From positions 62,001-126,000 of the forward strand of contig NZ_JACVON010000002.1 of the NCBI RefSeq assembly GCF_018882385.1: DNA of 64,000 nucleotides, written 5' to 3'. This document shows positions 1-64,000 of this stretch, piece by piece. Position 1 is the first letter of the stretch, and each line of letters begins with the position of its first letter. The translations under genes and the position numbers were made by a program. The stretch is from Polynucleobacter sp. 30F-ANTBAC (GTDB lineage Bacteria > Pseudomonadota > Gammaproteobacteria > Burkholderiales > Burkholderiaceae). The notes beneath the pieces are model-generated. The model was not told where the DNA came from. It searched no databases and worked only from the letters and a program-made list of their open reading frames with translations.

Positions 1-50
1 CAGTTGGTAGAGCAGAGGATTGAAAACGCTGGCGCAGAGGATCAAAACAG
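1..50 (+). pseudogene. 5' fragment of a tRNA-Phe-like gene with duplicated anticodon arm
   Basis: Bases 1-26 match the D-loop to anticodon-loop part of the intact tRNA-Phe at 4934-5009 with one mismatch. After that the sequence diverges and no T-arm or acceptor 3' strand follows. The anticodon-arm block GCAGAGGATTGAAAAC (12-27) is nearly repeated at 34-48 with one base changed and one missing. The window starts inside the fragment, so its 5' part is unseen. I read it as a relic of recombination at tRNA-Phe, not a working tRNA. Confidence 0.6.
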
Positions 51-84
51 TTCTGCTACATTGCGATAAACCAAGCAAATCATA

Positions 85-108
85 GGTGTCCTAGCGACAC
101 CTTTTTTA
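85..108 (+). terminator. Intrinsic terminator
   Basis: AGGTGTC and GACACCT form a perfect 7-bp stem around a 5-base loop and are followed by a run of six T. It would end transcription coming from left of the window, probably from the tRNA-like unit at position 1. Confidence 0.75.
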
Positions 109-214
109 TTGGAACTTTCTGGTTTCAAATATTTTCAGATTGGCATTGGCAGTTTTAAATTGGTGCCTTAAAGAATTTTCTTGCTAAATTAATTTCTCAT
201 AGTAGAGTTTTGCT

Positions 215-1057
215 ATGGGTGAGCGAAAAAATAAACTGCAAAAATTTCTCAAGTTACATCCAAAATGTATTTTCTGTGGTGGTTATGTGGATGCCACTAC
301 GATTGAGCATTGTCCGCCAAGATCCTTATTTCAAAATAAGATGGCTCCTGAAAAATTCGAGTTTCCATCGTGCGTCGCATGTAATAACTATTCATCAGAT
401 GAAGACTTGATTGTTGCTGTTATGGCAAGAATGGGCTCACCTGCATTTGGAGATTCTGATGGAAGATTGGTTGGAATGATGAAGGCTTTAAATCGTCAAA
501 AGCCGAAGTTTTATAAATCATTTTTACCTTCTGCCACAGAGGCTAGGATTAATAATCGTCAGCTAGGAATTACGCCTACTGCAGGAATGACACATCAAGA
601 AATGGGTGTTTTAAATATAAATGATGAAACAAGGGAGGCTATAAAGGTATTTGCAAAGAAATTAGCCAAGGGAATTGCATATCTTGAAGAAGGCCTTATT
701 TTTAGTAATGATCATTGTTTAGCACTTAATTGGTTTACTAATGCGAATGTTATTAAAGATGGCGGACATAAGGTATTTGAAATACTTAGTCATATTGGTG
801 GAGTGACACCAAAATTAAGCAGAAATAGAGTGGTACTTAACAATCAGTTTGAATATAAATTCTCTTTATCTGATGATAAAAATTTAATTCTTATTCAGGC
901 TAAATTTGGAGAGTCATTTTTCTTGGTAATAAATGGGTGCATGACTGCTGGACATCTTGAAAATCTCTTAGAAAAAACTTATCAAGATTTAGGTAGAGAC
1001 TATAGACCGTTTGAAATTATTCAGGGGATAGCAATGGATCCTATTAGCTCTAATTAA
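215..1057 (+). CDS. HNH-type zinc-finger protein, putative endonuclease
   Basis: A 280-residue protein. Near the N-terminus (about residues 18-60) it has a CxxC pair (CIFC), then EHCPP, then CVACN. This CxxC...H...CxxCN layout is typical of HNH nuclease zinc folds, where the cysteine pairs bind structural zinc and the central His takes part in catalysis. The remaining 220 residues match nothing I recognise. The gene is AT-rich and lies between a tRNA-Phe relic and a Mrr-like nuclease gene in the same orientation, a setting that suggests defence or a mobile element. The hairpin at 1071-1091 follows it. DNA cleavage is inferred from the motif only; the fold also occurs in non-nuclease proteins. 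Confidence 0.55.
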   Translation: MGERKNKLQKFLKLHPKCIFCGGYVDATTIEHCPPRSLFQNKMAPEKFEFPSCVACNNYSSDEDLIVAVMARMGSPAFGDSDGRLVGMMKALNRQKPKFYKSFLPSATEARINNRQLGITPTAGMTHQEMGVLNINDETREAIKVFAKKLAKGIAYLEEGLIFSNDHCLALNWFTNANVIKDGGHKVFEILSHIGGVTPKLSRNRVVLNNQFEYKFSLSDDKNLILIQAKFGESFFLVINGCMTAGHLENLLEKTYQDLGRDYRPFEIIQGIAMDPISSN

Positions 1058-1070
1058 AGTAATTTTGTTT

Positions 1071-1095
1071 AGCGTCTAGTTAAGGGACGCTTGTT
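1071..1095 (+). repeat. Hairpin repeat copy 1 (possible weak terminator)
   Basis: AGCGTC and GACGCT form a 6-bp stem with a 9-base loop, followed by a T-rich but interrupted stretch. The core GCGTCTAGTTAAGGGACGCTT recurs at 2143-2163 with a single change. Each copy sits just after one of the two nuclease-like genes, so these may be paired terminators or element-specific repeats. Confidence 0.5.
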
Positions 1096-1161
1096 TGTGT
1101 CTGTTCTAAACCAGCATAACATTAAGTTCACATAATGCCAGGGTAAAGTTATCATTACAAA

Positions 1162-2118
1162 ATGTATCAAATTGGACTAAAAAATTCCGCATGGGTATTG
1201 ATAACAGACGGCAATGAGATTTTTACCGCAGAGGAAGATGTTCGTTATTACACAAAGCCTTGTTCACCAGGTTGTGGGCCTGGAAAAAATAGATTCTCTA
1301 GGATGTCTCTTTCGCAAGATCAATTAGTTGAGTATTGCAAGCAAAATCAAATTACATTAAGAGCCGCAGTCGGAGTCATGGAAAAGACTAAGCGAATAAT
1401 TGGCCCAAGCACTTTGGCAGGTGGGCTGGGCGCACTAGTTGGCGGGCCAATTGGAGCAGCCTTGGGGTTTGGTATCGCAGGCTACATCTCGTCCCAGTCT
1501 GATTTTGAGCTTAAAAATATAGTTTCAAAATTTGAAAATGCTAAAAGAAAAACGCAAGATTGGAGTGAAGCCGACAAGCAGATTGAAGCATATGAGACAA
1601 AAAAGTTATTGGACTATGAGGAACTTGCAAGAAATAGCTGGAATAAGTATTACAAACTAAGAAGTCTTGATTCAATAGATAGCCTAGAAGGGACTGAGTT
1701 TGAGCATATAGTCAAAGAGATTTATATCAGTAAAGGATATAAAGCTAAATTAACACCAAAAACTGGAGACTACGGCGTAGACATTGTTGCCACTCAAAAG
1801 GATCAAAAGTTAGCTATTCAAGCGAAGCGGTACTCTCAGCCTGTTGGTGTCAAGGCAGTTCAAGAGGTTGTTTCTGGCGCATACTATTACAAAGCAAGTA
1901 AAGCAATAGTAATAACAAATTCATTCTTCACCTCAAATGCAAAAGAATTAGCAAGCACGCTTAATGTTGAGCTAATCGATAGACCAAATCTAATGAATAT
2001 GTGGAATAAAGCATTTCCTCAGAATAGTACTATTCCGCCTTTTGATATTGAAAAGTACGAGGAGATAAAAAAGGAAATAATTGGTACTCTATGGAGACTT
2101 AAAAAGTCCAAACTCTAA
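1162..2118 (+). CDS. Membrane-associated Mrr-like restriction endonuclease
   Basis: A 318-residue protein. The C-terminal part (about 175-275) carries a Mrr-type PD-(D/E)xK nuclease core: EFEHIVKEIY, then GDYGVDIV with the catalytic Asp, then IQAKRY as the QxK part of the motif, then conserved VQEVVSGA and VITNSFFT. Residues about 78-110 are hydrophobic and glycine-rich (LAGGLGALVGGPIGAALGFG), like a glycine-zipper membrane hairpin. A charged linker joins the two parts. Mrr-family enzymes cut DNA, often modified DNA, so the family role is restriction or quality control. The membrane-type segment suggests anchoring or pore-like assembly, which is inference. It follows the HNH gene by 104 bp. 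Confidence 0.75.
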   Translation: MYQIGLKNSAWVLITDGNEIFTAEEDVRYYTKPCSPGCGPGKNRFSRMSLSQDQLVEYCKQNQITLRAAVGVMEKTKRIIGPSTLAGGLGALVGGPIGAALGFGIAGYISSQSDFELKNIVSKFENAKRKTQDWSEADKQIEAYETKKLLDYEELARNSWNKYYKLRSLDSIDSLEGTEFEHIVKEIYISKGYKAKLTPKTGDYGVDIVATQKDQKLAIQAKRYSQPVGVKAVQEVVSGAYYYKASKAIVITNSFFTSNAKELASTLNVELIDRPNLMNMWNKAFPQNSTIPPFDIEKYEEIKKEIIGTLWRLKKSKL

Positions 2119-2142
2119 ATATTGAGTGATAGAGATTATTCG

Positions 2143-2163
2143 GCGTCTAGTCAAGGGACGCTT
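2143..2163 (+). repeat. Hairpin repeat copy 2
   Basis: GCGTCTAGTCAAGGGACGCTT differs from the copy at 1072-1092 by one base in the loop. It lies between the stop of the Mrr-like gene and the convergent stop of the gene at 2162, with which it overlaps by two bases. Confidence 0.5.
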
Positions 2164-2578
2164 AATTAAAAGTTAAACAAACTTTTTCATGTAGTGATTC
2201 CTGTATTGAGTTCTCGCTAGTTTTACTCCAGTTATCTTTGCTACTGTAATCGTAGTCTTTCTTTAGTTCACCTGCAGCACCTACATCACTCCATATTTGA
2301 ATTCTCTTATTTTTATAACTATTTCTACTGCAATTGATTAATTGAGTAGCTAGAGTGGAGCGATAGGTGAAGTTAGGGTCTTCTGCCGTAAATTTTTGAG
2401 GCGCATAGTAATTTTTCAGTATCTGAACAGTTCGATATTGCTCATTACGTGTAATTGAGGATGGTGAATAAAAAGCTATGAAGCCTAATTTTTTAGATTC
2501 CTCGTATTGCACCCAAGTCTCGGCATGAAGGCTTGAAGAAATGATTATTAATAGAAAACTTACGTATTTAAAAGGCAT
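2162..2578 (-). CDS. Exported protein resembling the surface-adhesin E family
   Basis: A 138-residue protein with an N-terminal signal peptide (hydrophobic FLLIIISSSLHA, cleavage probably after HA). The mature part has a Trp near its start, scattered aromatic residues and two Cys (LINCS and KVCLTF) at spacings like the small betaproteobacterial 'surface-adhesin protein E' family. That name comes from distant similarity and does not prove adhesion. I chose the ATG at 2578 over an upstream TTG at 2593, because the upstream choice would overlap the preceding gene and lengthen the signal peptide. The gene starts 5 bp after the stop of the upstream gene, so the two are probably co-transcribed. Confidence 0.5.
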   Translation of the reverse strand: MPFKYVSFLLIIISSSLHAETWVQYEESKKLGFIAFYSPSSITRNEQYRTVQILKNYYAPQKFTAEDPNFTYRSTLATQLINCSRNSYKNKRIQIWSDVGAAGELKKDYDYSSKDNWSKTSENSIQESLHEKVCLTFN

Positions 2579-2583
2579 GATAA

Positions 2584-3579
2584 CTAATTCCAAGAAACAA
2601 GAATATCTACTTCATCATTCTGAGTGCTTTGAATACTTACGTTATAGCCTAACTTTTTAAATAAGCCTTCAAACGCTAGTTCGTCAAGTAGGGTGTAAGT
2701 TTCAGCTTTGTTTTCAAATTCTATCCTGTATCCACTGCTGAATTTGTATAAATGGAGATTCAATGAAGTGGCATTGCGGGATACTTTTTCTTCAACAGAG
2801 TTTGCAAAAGCACTGAGAAATAGTTGACCATGAAATGATGCAAGCCAACCAAAACTCAGGGTATCGAAATAATCACTGGTTGGCTCATAATTAAAAACAT
2901 CATCTTCATTAAGAGTTAGCCATGAAATAATTTGGGCAAACTTATCGATATCAAATTTATGAATATCTAAATACGAAAAAATATTATTTAAATTTTCAAA
3001 AACTAAGTTGATCGTATCAAGATATCTTTCACAAGTCTTTTTTTCTTCATCGGAAGAAATCTTTGAAAAATCGAATAATTCTGAACTGAATAAAAGTGAT
3101 GCTTGGAATATTGCCAAAATATCGCCTTTAAGTTTTGAGTTTTCATCAAATGTTGAATTTAGGAATTCTTCAATTTCATGAAAATCAATCTCACATACAG
3201 CGTGTGGTTGAAGATATTTAAGTAAAGAAGCTATTGTTTTTTGTGATTTAGCAATTGCTATTTCATCTCTTTTTATATAGTCAAGATGATTTAATTTTGA
3301 ATCCAAAATCCTAAGTTCATAATCTGAACTATGAATAGAGAAAACATCAAATCCCTTTTCTTCGAATAAATTGTTATATGAATCATTTAGATCATCAAAT
3401 TCATATCCAAGATCTAATTCAGTTTCTCCTTCAGTTGCAGCTTCTAAACATCTTGTAAAAATATCATCTAGGATCCTAGCTCTTTTTAATTTATCTGCCT
3501 TAATCTCTTCTTGAGCAGCTTTTTTCAAAAGCTCTCTTTCTTGAACTTTTTGTTTTATTGATGAGGCTGATATTTTCAT
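2584..3579 (-). CDS. Unknown acidic protein, 331 aa
   Basis: I do not recognise this protein. The first 40 residues are Lys/Glu/Arg-rich and probably helical or coiled coil. The middle is rich in Phe, Leu, Asp and Ser and looks all-helical. A segment near residue 70 (LFEEKGFDVFSIHSSD) resembles one near the C-terminus (LFKKLGYNVSIQSTQND), so a small alpha/beta unit may be repeated. No signal peptide or membrane segment is seen. It is AT-rich and sits directly upstream of the exported protein at 2162-2578. Confidence 0.5.
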   Translation of the reverse strand: MKISASSIKQKVQERELLKKAAQEEIKADKLKRARILDDIFTRCLEAATEGETELDLGYEFDDLNDSYNNLFEEKGFDVFSIHSSDYELRILDSKLNHLDYIKRDEIAIAKSQKTIASLLKYLQPHAVCEIDFHEIEEFLNSTFDENSKLKGDILAIFQASLLFSSELFDFSKISSDEEKKTCERYLDTINLVFENLNNIFSYLDIHKFDIDKFAQIISWLTLNEDDVFNYEPTSDYFDTLSFGWLASFHGQLFLSAFANSVEEKVSRNATSLNLHLYKFSSGYRIEFENKAETYTLLDELAFEGLFKKLGYNVSIQSTQNDEVDILVSWN

Positions 3580-3666
3580 AAGTTAGTTTTTTAATATTTT
3601 ATTTGTAACTAAAATTTATCTCTTAATTAGAGTAGTTCCAACACTTTGTTTAAGTAATATGATTTA

Positions 3667-3819
3667 TTAGTTAAATAAACCACTTATATTACCTAAGTCT
3701 TTGGCTCCACCTTGTTTGACTAACTTATCTAACCAGTCAGTACCGCCTAGTCCGATAGTCCATGAGGCTAGAGAATTCTCAGCTGATTCTTTTCGTACGA
3801 TTATTTGCCAACATAACAT
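3667..3819 (-). CDS. Small unknown protein, 50 aa
   Basis: A 50-residue frame starting MLCWQIIVRK and ending in GNISGLFN. Its ATG lies 7 bp after the TGA of the upstream frame, with an AGG ribosome-binding site in between, so it looks translationally coupled. I see no known domain. Because the upstream frame appears truncated, this gene may belong to a decaying operon. Confidence 0.4.
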   Translation of the reverse strand: MLCWQIIVRKESAENSLASWTIGLGGTDWLDKLVKQGGAKDLGNISGLFN

Positions 3820-3826
3820 ATTGACC

Positions 3827-4267
3827 TCATTTCTTTGGGGACCATAACTTAAACTTTGGATCACTATTGGTAAATGAAGAGTAACTATTAAGTGACATAT
3901 TTTTAATTGCCAGTCTCATAGCTTCTAACATTGAAGCATAACTATGTTGTGGCTCACCAGTTAATGAATTAAAAGGATCATTTTCTGTTCGTTCTTTGTA
4001 CTGTTTACATTTATCTTTAAGAAAAGTTTCTAAAGGAATAAAAAGGTAATCAGTAAGAGTGAACGTTACAGTAGGCGCAAGAAAGTCAGAGTCCATTCGA
4101 GAGCTTTCTTTTGCCGTTTTCATAATTTCTAAAATGTTTGCAAAAGTACTTATTGGCGCCCCAGTGTCAGAGCTATAAGTGGGAATCCCTGCATTTTCAT
4201 CTTCTTCGCAAGCTGACCTTAATAAATCATTGAGCTCTTTAAAAGTGTATTCGTATAAAGTAATTGT
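3827..4267 (-). pseudogene. 5'-truncated unknown gene
   Basis: The frame is open from 4267 down to the TGA at 3827, about 146 codons. The first ATG is only at 4123, but protein-like sequence (LYEYTFKELNDLLRSACEED) continues upstream of it up to the break near 4267. No ATG, GTG or TTG is available there, so the natural start seems to be lost. A 98-residue product from 4123 could still be made. The break coincides with the start of the truncated plus-strand frame at 4259. Confidence 0.45.
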
Positions 4268-4441
4268 CTAGTTGCATATGAAAGTGATTACCAAGAAGAG
4301 TTTGCTCGTAATAAGAAAACAAATGAGTATGAGCAGGTTTTAGATTGGGGGGGCGTTTGGGATATAGCCGCTGAAAATAGAAGAGAAGCATTTAATGCTA
4401 TGAAAGAAAGATATTCTTGGGTGACAGACGCGATGTATTAA
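4259..4441 (+). pseudogene. 5'-truncated unknown gene fragment, plus strand
   Basis: Sixty codons are open without a plausible start, following a TAA at 4256. The translation includes VAYESDYQEEFARNKK and VWDIAAENRREAFNAMKERY and ends in WVTDAMY. The composition is protein-like and helical. It looks like the C-terminal end of a gene whose beginning was deleted at the same junction that removed the start of the minus-strand gene next to it. Confidence 0.4.
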
Positions 4442-4523
4442 GTTTTATAAATTTTGCAATCCTCAAATAAGTTAATGTTTTTTAAAGTTTGACTAAACAA
4501 TACACTTTATGTCCTTATAAGCC

Positions 4524-4742
4524 TCAAATATCTTTTAGGAATGGATTGCCACAATTATTTCTAGCATCAGACTCGGCTGAGGTTTCAACGTAGGGATGTA
4601 TATGCCAAGAGCTATCCATTTTTTTTGAAATAAAATTATCAGGATTTTCGAGAGCTAAATTTCTCGCTTGTTCTTTATTGTTGGCAATAACCTCAAGCCT
4701 ATAAATTTGGCTTTTTTCAAGATAAACAAAAAATTTAGTCAT
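4524..4742 (-). CDS. Small unknown protein, possibly DpnD/PcfM-like
   Basis: A 72-residue protein from the ATG at 4742. The beginning (FFVYLEKSQIYRLEVIANNK, then EQARNLALE) has the beta-beta-alpha look of DpnD/PcfM-like small proteins, in which two strands precede a helix with the pattern 'EA...A'. The similarity is weak. The upstream alternative start at 4784 would add 14 residues. It is the last gene of the left accessory block before tRNA-Phe. Confidence 0.4.
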   Translation of the reverse strand: MTKFFVYLEKSQIYRLEVIANNKEQARNLALENPDNFISKKMDSSWHIHPYVETSAESDARNNCGNPFLKDI

Positions 4743-4933
4743 AGCATTTAGGATATTGGTTCCAAAATCCAATAATAACCCCAATCCTCTGCCCTACCAC
4801 TCGCAATCACTTGTACCGTCAGCAGGATTAGACATCTCCACCCATCATGGGATGCTTGTAGCATAACGAGAGTTGGCCACAGTAAGGCACATTTGCCCAG
4901 CCTGGCCAGCATATAGTACAATTCTTGATTCTT

Positions 4934-5009
4934 GGCCTGGTAGCTCAGTCGGTAGAGCAGAGGATTGAAAATCCTTGTGTCGGTGGTTCGATTCCGCCCC
5001 GGGCCACCA
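4934..5009 (+). tRNA. tRNA-Phe (GAA)
   Basis: A complete 76-base cloverleaf with encoded CCA. The acceptor strands GGCCTGG and CCGGGCC pair with one T-G wobble. The anticodon loop TTGAAAA gives GAA, and the T-loop is TTCGATT. It is followed at once by a strong terminator. Part of its 3' end recurs at 7172 and part of its 5' half at 1-26, so it has served as an integration site. Confidence 0.95.
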
Positions 5010-5049
5010 AGATTCTATAAACCACCCTCGGGTGGTTTTTTCATTTGGG
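4984..5049 (+). repeat. Direct repeat copy 1: 3' end of tRNA-Phe plus terminator (att-like)
   Basis: These 66 bases recur at 7172-7236 with three substitutions and one missing base. Duplication of a tRNA 3' end is the usual product of tyrosine-integrase insertion. The 2.1 kb between the copies carries only two membrane-protein genes. Confidence 0.75.
5020..5042 (+). terminator. Terminator of tRNA-Phe
   Basis: AACCACC and GGTGGTT form a 7-bp stem with loop CTCG, followed by T residues. Confidence 0.9.
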
Positions 5050-5086
5050 GATTGATCAGGGTCTGTAGTCGTAGAATGTTATTTAA

Positions 5087-5848
5087 ATGCCAATTAAGTT
5101 CATTCAGCTTCTAACAAGCACTCAACGGTCACACAAAACCAATATTCAGTTGGGCGCTTATATGGCGTTCGTTGCAGGCGCCGTTAATGCGGGAGGATTT
5201 TTGGCGATTGCTCGTTATACATCTCATATGAGTGGAATTATTTCTGCCATTGGTGATGATTTAGCCCTGAATAATATGATGGCTGTTTTGGGCGGCATAT
5301 CACTTTTGCTTTCATTTCTATTTGGAGCTGCTGCAACTGCCATTATTGTTAACTGGGGGCATAGAAAAAAAATTCATAGTGAGTTTGCTTTGCCTTTATT
5401 AGTGGAAGCTATTTTGCTGTTGATATTTGGATTGGTTGGGGCGAACTTGAATCTGCATATGCCTTTAACAGTTCCAGCCATTGCCCTGCTTCTCTGTTTT
5501 GTCATGGGCTTACAAAACGCGATTGTTACTAAAGCTTCAATGGCAGAAATTAGAACCACTCACATGACGGGTGTTATCACCGATATTGGAATTGAGCTGG
5601 GCAAGTTGATTTATTGGAATAAGTCACAAGAAGCTAACGAGATTGGTTATGTCAAAGCTAATAGAGCGAGGCTAAAAACCCACTTATTCATTTTTGGGAT
5701 GTTTTTAATTGGTGGAATTATTGGGGCAATAAGTTTTAAAAAGGTGGGCTATATTTCAGTAGTGCCGCTATCTCTTTCTCTTATCTTCATTGCTGGCCTT
5801 CAGATATATCGAGACATTAGGGCAATCCTGAAAGATCGGGCACCTTAG
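5087..5848 (+). CDS. YoaK family (DUF1275) membrane protein
   Basis: A 253-residue inner-membrane protein with about six hydrophobic segments. It shows the family signatures AGAVNAGGF near residue 31, TSHMSG near 45, MGLQNA near 142 and RTTHMTG near 155. Family length is normally 220-250, so it is complete. Transport is often suggested for YoaK/DUF1275, but no substrate is established. It lies 77 bp after tRNA-Phe and 131 bp before an MFS gene, between the two att-like repeats, so it probably arrived with that segment. Confidence 0.85.
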   Translation: MPIKFIQLLTSTQRSHKTNIQLGAYMAFVAGAVNAGGFLAIARYTSHMSGIISAIGDDLALNNMMAVLGGISLLLSFLFGAAATAIIVNWGHRKKIHSEFALPLLVEAILLLIFGLVGANLNLHMPLTVPAIALLLCFVMGLQNAIVTKASMAEIRTTHMTGVITDIGIELGKLIYWNKSQEANEIGYVKANRARLKTHLFIFGMFLIGGIIGAISFKKVGYISVVPLSLSLIFIAGLQIYRDIRAILKDRAP

Positions 5849-5979
5849 GCCCTGGCAGATACTAGCTGCCTCAATATTCCCTCATCATTAAGCATCTTAA
5901 AAACATTCCTGTGTTGGTCGATGGCGTTTAAAACGACATATACGCTACTATTAGACTATTCATAGTTAATGTGTGAAAT

Positions 5980-7146
5980 ATGAGCCTATCTAAAAAGATC
6001 ATTGCCTATATCAATATAGCCCACTTCATAGATCATTACGCCATGCTGATCTTTGCCGCGGCAGTGATTGTTATTGCCCCTACTTTTAATATGAGCTATG
6101 GGGAATTGCTTCCGTATGCTACCCCGGGATTTATTGCTTTTGGCGCGGGCTCATTGCTTACAGGATGGTTGGGCGATAAGTGGAGTCGTCGCAATATGAT
6201 GGCTATTTTCTTTTTCGGAATGGGATCCGCCCTTCTTGGTGTTTCTTTTATTCAAACACCACTTCAACTAGGTGTCATGCTCTTATGGATTGGCATGATA
6301 GCTTCCATTTACCATCCAGTTGGAACTGCGATGCTTGTTTCTCATGCTGAAAAGTTAGGAAAAGAAATGGGTATTAATGGCGTCTGGGGAAATGTTGGAG
6401 TCGCTTCTTCAGCCCTCATCACAGGGGTTATTACTCAATACTTTGGATGGCGTATCGCATTTCTAGTGCCCGCAGTCATTTGCTTGGCTGTCGGTTTTTT
6501 ATATCTACGAAATATTCCAAGATCAGTTGATCAAATTGTTAAAAAATCTTCAGCAGGTTCAGCTCGGGTATCGAAGTCGGTAATGATTTGGGTTGTGGCA
6601 TCTCTTGTTATAACGGTCATCGCCAGCTCCACGACGTTTAATGCGATTACAGTCGCTTTGCCAAAACTATTTCAAGAGAGACTTTCAAATCTAACCACTA
6701 ATACCGCAACTCTGGGAATCATTACATTTTTTGTGTACTTGTCTGGAGCTCTTGCTCAATACATTATTGGAAACTTGCTAGATAAGTACCCTCTTAAAAA
6801 TATATTCTTACCTCTATCGATTGTGATTGTTCCAACACTTTATCTGGCTTCAACAACAGGTGATTATTGGTTAATTGTTTTAGCGAGTTTTATTATTGTC
6901 GCTATCTTTGGACAGGTAACCGTGAACGATACGATGCTGGGTAAATATACGGCTGATGAGTGGAGAGGCCGTGCCTATGCGGCAAGATACTTTTTAGGCT
7001 TTACTGCCGCAGGACTATCAGTGGGATTGGTCTCAATTCTTTATAACCAAGGCGGCTTTGATTTGATGCTAAAAGCGATTGCCGGATTGAGTTTACTTAC
7101 GGTTGTTGGCGCAGTTATTTTCCCCAAAGAAAATAGAGCGAGCTAG
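5980..7146 (+). CDS. MFS transporter (12 TM)
   Basis: A 388-residue major facilitator protein with about 12 hydrophobic segments. The MFS loop 2-3 motif is present as GWLGDKWSRRN near residue 63, and the N-terminal half ends in FLYLRNIP. The general look (short N-terminus, YHPVGTAMLV in helix 4) is closest to the fosmidomycin-resistance/Fsr-like group of drug or metabolite exporters. Specificity cannot be read from sequence. It is bounded on the right by the degenerate tRNA-Phe 3' end. Confidence 0.85.
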   Translation: MSLSKKIIAYINIAHFIDHYAMLIFAAAVIVIAPTFNMSYGELLPYATPGFIAFGAGSLLTGWLGDKWSRRNMMAIFFFGMGSALLGVSFIQTPLQLGVMLLWIGMIASIYHPVGTAMLVSHAEKLGKEMGINGVWGNVGVASSALITGVITQYFGWRIAFLVPAVICLAVGFLYLRNIPRSVDQIVKKSSAGSARVSKSVMIWVVASLVITVIASSTTFNAITVALPKLFQERLSNLTTNTATLGIITFFVYLSGALAQYIIGNLLDKYPLKNIFLPLSIVIVPTLYLASTTGDYWLIVLASFIIVAIFGQVTVNDTMLGKYTADEWRGRAYAARYFLGFTAAGLSVGLVSILYNQGGFDLMLKAIAGLSLLTVVGAVIFPKENRAS

Positions 7147-7171
7147 ATTTTAGATTGTCGATCCTCCGCCT

Positions 7172-7236
7172 TGGTTGATTCCGCCCCGGGCCATCAAGAT
7201 TCTATAAACCACCTTCGGGTGGTTTTTTCATTTAGG
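7172..7236 (+). repeat. Direct repeat copy 2: degenerate tRNA-Phe 3' end plus terminator
   Basis: Matches 4984-5049 except for a lost C in the T-loop, a C-to-T change in the CCA region, a C-to-T in the terminator loop and a G-to-A at the end. Without the 5' half it cannot be a tRNA. It marks the right end of the inserted segment and overlaps the last bases of the minus-strand cupin gene. Confidence 0.75.
7207..7228 (+). terminator. Terminator copied with the att-like repeat
   Basis: AACCACC and GGTGGTT form a 7-bp stem with a TTCG tetraloop, followed by six T (the last two stem bases plus four). It now serves the MFS gene at 5980-7146. Confidence 0.85.
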
Positions 7237-7900
7237 TAAGTTGATAATCAAGGTGCCCCGTCTTCACATAAATTAACGCGCCTTCTGATTTTGTGAATGG
7301 GGCATGCTTGCTGTATCTTGGGCTACGGATCCAAGACCCCTCAGAATAAGAGCCATGCTCATCGTGAAAGACACCCTTTAATACAAATATTTCCTCTCCA
7401 CCTGGGTGAACATGTGGATTAAAGACGGTGTTTGGTGCCCAATGCACCAAGGCTGTACCAACTCCATCAAAGTTATGTAAGGGCATCACAGATAAACCTG
7501 GAACAAGACCTGGGTACCATGGCGCGCTTTTGGTATCGATTCTGATGATGGCGTCATCACTTGGATGAAACTGTCGCAACTTTACAAATAAAGTGCAGCC
7601 TGCCATAGACTTGGGACTGTGCGAACTGTTTGGTGGGTTGCGAATGTAGGTGCCGGCAGGGTAGTCGCCATCCTCATCAGAAAATACACCATCCAAAACA
7701 AGAATTTCTTCGCCACCATCATGACTATGAGCATCAAAAGATGAGTTGGGTTCATAGCGAACAATAGACGTTGCGCGAGCAACCTCCTCGCCTACTCTGT
7801 CTAAATATTTTCTTGAAACTCCAGAGGCTGGTGAAGGCATCCAATCGATATCATTGGTTTGAACTACAACTTTCTGAGTGAAGTCTGAGTTGATTGCCAT
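7232..7900 (-). CDS. Double-cupin protein of the ChrR-like type
   Basis: A 222-residue protein with two similar cupin halves. The metal-site motif appears as HSHDGGEEILVL in the first half and HVHPGGEEIFVL in the second, each followed by a PAGTYIRNPP- or SEGSWIRSPR-like strand. This is the cupin of ChrR anti-sigma factors, but the zinc-binding anti-sigma N-domain is absent, so direct sigma-factor control is unlikely. I placed the start at the ATG at 7900, one base after the stop of the upstream acetyltransferase gene (TAATATG), which implies coupled translation. A longer frame to 7969 would overlap that gene. Confidence 0.8.
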   Translation of the reverse strand: MAINSDFTQKVVVQTNDIDWMPSPASGVSRKYLDRVGEEVARATSIVRYEPNSSFDAHSHDGGEEILVLDGVFSDEDGDYPAGTYIRNPPNSSHSPKSMAGCTLFVKLRQFHPSDDAIIRIDTKSAPWYPGLVPGLSVMPLHNFDGVGTALVHWAPNTVFNPHVHPGGEEIFVLKGVFHDEHGSYSEGSWIRSPRYSKHAPFTKSEGALIYVKTGHLDYQLT

Positions 7901-7901
7901 A

Positions 7902-8165
7902 TTATTTGATACCAAGGCCTTTGAAAAATTCTGCACCCAGTGGTGAGATAGGGTCATGTATCGCACCAATCTTGCCCGTTATTTTTTTTACTTCATTCAA
8001 GAGTATCGATCCGTAACCTTGCCTGCGGTAGGCAAGGTTAACGTAAATGTATTCAATATCTCCAGAGGATGTAAAGCGACAATAACCAATGGTTGTGTTT
8101 TGATTTTTAATCAAAACAATGCCATCTGAAATATCAGTCACATAGCTGCCTGGATTGATCGCCAT
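7902..8165 (-). CDS. Small GNAT-family acetyltransferase
   Basis: An 87-residue protein with the acetyl-CoA-binding core of GNAT enzymes: IEYIYVNLAYRRQGYGSILL, where RRQGYG is the R/Q-x-x-G-x-G/A loop. It is shorter than typical GNATs (about 140), close to the minimal single-domain versions. The substrate is unknown. It sits in the middle of a three-gene minus-strand operon, 4 bp after one stop and 1 bp before the next start. Confidence 0.65.
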   Translation of the reverse strand: MAINPGSYVTDISDGIVLIKNQNTTIGYCRFTSSGDIEYIYVNLAYRRQGYGSILLNEVKKITGKIGAIHDPISPLGAEFFKGLGIK

Positions 8166-8169
8166 GGCT

Positions 8170-8481
8170 TTAAAGGAAAGTGACTCTCTTGATCAAGTCG
8201 GCTAAATTGACTTTTGGTGAGGTAAAGCTCTTAGAGTCAGCCGTATTAACAACGACTCCCATGCCAACAACCGGTGCCAAGTTATCAACCTTAAAGCGAC
8301 CCACTTGATTTTGTTGGCGAATAAAACATTCTTCATCAAAAAATAGTTGATCAAAGTTGGAGTCAATTTCATCACAGTCTATTGTTTTGAAACCAATTAA
8401 CTCTTGAATTGCTTCTCGAGTTGGCTCAATTTCTATTTCTGTGACTTCTTTTAGGTTTGGATTGATGAGCAATGCTTTCAT
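8170..8481 (-). CDS. DUF3846-like small protein
   Basis: A 103-residue protein opening with MKALLINPNLKEVTEIEIE. The motifs IQELIGF, FDQLFFDEEC and GRFKVDN followed by GMGVVVN are the general pattern of DUF3846 proteins, which are often phage- or plasmid-borne and have no known function. It is the first gene of the operon with the GNAT and cupin genes. The assignment is by recollection of the pattern only. Confidence 0.5.
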   Translation of the reverse strand: MKALLINPNLKEVTEIEIEPTREAIQELIGFKTIDCDEIDSNFDQLFFDEECFIRQQNQVGRFKVDNLAPVVGMGVVVNTADSKSFTSPKVNLADLIKRVTFL

Positions 8482-8623
8482 ATTAGAGCCTTTATTTTGT
8501 TTAATTCTTATAAGTTAGATCGTAAAGTAATTAAAGAAAGTTTGCCGGGCAATGGCTAATAGCTATAAGAGCAGTATGGAGCGAATATGTTTTAATGCGC
8601 AGAATTAACTAAATAAACTAATC

Positions 8624-9412
8624 ATGAAAAAATTACACTTTTACTATTTACTGGTTGCTGCACTTTTCACTGTGTCACTATCTAGCTATGCAGATAGTCC
8701 ATCTGAAAAAGTAAGACCTATTCCAAGCATTTCTGAGGAATGGAAGTTTTCAGTGACCCCCTATGCATGGTTGCCAGGAATCAGTGCTGATTCACCGACA
8801 ACCAGCCGCTCATCAAGTGCAGATGTTTCGGCTGGAGATGTCCTGCGCCACTTGGATGGTGCTGTGATGATTTCTAGTCAGGCACATTATGGTCGCTGGG
8901 GTGTTTTGGCAGATATAGCGCATGCTGAGCTAGGAAAGCAAGGTACTCATTTAAGCAATGCCGGCATCCATCCAACCTATTCATTGAAATTAACAACCTA
9001 CACAGTTGGATTAACTTACAACTTGGTTCATCGTCCTGATTTTTATTTGGAGTCCATTACGGGTGCGCGTCACATTAATGCCACTGTGGGCTGGGATTTG
9101 GATTTGCCAAATTTAGCACTTTCAGATCGTAGTGGTTCTCGAGAAGCGAATGCTTTAGATCCTGTTATGGGGCTTAAGGGCAGAAAGCAAATTGCGTCAA
9201 CAGATTGGTATATACCGTTTTACATAGATGTCGCCATTCCGAGCAATCGAACCGATAGCACTTGGCAAGCCATGCTTGGACTAGGCAAAGCCTATACTTG
9301 GGGTGATGTGATTTTGGGTTACCGAGTACTTTATTACGACATGAAAGACGGTGAGCCTGTGCAGAAAACCCGCCTAGGTGGCTTTAGCCTTGGGGTTGGT
9401 TTTAATTTCTGA
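8624..9412 (+). CDS. Outer-membrane beta-barrel protein
   Basis: A 262-residue protein with a signal peptide ending in SSYA. The mature part begins WKFSVTPYAWLPGISAD, a common opening of proteobacterial barrel proteins. It has alternating aromatic strands and ends in GVGFNF, the C-terminal Phe needed for insertion by the Bam complex. No specific function is apparent. The alkyl-sulfatase-like gene follows 104 bp later on the same strand, but two dyads lie between them, so they may be separate units. Confidence 0.75.
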   Translation: MKKLHFYYLLVAALFTVSLSSYADSPSEKVRPIPSISEEWKFSVTPYAWLPGISADSPTTSRSSSADVSAGDVLRHLDGAVMISSQAHYGRWGVLADIAHAELGKQGTHLSNAGIHPTYSLKLTTYTVGLTYNLVHRPDFYLESITGARHINATVGWDLDLPNLALSDRSGSREANALDPVMGLKGRKQIASTDWYIPFYIDVAIPSNRTDSTWQAMLGLGKAYTWGDVILGYRVLYYDMKDGEPVQKTRLGGFSLGVGFNF

Positions 9413-9424
9413 TGCCCTATGAGT

Positions 9425-9457
9425 AAGGGTTGATTAGCCACATGGCTAATTGCCCTT
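9425..9457 (+). promoter_or_regulatory. Inverted repeat upstream of the alkyl-sulfatase gene
   Basis: TTAGCCA and TGGCTAA (9434-9449) form a perfect 7-bp dyad with a 2-base centre. AAGGG and CCCTT flank it and extend the pairing. There is no T-run, so it is a poor terminator candidate. It may be a regulator-binding palindrome or a transcript-end hairpin for the barrel-protein gene. Confidence 0.4.
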
Positions 9458-9461
9458 GGTG

Positions 9462-9492
9462 GTTGTAATCACTAAATTTGCTTAGTTACAAC
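9462..9492 (+). promoter_or_regulatory. Second dyad upstream of the alkyl-sulfatase gene
   Basis: GTTGTA pairs with TACAAC and ACTAA pairs with TTAGT around a 6-base centre, giving 11 paired bases with a small bulge. It lies 25-55 bp before the ATG at 9517, a usual position for an operator or a leader hairpin. Confidence 0.4.
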
Positions 9493-9516
9493 TTCCATAA
9501 ACTAAATAGGGTTTTT

Positions 9517-11622
9517 ATGAAAAAAGTTATTAAGGGCATGGCGTTAGCGCTGGTATTGGCTAATGCTGGTTCAGCTATCGCTGCTGGCGGTGGTGGTGTG
9601 ATCTCAGATCCAGGTGCGCGTGAAGGCAAGCACTTTGACGTGAAGGGCAAAATGCCCTCCAAGTTCACGATTGAGTTACAAAATGGTTTGCGTAAATCAT
9701 TGCCATTTGAAGATAAAAAAGACTTTGAAGAAGCTAAAAAAGGCTTTATTGCAGCACCCTCTTACAAGCAAATTATGGCCGAGGCTGGTAACGTTGCTTG
9801 GGATATTGGTAGTTACGACTACCTATTAGATGGTAAAGATTTCGACAGCATTCATCCTTCACTACAACGCCAAGCTATTTTAAATATGGCTTATGGTTTG
9901 TACGAAGTAGTGCCTGGAAAAATTTATCAAGTTCGTGGTTTTGACCTTGCTAACATCAGTTTTGTAAAAGGCAAAACAGGTTGGATCGTATTTGATCCAT
10001 TGACTGCCAAAGAAACAGCTAAAGCAGCCTTGGACTTAATCAACGAAAAACTTGGTAAGCGCCCTGTGGTTGCTGTTGTTTACTCTCATTCACACGCAGA
10101 CCATTACGGCGGTGTGCGCGGTGTTGTTGATGAAAAAGACGTTAGAAGCGGCAAGGTGCCTGTGATTGCTCCTATTGGATTTATGGATCACGCAATTGCT
10201 GAAAACGTTTATGCGGGTGCTGCTATGAACCGCCGTATGTTTTTCCAATACGGCGTTTTATTGCCGCGTAGCCCATTTGGCCACGTTGACCAATCAATTG
10301 GTAAAAACACAGCATCCGGTAATTTAGGTCTGATTGAGCCTAGTCGTTATATCAAAAAAGATTTTGAAACCTTAACGATTGACGGTGTTGTCATGGAGTT
10401 CCAAAACACACCGGGTACTGAAGCCCCATCTGAGATGAATACATATTTCCCTCAGATGAAAGCTTTCTGGGCAGCAGAAAACATCACCGGTACGATCCAC
10501 AATATTTATACACTTCGCGGTGCATTGGTTCGTGACGCTTTAGCATGGTCTAAGCACATCAACACGGCCCTGTATCGTTATGGCACAGATGTTGAGGTGA
10601 TGTTTGCTTCGCATAGCTGGCCACGTTGGGGTAATGGACGTATTCAAGAAATCATGCGCACACAACGTGACACGTATGCTCACTTGAACAATGAAGTTCT
10701 GCATCTTGCTAACAAAGGTGTGACGATCAATGAAGTTCATAACGTTTACCATTTACCTGAGAGCTTGAAGTCAAAATGGCATGCTCATAGCTATCATGGT
10801 TCAGAAGAGCACAATAGCCGCGCTGTAATTAATCGTTACTTAGGTTATTGGGATGCAAATCCAGCAACCTTGATGCCTTTGTCGCCTAGCGACTCTGCAC
10901 CTCTTTATGTCGAAATGATGGGTGGGGCAAAGAAAATCATCAAAAAAGGTAAAGAGTTGCATGATCAAGGTAAATATCGTGAAGCAACTGAAATCTTGAA
11001 TAAGCTTGTATATGCTGAGCCAGAAAATACAGAAGCAAAAGATTTATTGGCTGATGTTTACGAGCAAATTGGTTATCAAAAAGAAAGTCCAAGCGTTCGC
11101 AATAGTTTCTTGGCTGCTGCATATGAATTAAGACATGGTATGCCTGCTGGTGTTCCACCAAAGTCAAGCGGGCCGGACACGATCAAAGCAATGACGACAG
11201 AGTTGTGGCTTAACGCGTTAGGTATTTCTTTGGATAGCAAAAAAGCAGCTGGCAAGAAGTTCGTGATTAATCTATCAACGCCAGATAATGGTGAGAAGTT
11301 TGTTGTTGAAATGAGTAACTCAGCATTAACTAACATTAAAGGTCAGCAAGCCAAAAATCCAAATCTTTCTATCACGATTAATCGTAAAGATTTAGAGTTG
11401 GTTATGGGCGGTAAATCTACTTTTGACAAATTATTGTCTGAAGGTAAGGTTAAGTTTGTTGGCGACCGTAAGGCTTTTGATGAGTTACGTTCATCATTAA
11501 CAACCTTTGTGCCCGATTTTGAATTAATACCTGGCACAAAGTCTAAAAATAAGGCGCCAGTAAAAGCTCCTGCAAAAGACCCTATGGAGGCTCAAGAGCC
11601 TGCAAGTTCAGCAGGGGTTTAA
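9517..11622 (+). CDS. Exported alkyl-sulfatase-type metallo-beta-lactamase hydrolase
   Basis: A 701-residue protein of the SdsA1/BDS1 alkyl sulfatase family, which removes sulfate from alkyl sulfates in the periplasm. The signal peptide ends AGSAIA. The metallo-beta-lactamase motif HSHADH starts at about residue 191, followed by the family's dimerisation helices and a C-terminal SCP2-like sterol-carrier domain (KFVINLSTPDNG onward). The length fits the family (about 650-700). The start is the ATG before the Lys-rich signal peptide; a longer frame from 9478 has no sensible N-terminus. The C-terminal 25 residues are Lys/Pro/Ala-rich. Alternative substrates such as other sulfate esters or linear phosphoesters cannot be excluded. 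Confidence 0.85.
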   Translation: MKKVIKGMALALVLANAGSAIAAGGGGVISDPGAREGKHFDVKGKMPSKFTIELQNGLRKSLPFEDKKDFEEAKKGFIAAPSYKQIMAEAGNVAWDIGSYDYLLDGKDFDSIHPSLQRQAILNMAYGLYEVVPGKIYQVRGFDLANISFVKGKTGWIVFDPLTAKETAKAALDLINEKLGKRPVVAVVYSHSHADHYGGVRGVVDEKDVRSGKVPVIAPIGFMDHAIAENVYAGAAMNRRMFFQYGVLLPRSPFGHVDQSIGKNTASGNLGLIEPSRYIKKDFETLTIDGVVMEFQNTPGTEAPSEMNTYFPQMKAFWAAENITGTIHNIYTLRGALVRDALAWSKHINTALYRYGTDVEVMFASHSWPRWGNGRIQEIMRTQRDTYAHLNNEVLHLANKGVTINEVHNVYHLPESLKSKWHAHSYHGSEEHNSRAVINRYLGYWDANPATLMPLSPSDSAPLYVEMMGGAKKIIKKGKELHDQGKYREATEILNKLVYAEPENTEAKDLLADVYEQIGYQKESPSVRNSFLAAAYELRHGMPAGVPPKSSGPDTIKAMTTELWLNALGISLDSKKAAGKKFVINLSTPDNGEKFVVEMSNSALTNIKGQQAKNPNLSITINRKDLELVMGGKSTFDKLLSEGKVKFVGDRKAFDELRSSLTTFVPDFELIPGTKSKNKAPVKAPAKDPMEAQEPASSAGV

Positions 11623-11649
11623 TGACCTAGATTAAGAGGTTATGCTTAA

Positions 11650-11680
11650 AAGGCCGCCATCGAAAGTTGGCGGCCTTTTA
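11650..11680 (+). terminator. Terminator after the alkyl-sulfatase gene
   Basis: AAGGCCGCCA and TGGCGGCCTT form a 10-bp GC-rich stem followed by T residues. Confidence 0.9.
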
Positions 11681-11750
11681 TTTTTATAGTTCTTAAAACG
11701 ACGCAGTGAACCTATAATCAAAATCAACTAAACAAATACTTGATGACCAC

Positions 11751-12695
11751 TTGAAAAAAGAAATTAAAAGAATTGCTGTACTGGGCGCCGGTGCTGTCGG
11801 ATGTTTTTTTGGCGGCATGTTGGCGCGCTCCGGAAAAGATGTTCTTTTAATTGCTCGAGAGAATCATGTACAAGCTATTAAGAAAAATGGTTTGTTTATG
11901 GAGTGCCAAAGTTTTCAAGAGCATGTTCATATTGACGCGAGTAGCAATATTAAAGATATAGCTTCTGCTGACCTCGTTCTATGTTGTGTGAAGTCGCCCG
12001 ACACTGAAAATGTGATGCATGAAATAAAAAGCTTGATCAAGCCGGACGCTCTCATTTTGAGCTTGCAAAATGGAGTGGATAACACGGAAAGAATGAAGCG
12101 GGTTATTTCCAATGCCGCTATCCCTGCAGTGGTCTATGTTGCTACTAGTATGGGTGGCGATGGCCATGTCAAACATTTTGGCAGAGGTGAACTCATTATT
12201 GGAGAGCTTAATCCACAGGGGCATGAGCCGTCAGAATTACAACAAGTCACCGATATTTTTTTAAGCGCCAATATTCCTTGTGTTGTTTCAAGCAACATTC
12301 GTCGAGATCTTTGGCTGAAATTTTTGGTGAACTGCTCTTATAACGCCATATCTGCGATCGGACAAATTACCTACGGTGAAATGGTTCAGCAAGAAAATAT
12401 CCGTCAATTAATTGGTGATCTCACGACAGAATTTTTATTGGTGGCTAAGCAAGAAAAAGTAGATATCTCTGCTCATGAGGCTCGCATGATTAATGAGCAA
12501 ATTGCGCAAACAATGGCTGGTCAACGATCTTCCACAGCACAAGATTTAATGAGGCGCAAGCCAACTGAAATAGATTACTTAAATGGTTTGATTGTTCGTT
12601 TAGCAGAAAGTCATGGTGTATCAGCGCCCGCTCACCGAGTGGTTTATGCCTTAGTCAAAATGCTTGAGCATCAGCAGCTAAATACACAAAAATAA
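11751..12695 (+). CDS. 2-dehydropantoate 2-reductase family protein
   Basis: A 314-residue NADP-dependent reductase of the PanE/ApbA family. The nucleotide-binding GAGAVGCFFGG lies near residue 13, LQNGVDN near residue 105, and the C-terminal helical domain has KFLVNCSYNAISA with the conserved Lys and Asn. The pathway role of the family is ketopantoate to pantoate in CoA synthesis. Many genomes carry paralogues acting on other 2-keto acids, so panE itself is not certain. The start is TTG, because the nearby upstream ATG runs into a stop. Confidence 0.8.
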   Translation: MKKEIKRIAVLGAGAVGCFFGGMLARSGKDVLLIARENHVQAIKKNGLFMECQSFQEHVHIDASSNIKDIASADLVLCCVKSPDTENVMHEIKSLIKPDALILSLQNGVDNTERMKRVISNAAIPAVVYVATSMGGDGHVKHFGRGELIIGELNPQGHEPSELQQVTDIFLSANIPCVVSSNIRRDLWLKFLVNCSYNAISAIGQITYGEMVQQENIRQLIGDLTTEFLLVAKQEKVDISAHEARMINEQIAQTMAGQRSSTAQDLMRRKPTEIDYLNGLIVRLAESHGVSAPAHRVVYALVKMLEHQQLNTQK

Positions 12696-12715
12696 AAATC
12701 AAATTTAATAATTAA

Positions 12716-13354
12716 ATGACGCCAGTTTTATATTCTTATCGACGCTGCCCCTATGCCATGAGGGCAAGAATGGCATTGAGTTACGCTCAAATACCTGTAG
12801 AGATCAGAGAGATCTCTTTAAGAGAAAAGCCGGCGGCCATGTTGCTTATTTCTCCAAAGGGTACGGTTCCAGTTTTTCATCAAGATAATTTGGTGATAGA
12901 TCAGAGTCTGGAGATTATGAAGTGGGCTCTTGCGCAAAATGATCCGGATGTGTGGTACCCAACAGACTTAGTCTCTGAGATAAGTGATCTTATTGAGATG
13001 AATGACGGGCCATTTAAAAAAATATTGGATGCTTATAAGTATCCTGAGCGTGCCATACAAGCAGGTCATGGAGAGCGCTCCAAGGTGTTGGCTATGGCAA
13101 CTGAATTATTTATTGAACCCCTCAACCAACTCTTAACCAAAAATAAATATTTGTTAGCCGATCGCATAACGCTCGCTGACATTGCCATATTCCCATTTAT
13201 TCGACAGTTTTCGATGGTGGATCCTGTTTGGTTTTTAAACTCAGAATATGAAGAGTTAAAAAAATGGCTTAAGTACCATATTGAATCTCCCTTATTTATG
13301 GGGGTTATGCAAAAATACCCTACTTGGAATGACATTCCTTTGGAGAAAAAATGA
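12716..13354 (+). CDS. Glutathione S-transferase family protein
   Basis: A 212-residue protein with a thioredoxin-like N-terminal domain: SYRRCPYAMRARMAL holds the CPYA active-site segment, and SPKGTVPVF has the cis-Pro of GSTs. The helical C-terminal domain includes LADRITLADIAIFPFIRQF, the usual N-capping-box region. The closest general type is the omega/Grx2-like or stringent-starvation-like GSTs with a catalytic Cys. It overlaps the next gene by 4 bp (ATGA). Confidence 0.8.
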   Translation: MTPVLYSYRRCPYAMRARMALSYAQIPVEIREISLREKPAAMLLISPKGTVPVFHQDNLVIDQSLEIMKWALAQNDPDVWYPTDLVSEISDLIEMNDGPFKKILDAYKYPERAIQAGHGERSKVLAMATELFIEPLNQLLTKNKYLLADRITLADIAIFPFIRQFSMVDPVWFLNSEYEELKKWLKYHIESPLFMGVMQKYPTWNDIPLEKK

Positions 13355-13701
13355 AGCGCTTTATCACCTTGATTATCTTAGCCCTGCTGTTACTTGCTCT
13401 GTACACTTGGGCAACTCTCACATGGAGTTATTCCATGGGTGAACGAGCTGGTTATGTGCAAAAGCTCTCCAAAAAGGGATGGATTTGTAAAACTTGGGAG
13501 GGAGAGCTGGCTATGATCAATATCCCAGGAACTCTGACGGAAAAGTTTAACTTTACAGTTCGAGATGAAAAAATTCTCCCCAAAATCAATCAAAGCTTAG
13601 GTAAACGAGTCAGCCTAGTTTATGAAGAGCATGTGGGCGTTCCATTTACCTGCTTTGGAGATACAGGCCACTACATCACTGATGTGATTGTTGTTGAGTA
13701 G
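13351..13701 (+). CDS. Conserved single-TM protein, 116 aa
   Basis: An N-terminal hydrophobic helix (residues 5-25) is followed by SMGERAGYVQKLSKKGWICKT and a small beta-rich domain with two further segments ending in ITDVIVVE. Proteins with this GERAGYVQK...WICKTWEGEL pattern are widespread in bacteria and often carry misleading names; I know of no proven function. The domain probably faces the periplasm. It is translationally coupled to the GST gene. Confidence 0.65.
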   Translation: MKRFITLIILALLLLALYTWATLTWSYSMGERAGYVQKLSKKGWICKTWEGELAMINIPGTLTEKFNFTVRDEKILPKINQSLGKRVSLVYEEHVGVPFTCFGDTGHYITDVIVVE

Positions 13702-13703
13702 AT

Positions 13704-13877
13704 TTATTTAGTCAGAATAAGTTTTCGATACTTTGTGATGCGAAGTCTATAGGTTTCGCCTTCGTGAAGTAAATCAACATAATTGAGTTGACCCATCAGT
13801 GGCTTGACATCAATCACATGAGGTATTTCATTTAATACGGTTTCCTTTGTGGGGAAACTTTTATCTTTGGTTTGCAT
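13704..13877 (-). CDS. hemP: Hemin uptake protein HemP
   Basis: A 57-residue frame. The C-terminal EGETYRLRITKYRKLILTK is the HemP signature (pattern 'G..YRLR.T...KLILTK'). HemP proteins are 50-60 residues long and usually sit by hemin-uptake receptor genes; in some Burkholderiales HemP activates hemin-receptor transcription. Here no hemin receptor is adjacent. The ATG at 13877 is preceded by AGAGAG as ribosome-binding site, which follows a small hairpin (CTTCTT, loop TCAA, AAGAAG). Confidence 0.8.
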   Translation of the reverse strand: MQTKDKSFPTKETVLNEIPHVIDVKPLMGQLNYVDLLHEGETYRLRITKYRKLILTK

Positions 13878-13884
13878 AAAGGCT

Positions 13885-13905
13885 CTCTTCTTTTGAAAGA
13901 AGCTG
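13885..13905 (-). promoter_or_regulatory. Hairpin at the hemP ribosome-binding site
   Basis: On the minus strand CTTCTT-TCAA-AAGAAG forms a 6-bp stem ending directly at the purine-rich AGAG that precedes the hemP ATG. It could limit ribosome access. The stem is mostly A-T, so it is weak. Confidence 0.3.
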
Positions 13906-13955
13906 CCATCTTAAATCATTGCATAGCACTACAGAGCAGATGGTTTTACGTAGGC

Positions 13956-14507
13956 TTAGCGAATGGTAGAGTGTTTATTTTTAATTTTAAAAATAATGAA
14001 CTTTGCGGCATAGATCACAATGATTGTTCCGAGTAAGTCGCCCACAATCATTGCGCCGAGATTATCTAAAAATAAATTATCTGGATTTAAAATAGTGAAT
14101 ACTGCTTGATGAAGCAGAGGGCTTATTAACGAGTAAATTAAAACGCAGTTGAGTAGTTTCGACCCGTCCAGAGTAGCTAAATTGGCAGTTAAGCCCATAT
14201 CCTTAAATGCCAAGTGCCTCGCAATTAAAGGCGCTAAGCCGCTAGTAATGCCCGCACTAATACCAAGTATCAAGTCGTCAAAGTAAAAAATAGTGCTGAT
14301 GAGCAGTGAGGCAGTTGCTATACCAATAGCGCCACTGGTAGCAAATAATAAGGTCAGTAGCAGGCGTAAACCCGCAGGCAAGAAAACCCAAGAAACACCT
14401 AAAGAGTGACTAAAGTACTCCAAAAAATAACTATTGATACCAAAACTCAAAGCATATAAAAGTGCCGATATCAGTATGAAGCTTGGGTTAAAAATAGTTC
14501 TCAACAT
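13956..14507 (-). CDS. MASE1-like integral membrane protein
   Basis: A 183-residue protein made almost wholly of five or six hydrophobic helices. SWVFLPAGLRLLLTLLF near residue 40 and IVGDLLGTIIVIYAAKF at the end resemble the MASE1 membrane sensor domain, where 'W.P.G' and 'GD..G' are typical. No output domain (kinase, GGDEF) follows, so it is a stand-alone membrane unit of unknown role. Confidence 0.6.
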   Translation of the reverse strand: MLRTIFNPSFILISALLYALSFGINSYFLEYFSHSLGVSWVFLPAGLRLLLTLLFATSGAIGIATASLLISTIFYFDDLILGISAGITSGLAPLIARHLAFKDMGLTANLATLDGSKLLNCVLIYSLISPLLHQAVFTILNPDNLFLDNLGAMIVGDLLGTIIVIYAAKFIIFKIKNKHSTIR

Positions 14508-14608
14508 ATAGCCTGTAAATGTACTTGAAGTTATATCTAGTGGCTAGAGGAAATTTAATGTTTGTTATAGAAATACCTAATTTGTTGTAAAAAATGGTTA
14601 CAATTTCT

Positions 14609-14630
14609 AGAGCATATCTAGGTATGCTCT
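14609..14630 (+). promoter_or_regulatory. Leader hairpin before the HU gene
   Basis: AGAGCATA and TATGCTCT form a perfect 8-bp dyad with a 6-base loop, 35 bp before the start of the HU gene. It could be a leader hairpin or an operator. Confidence 0.4.
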
Positions 14631-14664
14631 TACCCACTTTAAAAAGATTTAAAAGGAGCTCAAC

Positions 14665-14946
14665 TTGAATAAAGCAGAACTTATTGCAGTGATTGCAGAA
14701 GAATCAGAATTATCAAAAGCCAAGGCAGAGTTTGCATTTAACTCCGTTATGGACACCATCAAGAAAGCTGTTACTAAGGGTGATAACGTTCAATTGATTG
14801 GTTTCGGTACATTTAGCTCAGGTAAGCGCGCTGCTCGTGTGGGCCGCAATCCAAAAACTGGTGAAGCGATTAAAATTGCTGCTGCTAAAACAGTTAAGTT
14901 CACAGCTGGTAAGGCATTTAAAGACGCAGTTAATAAGCGCAAATAA
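14665..14946 (+). CDS. hupB: DNA-binding protein HU
   Basis: A 93-residue HU/IHF-family nucleoid protein starting at TTG with a strong AAAGGAG site 7 bp upstream. It shows the full family fold: N-terminal helices ([13 protein letters not shown]), [22 protein letters not shown] with the DNA-binding arm and intercalating Pro, and a Lys-rich end. The presence of GRNPKTGE and absence of IHF-specific residues favour HU, which bends and compacts DNA non-specifically. Confidence 0.92.
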
Positions 14947-14960
14947 GATTTTTTCTTACA

Positions 14961-14990
14961 AAAAAGCCCAGTTAATGCTGGGCTTTTTTT
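14961..14990. terminator. Bidirectional terminator between hupB and rodA
   Basis: AAAAAGCCCAG and CTGGGCTTTTT form a long stem with a 6-base loop. A-run and T-run on both sides let it work for hupB (plus) and the rod operon (minus). Confidence 0.9.
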
Positions 14991-14992
14991 AT

Positions 14993-16135
14993 TTAACTTT
15001 GTACCAATCTTCGGTATCGATAAATACTCATCAGAATACCTACACCAATACCCAAAGTGACTAGAGCAGTTCCGCCATAACTAATAAAAGGTAATGGCAC
15101 TCCAACAACAGGTAGTAAGCCACTCACCATGCCCATATTAACAAATGCATAAGTGAAGAAAATCATTGTGATCGAGCCACCTAGTAAGCGAGTAAATAAG
15201 GTTGGTGCACTTGAAGAAATAGCAAATCCTCTTTGTATGAGGGCTGTAAATAAACCTAATAAAACTAAGTTGCCCAAAAGCCCAAACTCTTCAGAGAAAA
15301 CGGCAAAGATGAAGTCAGTGTGTTTCTCGGGGATGAATTCTAAATGTGCCTGAGTGCCATTGAGCCAACCTTTACCAAATAAGCCACCTGAGCCAATTGC
15401 AATGATGGATTGAATCGTATGAAAACCTTTACCCAAGGGGTCGGTACTCGGATCTAATAAGGTGCAAATGCGATGCTTTTGATAGTCATGTAAGACGTAC
15501 CACACCACTTGTGGCTCGCATATGTATCCACCAAAAATAATAATTAGAAGAATGCAAAATACACCAAAGCCAACTACAGGAATAATGAATTTCCAGGGAA
15601 AGCCGGCCAAGATAATGACATAAAGTCCTGCAGCCATAACGAGTAGCGATGTTCCCAAATCTGGCTGTCTTGCGATTAAAGCGACGGGTAGTATGAGTAG
15701 AAGTGCCGCAACACCGTAGTCTATATTTTTGATAACCCCTTCACGCTTTTGAAAATACCAAGCCAACATCAAAGGCATTGCAATTTTCATAATTTCAGAC
15801 GGTTGGATCACAATGCCAACGTTAACCCAGCGTCTCGCGCCTTTTTTAATTAAGCCAAACGCTGCAACGGCTAAGAGCAATGCGATGCCAATGGTATAAA
15901 TCCACACGGCCGATTTCTCTAACCATTTAGGGGGGATTCTGGAAACAATTAACATCACACCATAAGCAAGGATAAGATTTCTTGCTTGATCGATTAATCG
16001 AACTTGAGCGCCGCTGCTGGCAGAAATAAAAGTGATGATGCTGATGATGATTAGAGCCAGTACGATTAGACCTAAAGTCTTATCAAGTCCTTGCCATAGA
16101 AAATCAAACTTATGAATTAAGGAGCGTTTTTCCAT
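14993..16135 (-). CDS. rodA: Peptidoglycan glycosyltransferase RodA
   Basis: A 380-residue SEDS-family membrane protein with about ten TM helices. Recognisable segments are VRLIDQARNL, the region RRWVNVGIVIQPSEIMKIAMPL with the conserved W and QPSE, and near the end GVPLPFISYGGTALVTLGIGVG. SEDS proteins polymerise lipid II into glycan strands; RodA works with PBP2 in side-wall growth. Its start overlaps the end of mrdA by 19 bp. It is the last gene of the mreBCD-mrdA-rodA operon. Confidence 0.95.
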   Translation of the reverse strand: MEKRSLIHKFDFLWQGLDKTLGLIVLALIIISIITFISASSGAQVRLIDQARNLILAYGVMLIVSRIPPKWLEKSAVWIYTIGIALLLAVAAFGLIKKGARRWVNVGIVIQPSEIMKIAMPLMLAWYFQKREGVIKNIDYGVAALLLILPVALIARQPDLGTSLLVMAAGLYVIILAGFPWKFIIPVVGFGVFCILLIIIFGGYICEPQVVWYVLHDYQKHRICTLLDPSTDPLGKGFHTIQSIIAIGSGGLFGKGWLNGTQAHLEFIPEKHTDFIFAVFSEEFGLLGNLVLLGLFTALIQRGFAISSSAPTLFTRLLGGSITMIFFTYAFVNMGMVSGLLPVVGVPLPFISYGGTALVTLGIGVGILMSIYRYRRLVQS

Positions 16136-18036
16136 TCTGGAACCTCCTTGGGCCAGCGCCCCTCTAAATAGTAATCGAGTGCTTTTCTAGCAATGGGTGC
16201 CGCATGTGCTGCACCAAAACCTGCATTTTCAACCACCATGGCAATAGCAATTTTCGGATTTTCAGCCGGAGCAAAAACCACATACAAAGCGTGATCGCGA
16301 AGCATTTCAGGTGTTGCGCCATGGTTGTAGGTTTTTGAATTCAAGCTATAAACTTGTGCTGTTCCTGTTTTACCGGCAGCGTTATAGCCTGCACCTTTAA
16401 ATGCTGCAGCAGAGGTGCCAAATCGATTGACGTCAACCATGGCGTTAGTAACCACATCAATATTTTCTTTCTTTAAATCAATTTTGTAACTTTCTTTAGA
16501 GACTGTGATGATCTTTTCTCTAGAAACTGGATCTTCAATTGATTTAACTAAATGTGGCTTCATCACCACGCCTTGGTTAGCAAGATTAGCTGTTGCATGA
16601 GCAAGTTGCAAAATGGTGAAGTTGTTATAACCCTGACCAATACCCAGTGAAATGGTTTCGCCTTCAAACCATTTTTGCTGCTCAGGTTTTTTAAAGGTCC
16701 GTTCTTTCCAGTCGGTTGATGGCAAGACGCCCCTTGATTCACCGATTAGATCAATGCCTGTGATTTGTCCGAAGCCTAATGGTTTCATGAAATCATGCAT
16801 TAAGTTAACACCCATATCTTTTGAAAGTTGATAGTAATAGGTGTTGCAAGATTCAACGATTGATTTGGCCATGTCAACAGTGCCGTGCCCACCGACCTTA
16901 TCATCTCTAAATGTATGGTTACCAAGATTAAAGTAGCCTGGATCGACAATCGATTGGTTAGGGGCGCGCTTACCTGTCTCTAATGCAGCTAAAGCCATAA
17001 AAGGTTTATAGGTTGAGCCTGGAGAGTAAATGCCTTTGAGCGGGCGGTTGTAAAGTGGCTTTTCTAAAGACTCATTCAAGTTTTTCCAGGTGGTTGCGTC
17101 AATGCCCTCAATAAAGTCATTAGGATTGAAGTTAGGCTTGGATACAAACGCAAGAATATCTCCCGTTTGGGGCTCGATCGCAACGAATGCACCACGTCTT
17201 TTGCCATAAAGATCTTCGACAAGCGATTGGAGTTTGATATCAACCGAAAGAACTAAGTTCTTGCCAGGGGTTGAAGAGGAGGTTGAAAGGGTTCTAACTG
17301 CCCTACCCCCAGCAGTAATCTCCACTTGTTCAAATCCAGGTGACCCTCTGAGAGCCTGTTCATAACTTTGTTCAATGCCCACTTTACCAATATAGGGCAT
17401 TCCTAATAAGTTGATATTTTTACGTTGTTCCCAATCCTCTTCATTGCTTTTACTAGAGTCAAGTTCAGCAATTAGCTTTTCACGATCTCTTTGAGAAACT
17501 CGACCGATGTAACCAATGAGGTGCGATCCAAGCTCACCATAGGGGTACTGCCTAAACAATCTAGCTTGAATATCAACACCTTGAAATCTATAACGTTGTG
17601 CCGTGAATTTAGCAACTTCTGCATCAGTTAAGAGAGTCCTAATCGCAAAGGAATCAAAGGTTTTTGACTCTTTAAATAATTTTAAAAAATTACGACGATC
17701 TTTTGCCTGAATATCAACCACTTCGGAAAGTTGATCAAGCAGGGTATTGACGTCCATTTCTATCAGTGAGGGTGTTATTTCTAGGGTGTAGGCAGAATAG
17801 TTTCTGGCAATCACAATGCCATTTCTATCGGTGATCAAGCCTCGATTAGCTGCAATAGGAATTAAGGCAATACGATTATTTTCTGCAGCGACAGAATGAC
17901 GATGATGGGTTACTACTTGTAGCCAAACAAATCTAGCCAACAAAATAGCAAAGCAAATTAAAACAAAAACCATCGCGACAGAAAGGCGCTCTTGAAATGA
18001 TCGAACGGATGGTTGGGGTTTGTTAAAGCGATGCAT
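16117..18036 (-). CDS. mrdA: Penicillin-binding protein 2
   Basis: A 639-residue class B PBP, the transpeptidase of the elongasome. One TM helix (residues 20-40) is followed by the pedestal domain and the catalytic domain with STYKP (SxxK, nucleophile Ser), SCN as the SxN motif (VESCNTYYY), and KTGTAQ. The length matches PBP2 (about 630). It forms a complex with RodA and MreCD on the periplasmic side. It starts 8 bp after the mreD stop. Confidence 0.95.
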   Translation of the reverse strand: MHRFNKPQPSVRSFQERLSVAMVFVLICFAILLARFVWLQVVTHHRHSVAAENNRIALIPIAANRGLITDRNGIVIARNYSAYTLEITPSLIEMDVNTLLDQLSEVVDIQAKDRRNFLKLFKESKTFDSFAIRTLLTDAEVAKFTAQRYRFQGVDIQARLFRQYPYGELGSHLIGYIGRVSQRDREKLIAELDSSKSNEEDWEQRKNINLLGMPYIGKVGIEQSYEQALRGSPGFEQVEITAGGRAVRTLSTSSSTPGKNLVLSVDIKLQSLVEDLYGKRRGAFVAIEPQTGDILAFVSKPNFNPNDFIEGIDATTWKNLNESLEKPLYNRPLKGIYSPGSTYKPFMALAALETGKRAPNQSIVDPGYFNLGNHTFRDDKVGGHGTVDMAKSIVESCNTYYYQLSKDMGVNLMHDFMKPLGFGQITGIDLIGESRGVLPSTDWKERTFKKPEQQKWFEGETISLGIGQGYNNFTILQLAHATANLANQGVVMKPHLVKSIEDPVSREKIITVSKESYKIDLKKENIDVVTNAMVDVNRFGTSAAAFKGAGYNAAGKTGTAQVYSLNSKTYNHGATPEMLRDHALYVVFAPAENPKIAIAMVVENAGFGAAHAAPIARKALDYYLEGRWPKEVPEWKNAP

Positions 18037-18044
18037 GACCGAAA

Positions 18045-18563
18045 TTAAAGGGGTCGATTAAGGTCAACATCGGTTGGCCTTCTTTGGGGCGCCAATAAAA
18101 TCCAAACCGCGACAGGCCAAAGAGCTGCTTCTACAAAAGCTGAGAATAGGCTAGCCCAAGCCCATATGGGCAATTCGCCAGCTGATACCCAGCGGACGAT
18201 TAATGGCCAAATGGAGGCTGTTAAAAACAGGGGCAGCAGATGCAAAATTTGCTGTGGTCTTGAAAACCCGAGAACACGCCGTTGCCAATGAATCCCAAAA
18301 AAGGCAACGAGAGGGTACATAAAGGCATGTTGACCTAAAAGGCTGGCGTTATGAACATCCATAATTAAGCCTAATAAAAAGGCCCAAATAACACCGACTC
18401 GTCTTGGTTGATAGATGGTCCAAAAAACGATGCAAAGTAGAAGCCAGTCCGGGACCCAGGGGGCGCTTCCCAGCGGAAGAAAATTGAGTAGTAGTGCAGC
18501 AAACAAACTAAGACCTATAAATAGAGGGCTTGCTGGGCGAAGTATGTAGCCACTTTCTATCAT
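18045..18563 (-). CDS. mreD: Rod shape-determining protein MreD
   Basis: A 172-residue membrane protein with five or six TM helices. VFWTIYQPRRVGVIWAFLLGLIMDVHN with the DV pair is typical of MreD. It links MreC and MreB to the cell-wall machinery. The start overlaps the mreC stop by 4 bp. Confidence 0.92.
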   Translation of the reverse strand: MIESGYILRPASPLFIGLSLFAALLLNFLPLGSAPWVPDWLLLCIVFWTIYQPRRVGVIWAFLLGLIMDVHNASLLGQHAFMYPLVAFFGIHWQRRVLGFSRPQQILHLLPLFLTASIWPLIVRWVSAGELPIWAWASLFSAFVEAALWPVAVWILLAPQRRPTDVDLNRPL

Positions 18564-19474
18564 GATTTACCTCTGTAGAGGCTATTAGATTTATTGTTGG
18601 CGGGTTTATTATTTTCTGGGGGAGCTGGTTTGGCGCCAAATCCTGAGTCGTAAAAAAGAATCATGACATGTCTAAATCGATTCACCCCACCCACTGGTGT
18701 GCAATGGATGCGAGCAAAGTTTTTATCGATATCACGGTCTATTTTTTCAATGGTTGCCACAGGGAAACCTGGTGGGTAGACACCGTCGATACCAGAGGTC
18801 ATTAAAACATCGCCAACTTGTAAATCATTCAGCGCTGCCATGTGCCGTAACTCTAACGGACGACCCCTGCCGTTACCGTAGAGAGCGCCTCTCGTGCCAT
18901 TGCGGCTAACCTGTACGGGTATTACCATATCCCGATCATCCAATAAAGCAACTTCAGAACGGTTCTCTAAAACACGAACAACTTGCCCAATAATTCCTTG
19001 ATGATCCGATACGCCTTGACTTTCTTTAATGCCATCACTGGCGCCTCGATCAATAACTACTCGCTGAGATAATGGGTTGCTGGGACTGTATAAAATTTGA
19101 GAGATCAAAATCTTAAATCGTGATTGATCTTTGATGCCAATTAGCTGTCTAAGCTGGGCATTCTCAGACATGAGGGACTCAGACTGATTGGCTAGAAGCG
19201 TTAATTCCGCCACTCTCTTAACCAGAGCTTCATTTTGTACCTCGAGCGAGCCTTTGCTCGTCAAGTAATCGTAAGTCCCCTGAATGGCGCTCCGCGGCAG
19301 GAGCATGACACTTTGTAAGGGGGTTAGCAGGTAGCTGGCAATTGAACGAACGTCACCCAGGGCTTTGTATTGATAATCAATGACCATTAAGGCCAAGCTA
19401 ACAAGAAGACAGGCCGCCAGCTTTATGAAAGCTGGCGTACCTTGCTTAAAGAGAGGTGGGGAACTAAGCTGCAC
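18560..19474 (-). CDS. mreC: Rod shape-determining protein MreC
   Basis: A 304-residue bitopic protein with one N-terminal TM helix, a coiled coil (about residues 75-110, VAELTLLANQSESLMSENAQL) and a periplasmic beta domain (VVIDRGASDGIKESQGV, then GDVLMTSGIDGVYPPGFPVA). It scaffolds PBP2-RodA. The last 25 residues are Pro/Asn/Lys-rich and variable. It starts 27 bp after mreB. Confidence 0.95.
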   Translation of the reverse strand: MQLSSPPLFKQGTPAFIKLAACLLVSLALMVIDYQYKALGDVRSIASYLLTPLQSVMLLPRSAIQGTYDYLTSKGSLEVQNEALVKRVAELTLLANQSESLMSENAQLRQLIGIKDQSRFKILISQILYSPSNPLSQRVVIDRGASDGIKESQGVSDHQGIIGQVVRVLENRSEVALLDDRDMVIPVQVSRNGTRGALYGNGRGRPLELRHMAALNDLQVGDVLMTSGIDGVYPPGFPVATIEKIDRDIDKNFARIHCTPVGGVNRFRHVMILFYDSGFGAKPAPPENNKPANNKSNSLYRGKS

Positions 19475-19501
19475 TTATAGGTCAGTAGCTGCTTAGTTAA
19501 C

Positions 19502-20548
<1,047 letters not shown>

Positions 20549-20612
20549 TTAAGTAGGAAAATAGATTAATTAATACGTTAATGAACCCTTTAATGATACC
20601 GTAGCAGGACAA

Positions 20613-20906
20613 ATGAATCTCGAAGACGTTAAGCGCATAGCGCATTTATCCCGATTAGCCATCTCAGATGAGGAGGCTACTAGCACATTAACTCAATTGC
20701 AAAAAGTATTTGAATTGGTTGAGCAAATGCAGGCCGTTGATACAAATGGCATTGAGCCGTTAGCTCATCCCATCGAACAAATTATGGCGATTGCGCAGCC
20801 GTTGCGTGAAGACTGTGTGACCGAACAAGATCAGCGAGATGCCTATTTGAAAAATGCACCGGCGCAACACGAAGGTTTATTTTTAGTGCCAAAGGTGATC
20901 GAATGA
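20613..20906 (+). CDS. gatC: Glu/Asp-tRNA amidotransferase subunit C
   Basis: A 97-residue GatC, the small linker subunit that wraps GatA and GatB. Family features are the opening [25 protein letters not shown] and the LREDCV segment, and it ends KVIE. It overlaps gatA by 4 bp. It is the first gene of gatCAB, divergent from mreB. Confidence 0.95.
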
Positions 20907-22408
20907 CCTGGCATACCAAAACTATTAAAGAGTTATCAACATCTTTAAGGGCTAAAGAAGTTAGTGCCGAAGAGTTAGCAACCTACTTTCTTAAGAGAAT
21001 TCGTGAGACAGCTGACTTAAATGCTTTCGTTGATTTAAACGAAGAGCAGACAATGATTCAAGCAAAAAACGCTGATGCCTTGTTAGCAAGGTCGGAAGCA
21101 TCAACGTTAGCTGGCATTCCAATTGCGCACAAAGATGTGTTTGTTACCAAGAATTGGAAGACAACTGCAGGCTCAAAAATATTGACTAACTACATGAGCC
21201 CTTTTGATGCTCATGTTGTGGCTAAATTGGGTGTTGAAGGTGCTGGCATGGTTTGCTTGGGAAAGGTGAATATGGATGAGTTTGCAATGGGTTCATCCAA
21301 TGAAAACTCCAGCGCAGGGGCCGTAAAAAACCCATGGGATTTAATGCGTGTGCCAGGTGGCTCATCCGGTGGATCAGCTGTTGCAATTGCTGCAGGATTA
21401 AGTCCGGCTGCAACGGGTACTGATACGGGTGGATCGATTCGCCAACCGGCTTCTTTGTGCGGCATTACTGGCATTAAACCAACCTACGGTCGAGTTTCTC
21501 GCTACGGCATGATTGCGTATGCATCATCTCTTGATCAGGCGGGTCCTATGGCCAAAACAGCCGAGGATTGTGCTCTGTTACTGAATGCCATGGCAGGGCA
21601 TGATGTCAAAGATTCAACAAGTTTAGAAAGACCCACTGAAGACTTCACGGCGAAGCTTGGTAAGCCTTGGGCGGCAGATGCTGGATTGCCTTTGAAAGGT
21701 TTGCGCATAGGTTTGCCAAAAGAATATTTTGGTGATGGTTTGCAAGCTGATGTGAGATCAGCCATTCAATCGGCCATCGATCAGTTTAAAAAAATGGGTG
21801 CTGAATGCGTTGATGTGTCGTTACCTAAAACAGAATTATCTATTCCGGTTTATTACGTGATTGCTCCAGCGGAAGCATCTAGTAATTTAAGCCGTTTTGA
21901 CGGTGTGCGCTATGGTCATCGCGCTAATCAATACGATGATTTATTAGACATGTACAAGCGCTCAAGATCTGAGGGTTTTGGCGCAGAGGTGAAGCGTCGA
22001 ATTCTGATTGGCACATATGTTTTGTCACATGGTTACTACGATGCTTATTATTTAAAAGCACAACGAATTCGTAGAATCATTGCACAAGATTTCCAAAATG
22101 CATTTGAACAGTGCGACATTATTATGGGTCCTGTTGCCCCGAGTGTTGCAGGAAAAATTGGCGAGAAAATTTCAGACCCAACTCAAATGTATTTAGAAGA
22201 CATCTATACGCTTTCGCCTAACCTTGCTGGTTTACCAGCGATGAGTGCGCCATGTGGATTTGGTGCGAACGGAATGCCGGTGGGGCTTCAGTTAATTGGT
22301 AATTACTTCTCAGAGGCAAGCTTGCTTCAGGTGGCGCATGCTTATCAGCAAGAGACGGATTGGCATGCCACCCTCTCACCTTTTGCGACGAAAGGTGGTG
22401 CAGCATGA
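20903..22408 (+). CDS. gatA: Glu/Asp-tRNA amidotransferase subunit A
   Basis: A 501-residue amidase-signature enzyme that releases ammonia from glutamine for amidation of misacylated Glu-tRNA-Gln or Asp-tRNA-Asn. The Ser-cisSer-Lys triad is visible: Lys in PIAHKDVF, the cis-Ser in GGSSGGSA and the nucleophile Ser in [10 protein letters not shown]. It overlaps gatB by 4 bp (ATGA). Confidence 0.96.
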
Positions 22409-23865
22409 AGTGGGAAGTGGTGATTGGTCTTGAAACTCATGCGCAGTTAAGAACGGCCTCAAAAATTTTTAGTGGCGCATCAACAGAATATGGTGCTGAG
22501 CCAAATCGACAGGCTTGCGCAGTGGACTTGGCATTGCCAGGGGTGTTGCCAGTTTTGAATAGAGAAGCCGTTGCCCATGCGATTCGTTTTGGTTTGGCGG
22601 TAGGTGCTCACGTAGCCCCTTTCAGTGTCTTTGCTCGCAAAAACTACTTCTATCCAGACTCGCCTAAGGGTTATCAAATTAGCCAGTTTGAGATTCCGGT
22701 TGTGCAGGGTGGGCGTGTTGATATTTTGGTTGACGGGGTCGCTAAGACAGTTAACTTAACGCGCGCACATCTTGAGGAAGATGCAGGCAAGTCTTTGCAT
22801 GAAGATTTTCGTGGGCCACACGGTGAGCCATCCAGCGGTATTGATTTAAATCGTGCGGGTACGCCACTACTTGAGATTGTGACTGAGCCCGATATGAGAA
22901 GTGCTGCAGAGGCAGTGGCTTATGCAAAAGCTTTGCACACTTTGGTGGTTTGGTTGGGTGTCTGTGATGGCAATATGCAAGAAGGTTCTTTCCGCTGTGA
23001 TGCTAACGTTTCAGTACGCCCTGAGGGACAGACAGAATTTGGTACGCGTTGTGAGATTAAAAACCTCAATTCATTTAGATTTTTAGAGGAAGCCATTCAG
23101 TATGAGGTTCGCCGTCAAATAGAGTTGATAGAAGACGGCGGCAAAGTTGTTCAAGAAACTCGTCTTTATGATTCTGATAAAAAAGAAACACGTAGCATGC
23201 GTAGCAAAGAAGATGCTAACGATTACCGCTATTTCCCAGACCCAGACTTATTGCCTTTAGTGATTTCAAAGGAATGGGTTGAAAAAGAAAAAGCGGCAAT
23301 GACTGAGCTGCCGGCAGAGAAGGCCAGCCGTTGGCAGTCTGAGTTTGGCTTGTCTGCTTATGATTGCCAAGTATTAACTCAAGAAAAAGCAACAGCTGAT
23401 TTCTATGAGGCTTTAGTAAGTCAGCTTAATAAAGATCAAGCAAAGGCCGCTGCCAACTTAATGAGTGGTGACTTTGCATCCGCTTTGAATAGAGATGGCA
23501 TCTCTGCATCTGACTCACCAATATCTGCGGAGCAAATGGTGCAATTGATTCAGCGAATTGGTGACGGCACTATTTCTAACAAAATTGCTAAAGAAATTTT
23601 CTTGGTGATGTGGGAAGAAAAAGCCCAAGATCTCAATGCCGTTGACCGCATCATTGAAGAAAAGGGGCTTAAACAAATTAGTGACAGCGGTGCTTTAGAG
23701 GCGATCATTGATCAAGTTCTAGCCGCTAATCAAAAGTCTGTTGAAGAGTTCAGAGCAGGTAAAGAGAAGGCTTTCAACGCCTTGATCGGACAGATCATGA
23801 AAGCCACTCAAGGAAAAGCGAATCCACAACAGGTCAATAAGTTATTAACGGAAAAGTTGAGCTAA
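22405..23865 (+). CDS. gatB: Glu/Asp-tRNA amidotransferase subunit B
   Basis: A 486-residue subunit that binds the tRNA, phosphorylates the misacylated carboxylate and uses ammonia from GatA. Family marks are [10 protein letters not shown] at the start, [14 protein letters not shown] with metal and ATP contacts, [10 protein letters not shown], and [10 protein letters not shown]. The tail forms the YqeY-like helical domain. The ATG at 22405, in the ATGA overlap with gatA, gives the usual N-terminus [11 protein letters not shown] longer frame to 22360 is not needed. Confidence 0.96.
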
Positions 23866-23867
23866 TC

Positions 23868-24470
23868 ATGTCCCAAGAAAAAAATGCACAAGATCAAGTA
23901 GAGCAAGAATCTCTTGTTGCCGAGTGGTTAAAAGCCACGCCTGGTTTTTTTGAAAGACACGCTAACTTGTTAGCTGAAATCCAATTAAAAAACCCACATG
24001 GTGATCGAGCGATTTCTTTGCAAGAGCGTCAGCTCAGTGTTTTGCGTGAGCAAAATCAAGCGCTTAATCAACGCTTATCAGCCATGCTAAATTTTGGTAG
24101 CCAAAATGATAAAACTCAAGGGTTGATGATTGCTTGGTTGAAGAGTTTGTTATTAGCTAAGTCGCCATCCGATGTGCGTGAGGTTATTACAAGCGGTCTT
24201 GGCGAAATTTTTGGCATTGAGTCCGTTAAATTAATGGATGGAAAAAATTTACCTCATTATTGTGGTTCGGTTGAGGCCTGTGATGCGTCACTTAAGGACC
24301 ATTTGATGGGTTCTGAGCAGAGCCTAGTGGTTGTTAATTTGCCAAATGTAGATGCGCAGCTTTTGCTTGCTAGCAACGCTAAAGAAAAATTCATGCCTGA
24401 TATGGGTCGATTTTATTTGGAGCAGATTGCTGAATTGGCTGATGCTGCTATTCTTCGCGAGCAAGGATAA
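23868..24470 (+). CDS. DUF484 family protein
   Basis: A 200-residue protein with the DUF484 layout: an N-terminal VAEWLKATPGFFERHANLLAEI, a Leu-rich coil (SLQERQLSVLREQNQALNQRL) and a GAF-like C-terminal domain. Members usually sit next to xerC in proteobacteria, as here. The function is unknown. Confidence 0.85.
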   Translation: MSQEKNAQDQVEQESLVAEWLKATPGFFERHANLLAEIQLKNPHGDRAISLQERQLSVLREQNQALNQRLSAMLNFGSQNDKTQGLMIAWLKSLLLAKSPSDVREVITSGLGEIFGIESVKLMDGKNLPHYCGSVEACDASLKDHLMGSEQSLVVVNLPNVDAQLLLASNAKEKFMPDMGRFYLEQIAELADAAILREQG

Positions 24471-24472
24471 GT

Positions 24473-24494
24473 CCTTTAGGCTTTTTGCCTAAGG
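24473..24494 (+). promoter_or_regulatory. Hairpin between the DUF484 gene and xerC
   Basis: CCTTTAGGC and GCCTAAGG pair with one bulged T around a TTTTT loop. There is no T-run after it, so it is more likely an mRNA processing or stability hairpin than a strong terminator. Confidence 0.35.
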
Positions 24495-24501
24495 CATCAC
24501 T

Positions 24502-25476
24502 ATGGAAGAGATACTCGCGCAGGAATACCTCCGCGAACTTCATGTGGTGCGACAGGTGTCGCGACACACGATTGATGCCTACGAAAAAGATTTAAAAATC
24601 CTGATTGAAAAGCTTCAAGAATCTCAGACGGGGTTAACTAAACTTCGCTCTGATCAGGTTCGATCTTGGGTTGGTCGATTGCATGCACAGGGTCGTGCCC
24701 CAAGGAGTATTGCTAGAACGTTATCTGCATGGCGAGGGTTTTATCTTTGGTTGGCTAATCAAAAAAAATTAATTGCACATAATCCGTTAGATGACATCAA
24801 AGCACCAAAAAGAGTGAAACCTTTGCCTAAAGCATTATCGGTTGAGGGCGCCATTAATTTGGTTGAAAGCGCGGCAAAACATGACCTCCAAGAAGATGTT
24901 TTTTTAAGATCTAGGAATAAAGCCATATTTGAACTTTTGTATTCTTCAGGTTTGCGTTTATCAGAATTGTTGGGCATTGATCTTGCGCCGATTCAATCAA
25001 AAGACTATCAATCATCTGGCTGGATCGATTTTGATGCGGGTGAAGTCATGGTTTTAGGTAAGGGCGGTAAGCGGCGCACTGTTCCAGTAGGAACAGCTGC
25101 ATTGCGGGCTATTCAAGAATGGGTAAATGTTCGTGGTGCGCAGACCTCTAAAAATTTGCAGCGTGGACCCCAAGAGATTCAGCCTTTATTTATTAATAAA
25201 CAGGGGAAGCGAGTTTCTTCAAGAACAGTTCAAAAGCATTTGGCAGAGTTAGCAGTGAAGGCGGGGTTGCCAACCCATGTGCACCCTCATATGTTGCGAC
25301 ATAGTTTTGCTAGCCATGTATTGCAGTCTTCAGGTGACCTGCGTGCAGTACAGGAGATGTTGGGCCACGCTAGCATTACAAGCACTCAAATTTATACTGC
25401 ATTAGATTTTCAGCATTTAGCGCAGGCCTATGATCATGCTCATCCAAGAGCAAAAAGCAAAAAGAGAGAGTCCTAA
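24502..25476 (+). CDS. xerC: Tyrosine recombinase XerC
   Basis: A 324-residue tyrosine recombinase that resolves chromosome dimers at dif with XerD. The N-terminal SAM-like domain (HTIDAYEKDLKIL) precedes the catalytic domain with Arg in SSGLRLSELL, Lys in GKGGKRRTVPV, HMLRHSFASH, the second His in LGHASITSTQ and Tyr in IYTALDF. Position after the DUF484 gene supports XerC over XerD. It is core, not an island integrase. Confidence 0.93.
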   Translation: MEEILAQEYLRELHVVRQVSRHTIDAYEKDLKILIEKLQESQTGLTKLRSDQVRSWVGRLHAQGRAPRSIARTLSAWRGFYLWLANQKKLIAHNPLDDIKAPKRVKPLPKALSVEGAINLVESAAKHDLQEDVFLRSRNKAIFELLYSSGLRLSELLGIDLAPIQSKDYQSSGWIDFDAGEVMVLGKGGKRRTVPVGTAALRAIQEWVNVRGAQTSKNLQRGPQEIQPLFINKQGKRVSSRTVQKHLAELAVKAGLPTHVHPHMLRHSFASHVLQSSGDLRAVQEMLGHASITSTQIYTALDFQHLAQAYDHAHPRAKSKKRES

Positions 25477-25481
25477 TTTTC

Positions 25482-26687
25482 ATGCAAGCAACCGTTATTC
25501 TTAAAGCCGGCAAAGAGCGCCCGTTGAGTCGTCACCACCCTTGGGTTTACTCCAATGCGGTGGATCGATTAGAGGGGAAGTTATATCCTGGCTGCACTGT
25601 TCATGTGCTGAGCCATGAAGGGCAGTTTGTAGCCAAGGGTTTATATAGCCCTGTATCTCAAATTCGGGTGAGGGTTATCAGTTGGGATGAGGCTGAAACG
25701 ATTGACCATGCTTTTTTTAAACGACGCATTACAAAAGCTATCAGCCACAGAAATCAATGGGTTAAAAATACAAATGCCATTCGTTTAATTTTTGGCGAAA
25801 GTGATGGTTTGCCAGGTCTAGTTGTAGACCAATATGCAGACACGCTGGTTTGCCAATTTCTATTTGTAGGAATGGAGCATTGGAAGGAAGCCATTGTTGA
25901 TGCACTTGCCAAGCAAACCGGATGCTCCCGAATTGTTGAGAGGTCTGATGCTGCCGTTCGATCTCGAGAAGGTTTGGAGCCTCATGTGGGTGCGCTTTTG
26001 GGAGAGATGCCAACTGAGCCTGTTTTAATTAATGAATGTGGCGTTCTTTATACGGTCGACGTTATTAAAGGACATAAGACGGGTTTCTATATTGACCAAC
26101 GCGATAGTCGCGATTTGGTCAGCCAGCTCAGCCAAGACAAAGATGTATTAAATGTGTTTTGTTACACGGGTGGTTTTTCTTTAGCTGCTTTAAAGGGCGG
26201 AGCAAAGCATGTGACATCTGTTGATTCATCGGGCGAAGCCTTGGCGATGGCGCAAAGGCAAATGAAGGTCAATGGTTTCGATGAAAGCCGCGCGACCTGG
26301 ATTGATGCAGATGCTTTTGAGGTTTTGACGCAGCTCAGAAAAGAAGAACGTCAATTTGATATTGTGGTTCTCGACCCGCCAAAATTTGCGCCATCATCCC
26401 ACCACTTGGAAAAAGCTTTGGGTGCTTACAGACAAATTAATCGAGCTGGCATGCAGTTACTCAAGCCGGGCGGTTTGTTATTGACATTCTCTTGTTCTGG
26501 CGCAGTGGACTCTGCTTTGTTTGAGAGAGCGGTAGCTATGGCAGGCGCTGAAGCAATGACGCATAGTACAGATAAGGCTTTAGATTTTAGAGTTATGAAG
26601 CGCTTATCATCTGGAGCAGACCATCCACTTTTAACAAGCTTCCCTGAGGGCGACTACCTTAAAGGGCTGTTGTTGCAACGTGTGTAG
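25482..26687 (+). CDS. rlmI: RlmI-type 23S rRNA cytosine methyltransferase
   Basis: A 401-residue class I SAM methyltransferase with an N-terminal PUA domain (LKAGKERPLSRHHPWVYSNAV). The Rossmann core has VLNVFCYTGGFSLAAL and the catalytic VVLDPPKFAPS motif; TFSCSGAVD carries the Cys motif. E. coli RlmI makes m5C1962 in 23S rRNA. Length and architecture agree (about 396). It follows xerC by 5 bp. Confidence 0.85.
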   Translation: MQATVILKAGKERPLSRHHPWVYSNAVDRLEGKLYPGCTVHVLSHEGQFVAKGLYSPVSQIRVRVISWDEAETIDHAFFKRRITKAISHRNQWVKNTNAIRLIFGESDGLPGLVVDQYADTLVCQFLFVGMEHWKEAIVDALAKQTGCSRIVERSDAAVRSREGLEPHVGALLGEMPTEPVLINECGVLYTVDVIKGHKTGFYIDQRDSRDLVSQLSQDKDVLNVFCYTGGFSLAALKGGAKHVTSVDSSGEALAMAQRQMKVNGFDESRATWIDADAFEVLTQLRKEERQFDIVVLDPPKFAPSSHHLEKALGAYRQINRAGMQLLKPGGLLLTFSCSGAVDSALFERAVAMAGAEAMTHSTDKALDFRVMKRLSSGADHPLLTSFPEGDYLKGLLLQRV

Positions 26688-26738
26688 CCAATTACAAAAG
26701 ACAGTCGCATAATTAAAGATTAATAAAGGATTTTCAGC

Positions 26739-27824
26739 ATGGCATTAATTCCAGTAACAATACTTTCAGGCTTTTTGGGAAGTGGCAAAACAACACTTTT
26801 AAAGCATATTCTTCATGAGAATCATGGCAAGAAGATAGCTGTGATCGAAAATGAATTTGGCGAAGAAAATATTGATAACGATATTTTGATCCAAGATTCA
26901 TCTGAGCAAATTGTGCAAATGAGCAACGGTTGTGTTTGCTGCACGATCCGCGGCGATTTGGTCGTGGCCTTAAATGATCTTTGGGAGCAGCGCCGCGATA
27001 AAAAAATTAGCTTTGATCGTGTTGTGATTGAAACAACGGGTGTTGCCAATCCTGGCCCTGTGGCGCAAACATTTTTCATGGATGAAGAGATAGCTAGTCA
27101 TTACATGTTGGATGCGATCGTTACTCTGGTTGATGCGAAGCATGGCAATCAACAGCTGGATGCTCATGAGGAGGCTCAGCAACAAGTTGGTTTTGCAGAT
27201 CGAATTTTTATTACCAAAACAGACCTTGTGGCTCCGGCTGCAGTAGATGCTCTTAAGCATCGCTTAATGCACATGAATCCTCGTGCTCCAATTACTGGTA
27301 TTACGCAAGGGTCGGTTTCTTTAGAGCAAGTTTTAGATCTAAAGGGCTTTAACTTAAACGACAAGTTGGATATTGACCCTCATTTCTTAGAGCAGGATGA
27401 TCACGACCATGAAAACTGTGGTCATGATCACCATGTTCACGGACCTGACTGTGATCATTCCCATGACCACGATCATGGTCATGGTCATGGTCAAACTCAG
27501 ACAGTTCAGTTCATGAAGAAGAGCCATACAGACAAGATCCAATCCTTTGTGTTTAAGAGCGATCGCCCTTTTGATTCGGATAAGTTGGAGAGCTTTTTAG
27601 GCGGAATTCTTTCCGTATTTGGAGCTAAGATGTTGAGATATAAGGGTGTTTTGTATGTCAAGGGCGGCGCTCGCAAGGTGATTATTCAGGGCGTTCATGA
27701 AATGATGGGTTCGGACTTAGGTAAGCCTTGGGGTAGTGAGAAGCGCGAAACAAGAATGGTCTTCATCGGAATTGATTTGCCAAAGGATGTTTTATTGGGC
27801 GGTCTTGAAACGTGTTTGGTGTAA
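26739..27824 (+). CDS. COG0523 (CobW/YeiR-type) metallochaperone GTPase
   Basis: A 361-residue G3E GTPase. The P-loop is GFLGSGKTTLL near residue 10, the metal-binding CxCC motif is NGCVCCTIRGD near residue 63, and the guanine-specificity motif is ITKTDL. A His/Asp/Cys-rich stretch (about residues 223-248) precedes the CobW C-terminal domain. Members move zinc, cobalt or iron to client proteins, often under metal starvation. The exact metal is not readable. The surrounding DksA, His-rich exported protein and TonB receptor favour zinc or another divalent metal (inference). Confidence 0.88.
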   Translation: MALIPVTILSGFLGSGKTTLLKHILHENHGKKIAVIENEFGEENIDNDILIQDSSEQIVQMSNGCVCCTIRGDLVVALNDLWEQRRDKKISFDRVVIETTGVANPGPVAQTFFMDEEIASHYMLDAIVTLVDAKHGNQQLDAHEEAQQQVGFADRIFITKTDLVAPAAVDALKHRLMHMNPRAPITGITQGSVSLEQVLDLKGFNLNDKLDIDPHFLEQDDHDHENCGHDHHVHGPDCDHSHDHDHGHGHGQTQTVQFMKKSHTDKIQSFVFKSDRPFDSDKLESFLGGILSVFGAKMLRYKGVLYVKGGARKVIIQGVHEMMGSDLGKPWGSEKRETRMVFIGIDLPKDVLLGGLETCLV

Positions 27825-27840
27825 TCTATACGGAGTGCGG

Positions 27841-27949
27841 TAGAATGCGCGCGCAAGGTTATTTATAAATTTTAAGTTGTTTAGAGTGGTTGGTAGTCGG
27901 TAGGCAAGCTGAAAAGCTCGAAGTTACCAATAATAAGTCCCGAAAGGAC
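27841..27949 (+). promoter_or_regulatory. dksA leader region with hairpins
   Basis: A TAGAAT -10-like element at about 27841 is followed by a leader of about 100 bases. Small hairpins include AGCT...AGCT near 27907 and GTCC-CGAAA-GGAC at 27937-27949, which contains the AAGGA ribosome-binding site of dksA. The -35 box is unclear, so the promoter call is tentative. Confidence 0.35.
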
Positions 27950-27954
27950 ATGAA

Positions 27955-28371
27955 ATGAGCAAGAAACCATTAACTGAAGCTGATCTTCTAAAAATGTCTG
28001 AAAAAGACTATATGAATGCAGCTCAGCTTGAATTTTTCAAAGCAAAGCTTTTGGCTTTGAAAGCAGATCTATTGATGCACGCTAGTGAAACAACAGAGCA
28101 TTTACGTGAGAACGTTTTAGTTCCTGACCCTGCTGATCGCGCCACTATTGAAGAAGAGCACGCCCTAGAGTTGCGCACCCGTGATCGTGAGCGCAAGTTG
28201 CTTAAAAAAGTAGAGCAGTCTCTTGTTAGCATTGAGTCTGGCGACTACGGTTGGTGTGAAGAAACTGGAGAGCCAATTGGCATTCCTCGTTTGTTGGCAC
28301 GACCAACTGCTAACTTGTCATTAGAGGCGCAAGAGCGCCGCGAGTTACGCCAGAAATTATTTGGCAATTAA
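27955..28371 (+). CDS. dksA: RNA polymerase-binding factor DksA (zinc-ligand-poor form)
   Basis: A 138-residue DksA. The coiled-coil tip keeps DPADRATIEEE with the Asp and Ala needed to act in the polymerase secondary channel, and the globular end reads WCEETGEPIGIPRLLARPTANLSLEAQERR. Of the four zinc Cys of E. coli DksA only the first (CEET) remains, the form usual in betaproteobacteria. It works with ppGpp in the stringent response. Independence from zinc is inferred from the missing ligands. Confidence 0.92.
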   Translation: MSKKPLTEADLLKMSEKDYMNAAQLEFFKAKLLALKADLLMHASETTEHLRENVLVPDPADRATIEEEHALELRTRDRERKLLKKVEQSLVSIESGDYGWCEETGEPIGIPRLLARPTANLSLEAQERRELRQKLFGN

Positions 28372-28410
28372 TCTCATTCGACTTACTTAAACAATTAAAA
28401 GAAATTAGCA

Positions 28411-28767
28411 TTGAGTAGGTCGCGATTTACCCCTCACTTTTTACTGTGTCTTTGCATTGGGCTTTTTTTAGCCCAATGGCAAGGTTTCTCTCATGGTATT
28501 CATCATGCCCCTGAGAGTCTTAAGCGACTCATTTCAAAAGTGGAAACAAGTGACTCGCATCATTCCTTGGTTCATGATGAGCAAAGTGGCCACCATTGTG
28601 CTGCCTACGATTCATTGACGTTAAGCTTTGCTTTAAGTCTTCATCCCCCCGCTCTTAGGATGGTGGATGCAAAGCATGCCGCTATCAAGCGTTATCAGAT
28701 TTATCAAATTTCAATTGAGGCGGATGCCCCATTTGAAGCAAGGGCCCCTCCAGCCAAACACGTTTGA
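28411..28767 (+). CDS. Small exported His-rich protein upstream of a TonB receptor
   Basis: A 118-residue protein from a TTG start. One hydrophobic N-terminal segment (LLCLCIGLFLAQW) is followed by a His-rich region (HGIHHAP, DSHHSLVH, SGHHCAAYDSL) and the C-terminal ARAPPAKHV. The pattern 'HxC.AYD..' and ending 'RAPP' resembles the small DUF2946-like proteins found near metal-linked TonB receptors. It probably binds metal in the periplasm or membrane. It lies 39 bp after dksA and 62 bp before the receptor. Confidence 0.55.
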   Translation: MSRSRFTPHFLLCLCIGLFLAQWQGFSHGIHHAPESLKRLISKVETSDSHHSLVHDEQSGHHCAAYDSLTLSFALSLHPPALRMVDAKHAAIKRYQIYQISIEADAPFEARAPPAKHV

Positions 28768-28829
28768 TTTTTATTAGGCTCTTCGCATCAGCGGAGTGGC
28801 ATTTCATTCGTGTTTTTTAGGAGATATCC

Positions 28830-30893
28830 ATGCAAGTTTTTACTCGCACTCAGATCAGTGCAGCCATTTTGGCAACTATTTCTATTTGTTCGGTCGCTAA
28901 TGCGCAACAAACTTTAGCTCCCATCGTTGTGACGGCCAACCCATTGGGTGGCGATATTAATGATTTGATTTCGCCGGTGAGCGTTTTACGCGGTGAAGAT
29001 TTAGCTAAAAAACAAAGTAGCACCCTCGGTCAAACGTTGAATAATTTGCCAGGCGTTAGCTCTACTGACTTTGGTCCCAATTCAAGTCGACCAACGATTC
29101 GAGGTTTAGATGGCGATCGCGTTCGCGTGATGAGCAATGGTGGCGCAAGCTTAGATGCATCAACACTTTCTTATGATCATGCTGTTGCTGTTGAGCCTTT
29201 GACGGTTGAGCAAATAGAAGTAGTCCGTGGCCCAGCAGCACTTCAGTATGGCGGCAGTGCTATTGGTGGTGCGGTTAATATTATTGATAACCGTATACCT
29301 AAAGCACCGATTAAAGGAGTTGAAGGTCGCGCAGAAGTAAGAGTTGGCGGGGCGGAAACAGAAAAATCGGCAGCTGGTTTAGTTTCTGTTGGTAATGGTC
29401 AATTTGCACTTCACGTTGATGGCTCGACTAGAAAAACAGATAACCTTAAAGTGCCCAAGCTGGCGGGTCGTGGCGAGTTCTTAAATCAAGGCTCATTGCT
29501 CAATAGCGACGCAGATCAACAAGGTGGAGCTATCGGCGCATCCTTGACCAACGATCACGGTTATTTAGGGTTTTCTGTTGACACCTATCGAAATGATTAC
29601 GGCACAGGCTTATTTGAAGAAGGTGATATTAATAGCCCAACTAGAATCAAGTTGCAGCAAGATAAGTTGACCTTTTCGGGTGAGCAAAGAAACTTAGCGG
29701 GCAAGATGGGCCCCCTTGAATCGATTAGAGGTTCATTTAGTACCACTGACTATAAGCATGAAGAGTCAGTTGCTGGGGCAGTTGAATCCACCTTTAAAAA
29801 TAAAGGTTGGGACTCTCGTTTAGAGGGCACGCATATGCCCGTACAAACCTCTTATGGTTTGCTCAAGGGGGCTTGGGGTGTTCAAGGTTCCGGGTTTAAG
29901 TTTTCTGCGGCAAGTGTTGGGGGGCAGATGTTTGTTCCCAATACTCAAACAGATACAGCCGCACTCTTCTTGTTTGAGGAGTTGGTTTTTGCAAAAGACA
30001 AAGCGTTTAATGCTGGTTTGAGATTTGAATCGGTCAAGGTAGACAGCTTGGGTGGTGGTGACAACGGACAGGGGAATCCATTTGCAGCCGACAGTAAAAA
30101 ATTTAAACCCCTAAGCGCTTCACTTGGTTATCGCCAAGAAATGGACGGCGGTTGGACTGCCACAAGTGGTTTGTCTTACACCGAACGTGCGCCAACTTTT
30201 TACGAACTTTATGCCAATGGCATGCACCACGCCACTGAAACTTATGAGCAGGGTAACGCCAATAACCAAATGGAAAAAGGCACAACTCTTGAGCTAGGTT
30301 TGAAATTCAAAACAGCTACCACCAAGACTAACTTGGGAGCATTTGTGACTGAGTTCAATAACTTCATTGGCTTGATGCAGGATGGAGAGTTTGATGAAAC
30401 TGGTAATGGTGACATGGTCCCCAAATACAACTTTACTGGCATCAAGGCTCGCATGTATGGTTTGGAGGCAGATGGGCGCTTCCCCGTTGCACGTGGATTG
30501 TTTGGCAGGGCATCGGAGCTCAACATGGATTGGAAGGCAGACTATGTTCGCGGTGAAAATCGCTCAACAGGTGGCGCTCTACCAAGGATTTCTCCAATGC
30601 GACTAAGTTCAGCTTTAGTTTATAGCCAAGGCATGTACTCAAGTCAGTTGGACGTTCAATACGCCGCCCGCCAAAACCGTTACGCCGATGATTTGGGTGC
30701 CACACCTAGTTACACCATGCTGGGGTTGGGTGCTTCTTATAAAACACCCATGCCAGGCTTTAGATCGGCTCTTATTTTTATGCGAGTTGATAACCTAACC
30801 AATGTGGAAGCCAGAAATGCTTCATCTGTTTTAAGAGATATGGCGCCAGCAGGAGCGCGTGCTATCAAAGTGGGTCTTAAGGGCAATTTCTAA
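28830..30893 (+). CDS. TonB-dependent outer-membrane receptor, ZnuD-like
   Basis: A 687-residue receptor. A signal peptide ends SVANA, then the TonB-box-like TLAPIVVTA, then the plug domain with NLPGVSSTDFGPNSSRPTIRG, followed by VEVVRGP-type (IEVVRGPAALQYGGSAIGG) and NIIDNRIP motifs. The 22-strand barrel ends in KGNF. Barrel segments with His and Glu (YKHEES, MHHATETYEQGN) recall ZnuD-type zinc receptors. The GTPase and His-rich neighbours support divalent metal uptake. Heme or siderophore transport is the alternative. Confidence 0.8.
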   Translation: MQVFTRTQISAAILATISICSVANAQQTLAPIVVTANPLGGDINDLISPVSVLRGEDLAKKQSSTLGQTLNNLPGVSSTDFGPNSSRPTIRGLDGDRVRVMSNGGASLDASTLSYDHAVAVEPLTVEQIEVVRGPAALQYGGSAIGGAVNIIDNRIPKAPIKGVEGRAEVRVGGAETEKSAAGLVSVGNGQFALHVDGSTRKTDNLKVPKLAGRGEFLNQGSLLNSDADQQGGAIGASLTNDHGYLGFSVDTYRNDYGTGLFEEGDINSPTRIKLQQDKLTFSGEQRNLAGKMGPLESIRGSFSTTDYKHEESVAGAVESTFKNKGWDSRLEGTHMPVQTSYGLLKGAWGVQGSGFKFSAASVGGQMFVPNTQTDTAALFLFEELVFAKDKAFNAGLRFESVKVDSLGGGDNGQGNPFAADSKKFKPLSASLGYRQEMDGGWTATSGLSYTERAPTFYELYANGMHHATETYEQGNANNQMEKGTTLELGLKFKTATTKTNLGAFVTEFNNFIGLMQDGEFDETGNGDMVPKYNFTGIKARMYGLEADGRFPVARGLFGRASELNMDWKADYVRGENRSTGGALPRISPMRLSSALVYSQGMYSSQLDVQYAARQNRYADDLGATPSYTMLGLGASYKTPMPGFRSALIFMRVDNLTNVEARNASSVLRDMAPAGARAIKVGLKGNF

Positions 30894-30908
30894 ATCGGTT
30901 GCTTGATC

Positions 30909-30935
30909 AAAAAGGCGGCTAATGGCCGCCTTTTT
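30909..30935 (+). terminator. Terminator after the TonB receptor
   Basis: AAAAAGGCGGC and GCCGCCTTTTT form an 11-bp stem with loop TAATG. Confidence 0.93.
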
Positions 30936-30976
30936 GACATATTCTCTTAAAACTTCTAGCCAAGGTCAGAAAGTGA

Positions 30977-31894
<918 letters not shown>

Positions 31895-31901
31895 GTTTGG
31901 C

Positions 31902-32591
31902 ATGCGCCATCCTTTTTGGTTGTTTGACTTAGATAACACGCTTCATAACGCGTCTGACGCGATTTTCCCTTATATCAATCAATCCATGACGAGCTATGTG
32001 GCTCGTCGATTGAATTTAGATGCCGACTCGGCAAGCATGGTGCGACAGAAATACTGGAAGCAGTATGGTGCCACGCTTTTAGGTCTGGTGAAGCATCATG
32101 GCGTGGATCCTCATGATTTTTTGTACGAAACCCACCGATTTGATGAGCAGTCAGGTAGACACTTAGAGGATCTATCTGATTTGGTACAGGGCGAGAGGGG
32201 GTTGAGGCATATCCTTAATCGACTTCCCGGGCGAAAAGTTTTATTAACAAATGCGCCAAAAGCCTATGCCTTACGTGTGACTAAAGAGTTAGGAATACAG
32301 GGTTGTTTTGATGCAATTGAGGCAATTGAGGGTATGGAGGTGCACCAGCAATGGCGCCCTAAGCCAGATCATTTGATGATTAAAAAGTTATTAAGGAAGT
32401 ATCGTTGCGCCCCTCAAAATGCGGTGTTAGTGGATGACACCTTGGGACATTTGTTAGAGTATTCAAAGTTGGGCATAAAGACCGTCTGGTTTAAGAGGCA
32501 TGTTAGGACTTACACCCATAATCGAGCTAGTCTTTCTCTAGAAGTACAATCAATACATCAATTATTTAAAAGCTGGCAAAAACTGAGATGA
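31902..32591 (+). CDS. HAD-family pyrimidine 5'-nucleotidase
   Basis: A 229-residue HAD phosphatase with motif I FDLDNTLHNA, motif II LLTNAPK, motif III Lys in WRPKPD and motif IV VDDTLGHL. The opening LFDLDNTLHNAS and tail match the SDT1-type pyrimidine 5'-nucleotidase group. It commonly lies between argB and slmA in Burkholderiales. It overlaps slmA by 4 bp. Confidence 0.85.
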   Translation: MRHPFWLFDLDNTLHNASDAIFPYINQSMTSYVARRLNLDADSASMVRQKYWKQYGATLLGLVKHHGVDPHDFLYETHRFDEQSGRHLEDLSDLVQGERGLRHILNRLPGRKVLLTNAPKAYALRVTKELGIQGCFDAIEAIEGMEVHQQWRPKPDHLMIKKLLRKYRCAPQNAVLVDDTLGHLLEYSKLGIKTVWFKRHVRTYTHNRASLSLEVQSIHQLFKSWQKLR

Positions 32592-33244
32592 ACTCACCAT
32601 TTAATCAACTGACATCCATAGAACCTACTGAGCAAGATGGGGCGGCACCTGTCCGTAAGCGCCCTCGTCCTGGCGAGCGACGCATCCAGATTTTGCAGGT
32701 GTTGGCTCAGATGCTCGAAAGCCCAAAGGGTGATCGCGTAACAACGGCTGCATTGGCAGCTAGATTAGAGGTCTCTGAGGCGGCTTTGTATCGCCACTTT
32801 GCTAGCAAAGCTCAAATGTTTGAGGGTTTAATCGCCTTTATTGAACAAACTATTTTTGGCTTAATTAATCAAATTACAGAGCGTGAAGAAGCGGGCGATC
32901 GCCAAGCTCAAGAAATCTTGATGGTTTTATTGGGGTTTGGCGAAAAGAATCCAGGTATGACAAGAGTTCTTTTGGGTGATGCCCTTTGGTTAGAAGATGA
33001 GCGCTTGCAAGATCGCATTGCTCAAGTTTTTGAGCGCATTGAATCTTCTTTAAAGCAATCTATTCGTGTTGCTCAAACCCAGGGGCGCTTGCCGCAATCA
33101 GCTGATGGCAATGAGGTGAGCTCTCGCGCTGCCATGATGATCAGTTATGTTGTAGGCCGTTGGCACCGCTATGCCAGAAGTGGCTTTAAAAAAGCGCCAA
33201 CCGAGCTTAATGAGTTTCCTATGAGAGCGTTATTCTCAGTATGA
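32588..33244 (+). CDS. slmA: Nucleoid occlusion factor SlmA
   Basis: A 218-residue TetR-fold protein. The HTH is in [23 protein letters not shown], followed by [14 protein letters not shown]. SlmA binds chromosomal sites and blocks FtsZ assembly over the nucleoid. The N-terminal extension [15 protein letters not shown] is typical. It overlaps metX by 4 bp (ATGA). Confidence 0.88.
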
Positions 33245-34380
33245 GTCTAGGGGTCGTCAAGCCTCAAGTTCTTAGCTTTGCCGAACCATTAGGTTTGCAA
33301 AGTGGGGCAAGTATTGCGGATTACAAGTTGGTTGTTGAAACCTATGGTCAGTTAAATGCTGCAAAAGACAATGCCGTTTTGATTTGCCATGCTTTAAATG
33401 CCTCTCATCATGTTGCTGGTATGAGTGAGGATGGTGGCTCGGTCGGTTGGTGGGATAACATGGTTGGGCCAGGTAAACCCGTGGATACCAATCGCTTCTT
33501 TGTAATTGGCGTTAATAATCTTGGTTCATGTTTCGGCTCAACTGGACCCATGAGCATCAATCCTGCCACCCAAAAGCCTTATGGCGCTAGTTTTCCAGTA
33601 GTCACTGTTGAGGATTGGGTCAATGCGCAAGCAAGAGTGGCAGATCACTTTGGGATTCAGAAATTTGCGGCAGTGATGGGCGGTAGCCTTGGCGGTATGC
33701 AGGCGCTGGCTTGGGGTGTGATGTATCCAGATAGAGTCGCCAATTGCGTCGTAATTGCCTCAACGCCTAAATTATCTGCGCAGAATATTGCTTTTAATGA
33801 AGTGGCGCGTAGCGCTATATTAAGTGACCCAGATTTTCATGGTGGGGACTACTATGCGCATCAGGTTAAACCACGCAGAGGTTTGCGTGTGGCCCGCATG
33901 ATCGGACATATTACTTATTTGTCGGATGATGATATGGCAGAGAAATTTGGCCGTGAGTTAAAGCGCGCTGAAGGTGCTTCTGATGACTATAACTTTAGTT
34001 TTGATGTTGAGTTTGAGGTCGAAAGTTACCTTCGCTATCAGGGTGAAAAGTTTGCTGATTATTTTGATGCAAACACCTATCTTTTAATTACACGAGCTTT
34101 AGACTATTTTGATCCGGCTAAAAAGCACGGTGATAATTTAAGTCAAGCCATGGCTGAAATAAAAGCAAAATTTTTAGTGGTCAGTTTCTCAACAGATTGG
34201 CGATTTGCGCCGGAGCGCAGTAGAGAAATCGTGAAGGCGTTACTGGATAACAAGCGTGACGTGACCTATGCGGAAATTGATGCGCCGCATGGTCATGATG
34301 CTTTCCTTTTAGAAGACCCCCGCTATCACCAATTAGTAAGAGCTTATTTTGAACAAATTACCAAGGGGCTCTCATTATGA
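33241..34380 (+). CDS. metX: Homoserine O-acyltransferase MetX
   Basis: A 379-residue alpha/beta hydrolase-fold enzyme that acylates homoserine as the first committed step to methionine. The nucleophile Ser is in [12 protein letters not shown], the Asp in [12 protein letters not shown] and the His in [10 protein letters not shown]; the family mark HALNASHH is near residue 50. In many betaproteobacteria MetX uses succinyl-CoA; the acyl donor cannot be decided here. It overlaps metW by 4 bp. Confidence 0.93.
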
Positions 34381-34961
34381 TGCGCTCTGATTTTTCAGCA
34401 ATTGCTAAATGGATAGAGCCTAACAGCCAAGTGCTGGATGTTGGTTGTGGTGATGGCAGTTTATTGAAATATCTGAAGGATGCTAAAGGTGCGCATGTTT
34501 ATGGTGTTGAATTAGCCGACGACAAAGTTTTAGCGTGTGCCCAAAAAAATCTCAATGTGATTCAACAAGATTTAGAGGGTGGCTTGGCTTTATTTGAGGA
34601 TGACAGTTTTGATACAGTTATTCTTTCTCAGACACTTCAAACCATTCATCAAACGGCTAGGATATTGAGCGAGATTGCTCGCGTAGGAAAAGAGTGCATT
34701 GTTTCTTTCCCTAACTTTGGCCATTGGTCTCATCGTGCCGCAGTGATATCTGGTCGTATGCCAGTGTCTAAATCTTTGCCTTATCAGTGGTACGACACAC
34801 CTAACGTCCGAGTGTTAACGATTGCTGACTTTGAAGCTTTAGCTCCAGCGGTGGGCTTGGAGCTTTTAGATCGCGTTGTGTTGCACGAAGGTGAAATCAT
34901 TCAATTCTTACCCAACCTAAGAGGCAGCCTTGCTATCTACCGAGCGCGTCGGGCCAAGTAA
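34377..34961 (+). CDS. metW: Methionine biosynthesis protein MetW
   Basis: A 194-residue methyltransferase-fold protein: [15 protein letters not shown] near residue 21, [16 protein letters not shown], and [14 protein letters not shown]. MetW pairs with MetX and is needed for homoserine succinylation in several proteobacteria. The order metX-metW with ATGA overlap is standard. Confidence 0.93.
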
Positions 34962-36186
34962 AACCAAAGCTTTACTGGTTTGTGTTTTTCTAGGCTTTTC
35001 TAGCGGCTTACCATTATTTATTCTTTATAACCTGCTATCTGCTTGGTTAAAAAGTGAAGGTGTAGATCTAAAAGCTATCGGCCTCTTTGCATTAGTTGGT
35101 ATTCCGTATACCTGGAAGTTCTTATGGTCTCCAGCAATGGATCGTTTTCAGCTGCCTTTTTTGGGGCGCCGCCGCGGTTGGATAATTGCTACGCAAATTG
35201 CCGTGATGTTAGCGGTTATGTTGATGGGGCAATTTAATCCAAGTGCCGAAATTTGGACGGTTGTATTTTTAGCCGCCATCGTTGCTTTCTTCTCCGCTAG
35301 TCAAGATATCGTGATCGACGCCCATCGAAGGGAGTGGTTGACAGAAGAGCAGATGGGCTCAGGTACAGCCCTATTTGTAAACGCTTATAAGCTATCTACT
35401 TTGGTGCCAGGTTCTTTATCTTTGATTTTGTCAGACATCATTTCTTGGGATTGGGTGTTTTTTATCACCGGTTTATTCATGTTGCCGGGGATTTTGACAA
35501 CGCTATTGGTATCCGAGCCAAGGATGTATGGTCCAGCACCAAAGACTTTGAGAGAGGCTGTTGTAGAGCCTTTTAATGAGTTTGTGAATCGCCGAGGGTG
35601 GCGTCATGCGCTGCTAATTTTGGCATTTATATTTTTATATAAACTCGGCGACTCTATGGCAACCGCTTTGGCAACGCCATTTTATTTGGAGCTTGGATTT
35701 ACAAGAACTGAAATAGGGCTCGTTGCCAAAAACGCAGGACTTTGGGCCAGCATTTTAGGCGGCATGTTAGGTGCCTATTGGATGTTAAAAACAGGCGTCA
35801 ATCGAGGTCTCTGGATTTTTGGTATTTTTCAAGCATTAGCCACTTTGGGTTTTGTTATTTTGGCGCAAACAGGGGCTGACCTGTGGGTTCTGACATGGGT
35901 GATTGGTTTTGAAGCTATAACAGTTGGTCTTGGCACTGCAGCTTTTACAGCCTATATTGCGCTTGAAACAAACCCACGCTTTACCGCCACTCAGTTTGCA
36001 CTCTTTACCAGTTTGTCGGCGGTACCGAGAACTTTTATTAATGCCTTAACAGGCTATATTGTTGAAGTAACGGGTTGGACGAATTTCTTTATACTTTGTT
36101 TTGCTTTAGCCATTCCGGGCTTATTGTTGCTGCCGAAAATTGCTCCTTGGAACAAAGAAAAGAAATCTGAATTTCAGACCAATTAA
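34930..36186 (+). CDS. ampG: AmpG-type muropeptide transporter
   Basis: A 418-residue MFS protein with about 12 TM helices. GFSSGLPLFILYNLLSAWL and LVGIPYTWKFLWSPAMDRF near the start, and ASQDIVIDAHRREWL, are typical AmpG features. AmpG imports anhydromuropeptides for cell-wall recycling. The TTG start overlaps the end of metW by 32 bp; no ATG lies nearby in frame. Confidence 0.88.
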   Translation: MLSTERVGPSKTKALLVCVFLGFSSGLPLFILYNLLSAWLKSEGVDLKAIGLFALVGIPYTWKFLWSPAMDRFQLPFLGRRRGWIIATQIAVMLAVMLMGQFNPSAEIWTVVFLAAIVAFFSASQDIVIDAHRREWLTEEQMGSGTALFVNAYKLSTLVPGSLSLILSDIISWDWVFFITGLFMLPGILTTLLVSEPRMYGPAPKTLREAVVEPFNEFVNRRGWRHALLILAFIFLYKLGDSMATALATPFYLELGFTRTEIGLVAKNAGLWASILGGMLGAYWMLKTGVNRGLWIFGIFQALATLGFVILAQTGADLWVLTWVIGFEAITVGLGTAAFTAYIALETNPRFTATQFALFTSLSAVPRTFINALTGYIVEVTGWTNFFILCFALAIPGLLLLPKIAPWNKEKKSEFQTN

Positions 36187-36209
36187 TTTTTAATAGTGAT
36201 GAAATAATC

Positions 36210-37082
36210 ATGCGCATGCTTAAGAGAAGGCAGACCATTAAAAAATATACGAGCATGGGCTTGTTTGTTTTTTTAACAGCTTGCGCATCTGGCCCAAGAC
36301 ATTTGCCACCAGCCGATGGGGTTAAGGCAGGCGAATCTTCAAGCTTTAAAAATATGGTGCCGGCTAGCCAGCTCGAAGCATCAGCGGTTCGCCAATATGA
36401 CGTGATGAAGCAAAAGGCTGCAAAAGGGAATGCCTTGGCGCCAGACAATCATCCTCAATTGATCCGCTTAAGAACTATCTCGAAGAGAATTTTGCCGTAT
36501 GCACAAGTTTGGAATCCAGATTCTAAGAGTTGGAAATGGGAAGTTAATTTATTTGTATCTGATCAAGTGAATGCTTTTTGTATGCCTGGCGGGAAAATTG
36601 CTTTCTATACAGGCATTCTTGAAAAGCTTAAATTAAATGATGATGAAGTAGCTATCGTCATGGGGCATGAAATCGCTCATGCTTTAAGAGAGCATGCGCG
36701 TGACAGAATCGCCAAGGAGCAGATGACTGGCTTGGGCGCCAATATTCTGTCGCAAGCTTTGGGTTTAGGCGGTTTAGGAAGCCAAGCCTTGGGTCAGGGT
36801 ATGCAAGTGCTGGGTCTGAGCTTCTCAAGAGCTGATGAAAAAGATGCCGATTTGGTAGGGATGGATATTGCAGCTAGGGCTGGTTACGATCCGAGAGCGG
36901 GCATTTCTTTATGGCAAAAAATGGGCGCTTCCAGTAAAGATAAGCCTGCTGAGTGGTTATCAACCCACCCATCAGGTGAAACGCGTATTTATGAAATGCA
37001 AAGAAATATGCTGGATGCACTTAAGCTTTACGCAAAAGCAAAAAATACAACGGTCGATCAACTCCCAGAATACAAGCTCTAA
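36210..37082 (+). CDS. M48-family metallopeptidase lipoprotein
   Basis: A 290-residue exported protease. A lipobox LTACAS near residue 24 marks a lipoprotein. The zinc motif is GHEIAHALREHARD, with the third ligand Glu in SRADEKDADLVG. CMPGGKIAFYTGIL and STHPSGETRI are further family marks. It resembles the LoiP/YcaL/BepA peptidase part, which degrades misfolded outer-membrane proteins; no TPR domain follows. Confidence 0.87.
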   Translation: MRMLKRRQTIKKYTSMGLFVFLTACASGPRHLPPADGVKAGESSSFKNMVPASQLEASAVRQYDVMKQKAAKGNALAPDNHPQLIRLRTISKRILPYAQVWNPDSKSWKWEVNLFVSDQVNAFCMPGGKIAFYTGILEKLKLNDDEVAIVMGHEIAHALREHARDRIAKEQMTGLGANILSQALGLGGLGSQALGQGMQVLGLSFSRADEKDADLVGMDIAARAGYDPRAGISLWQKMGASSKDKPAEWLSTHPSGETRIYEMQRNMLDALKLYAKAKNTTVDQLPEYKL

Positions 37083-37094
37083 ATGCGTTAGCTT

Positions 37095-37874
37095 TTAGTT
37101 TGGTTTGTAATCGATGATTAGCGGAGCATGGTCTGAAAACTTTTCAGTTTTATAAATTTCTGATCTTTCGGCGGTGTGAGCGATGCCTGCCGTTGCAATG
37201 TGGTAATCAATTCTCCAGCCCACATTTTTAGCATAGGCTTGCCCTCGTTGGCTCCACCAGGTGTAGCAATCATCCGTGGTGTTGGGGTGCAAGAATCGAT
37301 AAACATCAACAAAGCCAATTTCTGTAAGGAGCTTGGTCATCCAGTCGCGCTCTTCTGGTAAAAAGCCAGAATTTTTGATGTTGCCTTTCCAGTTCTTTAA
37401 ATCAATTTCTTGATGGGCAATATTCACGTCCCCACATAAAACAATTTCAAGCCCTTCAGCCTTTAATTTCATCAGGTGAGGCATAAAGATATCCAAAAAT
37501 CTAAACTTGGCTTCTTGGCGTTCAGGCGCACTTGATCCTGAAGGGAAATAAGCGGATATAACTATTAACTTGCCAAAGCGAGCTTCAACGTAGCGGCCCT
37601 CACCATCAAACTCACCATCATCAAAGCCAATTTTGACTTGATCGGGTTTTTTCTTGGAGTACAGACCAACACCGCTATAGCCTTTTTTCTGAGCATATTG
37701 AAAAAATCCGTGATAACCATGCGGCGCCAAAAGTGAGTCGTCTAAGTCAGCTTCCTGGGCTTTAAGTTCTTGAATACAAAGGATGTCCGGGTTTTGAATT
37801 TTGACCCAATCAAAGAAACCTTTTTTCGAGGCTGAGCGAATTCCATTGAGGTTGGCGGTAATGATGCGTAACAT
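37095..37874 (-). CDS. xthA: Exodeoxyribonuclease III
   Basis: A 259-residue AP endonuclease of the EEP family for base-excision repair. Motifs are [25 protein letters not shown] with the metal Glu, CGDVNIAH and the C-terminal [11 protein letters not shown] with the catalytic Asp-His. The ATG at 37874 gives the normal start [10 protein letters not shown]. It lies head to head with pyrE only 7 bp away, and its start codon overlaps the likely -10 box of pyrE. Confidence 0.93.
37846..37874 (+). promoter_or_regulatory. Probable pyrE promoter giving a leaderless mRNA
   Basis: TTGAGG and TAACAT are separated by exactly 17 bp, and the ATG of pyrE starts 7 bp after the -10 box. Transcription would therefore begin at or next to the start codon. 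No Shine-Dalgarno sequence is visible upstream of this ATG. Confidence 0.5.
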
Positions 37875-37881
37875 CTCGGTT

Positions 37882-38553
37882 ATGACTTCCAATCAAGAAA
37901 ACTTTAAAAACGAATTTATCCATTTTGCTTTAGATGCCAAAGTTTTAGCTTTTGGCGAATTTAAAACAAAAGCAGGTAGATTATCGCCTTACTTTTTTAA
38001 TGCGGGTGGCTTTAATGATGGCGCTTTATTAAAAGCATTGGGTGAGTTTTATGCCAAGGCCCTGATTAATTCGGGGCTTGAATTTGATATGTTATTTGGC
38101 CCTGCCTACAAAGGCATTACCTTGGCCGCAACCACAGCGGTGGCTTTAGCCTCTATGGGCAAATCAGTACCATTTTGCTTTAACCGAAAAGAGGCTAAAG
38201 ATCATGGCGAGGGCGGTTCTTTGGTCGGTGCGCCATTAAAAGGTCGCGTGGTGATTATTGATGATGTGATTTCTGCAGGTACATCCGTGCGTGAGTCAGT
38301 CGACATCATTCGTCAGGCTGGCGCAACACCTTCAGCAGTATTGATTGCATTGGATCGCATGGAGCGATCCGGAACAGCCGCCGAAATTGGTGATAGTTCT
38401 GCTGTGCAAAATGTTGAAAAAGAGTTTGGGATGCCTGTTGTTTCGATTGCTAACCTGGCGAGCTTGATGAGCTTCTTAGAGTCAAGTCAAAGCGCCGATT
38501 TACAAAAGCATTTACCTGCAGTGAAGGCCTATCGAGATCAATACGGCATCTAA
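37882..38553 (+). CDS. pyrE: Orotate phosphoribosyltransferase
   Basis: A 223-residue PRTase that converts orotate to OMP in pyrimidine synthesis. The PRPP motif is [35 protein letters not shown] opens the protein, and [13 protein letters not shown] is the catalytic flexible loop. The ATG at 37882 gives the family N-terminus; a frame reaching back to 37801 would run through the divergent xthA start region. Confidence 0.93.
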
Positions 38554-38562
38554 ACAGATTAA

Positions 38563-39438
38563 TTACTCGAGAGTGATCTCGCCCTCGAATACGGTTTGTG
38601 CTGGCCCTGTCATCATGACGGGGCTCTCGAGTGAGGCTTGGTGATCCCAAGCAATCGTTAGATCTCCGCCACGGGTGTGAACTTTAACGGGAGAGTCCAG
38701 TTGACCACGCAATATTCCAGATACAACTGCTGCACAAGCTCCGGTGCCGCAAGCTAAGGTTTCACCAGAACCGCGCTCAAATACCCGTAACTTAATTTCA
38801 TGACGATTTTGGATTTGCATAAATCCTGCATTCACTTTTTTGGGGAATGTGACATGAGACTCTATTTCAGGGCCGTTTAATTCCACTGGTGCTGTATTGA
38901 TGTTGTCAACAATTTGAACCGCGTGAGGGTTGCCCATTGAAATAGGGTTGAGCCAAATTGATCCGCCTGTAAGATTTAATTCGTACAGAGTGGCGGCGCC
39001 CTCAGTCTTGCTTTTCAAATGAGCGGCATTAAAAGGCACTTGCTCTGCCAATAAAATCGGTGCACCCATATTGACGGTTACCTGGCCATCGTCATTTTCC
39101 GTGAGGCTTAAGATGGTGTGGGCAACTTGAACTTTGACCGTCTTATTTTTAGTTAAACCTTTTTCTCTTACAAATCTTACAAAACAACGGGACCCATTGC
39201 CGCATTGCTCAACTTCACCGCCATCCGAGTTAAAAATTCTGTAACGGAATTCAGCCTCAGCAGCAGTTGGCTTTTCAACTAAAAGAATTTGGTCTGCCCC
39301 AATACCCAACTGGCGATTAGCCAATGCCTGCCATTGAGATTTTGTTATCTTGGATAAATCTTGAGAAATGCCATCCAAAACAATGAAATCATTGCCTGCG
39401 CCGTGCATTTTCGTAAAGCGTAATCTTGTACTTGTCAT
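38563..39438 (-). CDS. dapF: Diaminopimelate epimerase
   Basis: A 291-residue epimerase making meso-diaminopimelate for peptidoglycan and lysine. The two catalytic Cys are in [10 protein letters not shown] and [11 protein letters not shown]; the N-terminus [13 protein letters not shown] is diagnostic. It is divergent from metK. Confidence 0.95.
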
Positions 39439-39455
39439 AGGGATAAATATACAGG

Positions 39456-39484
39456 TTTACAGCAAAAAGTGAGAATGTTATAAA
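39456..39484 (+). promoter_or_regulatory. Promoter of metK
   Basis: TTTACA and TATAAA are separated by 17 bp, close to the sigma-70 consensus. Transcription would start near 39491 and give a leader of about 115 bases. Confidence 0.7.
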
Positions 39485-39490
39485 ATGTTG

Positions 39491-39600
39491 GATATTCGCC
39501 GAGTTAAGACAACTTGCGGGGCGAATTAAAAATATCCGCTAAAGCGTCGCCGCACTTAGTGATACTCGGCACGTGTTGTCGCTTATTTAACTAAGGAGCT
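39491..39600 (+). promoter_or_regulatory. Structured metK leader with pseudoknot (candidate riboswitch)
   Basis: GCCGAGT (39498-39504) pairs with ACTCGGC (39564-39570). GACAAC (39508-39513) pairs with GTTGTC (39575-39580), crossing the first stem as a pseudoknot. Inside, GGCGA (39520-39524) pairs with TCGCC (39547-39551), and CGC-TAAA-GCG forms a small hairpin (39537-39546). The ribosome-binding site AAGGAG (39593-39598) follows about 12 bases later. It precedes the SAM synthetase gene, so SAM or a related ligand is the obvious guess. I could not match it to the SAM classes I know. Confidence 0.55.
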
Positions 39601-39604
39601 TCAA

Positions 39605-40771
39605 ATGGCTAACAATTATTTCTTTACTTCAGAGTCCGTATCTGAAGGCCACCCAGACAAAGTATCTGACCAGATTTCTGATGCCATCTTAGATGCCATC
39701 TTGGCTCAAGACCCAACCGCACGTGTTGCTGCAGAAACCCTTTGCAATACTGGTTTGGTGGTTTTAGCAGGTGAAATTACAACAACGGCAAACGTTGACT
39801 ATATTCATGTCGCGCGCGATACGATTCGTCAAATTGGCTACGACAATACCGAGTACGGTATCGATTACAAAGGCTGTGCAGTTTTGGTGGCTTATGACAA
39901 GCAGAGTCCTGATATTGCGCAAGGTGTTGATAAAGCGCACGATGATGGTCTTGATCAAGGCGCGGGAGACCAAGGCTTGATGTTTGGTTATGCGGTTGAT
40001 GAAACTCCAGAATTAATGCCTTTACCGATCCATTTGTCTCACCGTTTGGTGGAGCGTCAGGCAGATTTGCGTCGCGATGGCCGCTTGAACTGGTTGCGCC
40101 CTGATGCCAAGTCTCAAGTGACTTTGCGTTATGTGGACGGTAAGCCAGACTCAATTGACACCATTGTGTTGTCAACACAGCACTCACCAGACATTTCCCT
40201 TGAAAAGCTTCGTGAGGCTGTGATTGAAGAAATCATTAAGCCGGTTCTTCCAAAAGAATTAATTAAAGGCGAGATTAAGTACTTGGTAAACCCAACCGGC
40301 CGATTTGTGATTGGTGGGCCACAGGGTGATTGTGGTTTAACTGGTCGCAAGATCATTGTGGACACTTATGGTGGAGCAGCTCCTCACGGTGGCGGCGCAT
40401 TCTCAGGAAAAGACCCTTCAAAGGTTGATCGTTCAGCAGCTTATGCTGGTCGTTATGTGGCTAAAAATATTGTTGCAGCAGGATTGGCAACTAAGTGTTT
40501 GGTGCAGATTTCTTATGCGATTGGTGTGGCTCAGCCAACCTCTGTGATGGTGAGCACCTTTGGTACAGGGAAAATATCTGATGAGAAGATTTCAGAGTTA
40601 GTGCGCACTCACTTTGATTTAAGACCAAAAGGCATCGTTAAAATGTTGAATTTGTTGCGTCCCATTTATCGTAAGACAGCAGCTTATGGCCACTTTGGTC
40701 GCGAAGAGCCTGAGTTCACTTGGGAAGCCACAGACAAGGCCGCGGCATTAAAAGCAGCAGCTGGTTTATAA
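39605..40771 (+). CDS. metK: S-adenosylmethionine synthetase
   Basis: A 388-residue enzyme making SAM from methionine and ATP. Signature segments are [29 protein letters not shown] and the phosphate-binding [19 protein letters not shown]. It is preceded by a strong promoter and structured leader, and followed 12 bp later by the SAH riboswitch of ahcY. Confidence 0.97.
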
Positions 40772-40783
40772 TTTTTCACAAAT

Positions 40784-40872
40784 CTCTAAGGAGCGTTGCG
40801 AGGTGTTGGGCCAGTTCTAACACCCTAGGCTTAGAGGAGGGCTAGTAATTAGCCTTTAGCAACGACGCTCGC
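40784..40872 (+). promoter_or_regulatory. SAH riboswitch of ahcY
   Basis: P1 is CTCTAAG (40784-40790) with CTTAGAG (40830-40836). The conserved strand GAGCGTTGCGA follows P1. P2 is GGTGTT (40802-40807) with AACACC (40819-40824). A hairpin GGCTA...TAGCC (40850s) follows, and GCAACG-ACGCTC (40859-40870) closes the pseudoknot with GAGCGTTGC. This order, and the GAGCGNTGC motif, match the SAH riboswitch class, which turns on SAH-recycling genes when SAH is high. Confidence 0.85.
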
Positions 40873-40906
40873 TAACCTGTGAAGTGATTGGTTGGCGAGC
40901 TTTTTT
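40867..40906 (+). terminator. SAH-riboswitch-controlled terminator
   Basis: GCTCGCTAACC (40867-40877) pairs with GGTTGGCGAGC (40890-40900) with one T-G wobble, followed by six T. Its first bases are also the 3' strand of the riboswitch pseudoknot, so ligand binding should prevent terminator formation and permit ahcY transcription. Confidence 0.8.
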
Positions 40907-40946
40907 ATTTGCTCTCCATGATCTTCCTTACTAGCTTGGAGTTGCA

Positions 40947-42386
40947 ATGAACAAACCATTAGATTTGAAAAATTTTACAGATTGCGCAATTGCTGATATT
41001 TCATTGGCATCATGGGGTCGTAAAGAAATCGCTATTGCAGAAACCGAAATGCCTGGATTGATGGCTATTCGTGAAGAGTTTGCAGCTAGCCAGCCATTAC
41101 GTGGCGCACGTATTACTGGTTCTTTGCACATGACGATTCAAACAGCGGTATTGATTGAAACTTTAGAGGCGCTTGGCGCGCAAGTTCGCTGGGCATCGTG
41201 CAATATCTTCTCAACACAAGACCACGCTGCTGCAGCTATTGCTGCGAACGGTACACCAGTATTTGCGATCAAGGGCGAGTCATTGGAGCAGTATTGGGAC
41301 TTTACGCATCGTATTTTTGAATGGCAAGACGGTGGCCACTCCAATATGATTTTGGATGACGGTGGTGATGCCACAATGCTATTGCACCTAGGAACAAGAG
41401 CAGAAAAAGATTTATCTGTTTTAAACAATCCAACTAGCGAAGAAGAAACAATTCTTTTTGCTGCTATCAAAGCAAAATTAAAGGTTGACCCAACTTGGTA
41501 TTCCGTTCGCCTAGAAAAAGTGAAGGGCGTTACTGAAGAAACTACAACAGGTGTGCATCGCTTGTATCACATGCACGCTAAGGGTGAGTTGAAGTTCCCT
41601 GCTATTAACGTTAATGATTCTGTAACTAAAACGAAGTTTGATAACTTGTACGGTTGCCGTGAGTCATTGGTTGACAGTATCAAGCGCGCAACGGATGTCA
41701 TGATTGCCGGAAAGATTGCAGTTGTTGCGGGTTATGGCGATGTGGGTAAGGGTTCAGCTCAAGCATTACGGGCTTTATCGGCTCAAGTATGGGTAACTGA
41801 AGTAGATCCAATTTGCGCATTGCAAGCAGCCATGGAAGGTTTCCGAGTTGTAACCATGGATTACGCAGCTGACAAAGCTGACATCTTCGTAACTGCAACA
41901 GGTAACTACCATGTGATTACACATGACCACATGATCAAGATGAAAAATCAAGCGATTGTTTGTAATATCGGTCACTTTGATAATGAGATTGATATTGCTG
42001 GCGTTGAGAAGTACAAGTGGGAAGAGATTAAGCCGCAAGTGGATCATGTGATTTTCCCGGCAACCAATGGTCAGCCAGAAAAACGCATCATTGTTTTGGC
42101 AAAAGGACGTTTGGTTAACTTGGGTTGCGGTACTGGACACCCTTCTTATGTCATGGGCTCCTCTTTTGCCAATCAAACAATTGCTCAAATTGAATTGTGG
42201 TCATCTATTGGAACCAACAAGTATCCAATCGGCGTTTACACTTTGCCTAAGCATTTGGATGAGAAGGTTGCGCGCTTGCAATTAAAGACTTTGAACGCAG
42301 AATTAACAGAGTTGTCTGAGCAGCAGGCTAAATATATCAATGTGAAAAAAGAAGGCCCTTACAAGCCTGAAACATATCGTTATTAA
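40947..42386 (+). CDS. ahcY: S-adenosylhomocysteinase
   Basis: A 479-residue NAD-dependent enzyme that splits SAH into adenosine and homocysteine. [37 protein letters not shown], the NAD-binding [17 protein letters not shown] and [10 protein letters not shown] are visible, and it ends KPETYRY. The length includes the roughly 40-residue insert common in proteobacterial forms. It is controlled by the upstream riboswitch and probably co-transcribed with metF (35 bp gap). Confidence 0.97.
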
Positions 42387-42421
42387 TGGCTTGAACTTAA
42401 GTTAACAGAGAAAGAAATAAG

Positions 42422-43255
42422 ATGGAATTGAGCGTTGAGTTTTTCCCGTCAAAAACAGCGGAAGGTGCTGAAAAGCTTCGAGCTGTTCGTGAGCAGTTAG
42501 CGACTGCGCTAAAACCTACCTTTTTCTCTGTGACATTTGGTGCTGGTGGTTCAACACAAGATGGTACTTTTTCAGCTGTTAAAGAGATACATGAGGCCGG
42601 TCAACAGGCCGCACCTCATCTATCTTGTGTGGGTAGCTCAAAAGAAAAGGTGCGCGAACTTTTAGCGCAATATAAAAATTTGGGTGTGAGTCGAATTGTT
42701 GCATTAAGAGGCGACTTGCCATCAGGCATGGGTCAATACGGTGAGTTTCATCATGCTGATGAATTGGTGCAGTTTATTCGCGCTGAAACAGACAGTCATT
42801 TTCATATTGAGGTGGCAGCCTATCCAGAGATGCATCCTCAAGCTAGATCAATGATTGATGATGTGCAGCGTTTTGCTAATAAGATGAAAGCAGGCGCAGA
42901 TTCTGCTATCACGCAATATTTTTTTAATAGCGATGCCTATTTTAAGTTTGTCGATGAGGCTGCGAAACTAGGGGTTGACCAACCAATTGTTCCTGGGATC
43001 ATGCCTATTACTAATTGCACGCAGCTATTACGTTTCTCAGATGCTTGTGGTGCTGAGATACCTCGTTGGATTCGCTTAAGACTTCAGTCGTTTGGAGATG
43101 ACACTGCATCGATTAAGGCATTTGGTTTGGACGTTGTCACTGATCTATGTGATCAGTTGATGGTAGCCGGCGCACCAGGCTTGCATTTTTATAGTCTTAA
43201 TCAGGCTGACCCAGTTATAGCAATAGTTAAAGACTTGGGTTTGGTAAAGGCTTAA
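42422..43255 (+). CDS. metF: Methylenetetrahydrofolate reductase
   Basis: A 277-residue flavoenzyme that makes 5-methyl-THF for methionine synthesis. FEFFPSK-like opening (VEFFPSKTAEG), FSVTFGAGGSTQDGTF, ALRGDLP and KAGADSAITQYFF are the family marks. Being downstream of the SAH switch places methyl-group supply under the same signal as SAH recycling. Confidence 0.95.
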   Translation: MELSVEFFPSKTAEGAEKLRAVREQLATALKPTFFSVTFGAGGSTQDGTFSAVKEIHEAGQQAAPHLSCVGSSKEKVRELLAQYKNLGVSRIVALRGDLPSGMGQYGEFHHADELVQFIRAETDSHFHIEVAAYPEMHPQARSMIDDVQRFANKMKAGADSAITQYFFNSDAYFKFVDEAAKLGVDQPIVPGIMPITNCTQLLRFSDACGAEIPRWIRLRLQSFGDDTASIKAFGLDVVTDLCDQLMVAGAPGLHFYSLNQADPVIAIVKDLGLVKA

Positions 43256-43258
43256 TAA

Positions 43259-43825
43259 TTAAGCACAAATAAGCTCATCTAGAGCTTGATCATGAGATTG
43301 AGGGCGCCATGCGTCCTCAGCTACTTCTAGAGATTGAAAAGAAATTCCTACGGTTTTAAGTAGGTGATTGTTTGATTTCAGAGCGGCCAACGTTCGGTCA
43401 TAGTAGCCGCCGCCATAGCCTATCCGCCAAACCTGACCATATTGTTGGGACCAGCCTAGGCAGGGCAAAAGAATAATGTCTGGAAGAATCTGCTTATTTT
43501 CATTGTTGACAATGGGTTCTGGAATACCTTGCGGTCCTTTGGTCAGCGTATCGCCATCATGCCACTCTGCGAAAGATAATGGCTCACCAATTTTGACAAC
43601 AGGTAATGCAAGCTTTCTAAGGTTACTCTTTCTAGCCCAATTCAGTGCGATAGGCCTGGGGTCAAACTCACTATTAATTGGCCAATAAATAGCAAGAGTG
43701 GCGTTATCAATTTTTTCAAGATATTGAATAAAGCCTTCTTCAAGCCTTTCCCTTAAACGAAGGTCTCCATTGAGGCGTAGCCTTTTTTCTAACAAGTGTT
43801 GTCGGAGTGTATTTAAAGTTTTCAC
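43259..43825 (-). CDS. 5-formyltetrahydrofolate cyclo-ligase
   Basis: A 188-residue enzyme turning 5-formyl-THF into 5,10-methenyl-THF with ATP. The ATP-binding end shows RIGYGGGYYDRTLA, and WPINSEFDP with LPVVKIGEPLSFAEW precedes it. It is convergent with metF (3 bp gap), where GCTTAAT-A-ATTAAGC overlaps both stop codons. Confidence 0.9.
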   Translation of the reverse strand: MKTLNTLRQHLLEKRLRLNGDLRLRERLEEGFIQYLEKIDNATLAIYWPINSEFDPRPIALNWARKSNLRKLALPVVKIGEPLSFAEWHDGDTLTKGPQGIPEPIVNNENKQILPDIILLPCLGWSQQYGQVWRIGYGGGYYDRTLAALKSNNHLLKTVGISFQSLEVAEDAWRPQSHDQALDELICA

Positions 43826-43884
43826 AAGCTGATCAAAAAGGGGAAAAATAAGGCATGATTAGGGCTATGCTACATCGAAAAAAT

Positions 43885-45828
43885 ATGAAACTTAAAAATA
43901 AATTAATAGCTGGATTTGTCCTTGGCGCTATCGTAGCCTCATTTTCTGTGACTGCGAAGACAAAATCAGAAGATTCATCGATAACCAGTGTTCCAAAAAA
44001 GTTTAATCCAAATAAAGTCTTAACGGTAGAAGATAAAAAATTTGTAGAGCTGCGCGAAGCAGCAAAGGCGAATGAGGCAGCAAAAGCTGCCAGCCTAGCG
44101 AAGCAACTAGGATCTTACGAATTAAAAGATTACGTTACTTATTTTCAAATTAAGCCTCAATTATTTGATAAATCAAATCAAGCTATGGCCGGGACATCTG
44201 CAGATTCATCGGTGCAGGAGTTTCTTAAGCAATATGAGGGCACTGCTATTGCAGACCGCTTGCGAAATGATTGGCTACTTGTTTTGGGAAGGCGCCAAGA
44301 TTGGAAAAGTTTTGATCGTGAGTACCCGCTCTTTCAGCTGGATGATGATACTCAGGTGAAATGTTACGCATTGCATTCTCGTATGGCTAAGGGTGAGGAT
44401 GTCAAAGCGATCGGCGCAGATGCTAAAAAGACTTTATTGGATCCTCGATATTTTGGTGATGCGTGTGCTGAGCTAGTTAGCAATCTACATAAAGACGGGG
44501 GTTTAAGTAAGCATGAGTTTTTAGCCATTCGAAGGAATGCATTAGAAAACAATCTTGAAACTTTAGCTAGAAAAATGGGCGGGGATGATCCGATTGCCGA
44601 CATTGTAAAAAGTGCCAGAGTTAATCCATTAGAGGCACTTCGTGACTTTGATAAAAAAAAGTGGCGCACAGGGCAAGAAAACAGTGCTGCCGCGTGGGGT
44701 GTCATCGGTCAATTTTTAGCAAAGAAACTTGATCCTAGCGCCATTACCGTTTATCGACTTCAGCATGATGCAGGCCATCATGAGCTGTTATCCCCAGAGT
44801 CTCAAGAGTGGAAGGTGAGAACCGCATTGCGAGTAGGTGATTGGAAGTTGGTTAAAGAGTCAATTGAGTATATGTCGCCTGTAATTAGGGCTCGAGATCC
44901 CGCTTGGACCTACTGGTATGGGCGAGCTCAAAAAGAGCTTGGAGACGAGTCTCTTAGCAAAGAAACCATGCAGGCACTTATTGAGCAATTTAACTTTTAT
45001 GGTCAATTGGCAAGAGAAGATTTAGGCATGAAAATCTATGTGCCTCATAAAGTGGTCCCGGACGAATCATTAATTAAAAAGGTGGCGTCTCAAAAAGACT
45101 TTTATCGAGCCGTTCGTTTTTATGAAATGGGCCTCCGTTTTGAGGGTAATAGAGAGTGGAATTGGGCATTAAGAGGGTTAACTGATCAGCAGTTGATTGC
45201 AACAGCTGAATATGCCAAGCGTATTGGTTTATATGATCGCGCTGTCAATACTGCCGATCGAACAAAGCAAGAACACAATTTCAGTTTGAGATACCCAACA
45301 CCTTACAAAGAAGCGCTTAGTCCCATAGCTCAATCGATTGGCTTAGATGCTAATTGGGCTTATGGCCTCATACGTCAGGAGTCCCGTTTCATCATGGGTG
45401 CTAAATCACATGTGGGAGCATCTGGCTTAATGCAGGTAATGCCGGCAACAGCCAAATATGTTGCAAAAAAGATTGGCATGAATAACTTTAAGCCTAGCAA
45501 GCTTGATGATATGAACACTAATTTAACGCTTGGAAGCAATTATTTAAATATGGTTTTGCAAGACTTGGATGGCTCATGGGCTCTGGCATCAGCTGCCTAC
45601 AATGCCGGCCCAGGTCGACCGAAGATGTGGAGAGAGAAGTTGCCTAGAAGCGTTGAAGGTGCAATTTTTGCGGAAACAATTCCCTTCAATGAAACGCGTG
45701 GATATGTTAAAAATGTTTTAGCTAACGCCAATTACTATAGCGCATTAGCAACCAATAAATCTCCTTCTCTTAAAGGACGATTAGGGACTGTATCTCCTAA
45801 AGCATCGATTCTTTCGGAGTTGCCATAA
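43885..45828 (+). CDS. slt: Soluble lytic murein transglycosylase
   Basis: A 647-residue exported enzyme. A signal-like N-terminus (KLIAGFVLGAIVASFSVTA) precedes a long helical superhelix (U and L domains) and the C-terminal Slt domain: the catalytic Glu in LIRQESRFIMGAKS, then GASGLMQVMPATA and AAYNAGPGR. It cleaves glycan strands to anhydro-muropeptides, which AmpG (34930-36186) could import. The ATG at 43885 gives a normal signal peptide; an upstream ATG at 43855 would add ten residues. The stop overlaps the next start by 1 bp. Confidence 0.88.
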   Translation: MKLKNKLIAGFVLGAIVASFSVTAKTKSEDSSITSVPKKFNPNKVLTVEDKKFVELREAAKANEAAKAASLAKQLGSYELKDYVTYFQIKPQLFDKSNQAMAGTSADSSVQEFLKQYEGTAIADRLRNDWLLVLGRRQDWKSFDREYPLFQLDDDTQVKCYALHSRMAKGEDVKAIGADAKKTLLDPRYFGDACAELVSNLHKDGGLSKHEFLAIRRNALENNLETLARKMGGDDPIADIVKSARVNPLEALRDFDKKKWRTGQENSAAAWGVIGQFLAKKLDPSAITVYRLQHDAGHHELLSPESQEWKVRTALRVGDWKLVKESIEYMSPVIRARDPAWTYWYGRAQKELGDESLSKETMQALIEQFNFYGQLAREDLGMKIYVPHKVVPDESLIKKVASQKDFYRAVRFYEMGLRFEGNREWNWALRGLTDQQLIATAEYAKRIGLYDRAVNTADRTKQEHNFSLRYPTPYKEALSPIAQSIGLDANWAYGLIRQESRFIMGAKSHVGASGLMQVMPATAKYVAKKIGMNNFKPSKLDDMNTNLTLGSNYLNMVLQDLDGSWALASAAYNAGPGRPKMWREKLPRSVEGAIFAETIPFNETRGYVKNVLANANYYSALATNKSPSLKGRLGTVSPKASILSELP

Positions 45829-46742
45829 TGAGTTTGCCAAAAGTATTACTAATAGGTGGTGGCGGTTTTATTGGTCAAGCAATAACAACGAGGCTTGCAA
45901 GCTTGGGTTACTCAATTGTATTGCCAACAAGAAAGCGGGGATCTTTAAGAGACTTATGGGTGTTGCCTCAAGTTACTGTGATGGAGTCCGATATCCATGA
46001 TCAAGAGACACTTAATCGCTTATGTGCCAAGCTATCAAAAAATGATGTGGTGATTAATCTTGTTGGAATTTTGCATGACAAGCCGGGCCAACCTTACGGA
46101 AAAAATTTCTTAAGAAATCATGTCGAGCTTCCGCAAAAAATCATTCAGGCAATGAATAAGAATGGCGTTAAGCGCTATATTCATATGAGTGCTCTGGGGG
46201 CGGATTCCAATGGACCATCCATGTATCAGCGCAGCAAAGGTGATGGCGAGAAGCTGGTGATCAATAGCAACTTGGACTGGACAATTTTTAGGCCTTCAGT
46301 TGTTTTTGGTGAAAACGATAGCTTTATTAATTTATTTGCTTCGCTGCAAAAGTTGGCGCCTGTCATGCCTTTGGCTGGGGCAAGTGTTAAGTTTCAACCT
46401 GTGTATGTTTCTGATGTGGCGAATGCGTTCATCAAATCATTGGTGATGCCTCAGACCATTAAGAAAATATTTAACTTGGCTGGTCCTAAAATATACACCT
46501 TAGCTGATTTAGTAAGATTTGCCGGTCGAAAGGTCGGAAGCCCTCGATTGGTAATTTCAATCCCAAATTTCTTGGGTTATTTACAGTCCTGGATGCTTGA
46601 AATATTGCCAGGTAAAACTCTCATGTCGAGAGATAATTTAGCATCTATGAAAGTGGATAATATTTTGTCTGCTCAAGAAGAGAATGCATTAGAAAAAGTA
46701 TTTGGGATGAGTCCTCAACCATTGGAAATATTGCTTAAGTGA
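45828..46742 (+). CDS. NAD(P)-binding epimerase-like protein, complex I NDUFA9 type
   Basis: A 304-residue atypical short-chain dehydrogenase. The N-terminal GGGGFIGQAI binds the cofactor, VINLVGILHD and IHMSALGADSNGPSMYQRSKGDGE contain the pseudo-active Tyr/Lys region, and FRPSVVFGEND follows. The pattern is that of NDUFA9-like proteins common in betaproteobacteria next to cca. It overlaps cca by 4 bp (GTGA). Confidence 0.85.
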   Translation: MSLPKVLLIGGGGFIGQAITTRLASLGYSIVLPTRKRGSLRDLWVLPQVTVMESDIHDQETLNRLCAKLSKNDVVINLVGILHDKPGQPYGKNFLRNHVELPQKIIQAMNKNGVKRYIHMSALGADSNGPSMYQRSKGDGEKLVINSNLDWTIFRPSVVFGENDSFINLFASLQKLAPVMPLAGASVKFQPVYVSDVANAFIKSLVMPQTIKKIFNLAGPKIYTLADLVRFAGRKVGSPRLVISIPNFLGYLQSWMLEILPGKTLMSRDNLASMKVDNILSAQEENALEKVFGMSPQPLEILLK

Positions 46743-47836
46743 AAACATTCATTGTTGGTGGGGCTATTCGAGATCGACTTTTGGGTTTGCCGGTTAAGGA
46801 TGTTGACTATGTAGTGGTTGGAGCAACCCCAGAGGATTTAATTCAAAAAGGTTTTAAGCCTGTAGGGCAGGATTTTCCAGTATTTCTGCACCCACAAACT
46901 CATGAAGAATATGCTCTGGCTAGAACGGAGAGAAAAGTTGCTCCAGGCTATAAGGGGTTTATTTTTCATGCAAGCCCAGACGTCACTCTAGAAGAAGACT
47001 TGGCCAGGCGAGATTTGACAGTTAATGCCATTGCGCAAGAAATATCATTTGACGGTGAGCCTATTGGACCGATGATTGATCCTTATGGCGGCATTAAAGA
47101 TATTGAGAAAAAAGTTCTCAGGCATATTGGCCCAGCATTTTTAGAAGATCCTGTGCGCCTTTTGCGGGTTGCTAGATTTACGGCAAGATTTCCAGATTTT
47201 TCAGTAGCGCCTGAAACAATTGATGTTTTAAAGTTGATTGGCCAAAGCGGTGAGTTAGATGCTTTAGTGAAAGAGCGTGTGTGGCAAGAGTTTTCAAAAG
47301 GTTTGCTTTCTAAGAATCCATCCAAGTTGTTATTAACTTTGCAGGATTGTGGTGTTTTTGAAAAGTTCTTCCCATCCGAGTTAAACAATAATTCTGTAGT
47401 TTCTGAGCAGCTTGATCGATCGGCCGAAAGGCACTTTAATCTTCCGCAACGCTGCGCCGTTCTGTTATCGCAATTAAACTCAGAACAGATTAAATCTTGG
47501 GCAGATCAGTGGGGCATTCCAGTTGAGTGCAAAGACTACGCCTTGCTTGCCAGCATGTTGTTTGGAACTCTTAGTCGAGCATCAATCGGACCAGAGGATC
47601 TTCTGGAGGCTTTAGATCGAATGGATGTTTGGCGTAAACCGGAGCGCTTCAATGAGCTCATAATGATTTCAAAACTGCAGGGTTTTGAAACAGAGCCACT
47701 GGTCATGGCCTATCTAGCCGCTAGAAAAGTAGACGTTGCAAGCATTGCTGCTGCTGTATCAAAAGAATCTAACTCTGGTCAATTAATTAAAGATCAGATT
47801 CGTTCTGCAAGAATCGCAGTCCTCAAAGGGCTCTAG
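46739..47836 (+). CDS. cca: CCA-adding tRNA nucleotidyltransferase
   Basis: A 365-residue class II nucleotidyltransferase with GTG start. VGGAIRDRLLGLPVKDVDYVVVG carries the catalytic DxD, EDLARRDLTVNAIA and DPVRLLRVARFTARF follow. The C-terminal region has no HD phosphohydrolase motif, and the protein is shorter than E. coli Cca (412), so it is the HD-less form. It adds or repairs the CCA end of tRNAs. It converges with the next gene, overlapping by 14 bp. Confidence 0.93.
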   Translation: MKTFIVGGAIRDRLLGLPVKDVDYVVVGATPEDLIQKGFKPVGQDFPVFLHPQTHEEYALARTERKVAPGYKGFIFHASPDVTLEEDLARRDLTVNAIAQEISFDGEPIGPMIDPYGGIKDIEKKVLRHIGPAFLEDPVRLLRVARFTARFPDFSVAPETIDVLKLIGQSGELDALVKERVWQEFSKGLLSKNPSKLLLTLQDCGVFEKFFPSELNNNSVVSEQLDRSAERHFNLPQRCAVLLSQLNSEQIKSWADQWGIPVECKDYALLASMLFGTLSRASIGPEDLLEALDRMDVWRKPERFNELIMISKLQGFETEPLVMAYLAARKVDVASIAAAVSKESNSGQLIKDQIRSARIAVLKGL

Positions 47837-48998
47837 GTCTTGATCTAAAACCAGGCAACTCACCTTCTGAAAAATCTATATTTTTACCAAGGCAGAGAGC
47901 TTTAAATAACTCTCCCATTTCGGCCTCTGATAGCAGTTTTTGTAGGCCGTTTGAAATAGGAATGAACTTCTCTGCATCCCTAGGGTCAGCCAAGGAAAGC
48001 GCAAGATCTCCAATCCCCGCATCCAATAGATAAGATGCTTGGCTGGTATAACCCAGCAGCGCAAAGCCACTGTGAAGTGCGGCTTGTGTGATTGAGGTCC
48101 ATTCCACATGCGCTGTTAGATCGCATAGCCCTGGGTAAAAGAATGGGTCTTGAACAGCATGATGGCGATAGTGAGCCATCACGGTACCCTGATCTCTTTG
48201 GGGGTGGTAGTACTCATGAGCTGGGAAGCCGTAATCGAGGGTTAAGAGGAGGCCTTGTTGCAGGCAACGAGCTAAGCTGCCAATCCAAGCAATGCCACTT
48301 GGATGAATTTCAGTTGTATAACCATTTGCAAACGAATTGTCTAAAAGGGCTTGAGGTAATAAGGACTCTTCAACAGCAGGCCCATCGCAGAATATTAATT
48401 CTGGAGTAGGTGTGTTAGCGTCTGAATTGGAGCGGACATATTTGTAGTGCCACGAGTCTTGACGTTTAACGATTAACTCTACTGGCATAGCATCTAAAAC
48501 TTCATTGGCCAAAATAATGCCCACAAAATTCTCAGGTAGCTTTTGGATCCAATTAATTTTTTCGGGGCGATTTTTAAGGCGCTCTTTTTGTCGTTCGATT
48601 AGATCTGCCGAGAGATCTAAGATGTTGTAAGAGTTAATCTTAATATTGGATTCTTGAAGAGCATTAAGAATAGATTCTGCCAAGATGCCAGATCCCGCTC
48701 CAAACTCTAGGATGTGTAAGGGTTGAGCCTTATCTTTTAATTGAGTTAAAACTGGGACGATCGTTTGGACAATGGTGGCGCCGAATAAAGGGCTAATTTC
48801 AGGTGCCGTCACGAAGTCGCCACGACTTCCAAATTTAACCGTGCCTGATGCGTAATAACCAAAACCTGGCGTATATAGCGCCATTTCCATATACTTAGCA
48901 AAAGAAATTTGCCCTTGATGGGATTGAATTTCTTTTTCGATTTTTTGGGCCAAAATCAGGCTGTGAGACTTTTCTTCGGTGCTAGGGTTAATATCCAT
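47823..48998 (-). CDS. MidA/NDUFAF7-type SAM methyltransferase
   Basis: A 391-residue class I methyltransferase: GYYASGTVKFGSRGDFVTAPEISPLFG near the start, LEFGAGSGILAESIL as motif I, and ILANEVLDAMPVE are hallmarks of the COG1565 family. The mitochondrial member NDUFAF7 methylates a complex I subunit; bacterial substrates are unclear. It is divergent from the pteridine-reductase-like gene and convergent with cca. Confidence 0.88.
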   Translation of the reverse strand: MDINPSTEEKSHSLILAQKIEKEIQSHQGQISFAKYMEMALYTPGFGYYASGTVKFGSRGDFVTAPEISPLFGATIVQTIVPVLTQLKDKAQPLHILEFGAGSGILAESILNALQESNIKINSYNILDLSADLIERQKERLKNRPEKINWIQKLPENFVGIILANEVLDAMPVELIVKRQDSWHYKYVRSNSDANTPTPELIFCDGPAVEESLLPQALLDNSFANGYTTEIHPSGIAWIGSLARCLQQGLLLTLDYGFPAHEYYHPQRDQGTVMAHYRHHAVQDPFFYPGLCDLTAHVEWTSITQAALHSGFALLGYTSQASYLLDAGIGDLALSLADPRDAEKFIPISNGLQKLLSEAEMGELFKALCLGKNIDFSEGELPGFRSRPRAL

Positions 48999-49041
48999 AC
49001 CTCGCGAGTCTACAACTCTTATAAGTGAAGCTGTAAAAAAT

Positions 49042-49830
49042 ATGAAAATTCAAAAAATTGCCCTCGTAACGGGAGCGGCCAAACGCCTTGGAAAAGCAAT
49101 TGCTATTGGCTTAGCAAAAGATGGTTGGGATGTCGCTATTCATTACGGCAATTCTAAAGAGGCTGCAGAGGAAACAGTTAAAGAAATTTTAGCTACTGGG
49201 CAGCGCGGAGTTGCTTTGCAAGCTGACTTATCGGATGAAAAACAAGCGAGTCAGCTAATTGAGCGATGCCAAGACGCCTTGGGCTTGCCAAGCTGTTTGG
49301 TCAACAATGCATCATTGTTTCAGTACGATGTGGCATCAAGTTTTAGTTATGCCGCTCTAGATCGTCACATGACAACCAATGTGGCGGCCCCGTTGATTTT
49401 ATCTAGAGATCTTTATCGCCAGCATGCCAAGCTAAAGGCCCAATCAACATCAACCGTTGTGCCGTCTGGTGTAGTCATTAATTTATTGGATCAAAAGCTG
49501 GCCAATTTAAATCCAGACTTTTTGTCTTACACCTTATCTAAAGCAGCGCTTCATTCAGCGACCACTTTATTGGCTCAATCATTTGCACCAATTTTAAGGG
49601 TGGTTGGCGTGGCACCTGGAATTACAATGGTGTCTGGTGATCAAACGGATGATGGATTTGCGAAAGCACATGCGATGACACCTTTAGGCAAATCATCGGC
49701 CCCTGAGGATATTTCTGGAGCGGTGGTTTATCTTGCTAAATCAAATGCTATTACAGGCACAACACTTTACGTTGATGGTGGGCAGCACTTGTTGTCAACT
49801 GACCGTGACGTCATGTTTTTAACGGAGTAA
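49042..49830 (+). CDS. SDR of the pteridine reductase/FolM type
   Basis: A 262-residue short-chain dehydrogenase. The cofactor motif reads TGAAKRLG, i.e. TGxxxRxG, the mark of PTR1/FolM enzymes, instead of the usual TGxxxGxG. NNASLFQYD, SYTLSKAALHSAT with catalytic Tyr/Lys and VAPGITMV follow. Family role: reduction of dihydromonapterin or dihydropteridines. The next gene folB supports a pterin role. The ATG at 49042 precedes the cofactor motif by the usual few residues. Confidence 0.85.
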   Translation: MKIQKIALVTGAAKRLGKAIAIGLAKDGWDVAIHYGNSKEAAEETVKEILATGQRGVALQADLSDEKQASQLIERCQDALGLPSCLVNNASLFQYDVASSFSYAALDRHMTTNVAAPLILSRDLYRQHAKLKAQSTSTVVPSGVVINLLDQKLANLNPDFLSYTLSKAALHSATTLLAQSFAPILRVVGVAPGITMVSGDQTDDGFAKAHAMTPLGKSSAPEDISGAVVYLAKSNAITGTTLYVDGGQHLLSTDRDVMFLTE

Positions 49831-49832
49831 CC

Positions 49833-50225
49833 ATGCAGGCTTTGCTATCTCACCCACGCTTAATCGATTGCCGTAGATTATTTTTAAGTAATTACGAGAT
49901 TTATATCAATATTGGTGTTCATGATTTTGAAAAGCGTGGCGAACAACGCGTTTTAATCAATGTGGACTTATTTGTTCCCTTGAATGAGAGTACACCGACT
50001 CAAGATCAGCTTGATGAAGTCTTGGATTATGATTTTATGCGCCGTAGTATTGTTGATAGAGTATCAAAAGGGCACATTCATCTGCAAGAAACCTTGTGCG
50101 ATGACGTGGCTAGAATCATGCTGGCGCACCCTCATGTGCGAGCGGTGAAAGTATCAACCGCCAAGCCTGATGTTTATCCTGATTGTGATGCCGTTGGTGT
50201 AGAGATATTTTTGATAAAAGAATGA
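49833..50225 (+). CDS. folB: Dihydroneopterin aldolase
   Basis: A 130-residue FolB-like protein for folate synthesis. [28 protein letters not shown] is the typical first half with the active-site Glu; [14 protein letters not shown] and [22 protein letters not shown] follow. It overlaps ttcA by 4 bp. Confidence 0.88.
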
Positions 50226-51073
50226 AAGATCCAAGAAAAGTAGCTTACGAAGAAAATAAGTTAGACAAAAAGATTTGTCGTCTAGCGGGGCAGGCCATTG
50301 TTGATTACAACATGATTGAAGATGGTGACAAGGTTATGGTTTGTCTATCCGGTGGCAAAGATAGTTATGCCATGCTGGATATCCTGATGAAGTTAAAGGA
50401 GCGAGCACCCATTCATTTTGATTTGGTTGCCGTTAACCTGGATCAAAAGCAACCTGGTTTTCCAGAAGATATTTTGCCTAACTATTTAAAAAAATTAGGC
50501 GTGGCTTTTCACATTGAAGAGCAAGACACCTATGGCATTGTTAAGCGCGTTATTCCAGAAGGCAAAACAACTTGTGGTTTGTGTTCAAGATTAAGGCGGG
50601 GGATTCTTTACCGTGTTGCGGGTGAGTTGGGGGCGACTAAGATTGCACTGGGCCATCATCGTGATGACATTCTAGAAACTTTGCTGATGAACATGTTTCA
50701 TGGTGGCAAGTTAAAAGGAATGCCTCCCAAATTAAAATCTGATGATGGCAAGCACATTGTCATTCGACCGCTTTCTTATGTTCCAGAGCGCTATTTGGAA
50801 AAGTATGCTGAGCAAATGGAGTTTCCAATCATTCCTTGTAACTTGTGCGGTAGCCAAGAAAATCTCCAGCGAAATGCAATGAAGGCTCTTTTGCGTGATT
50901 GGGAGAAAAAGTTTCCGGGGCGTGTAGAGAGTTTATTCAGTTCTTTGCAGAACGTGGTGCCATCACATTTGATGGACCTTAAAGAGTTTGATTTTAAAAA
51001 CTTGACGGATAGCTCTGGCTCTATCGACTTAGATGAGCAGATCGCTTGGCAGCCAATACAGATGAATCTTTAA
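50222..51073 (+). CDS. ttcA: tRNA 2-thiocytidine biosynthesis protein TtcA
   Basis: A 283-residue PP-loop ATPase that thiolates C32 of some tRNAs using an Fe-S cluster. The PP-loop is [14 protein letters not shown]; the first CxxC pair is [10 protein letters not shown], the second is [23 protein letters not shown] follows. The 3' end overlaps the convergent lipoprotein gene by 53 bp. Confidence 0.94.
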
Positions 51074-51938
51074 TTAATTCTTGAACATCAGCTAGCCAGC
51101 CGCCAACTCTTTCGGTAGCATATTTATTTTGCTCTTCGTTGACTACGTGGCTGATGAAAGATGCTGTTTCGGCGCCGGCTTCAATCCATTTTTTATGGAA
51201 TGATTGTTGTTCTTTTGTTTTGCCAGCCTCAAAATACTTCATGTAATCACGCAGAAGACTTTCTGTGGCCTTCTGATTTAACTTTTGCTGCTGAACTTCT
51301 TTACAGATGGCCATAAATTCAGATTGTCTGCGAAGCCGTTCTTGAAAAATGATTTCATTGTCAATTGGATTTTTAGCAAGAAACTCGCGAATCTTATTTT
51401 CTTGAGTACTGCTTAGGTTTCCATATAACCATTCTGTGCGCTCAATAATTTTATTGGCTCTCACAACACCTTGCTTGATTTTGTCCTTGGGAAGAAATTC
51501 ATTTTTAAATTTTTGATTATTTTTATCAAACCTTTTCTGAATTGTTTCTATTTGTGATGCGTCCAAGCTTGTGAGCAATTTTGCTGTATCAGGTATGACT
51601 TCATCTGCAATGCGATAGACATGTTTGAGTAGTTCTGCTCGTAAAATTAGAAATTCTGTTTTAGAGACGGGAGCCTGGAGTTTTTGTTGAGCTCGTTGAA
51701 GTGATCCGGATATGCCGGGTAGTTGTTCGGTGCGATGCCACCAAAAATGACGCTCAAGTGAGCCTCTAATAAATGACTCTTGGGTTTGATTGAAGCCAAT
51801 GTGGTCGTCTAACCACCAATATGTCAGAGTATCACCCTGGTTATATGCAAATCGCACTGTGCTGCAACCAAAAAGCGTCGTTGTTAGAAGAAAAACAAAG
51901 ATTAGCTTCGTTGTTAGGATGTGCCCGAATAAACTCAT
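51021..51938 (-). CDS. DUF6279 family lipoprotein
   Basis: A 305-residue lipoprotein with the lipobox TTLFGCS near residue 23, followed by [23 protein letters not shown], the conserved opening of the DUF6279 family, and a long helical domain rich in Lys, Gln and Glu. The function is unknown. I chose the ATG at 51938 because it gives a normal lipoprotein signal; a frame open to 52040 would run into glmU. Its start is 13 bp from the divergent glmU start. Confidence 0.8.
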
Positions 51939-51943
51939 ATAAT
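51938..51943 (+). promoter_or_regulatory. Consensus -10 box directly before glmU
   Basis: A perfect TATAAT ends 8 bp before the glmU ATG, so transcription would begin within a base or two of the start codon. The -35 region 17 bp upstream (TAGGAT) is poor. No ribosome-binding site is visible. The box overlaps the start codon of the divergent lipoprotein gene. Confidence 0.4.
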
Positions 51944-51951
51944 TATTATCA

Positions 51952-53319
51952 ATGAATATAGTCATATTAGCTGCTGGGCAAGGAAAGCGCATGCGATCTG
52001 CGCTGCCCAAGGTTTTACACCCCATTGCTGGGAAGCCCATGCTCGGCCATGCTATGGCCAGCGCAGAAGCAATCTCAGGTCAACACCAGGTGATTGTCGT
52101 CATCGGGCATGGTGGAGAGGCCGTTCAAGAATATCTAGAAAAATCAGGGAGTTCTGCAAAAACAGTTGTTCAGAAAGAGCAAAAAGGCACAGGCCATGCT
52201 GTTTTACAAGCTACCGATCTTCTATTGGATGATGCGCCAACATTGATCCTTTATGGTGATGTGCCGTTAATCCAGACTCAAACATTAGAGCGCTTATGTG
52301 AGTTAGCCAGTCATGGCGGTTTGGGATTATTAACCCAGGACATGATTAATCCTCATGGGTATGGAAGAATTGTTAGAAATTTAGATGGTGGAGTGCAGGC
52401 GATTGTGGAAGAGAAGGATGCCACAAGCGACATTAAAGCCATTACCGAAATCAATACCGGATTAATGGCGGTCCCTACTCCAAAGTTAAAGAGCTGGCTT
52501 AAAAATTTAAAGCCTAACAATGCCCAAGGCGAATACTATTTAACAGATATTATTTCTTTAGCCGCAGCTGAAGGTTTACCCGTACTTACGACGTCTCCTG
52601 ATGCCCCATGGGAAACCGTGGGTGTTAATAGTCGAGCACAATTGGCAGAATTAGAGAGAACTTGGCAGTTGGAATTAGCTAGCAGACTTTTGGAGTCGGG
52701 CGTTACTTTGATTGATCCAGCTAGGATCGATATCAGGGGTCAGTTGGTATGTGGCCAAGATGTCAAAATTGATGTGGGTTGCATTTTCGAGGGGCAAGTG
52801 ACTTTAGCTGATGGTGTCACTATTGGTCCTTACTGCGTAATTCGTGATGCAGTGATTGAGGCGGGCGCGGTTATTCAAGCATATACCCATATTGACCAGG
52901 CAAAAGTCGGAAGCAGAAGTGTCATCGGCCCTTATGCAAGGCTTCGCCCTGGAACAGATTTGGCCGCTGAAGTCCATATTGGTAATTTTGTTGAAATCAA
53001 AAATAGTCAGATTGGGTTTAATAGTAAAGCCAATCACTTGGCTTACATTGGTGATGCCACCATCGGATCAAAGGTCAATGTGGGTGCAGGAACCATTACG
53101 TGTAATTACGATGGCGTTAATAAACACAGAACAATTATTGAGGATGAGGCATTTATTGGCTCTGATTCTCAATTGGTTGCCCCAGTAACTGTTGGCAAGG
53201 GCGCCACTTTAGGTGCTGGAACTACTTTAACAAAAGATGCTCCAGCCGGTCAGCTAACCATCACACGAGTGAAGCAAGCCTCGTTGAATTGGCAGAGACC
53301 AGTTAAAAAGCCGAAGTAA
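51952..53319 (+). CDS. glmU: Bifunctional UDP-GlcNAc pyrophosphorylase / GlcN-1-P acetyltransferase
   Basis: A 455-residue enzyme for the last two steps of UDP-GlcNAc synthesis. The N-terminal uridylyltransferase has [23 protein letters not shown] and LYGDVPLI. The C-terminal left-handed beta helix has hexapeptide repeats ([42 protein letters not shown]). It is followed by glmS, so the pathway genes are together. Confidence 0.97.
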
Positions 53320-53354
53320 AAATGACATACGGCATTAATTAATAGGAAATAGTT

Positions 53355-55175
53355 ATGTGTGGAATTGTTGGCGCTGTTGCTAAACGAAATGTTGTCGGTA
53401 TTTTGGTTGAAGGACTTCGTCGTCTTGAATACAGGGGCTATGATTCTTGCGGCTTTGCATTGTTATCCGATGGTCATTTGGTTCGTGCACGAACCACAGC
53501 GAGGGTTTCTGATTTAGGGGATCAAGGTCAGACAATGTCTGGCAACATCGGCATAGCGCATACTCGCTGGGCCACTCACGGCAAGCCAGACACAGTAAAT
53601 GCCCATCCACATTTTTCAAATGATCTGATTGGGTTAGTTCACAACGGCATCATTGAAAACTACGAAGAGTTAAGAGCCGAGCTGCAAGCAGCAGGATATG
53701 TATTTGTTTCGCAAACGGATACAGAGGTCATTGCGCACCTGATTCATCAAACATATGTGAAGATGGATAAAAGAGATTTGGCTCAAGCTGTTAGGGCAAC
53801 GGTGCCTAAGTTGCATGGCGCTTATGCTATTGGTGTTATTGCTCAGGATGAGCCAGGGGTTTTGGTTGGTGCGCGCGTTGGCTCGCCATTGGTTGTTGCT
53901 TATGGTGAGCATGAAAACTTTCTTGCTTCAGATGCCTTAGCTGTTGCGGAGCATGCTAATGCTATGTCTTACCTTGAAGAGGGAGACATAGCTGTTTTAA
54001 CAACAGATGCGGTCATCATTACAAACATTGATGGTGTCATTCAAACACGTGCCAAGAAAGAGGTTCCCGCACAAGTGGCGGCAGTAGATCTAGGGCCTTA
54101 TCAGCACTATATGCAAAAAGAGATTTTTGAGCAGCCTCGTGCTATCAGTGACACCTTGGGGCACGCGCAAAATGCAGACCCTGCTTTATTTGGAGCAACA
54201 TCTGCTGATTGGAAAAAAATTGACAGTGTTTTAATTTTGGCATGTGGCACTAGCTATTATGCTGCCAGTACTGCTAAATATTGGCTTGAAGACTTGGCTG
54301 GCATTTCAACTCAAGTTGAAATCGCTAGCGAGTATCGATACCGTAAGACAGTCCCGAATCCAAATGCTTTGGTAATTGTTGTTTCTCAGTCTGGTGAAAC
54401 CGCTGATACATTGGCGGCATTAAGGCACGCCCAATCATTAGGTCACACAGAAACTCTGGCTGTATGCAATGTGGCAACGAGTGCGATGGTGAGAGAAACC
54501 AAGTATTGTTTTCTGACTCATGCTGGAACTGAAATTGGCGTAGCATCGACAAAAGCATTTACAACTCAGTTGGTAGGTTTATATTTGCTAGCGCTTACAC
54601 TGGCTAAGCATCGCCATCTTTTAACTGATGCTCAAGAAAAAAATGCATTTAATCGTCTGCGTCATTTGCCATCCGCAATCAATGCGGCCTTAGCGCTTGA
54701 ACCACAAATCATTGCTTGGAGTGAAGCATTTGCTAAGTGTGAGAACGCATTGTTTTTAGGTCGTGGTTTGCATTACCCCATTGCTTTAGAGGGAGCTCTT
54801 AAGCTGAAGGAAATTTCTTATATTCATGCTGAAGCCTATCCAGCAGGAGAGCTTAAGCATGGGCCATTGGCTTTGGTAACAGATAAGATGCCTGTTGTAA
54901 CTGTGGCGCCCAATGATTCATTGTTGGAAAAATTAAAGTCGAATATGCAAGAAGTTAAAGCGCGAGGCGGAAAGCTTTATGTTTTTGCAGATTCAGATAC
55001 TCAAATTACGGCTAGCGAAGGCATTCATGTGATTCGCATGCCTGAGCACTATGGTGATCTCTCACCTATCTTGCACGTTATACCTTTGCAACTATTGGCT
55101 TACCACACAGCATGTGCCATCGGCACGGATGTTGATAAACCAAGGAACCTCGCAAAATCAGTTACGGTGGAGTAG
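53355..55175 (+). CDS. glmS: Glutamine-fructose-6-phosphate aminotransferase
   Basis: A 606-residue enzyme making glucosamine-6-phosphate. The N-terminal glutaminase starts [12 protein letters not shown] with the catalytic Cys at position 2; [13 protein letters not shown] follows. Two SIS domains carry [19 protein letters not shown] and [36 protein letters not shown], and the end is [11 protein letters not shown]. The conserved end is the Tn7-type target in many bacteria; here core genome gives way to accessory DNA right after it. Confidence 0.97.
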
Positions 55176-55200
55176 CTAGGCTAGGGGGTAGTTGTAATAT

Positions 55201-55245
55201 AAGCCCTCGAGTTCGATTTTCAATTGTATTAAGAACCAAGGGCTT
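55201..55245 (+). promoter_or_regulatory. Long-loop inverted repeat after glmS
   Basis: AAGCCCT (55201-55207) pairs with AGGGCTT (55239-55245) across a 31-base loop. The right arm contains the AAGGG that could be the ribosome-binding site of the next gene. There is no T-run, so it is not a clear terminator. Confidence 0.3.
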
Positions 55246-55246
55246 G

Positions 55247-55495
55247 ATGATTGGTTCGTATTCAGCCTATCAAATAGAGCTGTCAAATCGAGTTATCTCC
55301 CTGAGAGACCTTAAAAGACTCACATTTAAGGATATAGCTGAACTTTTGAAATCAGAAGGTTATAAATCTCCAAGAGGATTTGATCTTGGAGCTGAAAGCG
55401 TATTTTCAATCTATAAAAAAAGAAAAATCAGAGATTTTCGACTCGAGGCTTCACCGAGTATTAGTCTGAAAGATTTAGATGTCAGTCAGTTATGA
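55247..55495 (+). CDS. Small putative helix-turn-helix protein
   Basis: An 82-residue protein. LRDLKRLTFKDIAELLKSEGYKSPRGFDLGAESVFSIYKKRK looks like the helix-turn-helix of serine recombinases ('I...L...G..TPRG...SA..V..I') but there is no catalytic domain. It may bind DNA as a small regulator or accessory factor. It is the first gene after glmS and is AT-rich like the region to its right. Confidence 0.45.
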   Translation: MIGSYSAYQIELSNRVISLRDLKRLTFKDIAELLKSEGYKSPRGFDLGAESVFSIYKKRKIRDFRLEASPSISLKDLDVSQL

Positions 55496-55547
55496 GATTA
55501 TTGTAAAAATAATAACCATCGTTGTTAAAGTGTTAGGTCAAGATAAG

Positions 55548-55970
55548 ATGAACAAAAAATTATTACTTCTCATTTCTTTTGTTTTAGTTTCACAGACAGT
55601 TTCAGCAATTAATTTTGGTGGAGCAGCTGGTCGATTAGGTAAAGAGCTTGATAAGCTAAATCCATTTTCATCTACACCTGAAAGTAGAGCAGATGATTTA
55701 TATAAAAATGCTGAGTCAAAAGTTTTCGACTGTAAATTTGGCTCCGCTTGGCTTACCTTAGTTGATGGTTACTTAACTGTTAACAATAGAATGATTGGAC
55801 AAGTTAAAAAACTTTCTTTGGATAAACAGTTATTAGTGAGAGTTGATACAACTGGAGCTAATTTCACTTGTAATGTTGTCGGTGAAGATTGGTACTCAGG
55901 TGATGTACAAGAAATGACACCTTGTAAGATAAAAGAACAAGCAGTTCTCTTATGTAAGAGAAGAAAGTAA
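55548..55970 (+). CDS. Exported protein of unknown function, 140 aa
   Basis: The ATG at 55548 gives a signal peptide (KLLLLISFVLVSQTVSA). The mature part is small and basic, with four Cys (DCKFG, FTCNVV, TPCKIK, LLCKRR) that could form two disulfides. A frame reaching back to 55479 overlaps the previous gene and adds no sensible start. I recognise no domain. Confidence 0.55.
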   Translation: MNKKLLLLISFVLVSQTVSAINFGGAAGRLGKELDKLNPFSSTPESRADDLYKNAESKVFDCKFGSAWLTLVDGYLTVNNRMIGQVKKLSLDKQLLVRVDTTGANFTCNVVGEDWYSGDVQEMTPCKIKEQAVLLCKRRK

Positions 55971-56022
55971 CCAAAGGTATAAGTTCTTTGGTTAAATAGT
56001 TAGAGTCACAACTATGGTTTTA

Positions 56023-56208
56023 CTATTTTGGCTCTGGGAAATATGAAACTCTTTCAAGTTCGATCTCTTGATTAGATCTAAGAGTCTCTCCTTGGTGTAC
56101 TTGACTCCCGACTTCTCCACTTGTTTCGCTATTTGATCTGACATTCTTTTTTTCCTTTTCTTTCTTTTTTCTTTGGTGGTTTACCCACTCTATAAATCCC
56201 ATCATCAA
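56023..56208 (-). CDS. Small charged protein coupled to an RHH-like gene
   Basis: A 61-residue hydrophilic protein with a Lys/Glu run (KKKEKEKK) and Ser/Glu-rich remainder, probably unfolded alone. Its start overlaps the stop of the upstream ribbon-helix-helix-like gene by 4 bp, which supports it being real. No function is evident. Confidence 0.4.
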   Translation of the reverse strand: MMMGFIEWVNHQRKKKEKEKKNVRSNSETSGEVGSQVHQGETLRSNQEIELERVSYFPEPK

Positions 56209-56402
56209 AACATTTCCTTTCTGGCTCGTTGAAAATTTTCACTGTTATTCCAGTGTTCATTTAGAAAACGCTTAAGACAGTACCTAACAACCTCGGAACG
56301 GTTGTAACCAAGTCGATCACATAATTGCTGAAATTTATGTGTGAAGTCATTGGTGGCTCTGAAAGCGAAAATATGGTTTTTTTGGATTTGGTCCTTTAAC
56401 AC
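56205..56402 (-). CDS. Ribbon-helix-helix-like DNA-binding protein
   Basis: A 65-residue protein from a GTG start, with AAGGAG 7 bp upstream. HIFAFRATNDFTHKFQQLCDRLGYNRSEVVRYCLKRFL has the RHH order: a short strand, helix one, a turn with Asn-Arg-Ser-Glu, helix two. Such proteins are copy-control, antitoxin or relaxosome regulators on plasmids and islands. The divergent gene at 56493 shares its promoter region, so autoregulation is plausible. Confidence 0.6.
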   Translation of the reverse strand: MLKDQIQKNHIFAFRATNDFTHKFQQLCDRLGYNRSEVVRYCLKRFLNEHWNNSENFQRARKEMF

Positions 56403-56492
56403 AACGAAACTCCTTGTTTTTGGTCTTTTTTCTATTTAGTCAATTTTTTACTTTCGTAATTTTTGATAAATAAAAGAAATAAAGGAGACAAA

Positions 56493-57035
56493 ATGATCAA
56501 TACCTTAACTGCTCGTGGTCGAATGTTTGAAATCTCTATAAAACCCATTTCAAAGATGGAATTTAAGGAGTTATACAAAAAAGGTCGTAAAACTGAGCTT
56601 TATAAACAGTTATATGAGGCTACAACCTTCGAAAACGACCTATACGGGTTTCAGATGGACAAGGGAAGGGGTAACCTTGAAATGTATTTGAACGGGGTTT
56701 CTCTAGAGCTTAAAAAGACTCTATGGATGAAATACGAGATAACTCATTTACCAGTTGATGGGTCAATTCATCCAATTAGCGGTGTACAAGAATATTATTT
56801 TGTATCTGAGACGGGTTTTGTAAGTGGAGAATCAGAGCTTAAGTTCAAGGGGGAATATAGGGGGGATGAGCTAAGGTTTGAAGTTGAACGAAGGGGTCTA
56901 TTCGACAAGACCTGCTCATCGATATTAAACCCTACATACAGGGGTCAGTATTTAAGCTTAATTTGGAATTGGTCTGGATACAAAAATCAGTATTTAATCA
57001 CTTCGAAGGGAAAGCGATACCCTTTGATTAACTAA
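56493..57035 (+). CDS. Unknown protein, 180 aa
   Basis: The ATG at 56493 follows AAAGGAG at good spacing; a frame open to 56463 has no ribosome-binding site. The protein is basic and aromatic-rich (MEFKELYKKGRKTELYKQLYE, LSLIWNWSGYKNQYL) with no signal or membrane segment. I do not recognise it. It is convergent with the tail-anchored protein gene, whose stop is immediately adjacent. Confidence 0.5.
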   Translation: MINTLTARGRMFEISIKPISKMEFKELYKKGRKTELYKQLYEATTFENDLYGFQMDKGRGNLEMYLNGVSLELKKTLWMKYEITHLPVDGSIHPISGVQEYYFVSETGFVSGESELKFKGEYRGDELRFEVERRGLFDKTCSSILNPTYRGQYLSLIWNWSGYKNQYLITSKGKRYPLIN

Positions 57036-58583
57036 TTACTTACCGATAATGTAACCAATGGCTAAAGCGATTAATACATAAATCCACGGAAAATCCCCAG
57101 ACTTAACTAACCCGTTTTTCATAGCTGAGAATTGTTGTGAGATTTGGGATGTGACACCCTCGGAGTTGGTTGATACGACATCAATTTTTTTAGATAGTAC
57201 AGCAATTTGTTCCGAGAGATTTTTAATCTGCTGATTAACGCTTGATGAATCGCTTGAATTTGAATTAGCAATTTTTTCTTTAATTTCATCAAGTCTTGTA
57301 TTCAATTCAAAAATACTGGTCTCCTTTGAATCTAATGGACTATCTTCATCGAAGTCAAAAATGCTACTAATGTAAAGTTCAGCATCTTTTCTGTTAGAAA
57401 GTTCGTTAAGTTTGTAGTCATAGAAAGAAGTAACTCTATCCCAGTCATCGATACCATCTGGCTCTTTGAAATTATGAATAGCATCTGAGAAATGCTTACC
57501 AATCGACCTATTTCTCTTTAAGAAGAGCCCTTCGTTATCAGTTAAGCCAAGTAAAAATGGGCGACCATATTTTTGTAAATATGAGTCAAATTTATTAATT
57601 GTTAACTTTGATAAATTGTATGAGCTAAAGGCTCCCGAGAAATAACCTTGAGTAATGTGGAAATCATTTTTACTTAACAGGAATTCTTCAAGGTCTACAA
57701 AATATAGAGAAGATATTTTCTGAACTGTATATTTTTTAATTTGATGGTAGATGTCAAAGGTTTGTGATTGACCTTTATCTTCATCTTGAGCATTTCTAAC
57801 CCATCTAGAGAAAACAATATTAAGAAAAGCTTTGTGTGATTGAATCGAATTTTCTTTCCAAAGTTTTCTGTCCTCGCTAAGACCGAGTGTCTGAGAAAAA
57901 CTGTATGGAATCGATAGCTCTTGAAACTTTGGGAGTGTATTTGTAAGTAAAGATGCTGTTAAGTCACTTACAGGAAGTGTTAATAATAGATTCCAATAAC
58001 CTGATATGACACCGTGTTGAGAAATATCGTAATCTCGATCGTCCTCTGGTTCTGCTAAGACGGTTGGATTTCTAAGTAACTCAAAAAGGATATTGAAGTA
58101 TCGATCTTCGTTTACATCTTTACACCAATCTTTTTTCTCAAGGGCTTGATCAATTACCTCAAAAGGAATGTACGTATTTGAAAATAAAGTTTCTATATGT
58201 TCATCTGAACTATTTTTAGCTATCCACTCAATTCTTTTTGATAGCCAAGGTTTGGCTGAGTAAAGACCTGAGACTGCTAGTTTGTTAGATAAAATTGCTG
58301 TAAGAACAGATGAGTCAATCACTGAATCTTTAGTGTGTCTGGTTAATAAAGTTTCTATTAGCTCTGAATCTCCAATTACAAGAGCTAAACCAATATCAAT
58401 AACCCTATTATTCCGATTCAATAAAGCCTTAGCCGTTGATTCTGGAAACTGACATTCATCATATAACCACCTTTTCCCGTCGGGGACTGATTTAGATTTT
58501 TCTTGAAGATATGTCAGTACCTCAGACGGAGAGGCTGACAAAAGAAACTCTTTCTCAATAATTTCAATGCTTTGCTTACCCAT
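57036..58583 (-). CDS. Large tail-anchored protein with coiled coil
   Basis: A 515-residue unknown protein from the ATG at 58583 (MGKQSIEII). Residues 1-400 look helical with Leu/Trp-rich repeats, somewhat like a HEAT-type solenoid. Then comes a coiled coil (LDEIKEKIA... and IKNLSEQIAVLSKKIDVV) and a single C-terminal hydrophobic helix (FPWIYVLIALAIGYIIG). The main body would therefore be cytoplasmic and held at the membrane by its tail. A membrane-tethered effector or partition factor is possible but unproven. It follows the Rep-like gene by 48 bp. Confidence 0.5.
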   Translation of the reverse strand: MGKQSIEIIEKEFLLSASPSEVLTYLQEKSKSVPDGKRWLYDECQFPESTAKALLNRNNRVIDIGLALVIGDSELIETLLTRHTKDSVIDSSVLTAILSNKLAVSGLYSAKPWLSKRIEWIAKNSSDEHIETLFSNTYIPFEVIDQALEKKDWCKDVNEDRYFNILFELLRNPTVLAEPEDDRDYDISQHGVISGYWNLLLTLPVSDLTASLLTNTLPKFQELSIPYSFSQTLGLSEDRKLWKENSIQSHKAFLNIVFSRWVRNAQDEDKGQSQTFDIYHQIKKYTVQKISSLYFVDLEEFLLSKNDFHITQGYFSGAFSSYNLSKLTINKFDSYLQKYGRPFLLGLTDNEGLFLKRNRSIGKHFSDAIHNFKEPDGIDDWDRVTSFYDYKLNELSNRKDAELYISSIFDFDEDSPLDSKETSIFELNTRLDEIKEKIANSNSSDSSSVNQQIKNLSEQIAVLSKKIDVVSTNSEGVTSQISQQFSAMKNGLVKSGDFPWIYVLIALAIGYIIGK

Positions 58584-58631
58584 ATTAGAAATTTCCAATA
58601 ATTTTTATAAGATTAGATTACTATAAATCGT

Positions 58632-59210
58632 TTAGTAATCCCATTCATTTCTGAATACTTTTGGAGTTTTCCCTTTTTTAAGATAATTAACCCATTTCCA
58701 AGCCTCATCTACTCTTAAAGGCTCAATAAAAAAAGAAGAAACGGTACGAATTGATGATAGATCTTTGGCTAACCTCTTCGTTATAGAGCCATCGCTTAAA
58801 TTAAATATCTTGGGTACCAAGAAATTAGGTATCGGAACTATTCCGTGAATATGGTGGGGTGAATTTGATTGTGGAATCGGCTTAAAAAAACTACCAACAT
58901 CATATTCGTACTCATATAAGCACTCGTATGGTATTAATTTGTCCCACTGATTTCGAGAGCTAGATAGATTTTTTTTGATTTTCCATAAAACTTTATGTAA
59001 ATACTCGTCAATTGTGGCTCCTCTAATTCCATCGGTCACATTCACTACCTCTAGATTTGTAAATGTCGTAGTGATAGTAAATTTAGCCCATTCATTATTT
59101 GACACAATGAAATCAATGATTCTGTCATAGTGTTTTATCGGGGTGACACGAGCCTTACTCTCAATTTCAGACCCATATCTTCTTTGATATTCAGTTGATT
59201 CATTAATCAT
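58632..59210 (-). CDS. HUH-endonuclease-like (rolling-circle Rep) protein
   Basis: A 192-residue protein carrying, in order, the three motifs of single-Tyr rolling-circle Rep enzymes. Motif 1 is WAKFTITTTFTN (41-52), motif 2 is HHIHGIVPIP with the metal-binding HxH at 120-122, and motif 3 is VNYLKK with the YxxK Tyr at 176. Such enzymes nick one strand at a hairpin and bind the 5' end. No helicase domain is present. The length fits small plasmid or transposon Reps. The assignment rests on motifs only. A 10-bp inverted repeat lies about 105 bp upstream. Confidence 0.6.
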   Translation of the reverse strand: MINESTEYQRRYGSEIESKARVTPIKHYDRIIDFIVSNNEWAKFTITTTFTNLEVVNVTDGIRGATIDEYLHKVLWKIKKNLSSSRNQWDKLIPYECLYEYEYDVGSFFKPIPQSNSPHHIHGIVPIPNFLVPKIFNLSDGSITKRLAKDLSSIRTVSSFFIEPLRVDEAWKWVNYLKKGKTPKVFRNEWDY

Positions 59211-59315
59211 TAGTAGCTTTCCATTAGGTGTGTTGAGGGTAATGAACCTTAAGTAGAGATGTCAGACACAAAAAGCAATCAAGGCTAATTAGTTTTAATA
59301 AAGTAGAAATAAGGC

Positions 59316-59348
59316 TCGTTTTACATATTTATCTATTCTGTAAAACGA
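59316..59348. repeat. Perfect 10-bp inverted repeat (candidate replication origin)
   Basis: TCGTTTTACA and TGTAAAACGA flank a 13-base AT-rich centre (TATTTATCTATTC). It lies upstream of the Rep-like gene and next to a terminator. Rolling-circle origins often present the nick site in such a hairpin loop. It could instead be an operator. Confidence 0.4.
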
Positions 59349-59374
59349 AAAACCCAGTCTAAGGACTGGGTTTG
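59349..59374. terminator. Terminator of the clamp-loader operon
   Basis: AAACCCAGTC and GACTGGGTTT form a 10-bp stem with a 4-base loop, followed on the minus strand by T residues. Confidence 0.9.
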
Positions 59375-59376
59375 AA

Positions 59377-59787
59377 TTAATGAAGGCTTGTGGCTTCATC
59401 TCTAAAGTATTTCAAATAGTTTTGTAAATCAGCGATTCGAAACGGATTTTTGGGTGATAGAGCTTTAATATAAAAACAGAGATGAATCCTAGAACACGCT
59501 TCACACTTATAACAAACTACATTGTTGATTAGAGATGTATAAGGAGTGTTAGCTAGAGATTTAATTTTAGATTCCAAATCAATTAAAAGATCTTCATCTG
59601 TTTCCTTTACTCCGAATTCAAAGTATTGGTATGTGTCATCACGACCTAAGTTAAAGCTTGTAGGAGTTAGACCAAATTCAATAAGGTTTGATTCAATGTA
59701 CATTACTTGATTCTTGAAATCAGTAACCATTGGCTTGAGGTATGGGGAAGTGTGTGCTTTGAACACTGGATTTTGTTTACTAATCAT
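59377..59787 (-). CDS. Unknown protein coupled to the clamp-loader gene, 136 aa
   Basis: The ATG at 59787 overlaps the stop of the clamp-loader gene by 8 bp, so translation is coupled. The protein is acidic. A Cys-rich centre (NNVVCYKCEACSRIHLCFYI) with CxxC could bind a metal. No family is recognised. By position it may be a partner of the clamp loader, as gp62 is of gp44 in T4, but there is no visible sequence support. Confidence 0.5.
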   Translation of the reverse strand: MISKQNPVFKAHTSPYLKPMVTDFKNQVMYIESNLIEFGLTPTSFNLGRDDTYQYFEFGVKETDEDLLIDLESKIKSLANTPYTSLINNVVCYKCEACSRIHLCFYIKALSPKNPFRIADLQNYLKYFRDEATSLH

Positions 59788-60421
59788 TATTTGATCCTTT
59801 ACTTTGTAGCTCGAATTGAAGTCTTTTGAGCATTTGTCTAATATCTGGAAAACAATCACCAACGATTGCTCGAAGCTGTGGCTCGGGAACGGCTGAATAA
59901 CCCTCAAGGCTGGAAATATTTTTAAGCCTTTTCATAACTCGAGCTCTAGTCTGTTCAGAATTGATAAGGTCGAAGTTGACAGGTAAGAACCTTGACTTAA
60001 TAGCGCCCATTAACCTGTCTGGGTAGTTAGCCGTCATAATGAAATCATTAGAAGCGTCAAACTGTTCAACGAATCCACGAAGCCCAGCTTGAGCGTCCTT
60101 TGACAAGAAGTCGGCTTCATCAAAAAGAATTAAGCGTCTTTCTCCGTACACATTGACTGTTGAACAAACTCGTTCGAGGTCTCTAATTAAATCTATGGAT
60201 CGATTGAGGGTACAGTTAATGTAGTAAGTGTTATCAGGATTGATTAGCTTGGCTACCGTAGTTTTTCCACATCCAGGGCTTCCATAAAACAAGAGTGACA
60301 TACCACCACCTTTACTTGAGACAGCTCTAAGGCTGTCTTCAAGGTGTTTAGGTAGTATGACTTCCTCGAACTTGAGTGGACGATATTTCGAAGCCCAATC
60401 AGGGCTTTTATTGGAAGTCAT
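59780..60421 (-). CDS. Phage T4 gp44/RFC-like clamp-loader AAA+ ATPase, short form
   Basis: A 213-residue AAA+ protein. It opens with WASKYRPLKFEEVILPKHL, the RFC/gp44 signature. Walker A is GSPGCGKTT (47-55), Walker B ILFDEAD (98-104), sensor 1 FIMTANYPD near 130 and the arginine-finger segment IKSRF (R144). The lid region follows, but the protein ends where the collar domain should begin (T4 gp44 is 319 residues). Clamp loaders open sliding clamps with ATP. Bacterial DnaX is different, so this is phage- or archaeal-type. It has a strong AAGGAG site and sits in an operon with an unknown gene on each side. Confidence 0.8.
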   Translation of the reverse strand: MTSNKSPDWASKYRPLKFEEVILPKHLEDSLRAVSSKGGGMSLLFYGSPGCGKTTVAKLINPDNTYYINCTLNRSIDLIRDLERVCSTVNVYGERRLILFDEADFLSKDAQAGLRGFVEQFDASNDFIMTANYPDRLMGAIKSRFLPVNFDLINSEQTRARVMKRLKNISSLEGYSAVPEPQLRAIVGDCFPDIRQMLKRLQFELQSKGSNND

Positions 60422-60430
60422 AAATTCTCC

Positions 60431-61042
60431 TTAAACTGTGGCTACGGTTGGTTTAAGAAATTCCTCAAGTGACGATCCAATTTGAACTTCAGCTGAATCA
60501 ATATTTTCACATTCATTAAGAATTTTTTGAATTTTCTGAGTGATCTTGTCTGAAGGTTCCTTACTTAATACAACCTTGAATTCAAAACCACCTTTCTTTA
60601 CTGTTCTATTCGGAACGGTTTTTGACTTGGTAGCTTGAGAGCTTGGATCAGTTATAGATTTAAGCTCTTTTGATTTCAAGTCTGGGTTGATCAATCCAAC
60701 ATCCACATACTTAACTATGTCATCGGGTGAGATTAATGAGATCTGATAAAGAGTGGTCCAGCTGGCTGGTAACGAGTTGATATTTTTCTTTAATAATTCA
60801 TACTTTTCACCAATTTTGATGAGTTTTCTTAAAGTACTTGATTGAGTTTCAAAACCAATTAAGTGACAAAAGTTTTTATATCTTTGACCCTTCAATTCAA
60901 GGTTCGCTTTTGTTGTAATCCGAGCCATTTCAAGAATATTGTCGGCTGTTTTCACAAAGTAGCTCTTGAAGTCTTGAGCCAATTGGATTACATTTTTATC
61001 TGAAATTTCGTTATTTGTGTTGTTAATAGTAATTGTATTCAT
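60431..61042 (-). CDS. DUF3102-like phage or plasmid protein, 203 aa
   Basis: A 203-residue protein. ADNILEMARITTKANLELKG near residue 33, then FCHLIGFETQSSTLRKLIKIGEKYELL and LPASWTTLYQISLI, resembles proteins encoded near replication genes of phages and plasmids (DUF3102-like, ParB/KorB-type helical domains). The C-terminal part is Lys-rich with a small separate domain. It probably binds DNA. It is first in the operon with the clamp loader (9 bp gap), behind a divergent control region. Confidence 0.55.
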   Translation of the reverse strand: MNTITINNTNNEISDKNVIQLAQDFKSYFVKTADNILEMARITTKANLELKGQRYKNFCHLIGFETQSSTLRKLIKIGEKYELLKKNINSLPASWTTLYQISLISPDDIVKYVDVGLINPDLKSKELKSITDPSSQATKSKTVPNRTVKKGGFEFKVVLSKEPSDKITQKIQKILNECENIDSAEVQIGSSLEEFLKPTVATV

Positions 61043-61071
61043 ATTATACCTTTCAAATTAATAAAAAATGA

Positions 61072-61142
61072 TTGAAACCATTGAATACAGTGTTTCAAAG
61101 GGGAACTGAATCAATACAATAACTTTACTTGAATACCGTGTT
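61072..61142. repeat. Dyad and iteron-like direct repeats in a divergent promoter region
   Basis: TTGAAAC (61072-61078) and GTTTCAA (61092-61098) form a 7-bp dyad. TTGAATACAGTGTT (61081-61094) recurs as TTGAATACCGTGTT (61129-61142), 48 bp apart. This 159-bp gap separates the divergent DUF3102-like and 241-aa genes, so these are candidate operators or iterons. Confidence 0.5.
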
Positions 61143-61201
61143 AACATCGATTGCCAAGATATTTGCTTATTTAAGTTGTTAACCATTTTCCATTTAGAAC
61201 A

Positions 61202-61927
61202 ATGAAAAATACGAGAAAAAAGCCTTTAAGACACTTTCCATATAAACATCCCACCTTTGGTACAGAAAAGAATCCAAAAAGTGAAAAACATTGGAAATCG
61301 AGTGTTTATTACTGGTGGTGGGCTTATCTAAAAAGAAATGAGGAATACCTTGAGTGTTGTAACCGAGGTGGTAAAGGAAAGCTTTCAAGCCTCTATAAAG
61401 ATTTTGGAGATGTGAGGTGTGATAGTTTCAAAGCTTGGTGGAGTGAAGGGGATCGTGGGGCTGAGTTATTCGCTGACCCACCAGCTGAAGAATCTATAAG
61501 AATCCTCAAGAAGGATGATCAATATACTTTTAGTGAGGATGTTTTGAATATCTCCTTTCCAATGAACCTTCCAAAGAGATTTTTGGAGACAAGGTTTAAG
61601 GAAATCCTGTCAGAACATCACAAGGGGAAAAGGGGTCATCAGATAGCCAAGCGAAGTTCAGCCAAATATAAGGTTAGCGGTCAACCCAATGTTCCGTCCC
61701 TTGAAATATCTTTGAAGGTTTACGACGCCCATTTAGCTGAGCCTACTAAGCCATTATGGAAAATAGGTAACGACACTCCGAATGTAATCAGAACTCAGAA
61801 AATAAAAGCTAGCGATGATGTTCATACAGTAATAGGTAAAAAACGAGCTTTAGCTATTACTGTAAGTAGATATATCAAGCGAGTTAGGGAGAATATATCT
61901 AATACAAGTTTGGGTGCTTTTCCCTAA
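61202..61927 (+). CDS. Trp-rich conserved hypothetical protein, 241 aa
   Basis: A basic protein. The N-terminal half contains SEKHWKSSVYYWWWAYLKRNEEYLEC-like residues and LYKDFGDVRCDSFKAWW, then GAELFADPP. I recall this pattern from mobile elements of aquatic bacteria, without a function. The C-terminal third is Lys/Arg-rich. It is convergent with the lipoprotein gene (3 bp gap). Confidence 0.55.
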   Translation: MKNTRKKPLRHFPYKHPTFGTEKNPKSEKHWKSSVYYWWWAYLKRNEEYLECCNRGGKGKLSSLYKDFGDVRCDSFKAWWSEGDRGAELFADPPAEESIRILKKDDQYTFSEDVLNISFPMNLPKRFLETRFKEILSEHHKGKRGHQIAKRSSAKYKVSGQPNVPSLEISLKVYDAHLAEPTKPLWKIGNDTPNVIRTQKIKASDDVHTVIGKKRALAITVSRYIKRVRENISNTSLGAFP

Positions 61928-61930
61928 GTG

Positions 61931-62485
61931 TTAAAACTTTTTTTGAGTAATTTCACAGCTACCTGATGTGAAAGCTACTTCATATAACTTTTTCCCATCA
62001 ATTTTTGTACTTATGTTTCGTGAAGTGATTTTCCAATCACCACTTAATCTATTAATAGTGGTTTCTGATTTATTTGACCATCCGTCATATTTTTTTGTTG
62101 GTAAGGATGTGTTTTCTTCGGTAATAGTAATTAATTGATCGGCTACTTGAATTAAGGTGTAGATGGTTGGCTTGCTCTCTTGACTTGAATAGGTTGTATT
62201 TTGTGGCTTTTTAACAGTCTTCCCATCTTCTATAACTGTCCACATATAAGCCTCTTCTCGTTTCTGATTTGAATCGCTATCACGAGGCTCTAAAAGAACC
62301 TTTTCAAAAATAAAACTATATGTAGTATTTTTGTCCCAAACTTTTGTGAAAGTTTGATGAGTGTCTCCGCTAAATTGAATGTTTGTCTTACCCGAGCACG
62401 AGAGTAGTATTGGTGGGTTACTCGGTGTTCCTTTACATCCAAAGATAGTTAATAAAGTTACTAAAAGAATTAATTTCAGTTTCAT
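61931..62485 (-). CDS. Lipoprotein of unknown function
   Basis: A 184-residue protein with a lipoprotein signal (LLVTLLTIFGCKG, lipid on the Cys near 17). The mature part is beta-rich with Ser/Thr. It is last in a tight four-gene operon, its ATG one base after the J-domain gene stop (TGATATG). Confidence 0.6.
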   Translation of the reverse strand: MKLKLILLVTLLTIFGCKGTPSNPPILLSCSGKTNIQFSGDTHQTFTKVWDKNTTYSFIFEKVLLEPRDSDSNQKREEAYMWTVIEDGKTVKKPQNTTYSSQESKPTIYTLIQVADQLITITEENTSLPTKKYDGWSNKSETTINRLSGDWKITSRNISTKIDGKKLYEVAFTSGSCEITQKKF

Positions 62486-62486
62486 A

Positions 62487-62858
62487 TCAACTTTTTAGTC
62501 TGATGGCTTCATCGTAAGCAGCGTTAATTTCCTTTGATTTTTTTTGAGCAATCTCATTAAATTCAGGTCCCATAGAACTTACTTTATCAGGGTGATACAT
62601 AGAAATTTTCTTTTTGTAGGCTGTTTTAATATCTGCTAAAGAAGCAGATGGATGAACTTCTAGGATTTCAAACCAAGATTTATTTGTACTACTTTCTTGC
62701 TTTTGTTTTGGTTCATCTTGTTTTTGATATGAATTCTGCTTACTTTGCTGATTAGTTGTCCACTCAGATTCTTTTTTGAAGAATTTAATCAGAGCTGAAG
62801 TACCCCAATAACCTACTAATCCAAGAACAATTACTACCCATACTTCATTACTGGTCAT
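62487..62858 (-). CDS. Membrane-anchored J-domain protein
   Basis: A 123-residue protein: an N-terminal TM helix (VWVVIVLGLVGYWGTSALI), a Gln/Lys-rich linker, and a C-terminal J domain (WFEILEVHPSASLADIKTAYKKKISMYHPDKV) with the HPD motif that stimulates DnaK ATPase. The arrangement (TM first, J last) is like DjlA or TMEM-type anchors but much shorter. It could recruit DnaK to the neighbouring membrane proteins. It overlaps the upstream gene by 11 bp. Confidence 0.8.
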   Translation of the reverse strand: MTSNEVWVVIVLGLVGYWGTSALIKFFKKESEWTTNQQSKQNSYQKQDEPKQKQESSTNKSWFEILEVHPSASLADIKTAYKKKISMYHPDKVSSMGPEFNEIAQKKSKEINAAYDEAIRLKS

Positions 62859-63585
62859 TTTTAATTCCTAACAATTCTTTATAAGATAGGTATTTGAAAG
62901 CCTCGTTCTCATCTACTTGATCAATAGCTTGACTAAGTTTTCTTGAAATGTTGTATTCCAATTCTTCAAGATTCTTAGGTGAATTGACTTGTAATGAGAA
63001 ATAATAGCCATCACAGGTGAACACCTGTTTGTTGTATATTTTTCGGACAATACTTGGAAGATATGCTGGAACAACTAAACAATCAAAAAATATAGAAATT
63101 AATGAGCCATAGGTAAGCCCTAAACCCTTACGACTAATTAGTAATAGGGTTAATGTCATTAACAAAGCCGTAAGGTGTAGCGGTAGTAAAAGTATTAAAG
63201 TGGCTCCAAGACCTTGATAAAAAGTCAAAACTGGTCCAAATAAAAGATATAAAAATGAAACTAAAGAAATCGCCTTAAATGGGAAAGCTACTTTTTGAAG
63301 AGTAATTAACTTTTCCTTTGTATTTTCAAAATTATTTGATGGCTTATCGTTGGGAGCGATGTTTAATTTCAGGAACCCCGTATATGGAATTAATAAGTTT
63401 AATAGCTGTACTTGTTTTCCTTTGATCTCAAATGTATTGAAACTAAAAGAAGGTTTGAACTTACCAGTAAAGGTTTCTGTAATTAGTATTTCTGACTTAC
63501 CTACTAATTTAATACAGTCCAGCAAATAAAAAGCTAGAGCTACTAACCAGAAAAGATATTCGGTGGTTAGTAGCTGATGAATCAT
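62848..63585 (-). CDS. Multi-pass membrane protein, 245 aa
   Basis: An N-terminal TM helix (YLFWLVALAFYLLDCI) is followed by a soluble part and three further hydrophobic segments (residues 100-165), then a C-terminal cytoplasmic or periplasmic tail. I do not know the family. Its start codon overlaps the DUF2167 stop (TAATG), so the genes are co-translated. Confidence 0.55.
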   Translation of the reverse strand: MIHQLLTTEYLFWLVALAFYLLDCIKLVGKSEILITETFTGKFKPSFSFNTFEIKGKQVQLLNLLIPYTGFLKLNIAPNDKPSNNFENTKEKLITLQKVAFPFKAISLVSFLYLLFGPVLTFYQGLGATLILLLPLHLTALLMTLTLLLISRKGLGLTYGSLISIFFDCLVVPAYLPSIVRKIYNKQVFTCDGYYFSLQVNSPKNLEELEYNISRKLSQAIDQVDENEAFKYLSYKELLGIKNDQ

Positions 63586-64000
63586 TATTTTTTTCTTCCA
63601 AAAATTTTCTTAAAGATTGCTCCAATACCAGCTAAAGCAGCTAGAGCTAGGGCTCCCAAGAATTTGAAGCCACCTTTAGAGGCTACAGCTGCTGCTGCGC
63701 CACCAACAACCAAAGCTCCTAAACCATAAGCAGCGATCTTATCTCCGTCTCTAAACTCAGCGTAACGCTCACCATTTACATAATCAAAATCTTGTAAAGC
63801 TACTTTGAATGATTTTATATCTCTGTCTAAGTTAACTGGATCGGAAACAAGCGTAGCACTCATATAACCAGATCTACCAAGAATACGAGTTGTAAAGTTA
63901 ACAATAGGATTGTTTTCGTGGTCTCTCAATTTAGTAGCCCATTCCAATTGCTTAGTTTGTGAGTCGTAGCGAGGTGGGATATACCATCCATCTAGATAAA
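63585..64000 (-). CDS. DUF2167 family membrane protein, C-terminal part (5' end beyond window)
   Basis: The frame is open to the right edge: GWYIPPRYDSQTKQLEWATKLRD is followed by NFTTRILGRSGYMSATLV, ERYAEFRDGDKIAAYGLGALVVGG and a TM helix ending IFKKIFGRKK. This is the C-terminal pattern of DUF2167 (about 280-300 residues in full). An internal TTG at 63947 should not be taken as the start, because family sequence continues upstream. The function is unknown. Confidence 0.8.
   Translation of the reverse strand, partial: YLDGWYIPPRYDSQTKQLEWATKLRDHENNPIVNFTTRILGRSGYMSATLVSDPVNLDRDIKSFKVALQDFDYVNGERYAEFRDGDKIAAYGLGALVVGGAAAAVASKGGFKFLGALALAALAGIGAIFKKIFGRKK

Follow-up and report, generated by a model that had tools for sequence, protein, structure and literature searches.

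A collarless T4-type clamp-loader ATPase in the backbone of an integrative element at glmS of Polynucleobacter

Introduction

Phages employ an ATP-driven clamp loader to put sliding clamps on DNA, and its C-terminal collar makes the pentamer. What does a clamp loader do in a bacterial chromosome if it ends before the collar? The question arises from a 213-aa AAA+ protein encoded in a stretch of 64,000 nucleotides (hereafter the window) of Polynucleobacter sp. 30F-ANTBAC. The accessible part of PMC8121543 assigns clamp-loader oligomerisation to the collar, and therefore a loader without one may be unable to load at all. The original prediction, made from the window alone, offered two readings: a reduced loader using the host beta clamp or an AAA+ machine with another purpose. 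No published description of such collarless loaders or of the class of elements which carries them was found in literature searches. The features of the locus are compiled in Table 1.

Table 1 Features of the glmS element inside the window
Feature	Position	Strand	Basis or remark
attL core GTTACGGTGGAGTA	55161..55174	+	3' end of glmS (53355-55175); 14-bp direct repeat
Backbone protein, 83 aa, beside attL	55244..55495	+	63-72% identical to counterparts in four other glmS elements
CopG-like regulator, 65 aa, backbone	56205..56402	-	phrog_876 1e-4, phrog_7325 5e-4
Variable cargo 1: 190-aa (+) and 520-aa (-) ORFs	56463..58598	.	ORF list, comparison with relatives
Candidate HUH endonuclease, 192 aa, backbone	58632..59210	-	F..T..F, HHIHG and Y..K conserved in 4/4
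CxxC protein, 136 aa	59377..59787	-	ATG at 59787; overlaps AAA+ gene by 8 nt
Collarless T4-type clamp-loader ATPase, 213 aa (AAA+ module and lid only)	59780-60421	-	phrog_168, PDB comparison, alignment
DUF3102-like partner (presumed label), 203 aa	60431..61042	-	ORF; directly upstream of loader
Divergent p241, 241 aa	61202..61927	+	near collarless loaders of both element types
Variable cargo 2: 184-aa ORF, DnaJ-domain protein, 245-aa ORF, start of DUF2167 protein	61931..64000	-	

The loader protein

The gene of the 213-aa protein, with AAGGAG in front of its ATG, encodes a gp44-like protein that matches phrog_168 in the PHROGs profile search (4e-44) and spans 8-209 of the 314 positions in that profile; in a T4 gp44 chain of 324 residues, the segment 17-217 pairs with residues 10-202 of the protein. 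The catalytic motifs of gp44 and the RFC small subunits, which the original prediction had ascribed to the protein, are present (GSPGCGKT, DEAD, TAN, SRF and FPDIR). Like T4 gp44 (PDB 3u5z, 8unf), the protein has the whole AAA+ module and lid, with what we take to be Walker A and B, sensor 1, the Arg finger and sensor 2. The same module is present in the archaeal and eukaryotic RFC small subunit (NF001679; PDB 1iqp, 2chg; 1iqp 1.7e-19), but RFC chains extend beyond the lid and the match to 1iqp breaks off at residue 213 of 327. Far weaker is the match to phrog_296, a DNA transposition family (2.6e-4). These matches support a derivation of the protein from clamp loaders, without the collar and with the ATPase residues retained.

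The chain ends 11-39 residues past the sensor-2 Arg in all of the 53 aligned element loaders, window copy included. In the DUF3102-type loaders the tail past this column comprises 11-20 residues (5/5) and in the tyrosine-type loaders 12-39 (48/48, a truncated copy at locus L037 being excluded), whereas the phage relatives run on for 107-121 residues (80/80, the best 80 of 406 confirmed). The early stop is therefore as predicted, and by these alignments the absence of the collar is a property of the lineage, not of the window copy. A frameshift as cause of the collar loss is rejected, because the chains of the relatives stop at this position too and, in the window operon, the adjoining gene begins immediately. 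In the tree the DUF3102-type loaders are placed inside the phage gp44 clade; two losses of the collar are preferred over one, if marginally (AU p 0.041), so that the collar was apparently lost twice, separately.

Nine columns are invariant in an alignment of 50 loaders, and these are exclusively ATPase residues, presumably Walker A, the Walker-B Glu, sensor 1, the Arg finger and sensor 2. The ratio dN/dS was 0.03-0.11 in seven of nine loader pairs (six tyrosine-type and one glmS-type with a dS of 2.8); dS was saturated in the other two, the window's own pair among them. The seven pairs indicate purifying selection on collarless loaders, and the 213-aa protein is very likely an active, selected ATPase. 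That it is a decaying remnant, a phage loader on its way to loss, is highly improbable and largely refuted. The internal stop in one of 77 copies of the genus (G147) and the lack of a clamp gene in the window element, alone among four readable glmS elements, would fit decay, but the frame is intact, all catalytic residues are present, the operon is conserved, the dN/dS values of the relatives are low and the 77 copies are spread over 60 of 186 genomes of the genus.

The integrative element at glmS

The gene is indeed located in a bacterial chromosome, not as a lone chromosomal gene but inside an element of 14,017 bp in the 3' end of glmS, which reaches from position 55161 to 69177 and thus past the end of the window. 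The second att copy begins 14,017 bp downstream of attL (C4:131178, outside the window). In the genome G040 the site is empty: GlmS (94% identical) is followed after 7 bp by the gene which here flanks the right end of the element. Thus the element has a direct att repeat at both ends and an integrase inside, and a relative shows the unoccupied site. Cargo 2 runs on beyond the window and is followed there by a small resolvase gene, a backbone gene for a 227-aa protein and the gene of a large serine integrase of 573 aa with Resolvase, Recombinase and zinc-ribbon domains. The 83-aa protein beside attL gave only chance-level sigma70 region-4 rows in the Pfam search.

The same type of element exists in two congeners (G073 and G121) and in Zwartia, with a common backbone and different cargo; a counterpart of cargo 1 was not found in G073, G121 or G127. 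The core includes the DUF3102-like partner, the loader without collar, the divergently oriented p241 gene and the HUH-motif protein. That the loader belongs to the backbone of a site-specific integrative element is practically certain. Att duplication, large serine integrase and variable cargo are features of serine-integrase islands and integrative elements with defence cargo; what sets the element apart from them is the core just named, common to its relatives. GInts (PMC5385486) and the islands transduced by jumbo phages (PMC12595487) are, in the accessible texts, likewise integrase-driven and variable in cargo. However, GInts are defined by the ginABCD operon and the term 'AAA' does not occur in the accessible text of PMC5385486, nor do 'clamp' and 'AAA' in that of PMC12595487.

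The sliding clamp

A gp45-type clamp gene is situated between the loader gene and the HUH gene in G073, G121 and Zwartia. The three homologues (217-231 aa) resemble gp45 (PDB 1b77) and match phrog_223 with E values of 3.8e-42, 1.9e-36 and 1e-40; PF09116 was matched in both clamps tested, and the Zwartia protein matched gp45 in the PDB at 1.8e-15. Three of the four glmS elements with a readable loader operon therefore carry a T4-type clamp beside the loader, and the window element is the exception. The end of the window falls inside the element, and the clamp in the loader operon of the relatives is invisible from the window alone.

The original prediction saw no clamp, polymerase or gp62 in the window, and for the clamp this is confirmed. 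A tblastn search with the three related clamps, extended 29 kb past the right end of the window, yielded one chance match (E 0.94). The profile phrog_223 had no match in the window's genome nor in any of 399 genomes of the order, a search which returned no positive anywhere. Neither polymerase nor gp62 was recognised among the window and element ORFs scanned, which are a part of the element's ORFs; in this subset no clasp-like PHROGs match was obtained either, the gp62 clasp being described as very divergent in the accessible part of PMC8121543. Unlike T4 gp44, the collarless loader resides on an integrative element, its partner gene gave no match to phages, and gp62, polymerase, primase or helicase were not recognised alongside it among the ORFs scanned; unlike in the gp45 system, a cognate polymerase gene was not recognised either. 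The tyrosine-type loci read showed no clamp gene either. Because the window genome and these loci lack a clamp, clamp loading cannot be the function common to all of the loaders.

The loader-specific residues Q111 and R115 are each retained in the DUF3102-type loaders (5/5), and by our mapping would correspond to Gln118 and Arg122 of T4. Gln118 is the coupling residue of the T4 loader according to the accessible part of PMC8121543. The retention of such residues despite the missing clamp gene, and a branch length of the window loader close to that of its clamp-bearing sister (0.41 vs 0.34), would agree with a loader which loads, unloads or sequesters the host DnaN. Against this speaks its origin, by sequence, from phage gp44, whose clamp is the gp45 trimer, and we regard such a route as rather improbable. 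The reduced loader on host beta is accordingly not supported as it was stated, since three of four readable glmS elements carry a clamp of their own; for the window copy it is one possibility.

A prophage or phage remnant is out as an explanation of the element: the loader, joined by the clamp in relatives, is the only replisome family recognised in the ORFs scanned, structural families were not recognised there, and homologues are thus not always next to a phage replisome. Another link to phages would be that T4-like phages serve the glmS elements as helpers. The captured loader and clamp would let such a satellite recruit the replisome of the infecting phage, or compete for it, and so replicate during infection, while defence cargo pays the host. 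The position inside the gp44 clade and the adjoining clamps are compatible with this, as are the defence-like cargo in three elements (restriction-modification systems occur in the relatives' cargo) and the fact that transfer genes were not recognised among the ORFs scanned; the accessible text of PMC12595487 gives a precedent, jumbo phages which move integrase islands with defence genes. On the other hand, capsid, terminase and packaging genes were not recognised among the ORFs scanned, the partner families (one query each) were without a match among 50,697 phage records, and pattern-limited scans of viral_contigs with the HUH and p241 alignments revealed no relatives. Such an exploitation of helper phages seems unlikely.

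Neighbouring genes

Both flanking ORFs of the original prediction exist, the DUF3102-like gene upstream of the loader and the CxxC gene overlapping its end, but they do not form a fixed three-gene set: the CxxC gene was found in two of four readable glmS elements, in the window and G073 (51%), and not in G121 and Zwartia. The usual companions are a partner gene directly upstream of the loader (52 of 54 neighbourhoods read) and p241 nearby (39 of 54). No Pfam family matched the 203-aa partner, which we take to be DUF3102-like. The N-terminal part of its model resembles the ParB/Spo0J DNA-binding domain (Z 5.9), the model being weak (pLDDT 59.8); weak library rows are phrog_134 (E 0.016) and PADLOC PDC-M01A (1.6e-4). 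As a supplier of the collar it is unsupported: the best structural rows of this weak model are ParB/Spo0J (Z 5.9-5.3), with an RFC chain at rank 19 (Z 4.3). The 241-aa protein as collar has no backing from the PDB profile search either, the Pfam row PF14840 being at chance level (E 0.017, in one of ten proteins).

The three motifs of the 192-aa protein are presumably those of an HUH endonuclease. Its model is ferredoxin-like at medium confidence. Foldseek returned no match at E<=0.001, the Foldseek and VIA rows being led by ribosomal S6 and other ferredoxin-like folds with a Sulfolobus transposase at Foldseek rank 45, and the PDB profile search found nothing.

Clamp-binding tails are not claimed for partner or p241; SLEEFLKP lies near the C-terminus of the DUF3102-like protein in only two of four glmS elements, and G.FP near the end of p241 in 38 of 40 is often internal. 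At the p241 locus L143 no loader is found beside the gene, and of the neighbourhoods of three matches to p241 on Bradyrhizobium plasmids, the two that were read contain no annotated loader.

Tyrosine-type elements

Most loaders read belong to a second setting, with a small tyrosine recombinase near 47 of 54 and a larger integrase near 41 of 54. The 260-aa partner of this type shows no similarity to the DUF3102-like partner in hhalign, so that homology of the two is rejected. A search with four loaders in 299 genomes (E<=1e-18) returned the window alone; this is a miss of that threshold and profile, since several of these genomes match a 12-sequence profile. A scan of viral_contigs with a single loader gave no relatives. 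AAA matches on plasmids of Pseudanabaena and Tolypothrix consist of a protein of roughly 730 aa and a stretch without annotation.

Of the loader-specific residues, R80 is present in two, E119 in one and Q111 in 24 of the 48 tyrosine-type copies. Judged from the alignment, the tyrosine-type loaders have lost these residues and kept the ATPase core, and for this large group an AAA+ machine with another purpose, the second of the two original readings, is favoured. Such drift around a constant core, and the recombinases near nearly all loaders read together with the serine integrase in three glmS elements, would suit a recombination helper, in which the choice of target, excision or integration is governed by the collarless AAA+ protein together with its partner, in the manner of TnsC, MuB or IstB-type ATPases for transposases. 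Yet the module accompanies two unrelated recombinase classes, serine and tyrosine, the glmS elements use a fixed att site and hence need no target selector, and the closest relation is to clamp loaders and not to phrog_296. A role of this kind is possible but doubtful.

Possible mechanism

The reading we tentatively prefer, while giving it somewhat less than even chances, is a DNA-processing module for replication or maintenance of the integrative element. The excised circle would be nicked by the HUH protein, and the DNA-binding partner would recruit the loader ATPase to the element DNA. Since the Arg finger is invariant, the ATPase would act as an oligomer, bound by ATP, DNA, the clamp or the partner in place of the collar. 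Where a gp45-type ring is encoded, the loader could place it on element DNA for processive synthesis there; in the window element, without a ring gene, it might act on the host beta clamp or be narrowed to remodelling of the initiation complex. In the tyrosine-type elements this place in the operon would be taken by an ATPase that has diverged further.

A bolder version, for which the odds are rather low, is that integrative elements took up clamp-loader ATPases at this one position on two or more occasions, and that the collar disappeared on each of them as the element otherwise holds the ring. The glmS lineage would then possess a minimal clamp system of two genes, loader and gp45 ring, without its own polymerase, which brings RNA polymerase or the replisome of the host or of an infecting phage to element DNA.

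Significance

A large natural family without collar, in which all ATPase residues including the inter-subunit Arg finger are kept, is a direct test of the need for the collar in clamp loaders. That the collar was apparently lost on two separate occasions hints at a functional cause. The occurrence of loaders in 60 of 186 genomes within a single genus points to a class of integrative elements for which no published description was found, and offers a way to find more of them.

The element at glmS

The loader region is part of a mobile element. The 14-mer GTTACGGTGGAGTA lies at the stop codon of glmS and recurs 14,017 bp away at the end of the gene for the 573-aa integrase. In genome G040, whose GlmS is 94 % identical, only one copy of the 14-mer exists and 7 bp after glmS follows a 225-aa gene, the right flank of the element in the window genome. 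The repeat and this empty site define the limits of the element.

Features of the glmS element in Polynucleobacter sp. 30F-ANTBAC (window coordinates)
Feature	Position	Strand	Remark
glmS	53355-55175		AT-rich stretch begins after it and runs beyond the window end
Integrative element	55161-69177		window stops at 64000
520-aa cargo protein	57036-58598		
AAA+ protein (loader), 213 aa	59780-60421	-	
CxxC protein, 136 aa	ATG at 59787		8-nt overlap with the AAA+ gene
DUF3102-like protein, 203 aa	60431-61042	-	
241-aa protein	61202-61927		
Large serine integrase, 573 aa	right end of element, in neighbouring sequence		Resolvase, Recombinase and zinc-ribbon domains

The same backbone occupies glmS in two further genomes of the genus (G073 and G121) and in Zwartia panacis (Alcaligenaceae); it is also found at glmS in a Comamonas MAG, where the contig end cuts it before the loader. 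Besides the loader with its DUF3102-like gene and the divergent 241-aa gene, the glmS elements have in common an 83-aa protein adjoining attL, a CopG-like regulator, an HUH-motif protein, the large integrase, a resolvase and a 227-aa gene. For Zwartia the sequence read stops short of the large-integrase end, where the genes are also ordered differently. Another glmS element is probably present at L228 (G008:C119, 404-759; 84 %-complete genome, 2.5 kb of the 5.6-kb contig read), where the att core and the right-flank gene recur, with a 112-aa ORF like the 83-aa protein against the core.

The cargo varies: G121 carries type III restriction-modification, G073 a type ISP restriction enzyme together with PDC-S18 and a WYL regulator, and Zwartia a helicase-nuclease of Hhe/PDC-S37-like type. 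No cargo gene of the window element was assigned to a known system. Its 520-aa cargo protein has a hydrophobic C-terminus and gives weak rows (E 9e-4 to 0.04) to the PbeC, DruC and ZorA models; it may be a defence gene of unknown type.

The HUH-motif protein retains F44, T47, F50, the HHIHG block and Y176/K179 in four of four copies. In its model (pLDDT 72.7), which has a ferredoxin-like fold, the HIH sits on a strand and the Tyr on a helix, in keeping with an HUH nuclease without proving it. The DUF3102-like partner gave a weak model (pLDDT 59.8), whose highest-ranking matches are the DNA-binding domains of ParB and Spo0J (Z 5.9-5.3).

A loader without collar

The original prediction described a T4-type clamp loader without collar, flanked by a DUF3102-like gene and an overlapping CxxC gene, and all three genes are present. 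The loader is gp44-like: it matches phrog_168 at 4.3e-44 (profile positions 8-209 of 314) and, in the PDB, archaeal RFC (1.7e-19) and T4 gp44 (about 3e-18), both alignments stopping at query residue 202, and its identity to phage gp44 reaches 39 %. After the sensor-2 Arg it has 18 more residues. The element loaders were aligned with 80 phage relatives from viral contigs (the best 80 of 406 confirmed). Beyond the sensor-2 Arg column, 107-121 residues follow in all of these 80 phage proteins, 11-20 in the DUF3102-type loaders (5/5) and 12-39 in the tyrosine-type loaders (48/48; truncated L037 copy excluded). Since both types are likewise short, the absence of the collar in the window copy, as originally noticed, is not accidental.

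Nine columns (G47, G50, G52, K53, E102, T130, N132, R144 and R195), which we take to be Walker A, Walker-B Glu, sensor 1, Arg finger and sensor 2, are invariant among 50 aligned loaders down to 18 % identical to that of the window. Selection on the relatives is seen in dN/dS values of 0.03-0.11 in seven of nine pairs. Six of these seven are tyrosine-type; the glmS-type pair, G121/Zwartia, is near saturation (dS 2.8), and the remaining two of the nine, including the pair of the window, are saturated. Beyond the invariant columns the two groups differ: R80, Q111, R115 and E119 are retained in all five DUF3102-type loaders; among the 48 tyrosine-type loaders R80 occurs in 2, Q111 in 24, R115 in 11 (Lys in 36) and E119 in 1. 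By our own mapping, Q111 and R115 are the counterparts of T4 Gln118 and Arg122. Gln118 is reported to couple the catalytic centres to DNA and clamp (PMC8121543).

Distribution and gene neighbourhood

A 12-sequence loader profile was run against all 186 genomes of the genus. At E<=2.7e-31 it found at least 77 loaders with open frames of 210-270 aa, the G147 copy having an internal stop, in at least 60 genomes; these counts are lower bounds because at most 16 candidates were scored per genome. Also above the E-value gap are three partial matches (98-133-aa frames) and a 350-aa frame (L039) which presumably is DnaX-like; the frames below it, at about E 1e-20, are of what we take to be DnaX and RarA size. 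No collar-bearing gp44 is among the matches listed. Two or three collarless loaders occur in 14 of the 60 genomes (G098, G006, G108 and 11 others), and therefore the elements coexist. A shared insertion region is suggested by nine tyrosine-type loaders (L186-L190, L192-L195), which lie about 24-52 kb short of the end in assemblies consisting of a single contig.

Searching with the 241-aa profile yielded five further loci: one among 369 class-level genomes and four among 299 phylum-level genomes, one of them in the genus of the window. A collarless loader adjoins the 241-aa gene in four of them, not in L143. The 241-aa protein and its homologues share G.FP near the C-terminus (38/40), in most after a similar helix-like stretch.

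The neighbourhoods of 50 of the 77 genus loaders and of four loaders from outside the genus, 54 in all, were read. A partner gene lies immediately upstream on the same strand in 52, DUF3102-like in 5 and of a 260-aa family in 47, the two being without similarity in hhalign. The exceptions are L142 (5.5-kb contig) and L210, with a 339-aa ORF below threshold in the partner position. The 241-aa gene is near 39 loaders, a 188-aa tyrosine recombinase (PF00589 in the one tested) near 47 and a larger integrase near 41, a label based on mutual similarity (Pfam integrase rows sub-threshold for the L186 copy; phrog_1 integrase at 3.4e-23 for the L034 copy). The second loader of L200 has no recombinase within the stretch read. 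The pair of partner and loader is near-universal and is found alongside two recombinase classes, which argues for a recombinase-independent function. Searches with the window DUF3102-like protein and the 260-aa protein of L186, one query per partner family, found nothing at E<=0.001 among 50,697 phage records; for the latter protein there was no match in 72,556 plasmids either.

Eight elements (L177-L182, L035, L038) form a sub-group with related 237-aa loaders (81 %, L178 vs L182) and 258-268-aa partners, in which the 241-aa gene was not detected. Eight of the 48 tyrosine-type loaders, among them the two of this sub-group that were read residue by residue, have Asn in place of the Walker-B Asp. 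A 145/146-aa protein is encoded near the small tyrosine recombinase (L186:1637-2074, L177:9491-9931; DUF6641 in the one tested, a term not found in the literature searched), and ORFs of this size occur in many other loader loci.

Sliding clamp and origin of the loaders

As predicted, the window element has no trace of a sliding clamp; the CxxC gene stands in its position. G073 has both genes. In G073, G121 and Zwartia a gp45-type clamp of 217-231 aa is encoded between the loader and the HUH gene, matching phrog_223 at 1e-40, 1.9e-36 and 3.8e-42, respectively; PF09116 was matched in both clamp proteins tested, and that of Zwartia matches RB69/T4-type gp45 in the PDB at 1.8e-15. The clamp is fast-evolving: the Zwartia protein is 32 and 27 % identical to the other two, the loaders 66 and 51 %. 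Within the genus phrog_223 is found in 2/186 genomes, G073 and G121. A clamp is near 3 and an HUH gene near 4 of the 54 loaders, in glmS elements in every case.

A tree was built from 53 element loaders, 34 phage loaders (of 44 non-redundant among the 80) and four outgroup rows. The 48 tyrosine-type loaders group together outside phage gp44, and the four glmS loaders and the G127 loader fall inside the phage group; the starred branches force two changes. After this first tree was seen, 21 rows (long branches, including that of G127, and near-copies) were dropped, and forcing the remaining 32 element loaders into one clade lowered the likelihood by 17.75 (AU p 0.041). The group tested, all collarless loaders, is defined by context, but the test is post hoc and long branches affect it. 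Taken at face value, this marginal result indicates that phage-type loaders came into this position independently and that their collar was lost once more, in the glmS lineage together with the presence of a clamp.

Possible function

The DNA-binding partner would deliver an ATP-dependent oligomer of the loader to the element DNA, onto which the gp45-type ring, where encoded, would be loaded. Because most loci read are without a clamp, it cannot be the common substrate. Hence either the ancestral task was another one and clamp loading was restored in the glmS elements, or the host beta clamp is used elsewhere. According to one study (PMC2988020), crowding agents free gp45 from complete dependence on its loader, and gp45 is an activator of late transcription; a weak loader is thus conceivable, as is a use outside replication.

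Neither a collarless clamp loader nor a clamp-encoding integrative element is described among the literature matches listed (titles and abstract starts; few subscription papers, preprints outside the scope), and searches that combined clamp loaders with the absence of a collar gave no match. The integrative elements carrying collarless loaders are a common class, of which no description was found in the literature searched. The window loader is real and not an ordinary one, but a new variant of the clamp-loader ATPase.
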